Part shown: positions 1-6,033 of the stretch, one piece after another
How the letters are laid out: the number at the start of each line of letters is the position of its first letter
Numbering within the stretch: position 1 is the stretch's first letter
Assembly: GCA_018830405.1 (NCBI GenBank)
Contig: JAHJSF010000051.1
Coordinates: 1-6,033 of the forward strand
DNA: 6,033 nt
Direction: 5' to 3'
Origin: Nitrospinota bacterium
GTDB taxonomy: Bacteria > Nitrospinota > Nitrospinia > UBA9942 > JAHJSF01
Made by a program: the position numbers and the translations under genes
Notes under the pieces: generated by a model
Told to the model about the DNA's origin: nothing
Database searches by the model: none
Seen by the model: only the letters and a program-made list of their open reading frames with translations

Positions 1-19
1 CAAACGCCTCTGTAATCAT
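1..19 (-). CDS. 5' end of an unidentified gene, cut by the window edge
   Basis: Reading the minus strand, an ATG at 19 opens a frame MITEAF that runs off the window. It is preceded by a textbook Shine-Dalgarno AAGGAG (29-34) with a 9-nt spacer, and by a TTGACA-type promoter further upstream. That combination is why I call a gene start from only six codons. It follows the WbpE-like aminotransferase in the same direction after a 111-nt gap, so it could belong to the same surface-sugar cluster, but the apparent own promoter argues for at least partly independent expression. Six residues are too few to assign a family. Confidence 0.6.
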
Positions 20-74
20 TTTTCTTCACTCCTTAGATTAACTGCTTAACTACAACTAAAATTTAACCCCTCCA

Positions 75-103
75 TTAGTAACAAACTCACCCCTTATTGT
101 CAA
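75..103 (-). promoter_or_regulatory. Candidate sigma70 promoter for the truncated gene at the left edge
   Basis: On the minus strand a perfect -35 hexamer TTGACA (98-103) is followed, after exactly 17 nt, by TACTAA (75-80), a weak match to TATAAT. Transcription would start near 68 and give a leader of about 50 nt before the ATG at 19. The surrounding intergenic stretch (20-130) is AT-rich and holds no convincing terminator for the upstream aminotransferase gene, so read-through is also possible. Confidence 0.4.
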
Positions 104-130
104 TTATTTGAAGGGAAAAGGGCTAAAACA

Positions 131-1288
131 TTAGGAGTTCCGGCTTATAATGTCTACAATTAAGCCCTGCTCCGCCTCAGTTAAATAGGGGTGCATCGGC
201 AGACTGAATATCCTGTCGGAACAGTCTTCACTGACCGGGAAATCGCCCAATTTATACCCCAAAGACTCAAAGGCGGTCTGCATATTGAGCGGTTTAGGAT
301 AGTAGACAGCCGAAGGAATCCCCTTCTCCTGCAGGGCCGCACGTATCTTGGTACGCTGTTCGTTATTATCGGCCAGTATGGAGTATTGGGCCCAGGCACT
401 CTTATACCCCTCGGGGATATAAGGAGTGTTAAGGCCTTTGATGCCGGCCAAAAGCTCTGTATATTTTTGGGCAACCTTCTGCCTAAGTTCAACCTCATCC
501 TCAAAAATGTCGAACTTGGCCAACAATACGGCTGCCTGTATCGTATCGAAACGTCCATTCATCCCTATTATGACATTGTCATACTGGCTTTTCCCCGTCC
601 CATGTATGCTGGCTGAAAACATAAGGTCGGCCTTGGCCTTATCATCAGTAAAACACATCCCCCCGTCCCCGTAACAGCCTAGTGGTTTGGCCGGGAAAAA
701 TGAGGTGCAGCCGATATCTCCCAGGGAACAGGCCTTTCTCCCCTTATACTCTCCCCCCATAGATTGAGCCGCATCCTCAAGAAGGAATAACTTCTCTCTC
801 TCGGTTATCTCTCTTATAGCGTCGTAGTCGGCACAGAGTCCAAAGAGGTCAACAGGGATAACCCCTTTTAGGGTTAAAGAGGCATGATTAACCGGTAAGG
901 CCACGCTATTATTTTTCCCTTTAAAAGCGGCAATTGTCTCCTCGAGTTTAACCGGGTCGATATTAAATGTCTTTAGGTCGATATCAACAAAGATAGGGGT
1001 TGCCCCAAGGAGACTGGCCGCCTCGGCGGTGGCGATAAAGGTAAAAGGGGTTGTCAGAATGGCATCACCCGGGCCTATTCCGTAGGCCATAAGGGCCAGG
1101 ACAAGGGCATCTGTTCCGGATGAACAGGCCAGGGCATACTTTGAGCCGACATAGGCTGCCAGTCGCTCTTCCACCTCTTTATTTTCCGGTCCTAAAATAT
1201 ATTTCCCATGACTCAGAACATTGGCAATACGTGTATCAATATTTTCTTTTATTCTTTTTTGCTGAGAAGCAAGATCAACAAACTGCAT
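131..1288 (-). CDS. DegT/DnrJ/EryC1/StrS family sugar aminotransferase, WbpE-like
   Basis: This is a cytosolic PLP-dependent aminotransferase of 385 residues, expected to transfer an amino group from glutamate to a keto group of a nucleotide-linked sugar for O-antigen, capsule or glycan synthesis. Visible family motifs in order: SSGTDAL (56-62, PLP phosphate contact), EDAAQS (171-176, Asp172 to the pyridine nitrogen), SFFPAKPLGCYGDGG (196-210) with the Schiff-base lysine at 201, and GMNGRFDTIQAA (242-253). From memory the sequence tracks Pseudomonas WbpE (UDP-3-keto-GlcNAcA C3 aminotransferase) almost end to end, including the N-terminal FVDL..QQ.RIK, YILGPE and the C-terminal LPMHPYL. About 17 extra residues lie near 121-141. 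The ATG at 1288 follows AAGGAA (1295-1300) at good spacing. No dehydrogenase or acetyltransferase of the Wbp pathway is visible, so the exact substrate is inferred, not shown. Family confidence is very high; WbpE activity is moderate. Confidence 0.95.
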   Translation of the reverse strand: MQFVDLASQQKRIKENIDTRIANVLSHGKYILGPENKEVEERLAAYVGSKYALACSSGTDALVLALMAYGIGPGDAILTTPFTFIATAEAASLLGATPIFVDIDLKTFNIDPVKLEETIAAFKGKNNSVALPVNHASLTLKGVIPVDLFGLCADYDAIREITEREKLFLLEDAAQSMGGEYKGRKACSLGDIGCTSFFPAKPLGCYGDGGMCFTDDKAKADLMFSASIHGTGKSQYDNVIIGMNGRFDTIQAAVLLAKFDIFEDEVELRQKVAQKYTELLAGIKGLNTPYIPEGYKSAWAQYSILADNNEQRTKIRAALQEKGIPSAVYYPKPLNMQTAFESLGYKLGDFPVSEDCSDRIFSLPMHPYLTEAEQGLIVDIISRNS

Positions 1289-1352
1289 CTAATGTTCCTT
1301 TCATATACAGAGCTTAATGTTCTAAAATCCTTTAAAAAACAGTCTGCTGAAA

Positions 1353-1366
1353 ACAAATATATTTGT
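1353..1366. promoter_or_regulatory. Perfect 14-bp palindrome, candidate operator between divergent genes
   Basis: ACAAATATATTTGT is identical to its own reverse complement over 14 bp. It sits midway in the 153-bp region between the aminotransferase (minus) and the cysteine-rich exported protein (plus). Its right half overlaps the TTGTAA hexamer that I propose as the -35 of the plus-strand gene. A dimeric repressor bound there could block that promoter and perhaps the divergent one. The pattern does not match an operator class that I can name with confidence. In AT-rich DNA a chance palindrome is possible. Confidence 0.35.
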
Positions 1367-1391
1367 AATCTGAATCAAACGTATATAGTAT
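1363..1391 (+). promoter_or_regulatory. Candidate promoter for the cysteine-rich exported protein gene
   Basis: TTGTAA (1363-1368) and TAGTAT (1386-1391) are separated by 17 nt. Each matches four of six consensus positions. Overlapping alternatives TATAGT (1384-1389) and TATATT (1389-1394) have less suitable spacing. Transcription would begin close to 1398, leaving a leader of roughly 44 nt that ends in the very strong Shine-Dalgarno of the gene at 1442. The call is moderate because the local sequence is AT-rich. Confidence 0.35.
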
Positions 1392-1441
1392 ATTACATCC
1401 GCCGAACCAAAGGAAAAGATTGTTTAAAATAGGAGGATAAA

Positions 1442-1915
1442 ATGATTAAAAAACCAAAATATCTGCTACTGTTATTATCTCTGGCCACCATCGCTATACT
1501 TTCCGCTGTAGTCATACCGGCCAAAGCGGGCACAAAGGAGATGAAGTTTTATAGTGTAAAAAAACAGGCCCCCGAATTTATACACCATTACAAATCAATT
1601 ACCCTTACCAAAGAAGAGGAGGCCATTAAGGTAGACGCCCTGTCCAAACTGCAGGCCCCCTGCTGCAAAGATAATAGTGCCCTAACCTGCTGCTGCCCCT
1701 GTAATCTGGCTAAAACAACCTGGGGCTTGACCAATCTCCTGATAAGGGAATACAAATACACCGCGCCGCAAATAAGAAAGGCCGTAACCGAATGGGTAAA
1801 ATTCACCAACAAGGATGGTTACAAAGGGGATGCCTGTTATACAGGGAGATGCGGCCTCCCCTTTGAAAAGGATGGCTGCGGCGGGATGGGGGAGAAACTC
1901 ATTTTAGGTTCCTAA
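1442..1915 (+). CDS. Small exported cysteine-rich protein of unknown function
   Basis: The product has 157 residues. A Sec signal peptide is clear: basic MIKKPKY, a hydrophobic run at about 8-25, then AKA|G, predicting cleavage between 29 and 30. The mature part starts with a polar, lysine-rich stretch, then carries nine cysteines: CC at 74-75, CCCPC at 83-87, and single cysteines at 132, 137 and 146. The last three lie in a CYTGRCGLPF...GCGGM context. A helical, charged segment at about 91-125 separates the two clusters. There is no lipobox, so the protein should be periplasmic or secreted. The cluster recalls exported PCYCGC-type cysteine proteins, but I cannot name the family firmly. Metal binding or a thiol redox role is inference from the cysteines alone. 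Translation is strongly supported by AGGAGG (1431-1436) five bases before the ATG. The gene stands alone on the plus strand, is divergent from the aminotransferase, and ends 12 bp from the convergent radical SAM gene with no terminator between them. Confidence 0.9.
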   Translation: MIKKPKYLLLLLSLATIAILSAVVIPAKAGTKEMKFYSVKKQAPEFIHHYKSITLTKEEEAIKVDALSKLQAPCCKDNSALTCCCPCNLAKTTWGLTNLLIREYKYTAPQIRKAVTEWVKFTNKDGYKGDACYTGRCGLPFEKDGCGGMGEKLILGS

Positions 1916-1927
1916 GAGTTTAATGTC

Positions 1928-2914
1928 TTAATAATCTAAAACGGGGACAGGCTCTTGGCAGAAGGAACACCGTCCCCCCACAATATTATTCTTACTAACC
2001 GAAAAACCGCTCCGTTTAATAACCGCCTTGCCACAATTGGGACATAATGTATCGCTCCCTCTTTTGAGTCGGCTGTTCCCCAAATAGACATAATTTAGCT
2101 TTTTGGAGGCAATCTCAAGGGCACGGAGTAGTGTAGAATCTGGTGTCGGCGGGGCAGTGCATTTGTAACAAGGCCTGTAGGCTGAGAAGTGGAGAGGGAT
2201 ATCGGGGTTTAGGGAGGAAAGCCAATCGGCCAGCCTCTTAAAATTATCGTCTGAGTCATTAAGCCCCGGAATAATAAGATTAGTTACCTCAACATGTACC
2301 AACTTTGAGGCCAGTTCCACGCTTCTCAAGACAGGTTCAAGACTCCCCTTACACTCTCGGCGGTAAAACTGATCGTCCATAGATTTTACATCTATATTCA
2401 TGGCATCTATTAAAGGAAGGAGTGCTTTCAATGGTTCTTCGTTAATATATCCATTGGAGACAAGAACATTCTTAAGCCCTTTACTGCGGACAATCTTAGC
2501 TGTATCAAGGATATATTCATACCAAATTAGAGGTTCGGTATAGGTGTAGGCGATACCAACAGAGTTGTTTTTAAGAGCCAGACTTACCGCCTCTTCGGGA
2601 CTAAGGTGCCTGGTAGGGGCATCTCTTTGGGCTATTTCCCAGTTTTGGCAAAAGTTACAGGAGAAATTACAGCCGTTGGCCCCGATAGATAAAATATCCC
2701 TGCCGGGATAAAAGTGGTAGAGCGGTTTTTTTTCGATAGGGTCTAAGGCAATGGAGACCGTCTCAGCGTAGTTCGTGGCCTTGAGCATACCCCCTACATT
2801 TTTACGTCCCCGGCAGATACCCCTTTTCCCCTCGGCAATAACACAACCGTGCGGACATAGGGTACAGCGAACCTTCCCCCCCTCTAATTTCTCAAAATAT
2901 AGGGCATCATGCAT
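1928..2914 (-). CDS. amrS: AmmeMemoRadiSam system radical SAM enzyme (AmrS)
   Basis: The product has 328 residues, close to the family's usual length. The radical SAM 4Fe-4S motif CxxxCxxC is at Cys82, Cys86 and Cys89 (GCNFSCNFCQN), where SAM would be cleaved reductively. The N-terminal cysteine block CTLCPHGCVI...GICRGR (Cys17, 20, 24, 34) and the line LYHFYPG..ILSIGANGCNF are typical of the AmmeMemoRadiSam group and of pyruvate formate-lyase activase-like proteins. Further family marks are TYTEPLIWYEY (124-134), NIDVKSM (173-179) and HFSAYRPCYK (242-251). Two CxxC pairs at the C-terminus (291/294 and 316/319) form a likely zinc ribbon. The family normally occurs with AMMECR1 and Memo proteins; its reaction is not established. 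Neither partner lies in this window. The ATG at 2914 has no recognisable Shine-Dalgarno, unlike every neighbouring gene, and an in-frame stop at 2927-2929 rules out a longer form except through a non-standard start codon. Translation may therefore rely on a different initiation context. Confidence 0.93.
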   Translation of the reverse strand: MHDALYFEKLEGGKVRCTLCPHGCVIAEGKRGICRGRKNVGGMLKATNYAETVSIALDPIEKKPLYHFYPGRDILSIGANGCNFSCNFCQNWEIAQRDAPTRHLSPEEAVSLALKNNSVGIAYTYTEPLIWYEYILDTAKIVRSKGLKNVLVSNGYINEEPLKALLPLIDAMNIDVKSMDDQFYRRECKGSLEPVLRSVELASKLVHVEVTNLIIPGLNDSDDNFKRLADWLSSLNPDIPLHFSAYRPCYKCTAPPTPDSTLLRALEIASKKLNYVYLGNSRLKRGSDTLCPNCGKAVIKRSGFSVSKNNIVGGRCSFCQEPVPVLDY

Positions 2915-2956
2915 GATTAAGGCAGGTTAGAGGTTTCTGTTTAACAACTAATTTAG

Positions 2957-2962
2957 ATTATA
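2957..2962 (-). promoter_or_regulatory. Consensus -10 box, candidate promoter of the radical SAM gene
   Basis: The minus strand carries a perfect TATAAT, 43 bp before the ATG at 2914. The position 17 bp upstream is only the T-rich tail of the preceding terminator (ATTTTT), so the -35 is poor. A small inverted repeat CCCCT-CTTT-AGGGG (2963-2976) lies directly in the spacer and could bind a regulator. The promoter would restart transcription immediately after the cam operon terminates. Confidence 0.35.
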
Positions 2963-2977
2963 CCCCTAAAGAGGGGC

Positions 2978-3015
2978 AAAAAAATACCCTCGCCCCTTTG
3001 AGGGGACGAGGGTAT
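2978..3015 (-). terminator. Rho-independent terminator of the DUF1275-cam operon
   Basis: On the minus strand the RNA forms a 14-bp, GC-rich stem between 3001-3015 and 2984-2997. It has one bulged base (3006) and a three-base loop (2998-3000). The stem is followed directly by seven consecutive T residues (2978-2984). It starts 22 bp after the carbonic anhydrase stop codon. There is no T-tract on the plus strand, so it works for the minus strand only. Confidence 0.93.
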
Positions 3016-3037
3016 AAAACAACAGTAAAAAACCAGC

Positions 3038-3658
3038 TTATTTAAGCGGCTGCTCTCTATTGTAGCCGTCAGCCAAGCTTGTGTTTACATGGACAACGCC
3101 CGCATTCAATTTCTTGAAGGGGTAGGAGTCTGTAATTACCGGCAAGGCATCAGCATCGGCCTGGCTACTAAGAACGGTACCCATCGGGACATAACGACCG
3201 TCAGGAACCTTAACTCCGAGAAGTGTACATCCCGGCTCGACAACACAATTGCTGCCAACCTCAGCTTTGAATACAAGAACCTGCATGCCGATAAAGGAAT
3301 CATTACCAACCTTAGCCGGTCCGTGAACCTGTGACTGGTGAGCCATGGAAACCCTTTTACCAACATAAACGGAACACTCAGTACCGTCCGGGGCTGTAAC
3401 ACGGTTAGCTGTGGGCTTTCCGTGGGACTCTGTCTCTAGACCGTGTATAACACAGCCGTCCTGGACATTGGATTCATCATCAACTATAACAGCCTGTCCC
3501 TCGTCACCACGTACGGAGGCACAAGGGCTGATGAGGACTCTCTTGCCGATCTTAGCACACCCACCGCAGAAACCGAGCGGATGAACATATGCAGTAGGAT
3601 CGACATTAGGAGTGCAAACCTTCGGAGTAAAATCTGTAACAACACTATTTGCTATCAT
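3038..3658 (-). CDS. cam: Gamma-class carbonic anhydrase, Cam subclass
   Basis: The enzyme interconverts CO2 and bicarbonate at a metal site shared between subunits of a left-handed beta-helix trimer. The 206 residues align along their whole length with mature Methanosarcina thermophila Cam as I remember it. Metal ligands His72, His107 and His112 correspond to Cam His81, 117 and 122, in VIHGLET and MAHQSQVHGPA. Arg50, Asp52 and Glu53 (SVRGDEG) match Arg59, Asp61 and Glu62; Asn64 and Gln66 match Asn73 and Gln75; Glu75 matches the proton-shuttle Glu84; and Asn192 (VVHVN) is also kept. The presence of Glu75 and the loop after it separates this from the shorter CamH proteins and suggests an active enzyme. 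No signal peptide is present, so it should be cytosolic, unlike M. thermophila Cam. It has eight cysteines, including a CGGC pair (31-34), which is unusual. The ATG at 3658 follows GGAGG (3668-3672) by nine bases. It lies 35 bp behind the DUF1275 gene and ends in a strong terminator. Valine is coded mostly by GTT (20 of 30), which suggests high expression. Confidence 0.95.
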   Translation of the reverse strand: MIANSVVTDFTPKVCTPNVDPTAYVHPLGFCGGCAKIGKRVLISPCASVRGDEGQAVIVDDESNVQDGCVIHGLETESHGKPTANRVTAPDGTECSVYVGKRVSMAHQSQVHGPAKVGNDSFIGMQVLVFKAEVGSNCVVEPGCTLLGVKVPDGRYVPMGTVLSSQADADALPVITDSYPFKKLNAGVVHVNTSLADGYNREQPLK

Positions 3659-3693
3659 GCTTTAAAACCTCCAATTAACGATAAAGAATTGTT

Positions 3694-4332
3694 CTACTTC
3701 AACGGTATATCAACCGTTACCTTTTGTATAATCGCCACTAAAAGTACACCTACTCCGCCTACACCAAGTGCCATAGGAGCAGTCTCTGCGGTAAACGACG
3801 TAAGAGCCATATACGCACCGAGTGGGAAACCAATCCATCTAAGCAACCAGAATACAAAGAGATTCCAGTTACCCAAGGCTAGGTTTGTTCCGATATCCGT
3901 AGCAGGACCCGTAAGGTGGGTGGTCCTGTTTATAGGAGTTGCACTTGAGGAGGCATTCTGACAACCCATAGCCATGGGAATCAGTATCGCTAATATTGTT
4001 CTTCCGGCATCCGGTCCCAACATCCAAGCCGCTATAATTACCAATGCAGCAGTGAATGTTAATCCACCTGACAATCCGAAAGCCTTTGTTAGCTTTGTGC
4101 CGATAGCCGCGCCTATGATAAAGGCAACAACTATCATGATGATGACCCAGCCCTCTGACGGGTTACCAACACTGAAATTCATACCAATGTTGGAAGCTCG
4201 ACCAGTCATAAATGCCGATCTCTCTTTGAAGAACCACTTCACTCCTACAACGTCAATCCAACCAGCAAGAGCAATCAGAAAAAAACCTACGATGTTTACG
4301 CCTGTAAAGACTTCAACCTTCTGTTCAGCCAT
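3694..4332 (-). CDS. DUF1275 (YoaK-like) polytopic membrane protein
   Basis: This 212-residue inner-membrane protein has about six or seven hydrophobic segments, at roughly 11-31, 62-80, 89-105, 112-126, 156-178 and 185-203. Family marks are AGWIDVVG (23-30), SAFMTGRASNIG (39-50), the FIIGAAIG segment (71-78), MAMGCQNASSSATPINRTTHLTG (120-142) and GFPLGAYMAL (168-177). All fit the DUF1275/YoaK pattern with its two TG signatures. The two halves carry a recognisable repeat (41-57 and 139-155), which suggests a duplicated fold typical of transporters or channels. No substrate is established for the family. Here it is the first gene of an operon with a cytosolic gamma carbonic anhydrase, so transport of CO2/bicarbonate, or of a small carboxylate whose metabolism releases CO2, is an inference from context. 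The ATG at 4332 is preceded by AGGGGGTG (4338-4345), and by a sigma70-like promoter 36-64 bp upstream. Confidence 0.85.
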   Translation of the reverse strand: MAEQKVEVFTGVNIVGFFLIALAGWIDVVGVKWFFKERSAFMTGRASNIGMNFSVGNPSEGWVIIMIVVAFIIGAAIGTKLTKAFGLSGGLTFTAALVIIAAWMLGPDAGRTILAILIPMAMGCQNASSSATPINRTTHLTGPATDIGTNLALGNWNLFVFWLLRWIGFPLGAYMALTSFTAETAPMALGVGGVGVLLVAIIQKVTVDIPLK

Positions 4333-4367
4333 TTTTTCACCCCCTTTCGGTTAGTTCTTTTTTTGCC

Positions 4368-4396
4368 ATTTAATCCCATTAACAGGTTTAAGTCAA
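4368..4396 (-). promoter_or_regulatory. Sigma70-like promoter of the DUF1275-cam operon
   Basis: On the minus strand TTGACT (4391-4396) and TTAAAT (4368-4373) are separated by exactly 17 nt. The first matches five and the second four of six consensus positions. The transcript would begin near 4361 and carry a leader of about 30 nt with a purine-rich ribosome site. This sits in the 97-bp gap after cysS. I found no terminator hairpin in that gap, so read-through from cysS may add to expression. Confidence 0.55.
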
Positions 4397-4429
4397 GTAA
4401 AAAATGGTATCTACAACGCCTACATTGAG

Positions 4430-5851
4430 TTAGGAAACGGTCTTTGTCCACTGCACCCCGTAAGGGGTATCGTTTAGCCTGATTCCGTGGCTATTAAGGG
4501 TATCCCTTATCTGGTCAGACCTGCTCCAATCTTTCCTCCTCCTCGCCTCTTCTCTCTCTCTGATAAGGAGCATCAGGTCTTCCGGGAGACTCTCCTTCTT
4601 TCTTATATTTCTTAATATCCCGAGAACCGCTCCAAACTCGGAAAAGAGGTTAAGGGTGTGGTTTATAAGGTCAGCCGATATTTTATCTCCCGAATTATCG
4701 AGATACATATTGGCATCCTTAGCCAAGTTGTAGAGGACGGCAATCGCCTGCGGGGTATTAAAATCGTTATCCATGCTTTCAATAAAACTATCCCTGTAAA
4801 CTTGCAGACTATTCATGAATTTCTTGTCATTATCAGAAGGATATGCCGAGGCAACCTCAAGCATATTCTCAAGCCTATCGGTAACATTGTAGAGCCTTTT
4901 CAATCCCTGTGAGGCCTGAACAATGAGATCCTCGCTGAAGTTTAAGGGAACCCGAAAATGCCCCGAAAGCATATACAGCCTAACCGTCTCCCCCCCATAC
5001 TTATCAACCATATCTCGGCATAGGACCATATTCCCAAGGGATTTAGACATCTTCTCCTTGTCCATGGTAATAAAGCCGTTGTGGAGCCAATATTTGACTG
5101 ATGGAGAAACCCCGCTGGCCGCCTCACTCTGGGCAACCTCATTCTCATGGTGGGGAAACATCAGGTCTATCCCTCCGGCGTGGATATCAAACTGGGGGCC
5201 AAAATATTCGGCCGACATGGCCGAACACTCTATATGCCACCCCGGTCTCCCCTTCCCCCAAGGACTATCCCAGGAAGGTTCTCCCGGTTTGGCCGCCTTC
5301 CAGAGGGCAAAATCGGCCGGATTACGTTTCTCTACATCCACATCAACCCTGCTTCCATGCTGAATCTCCTCCATATCCTGACGGGAGAGTTTTCCATATC
5401 CGGCAAACTTTGAGACATCGTAATAGACACTCCCATCGATAAGGTAGGCATACTCCTTCTCTATAAGCTTACTTACCATAGTAATAATAGATTCGATATG
5501 CTCGGTCGCCTTGGGGATAACATCGGCCGTCTCGATATTAAGAGCCTTTATATCTTCAAGATAGGCAGCGGAAAACTTATCAGCCAATTCCTTAACCGTT
5601 ATTCCCAACTCGTTGGCCTTATTTATCATCTTGTCATCAATATCGGTAATATTCTGGATGTAGGTAACCTTGTAACCTCTATACTTTAGATACTTTCGAA
5701 CCGTATCGAAGACGATAAAGGGTCTGGCATTCCCTATATGTATATAGTTGTAGACCGTCGGTCCGCAGACATACATCTTGACCTTGTTATCCTCCAAGGG
5801 GACAAAATCGACCAGTTCACCTTTAGCGCCGCTGTAAACCTTTAACGACAT
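4430..5851 (-). CDS. cysS: Cysteine--tRNA ligase (cysteinyl-tRNA synthetase)
   Basis: This cytosolic class I aminoacyl-tRNA synthetase activates cysteine with ATP and loads it on tRNA-Cys. From the ATG at 5851 it has 473 residues, near the usual 460-480. The HIGH-type motif HIGN is at 38-41 within GPTVYNYIHIGNARPF, and KMSKS is at 267-271. The zinc ligands that recognise the cysteine thiol are Cys29, Cys209 (WHIECSAMS), His234 and Glu238 (FPHHENE), matching the Escherichia coli enzyme. The C-terminal anticodon-binding part ends in the family pattern AR..KDW..SDQIRD.L...GI.L.DTPYGVQW. An in-frame TTG at 5857 would add two residues (M-L). The Shine-Dalgarno GGAG (5863-5866) is 5 nt from TTG and 11 nt from ATG, so either is possible. 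I prefer ATG because MSLxVY is the common family start. It is a housekeeping gene and not obviously linked in function to the operon that follows. Confidence 0.98.
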   Translation of the reverse strand: MSLKVYSGAKGELVDFVPLEDNKVKMYVCGPTVYNYIHIGNARPFIVFDTVRKYLKYRGYKVTYIQNITDIDDKMINKANELGITVKELADKFSAAYLEDIKALNIETADVIPKATEHIESIITMVSKLIEKEYAYLIDGSVYYDVSKFAGYGKLSRQDMEEIQHGSRVDVDVEKRNPADFALWKAAKPGEPSWDSPWGKGRPGWHIECSAMSAEYFGPQFDIHAGGIDLMFPHHENEVAQSEAASGVSPSVKYWLHNGFITMDKEKMSKSLGNMVLCRDMVDKYGGETVRLYMLSGHFRVPLNFSEDLIVQASQGLKRLYNVTDRLENMLEVASAYPSDNDKKFMNSLQVYRDSFIESMDNDFNTPQAIAVLYNLAKDANMYLDNSGDKISADLINHTLNLFSEFGAVLGILRNIRKKESLPEDLMLLIREREEARRRKDWSRSDQIRDTLNSHGIRLNDTPYGVQWTKTVS

Positions 5852-6033
5852 AAGCAATTAATCTCCAAATACGATAACAACCCCCTGTCCCCCTGGTTTA
5901 TTATGGTCAACAATAAAATGTTAATATTTACCTTCTTTTTTAGTATATCTTTGGCTTAATAGCACCTTGCCTTACCCTGGTATTTGAGAGTCTCAACAGA
6001 GCTCTAATCTTGCTTAATCGGGGCTAAGGTGCA
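5852..6033 (-). other. Untranslated region upstream of cysS with small inverted repeats, no gene identified
   Basis: No frame here has both a start signal and a recognisable product. On the minus strand a TATACT (5942-5947) could be a -10 box, but it lacks a -35. Close to the gene, two G-runs (GGGGGACAGGGGG) occur before the ribosome site GGAG. A 7-bp inverted repeat, GCACCTT (5962-5968) and AAGGTGC (6026-6032), encloses an interrupted palindrome, so an RNA fold in the leader is conceivable. I find no T-box consensus. The window edge may contain the tail of another gene. Confidence 0.3.
5984..5996. repeat. Short inverted repeat upstream of cysS
   Basis: TTGAGA and TCTCAA flank a single central G, giving a 13-bp interrupted palindrome. 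The 8-bp palindrome AGAGCTCT follows directly at 5998-6005. They lie about 135-150 bp before the cysS start. The loop is too small for a stable RNA hairpin, so a DNA-binding protein site is more likely than an attenuator, if either is real. Confidence 0.25.

Follow-up and report, generated by a model that had tools for sequence, protein, structure and literature searches.

Members of the DUF1275 (YoaK) family are widespread and have no known substrate, and to our knowledge none of them has a demonstrated transport activity. According to TCDB (9.B.143), the family is uncharacterised and is a relative of MFS proteins, specifically of their six-helix half (PMC7778945). In Methanosarcina, the gamma carbonic anhydrase Cam is proposed to act outside the membrane, hydrating CO2 and so either providing AceP with protons for the symport of acetate or removing CO2 (PMC7399021, PMC4500148). 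No link between the DUF1275/YoaK family and carbonic anhydrase was found in the literature searched. Methanosarcina acetivorans gives matches to both PF06912 and NF040597 and thus has both families.

The window analysed here is one entire contig of 6033 bp from a MAG of 1.42 Mb (87% complete), and its features are collected in Table 1. A gene for a DUF1275-type membrane protein is followed after 35 bp by a cam gene, and both minus-strand ORFs lie where an earlier note on this DNA had placed them. A search against Rfam found the window free of known RNA families. The 157-aa protein had no match in Pfam, NCBIfam or PHROG; it may bind a metal. Mis-binning of the contig is unlikely, because it agrees with the genome in GC content and tetranucleotides (its distance is 0.082, compared with 0.064-0.103 for other contigs) and because the only full cysS detected in that genome lies on it.

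Table 1. Features of the 6033-bp window, in descending order of position
Feature	Position	Strand	Basis or remark
cysS	5857-4430	-	directly upstream of the DUF1275 gene, same strand
cysS-DUF1275 gap, 97 bp, with Shine-Dalgarno-like AAAGGGGGTG and weak promoter-like pair TTGACT-17-TTAAAT	4333-4429	-	by eye
DUF1275 (YoaK-type) six-helix membrane protein gene, 212 aa	4332-3694	-	ORF and Pfam
DUF1275-cam gap, 35 bp, with cam ribosome-binding site TTGGAGG	3659-3693	-	sequence inspection
Cam-type gamma carbonic anhydrase gene, 206 aa, complete	3658-3038	-	ORF, profile and PDB matches
Rho-independent terminator: 13-bp stem, 6-nt loop, then T run	3015-2984	-	closes the unit 3' of cam
AmmeMemoRadiSam-type radical SAM gene	2914-1928	-	TIGR04337, 325.7 bits (cut-off 220)
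157-aa protein with hydrophobic leader and clustered cysteines (PCCKD, CCCPC)	1442-1915	+	ORF
DegT/DnrJ/EryC1-type sugar aminotransferase gene (degT)	131-1288	-	PF01041

The carbonic anhydrase matches the Cam structures of Methanosarcina thermophila (PDB ID: 3ou9, 1qrf, and 1thj) with an E-value of 7e-67 and about 52% identity over 199 columns. In the alignment, the metal-ligand residues His81, His117, and His122 of Cam correspond to H72, H107, and H112 of the window enzyme, while the Cam-type residues Glu62, Glu84, Asn73, Gln75, and Asn202 correspond to E53, E75, N64, Q66, and N192. Equivalents of R59, D61, E62, N73, Q75, D76, H81, E84, H117, H122, and N202 are all kept, so that the two enzymes share the three metal histidines, the proton-shuttle Glu84, Asn73, Gln75, Arg59, and Asn202, and the active site is intact. 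The window enzyme differs in having Phe for Trp19 and His for Tyr200; the aligned PDB chain is itself altered at position 19, and the source for Trp19 is a published title (Zimmerman et al. 2013, as cited in PMC7399021). The enzyme is not filed under the NCBIfam equivalog for carbonic anhydrase, NF040597, since its 270-272 bits are below the curated cut-off of 380. Judged by its residues and PDB matches, it is a Cam-subclass gamma carbonic anhydrase with predicted CO2 hydration activity. A second, ordinary gamma carbonic anhydrase-like hexapeptide protein of 167 aa is encoded at another locus of the same genome (L090, 4635-5138), in a housekeeping-type gene neighbourhood.

Unlike the archetype, the window Cam has no export signal, which is a property of the archetype and not a catalytic criterion. 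An in-frame stop just before the start region makes a leader impossible, and the enzyme is probably cytoplasmic, as it lacks a signal peptide. Seven of the nine other Cams found (L081-L084, L086, L088, and L089, from Clostridia-type genomes and two genomes of the same phylum) belong to the same enzyme family and, in contrast to the window enzyme, have an N-terminal lipobox leader and no DUF1275 gene nearby; the window Cam is 54-55% identical to the two from its own phylum. A leaderless Cam is not unique to the window, because the remaining two (L085 and L087) also show no clear lipobox.

The DUF1275 protein matches PF06912 with 55.7 bits (gathering cut-off 25.4) over profile positions 2-192 of 193. 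It shares with the DUF1275/YoaK family (TCDB 9.B.143) this full-length match above the cut-off, the predicted helical membrane character and an RTTHLTG-type motif. It differs in belonging to a distinct, rare subfamily, as judged from its motifs (AGWID, MTGR, MAMGCQNA, and RTTHLTGPATDIG) and from the drop in bit scores, from about 200-390 within the subfamily to about 65-87 for the next DUF1275 proteins. Its subfamily relatives are about 40-50% identical and occur in Tissierellales-type genomes, and the plasmid and viral collections contained no relative of the protein. In an alignment of 21 DUF1275 proteins, the two halves proved homologous (hhalign probability 95%, score 47; the highest score among 100 block shuffles was 21.6). 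The family thus has an internal repeat of 3+3 helices, and each half contains a motif of the R..H.TG type: R-V-S-H-M-T-G-R in the first and R-T-T-H-L-T-G-x-x-T-D-x-G in the second. Within the window's subfamily, the histidine of the first-half motif is lost or replaced (SAFMTGR). No mention of this duplication was found in the literature on the family, as far as the excerpts of it extend. Two three-helix repeats would suggest an inverted-repeat membrane protein, a kind common among channels and carriers. An AlphaFold model built from three sequences was too poor for testing such a fold (mean pLDDT 50) and was for that reason left out of the fold search.

Several features argue that the two genes form one unit. 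Strong Shine-Dalgarno-like sequences lie 5' of both (AAAGGGGGTG for DUF1275 and TTGGAGG for cam), and the strong terminator that the earlier note had placed after cam was confirmed, with a fold energy of -24.3 kcal/mol (z -6.3) equalled by none of 200 shuffles. Taken with the spacing and the unusual codon usage common to the genes, these sites make a two-gene operon a well-supported prediction. The further proposal of a self-contained unit with its own promoter stood in part: spacing and terminator agree with it, whereas the promoter is weaker than had been claimed. A consensus scan gave no match within the 97-bp gap behind cysS, promoter-like matches in the window were as frequent as in shuffles, and the pair TTGACT-17-TTAAAT is a weak guess made by eye. 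Because of this promoter, co-transcription of DUF1275 and cam can only be presumed. The same gap leaves room for a single cysS-DUF1275-cam transcript in which the pair would have no promoter of its own, an arrangement compatible with any functional reading of the pair. The shared strand, the short distance and the negative scan fit such read-through; nevertheless, the weak promoter-like pair and the ordinary codons of cysS (64-84th percentile, while the pair lies mostly at the top), which suggest different expression, render it rather improbable.

The codon usage of the two genes sets them apart from their surroundings. Among the gene pairs in a sample of 475 ORFs from the genome, their mutual similarity ranks at the 99th percentile. 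Measured against 1685 length-matched windows of the same genome, and with small reference sets whose genes were named by us from their own sequences, the likeness to ribosomal L1/L10/L11 usage was above 100% (rounded) of windows for DUF1275 and above 98.4% for Cam. The corresponding values were 99.8% and 100% for V-ATPase A/B/K, and for RpoB a weaker 83% for DUF1275 and still 98.8% for Cam. The flanking cysS, radical SAM gene, and degT show ordinary usage (57-78%). As the codons are of the highly expressed type and unlike those of the neighbours, both proteins are predicted to be abundant and to be expressed differently from the flanking genes. Recent transfer was considered as a cause of the odd codon usage, and the DUF1275 gene does lean to lower GC3. 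High expression is nonetheless likelier, because both genes are closer to the ribosomal or V-ATPase usage of their own genome than to that of the Clostridial genomes with DUF1275 relatives.

The distribution of the two families gives a different picture. DUF1275 was found in none of the 76 other genomes of the phylum (77 including this one), and a true Cam at high score in two of the 76, both times as a lipoprotein with no DUF1275 nearby. A scan of genome contigs with the single DUF1275 protein gave two relatives, 41-50% identical, in Clostridia-type MAGs. The search was then extended to 398 genomes in the phylum and 249 in the order of one relative, and to 391 in the class of the other. Beyond the window, the subfamily thereby came to 10-11 loci in nine Clostridia-type genomes, the range being due to one genome with two contig-end fragments that are perhaps one gene. 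The earlier note had tied this DUF1275 branch to Cam and had suggested looking for the two side by side in distant genomes; no such association emerged. Cam was adjacent to DUF1275 at none of the 10-11 loci and was found nowhere in the nine genomes, which gave only distant gamma carbonic anhydrase-like homologues (20-23 bits). Conversely, no DUF1275 gene was present within about 1-5 kb on each side of the nine other Cam loci (seven from the 398 Clostridia-type genomes and two from the own phylum). These neighbourhoods were checked in six frames, by which one Cam masked in the ORF list by a longer antisense ORF was found. Adjacency beyond near-identical genomes was likewise not seen, the pair occurring in this one genome only among those searched. 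Many MAGs are incomplete, so that single absences are weak evidence, while their consistency is stronger.

The neighbours of the subfamily genes differ nearly everywhere, with none generally conserved over the 10-11 loci. Exceptions are a duplicated locus in one genome, a flavodoxin-type gene cluster that a few loci share at a distance, and two loci with GGDEF-type signalling proteins. The duplication concerns one Tissierellaceae-type genome with two subfamily copies (L067 and L068), whose common neighbouring genes, named by eye, resemble RlmH, a methylglyoxal-synthase-like protein and a sigma-54 regulator. A neighbourhood that changes with nearly every genome is as expected for a gene moving alone. 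Together with the lack of DUF1275 in the rest of the phylum and the patchy occurrence of Cam there, it might mean that the genes were gained separately and came to stand in tandem by accident, with no functional link. Such chance adjacency is a serious rival, although a rather improbable one; against it stand the tight spacing, the terminator closing the pair and the matched codons of the highly expressed type, which the flanking genes do not share. The interpretation in the earlier note is partly supported: the two-gene unit looks real and abundant, but an association of the branch with Cam is not conserved in the genomes searched. The best reading is a lineage-specific pair, strongly expressed as far as codons predict.

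A common function of DUF1275 and Cam is possible. The best mechanistic explanation, to which we assign a probability of about 0.35, would be a lineage-specific operon for an abundant DUF1275 protein and a cytoplasmic Cam that serves its transport; it was chosen because it is the sole one saying how the pair works. The DUF1275 protein would be an inner-membrane six-helix carrier or channel built of two three-helix repeats, and might carry a carbon species or small anion, namely bicarbonate, CO2, or a monocarboxylate together with protons. Cam would interconvert CO2 and HCO3-/H+ at the inner face, feeding or draining the DUF1275 step; the coupled role is placed there because the enzyme is probably cytoplasmic. 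The Cam-AceP proposal for acetate uptake in Methanosarcina (PMC7399021) could serve as a precedent, as it also has Cam serving a membrane transporter. By the same comparison, AceP is a different protein from DUF1275, and the position of Cam outside the membrane in that proposal would speak against coupling here, where the enzyme appears cytoplasmic. Coupling is further opposed by the restriction of the pair to one genome, each gene occurring elsewhere without the other (nine genomes and nine Cam loci).

The same separate occurrence agrees with shared expression and no direct coupling, by which two abundant proteins of use under the same condition (e.g., high CO2, low pH, or carbon limitation) would have come into one operon in this lineage and the DUF1275 substrate would be unrelated to Cam. 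Both genes carry the codon signature of abundant proteins, and operons joining a gamma carbonic anhydrase to unrelated genes do exist, as reported for its cotranscription with argC in Azospirillum (title of PMC2914000). On the other hand, the identical unusual codon signature and the course of the unit from a promoter-like gap to a strong terminator suggest a dedicated unit. Shared regulation, although itself short of even odds, is at least as probable as coupling. A broader form of the coupled reading, by which DUF1275 proteins would be inverted three-helix-repeat carriers or channels and this subfamily would form with cytoplasmic Cam an abundant, previously undescribed uptake unit for bicarbonate/CO2 (or a proton-coupled carboxylate), is very doubtful.

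Being a single case, the DUF1275-Cam pair counts as a lead; it does not amount to evidence for a system. A strongly expressed pairing of DUF1275 with a carbonic anhydrase would nevertheless give a first concrete hypothesis for one branch of the DUF1275 family.
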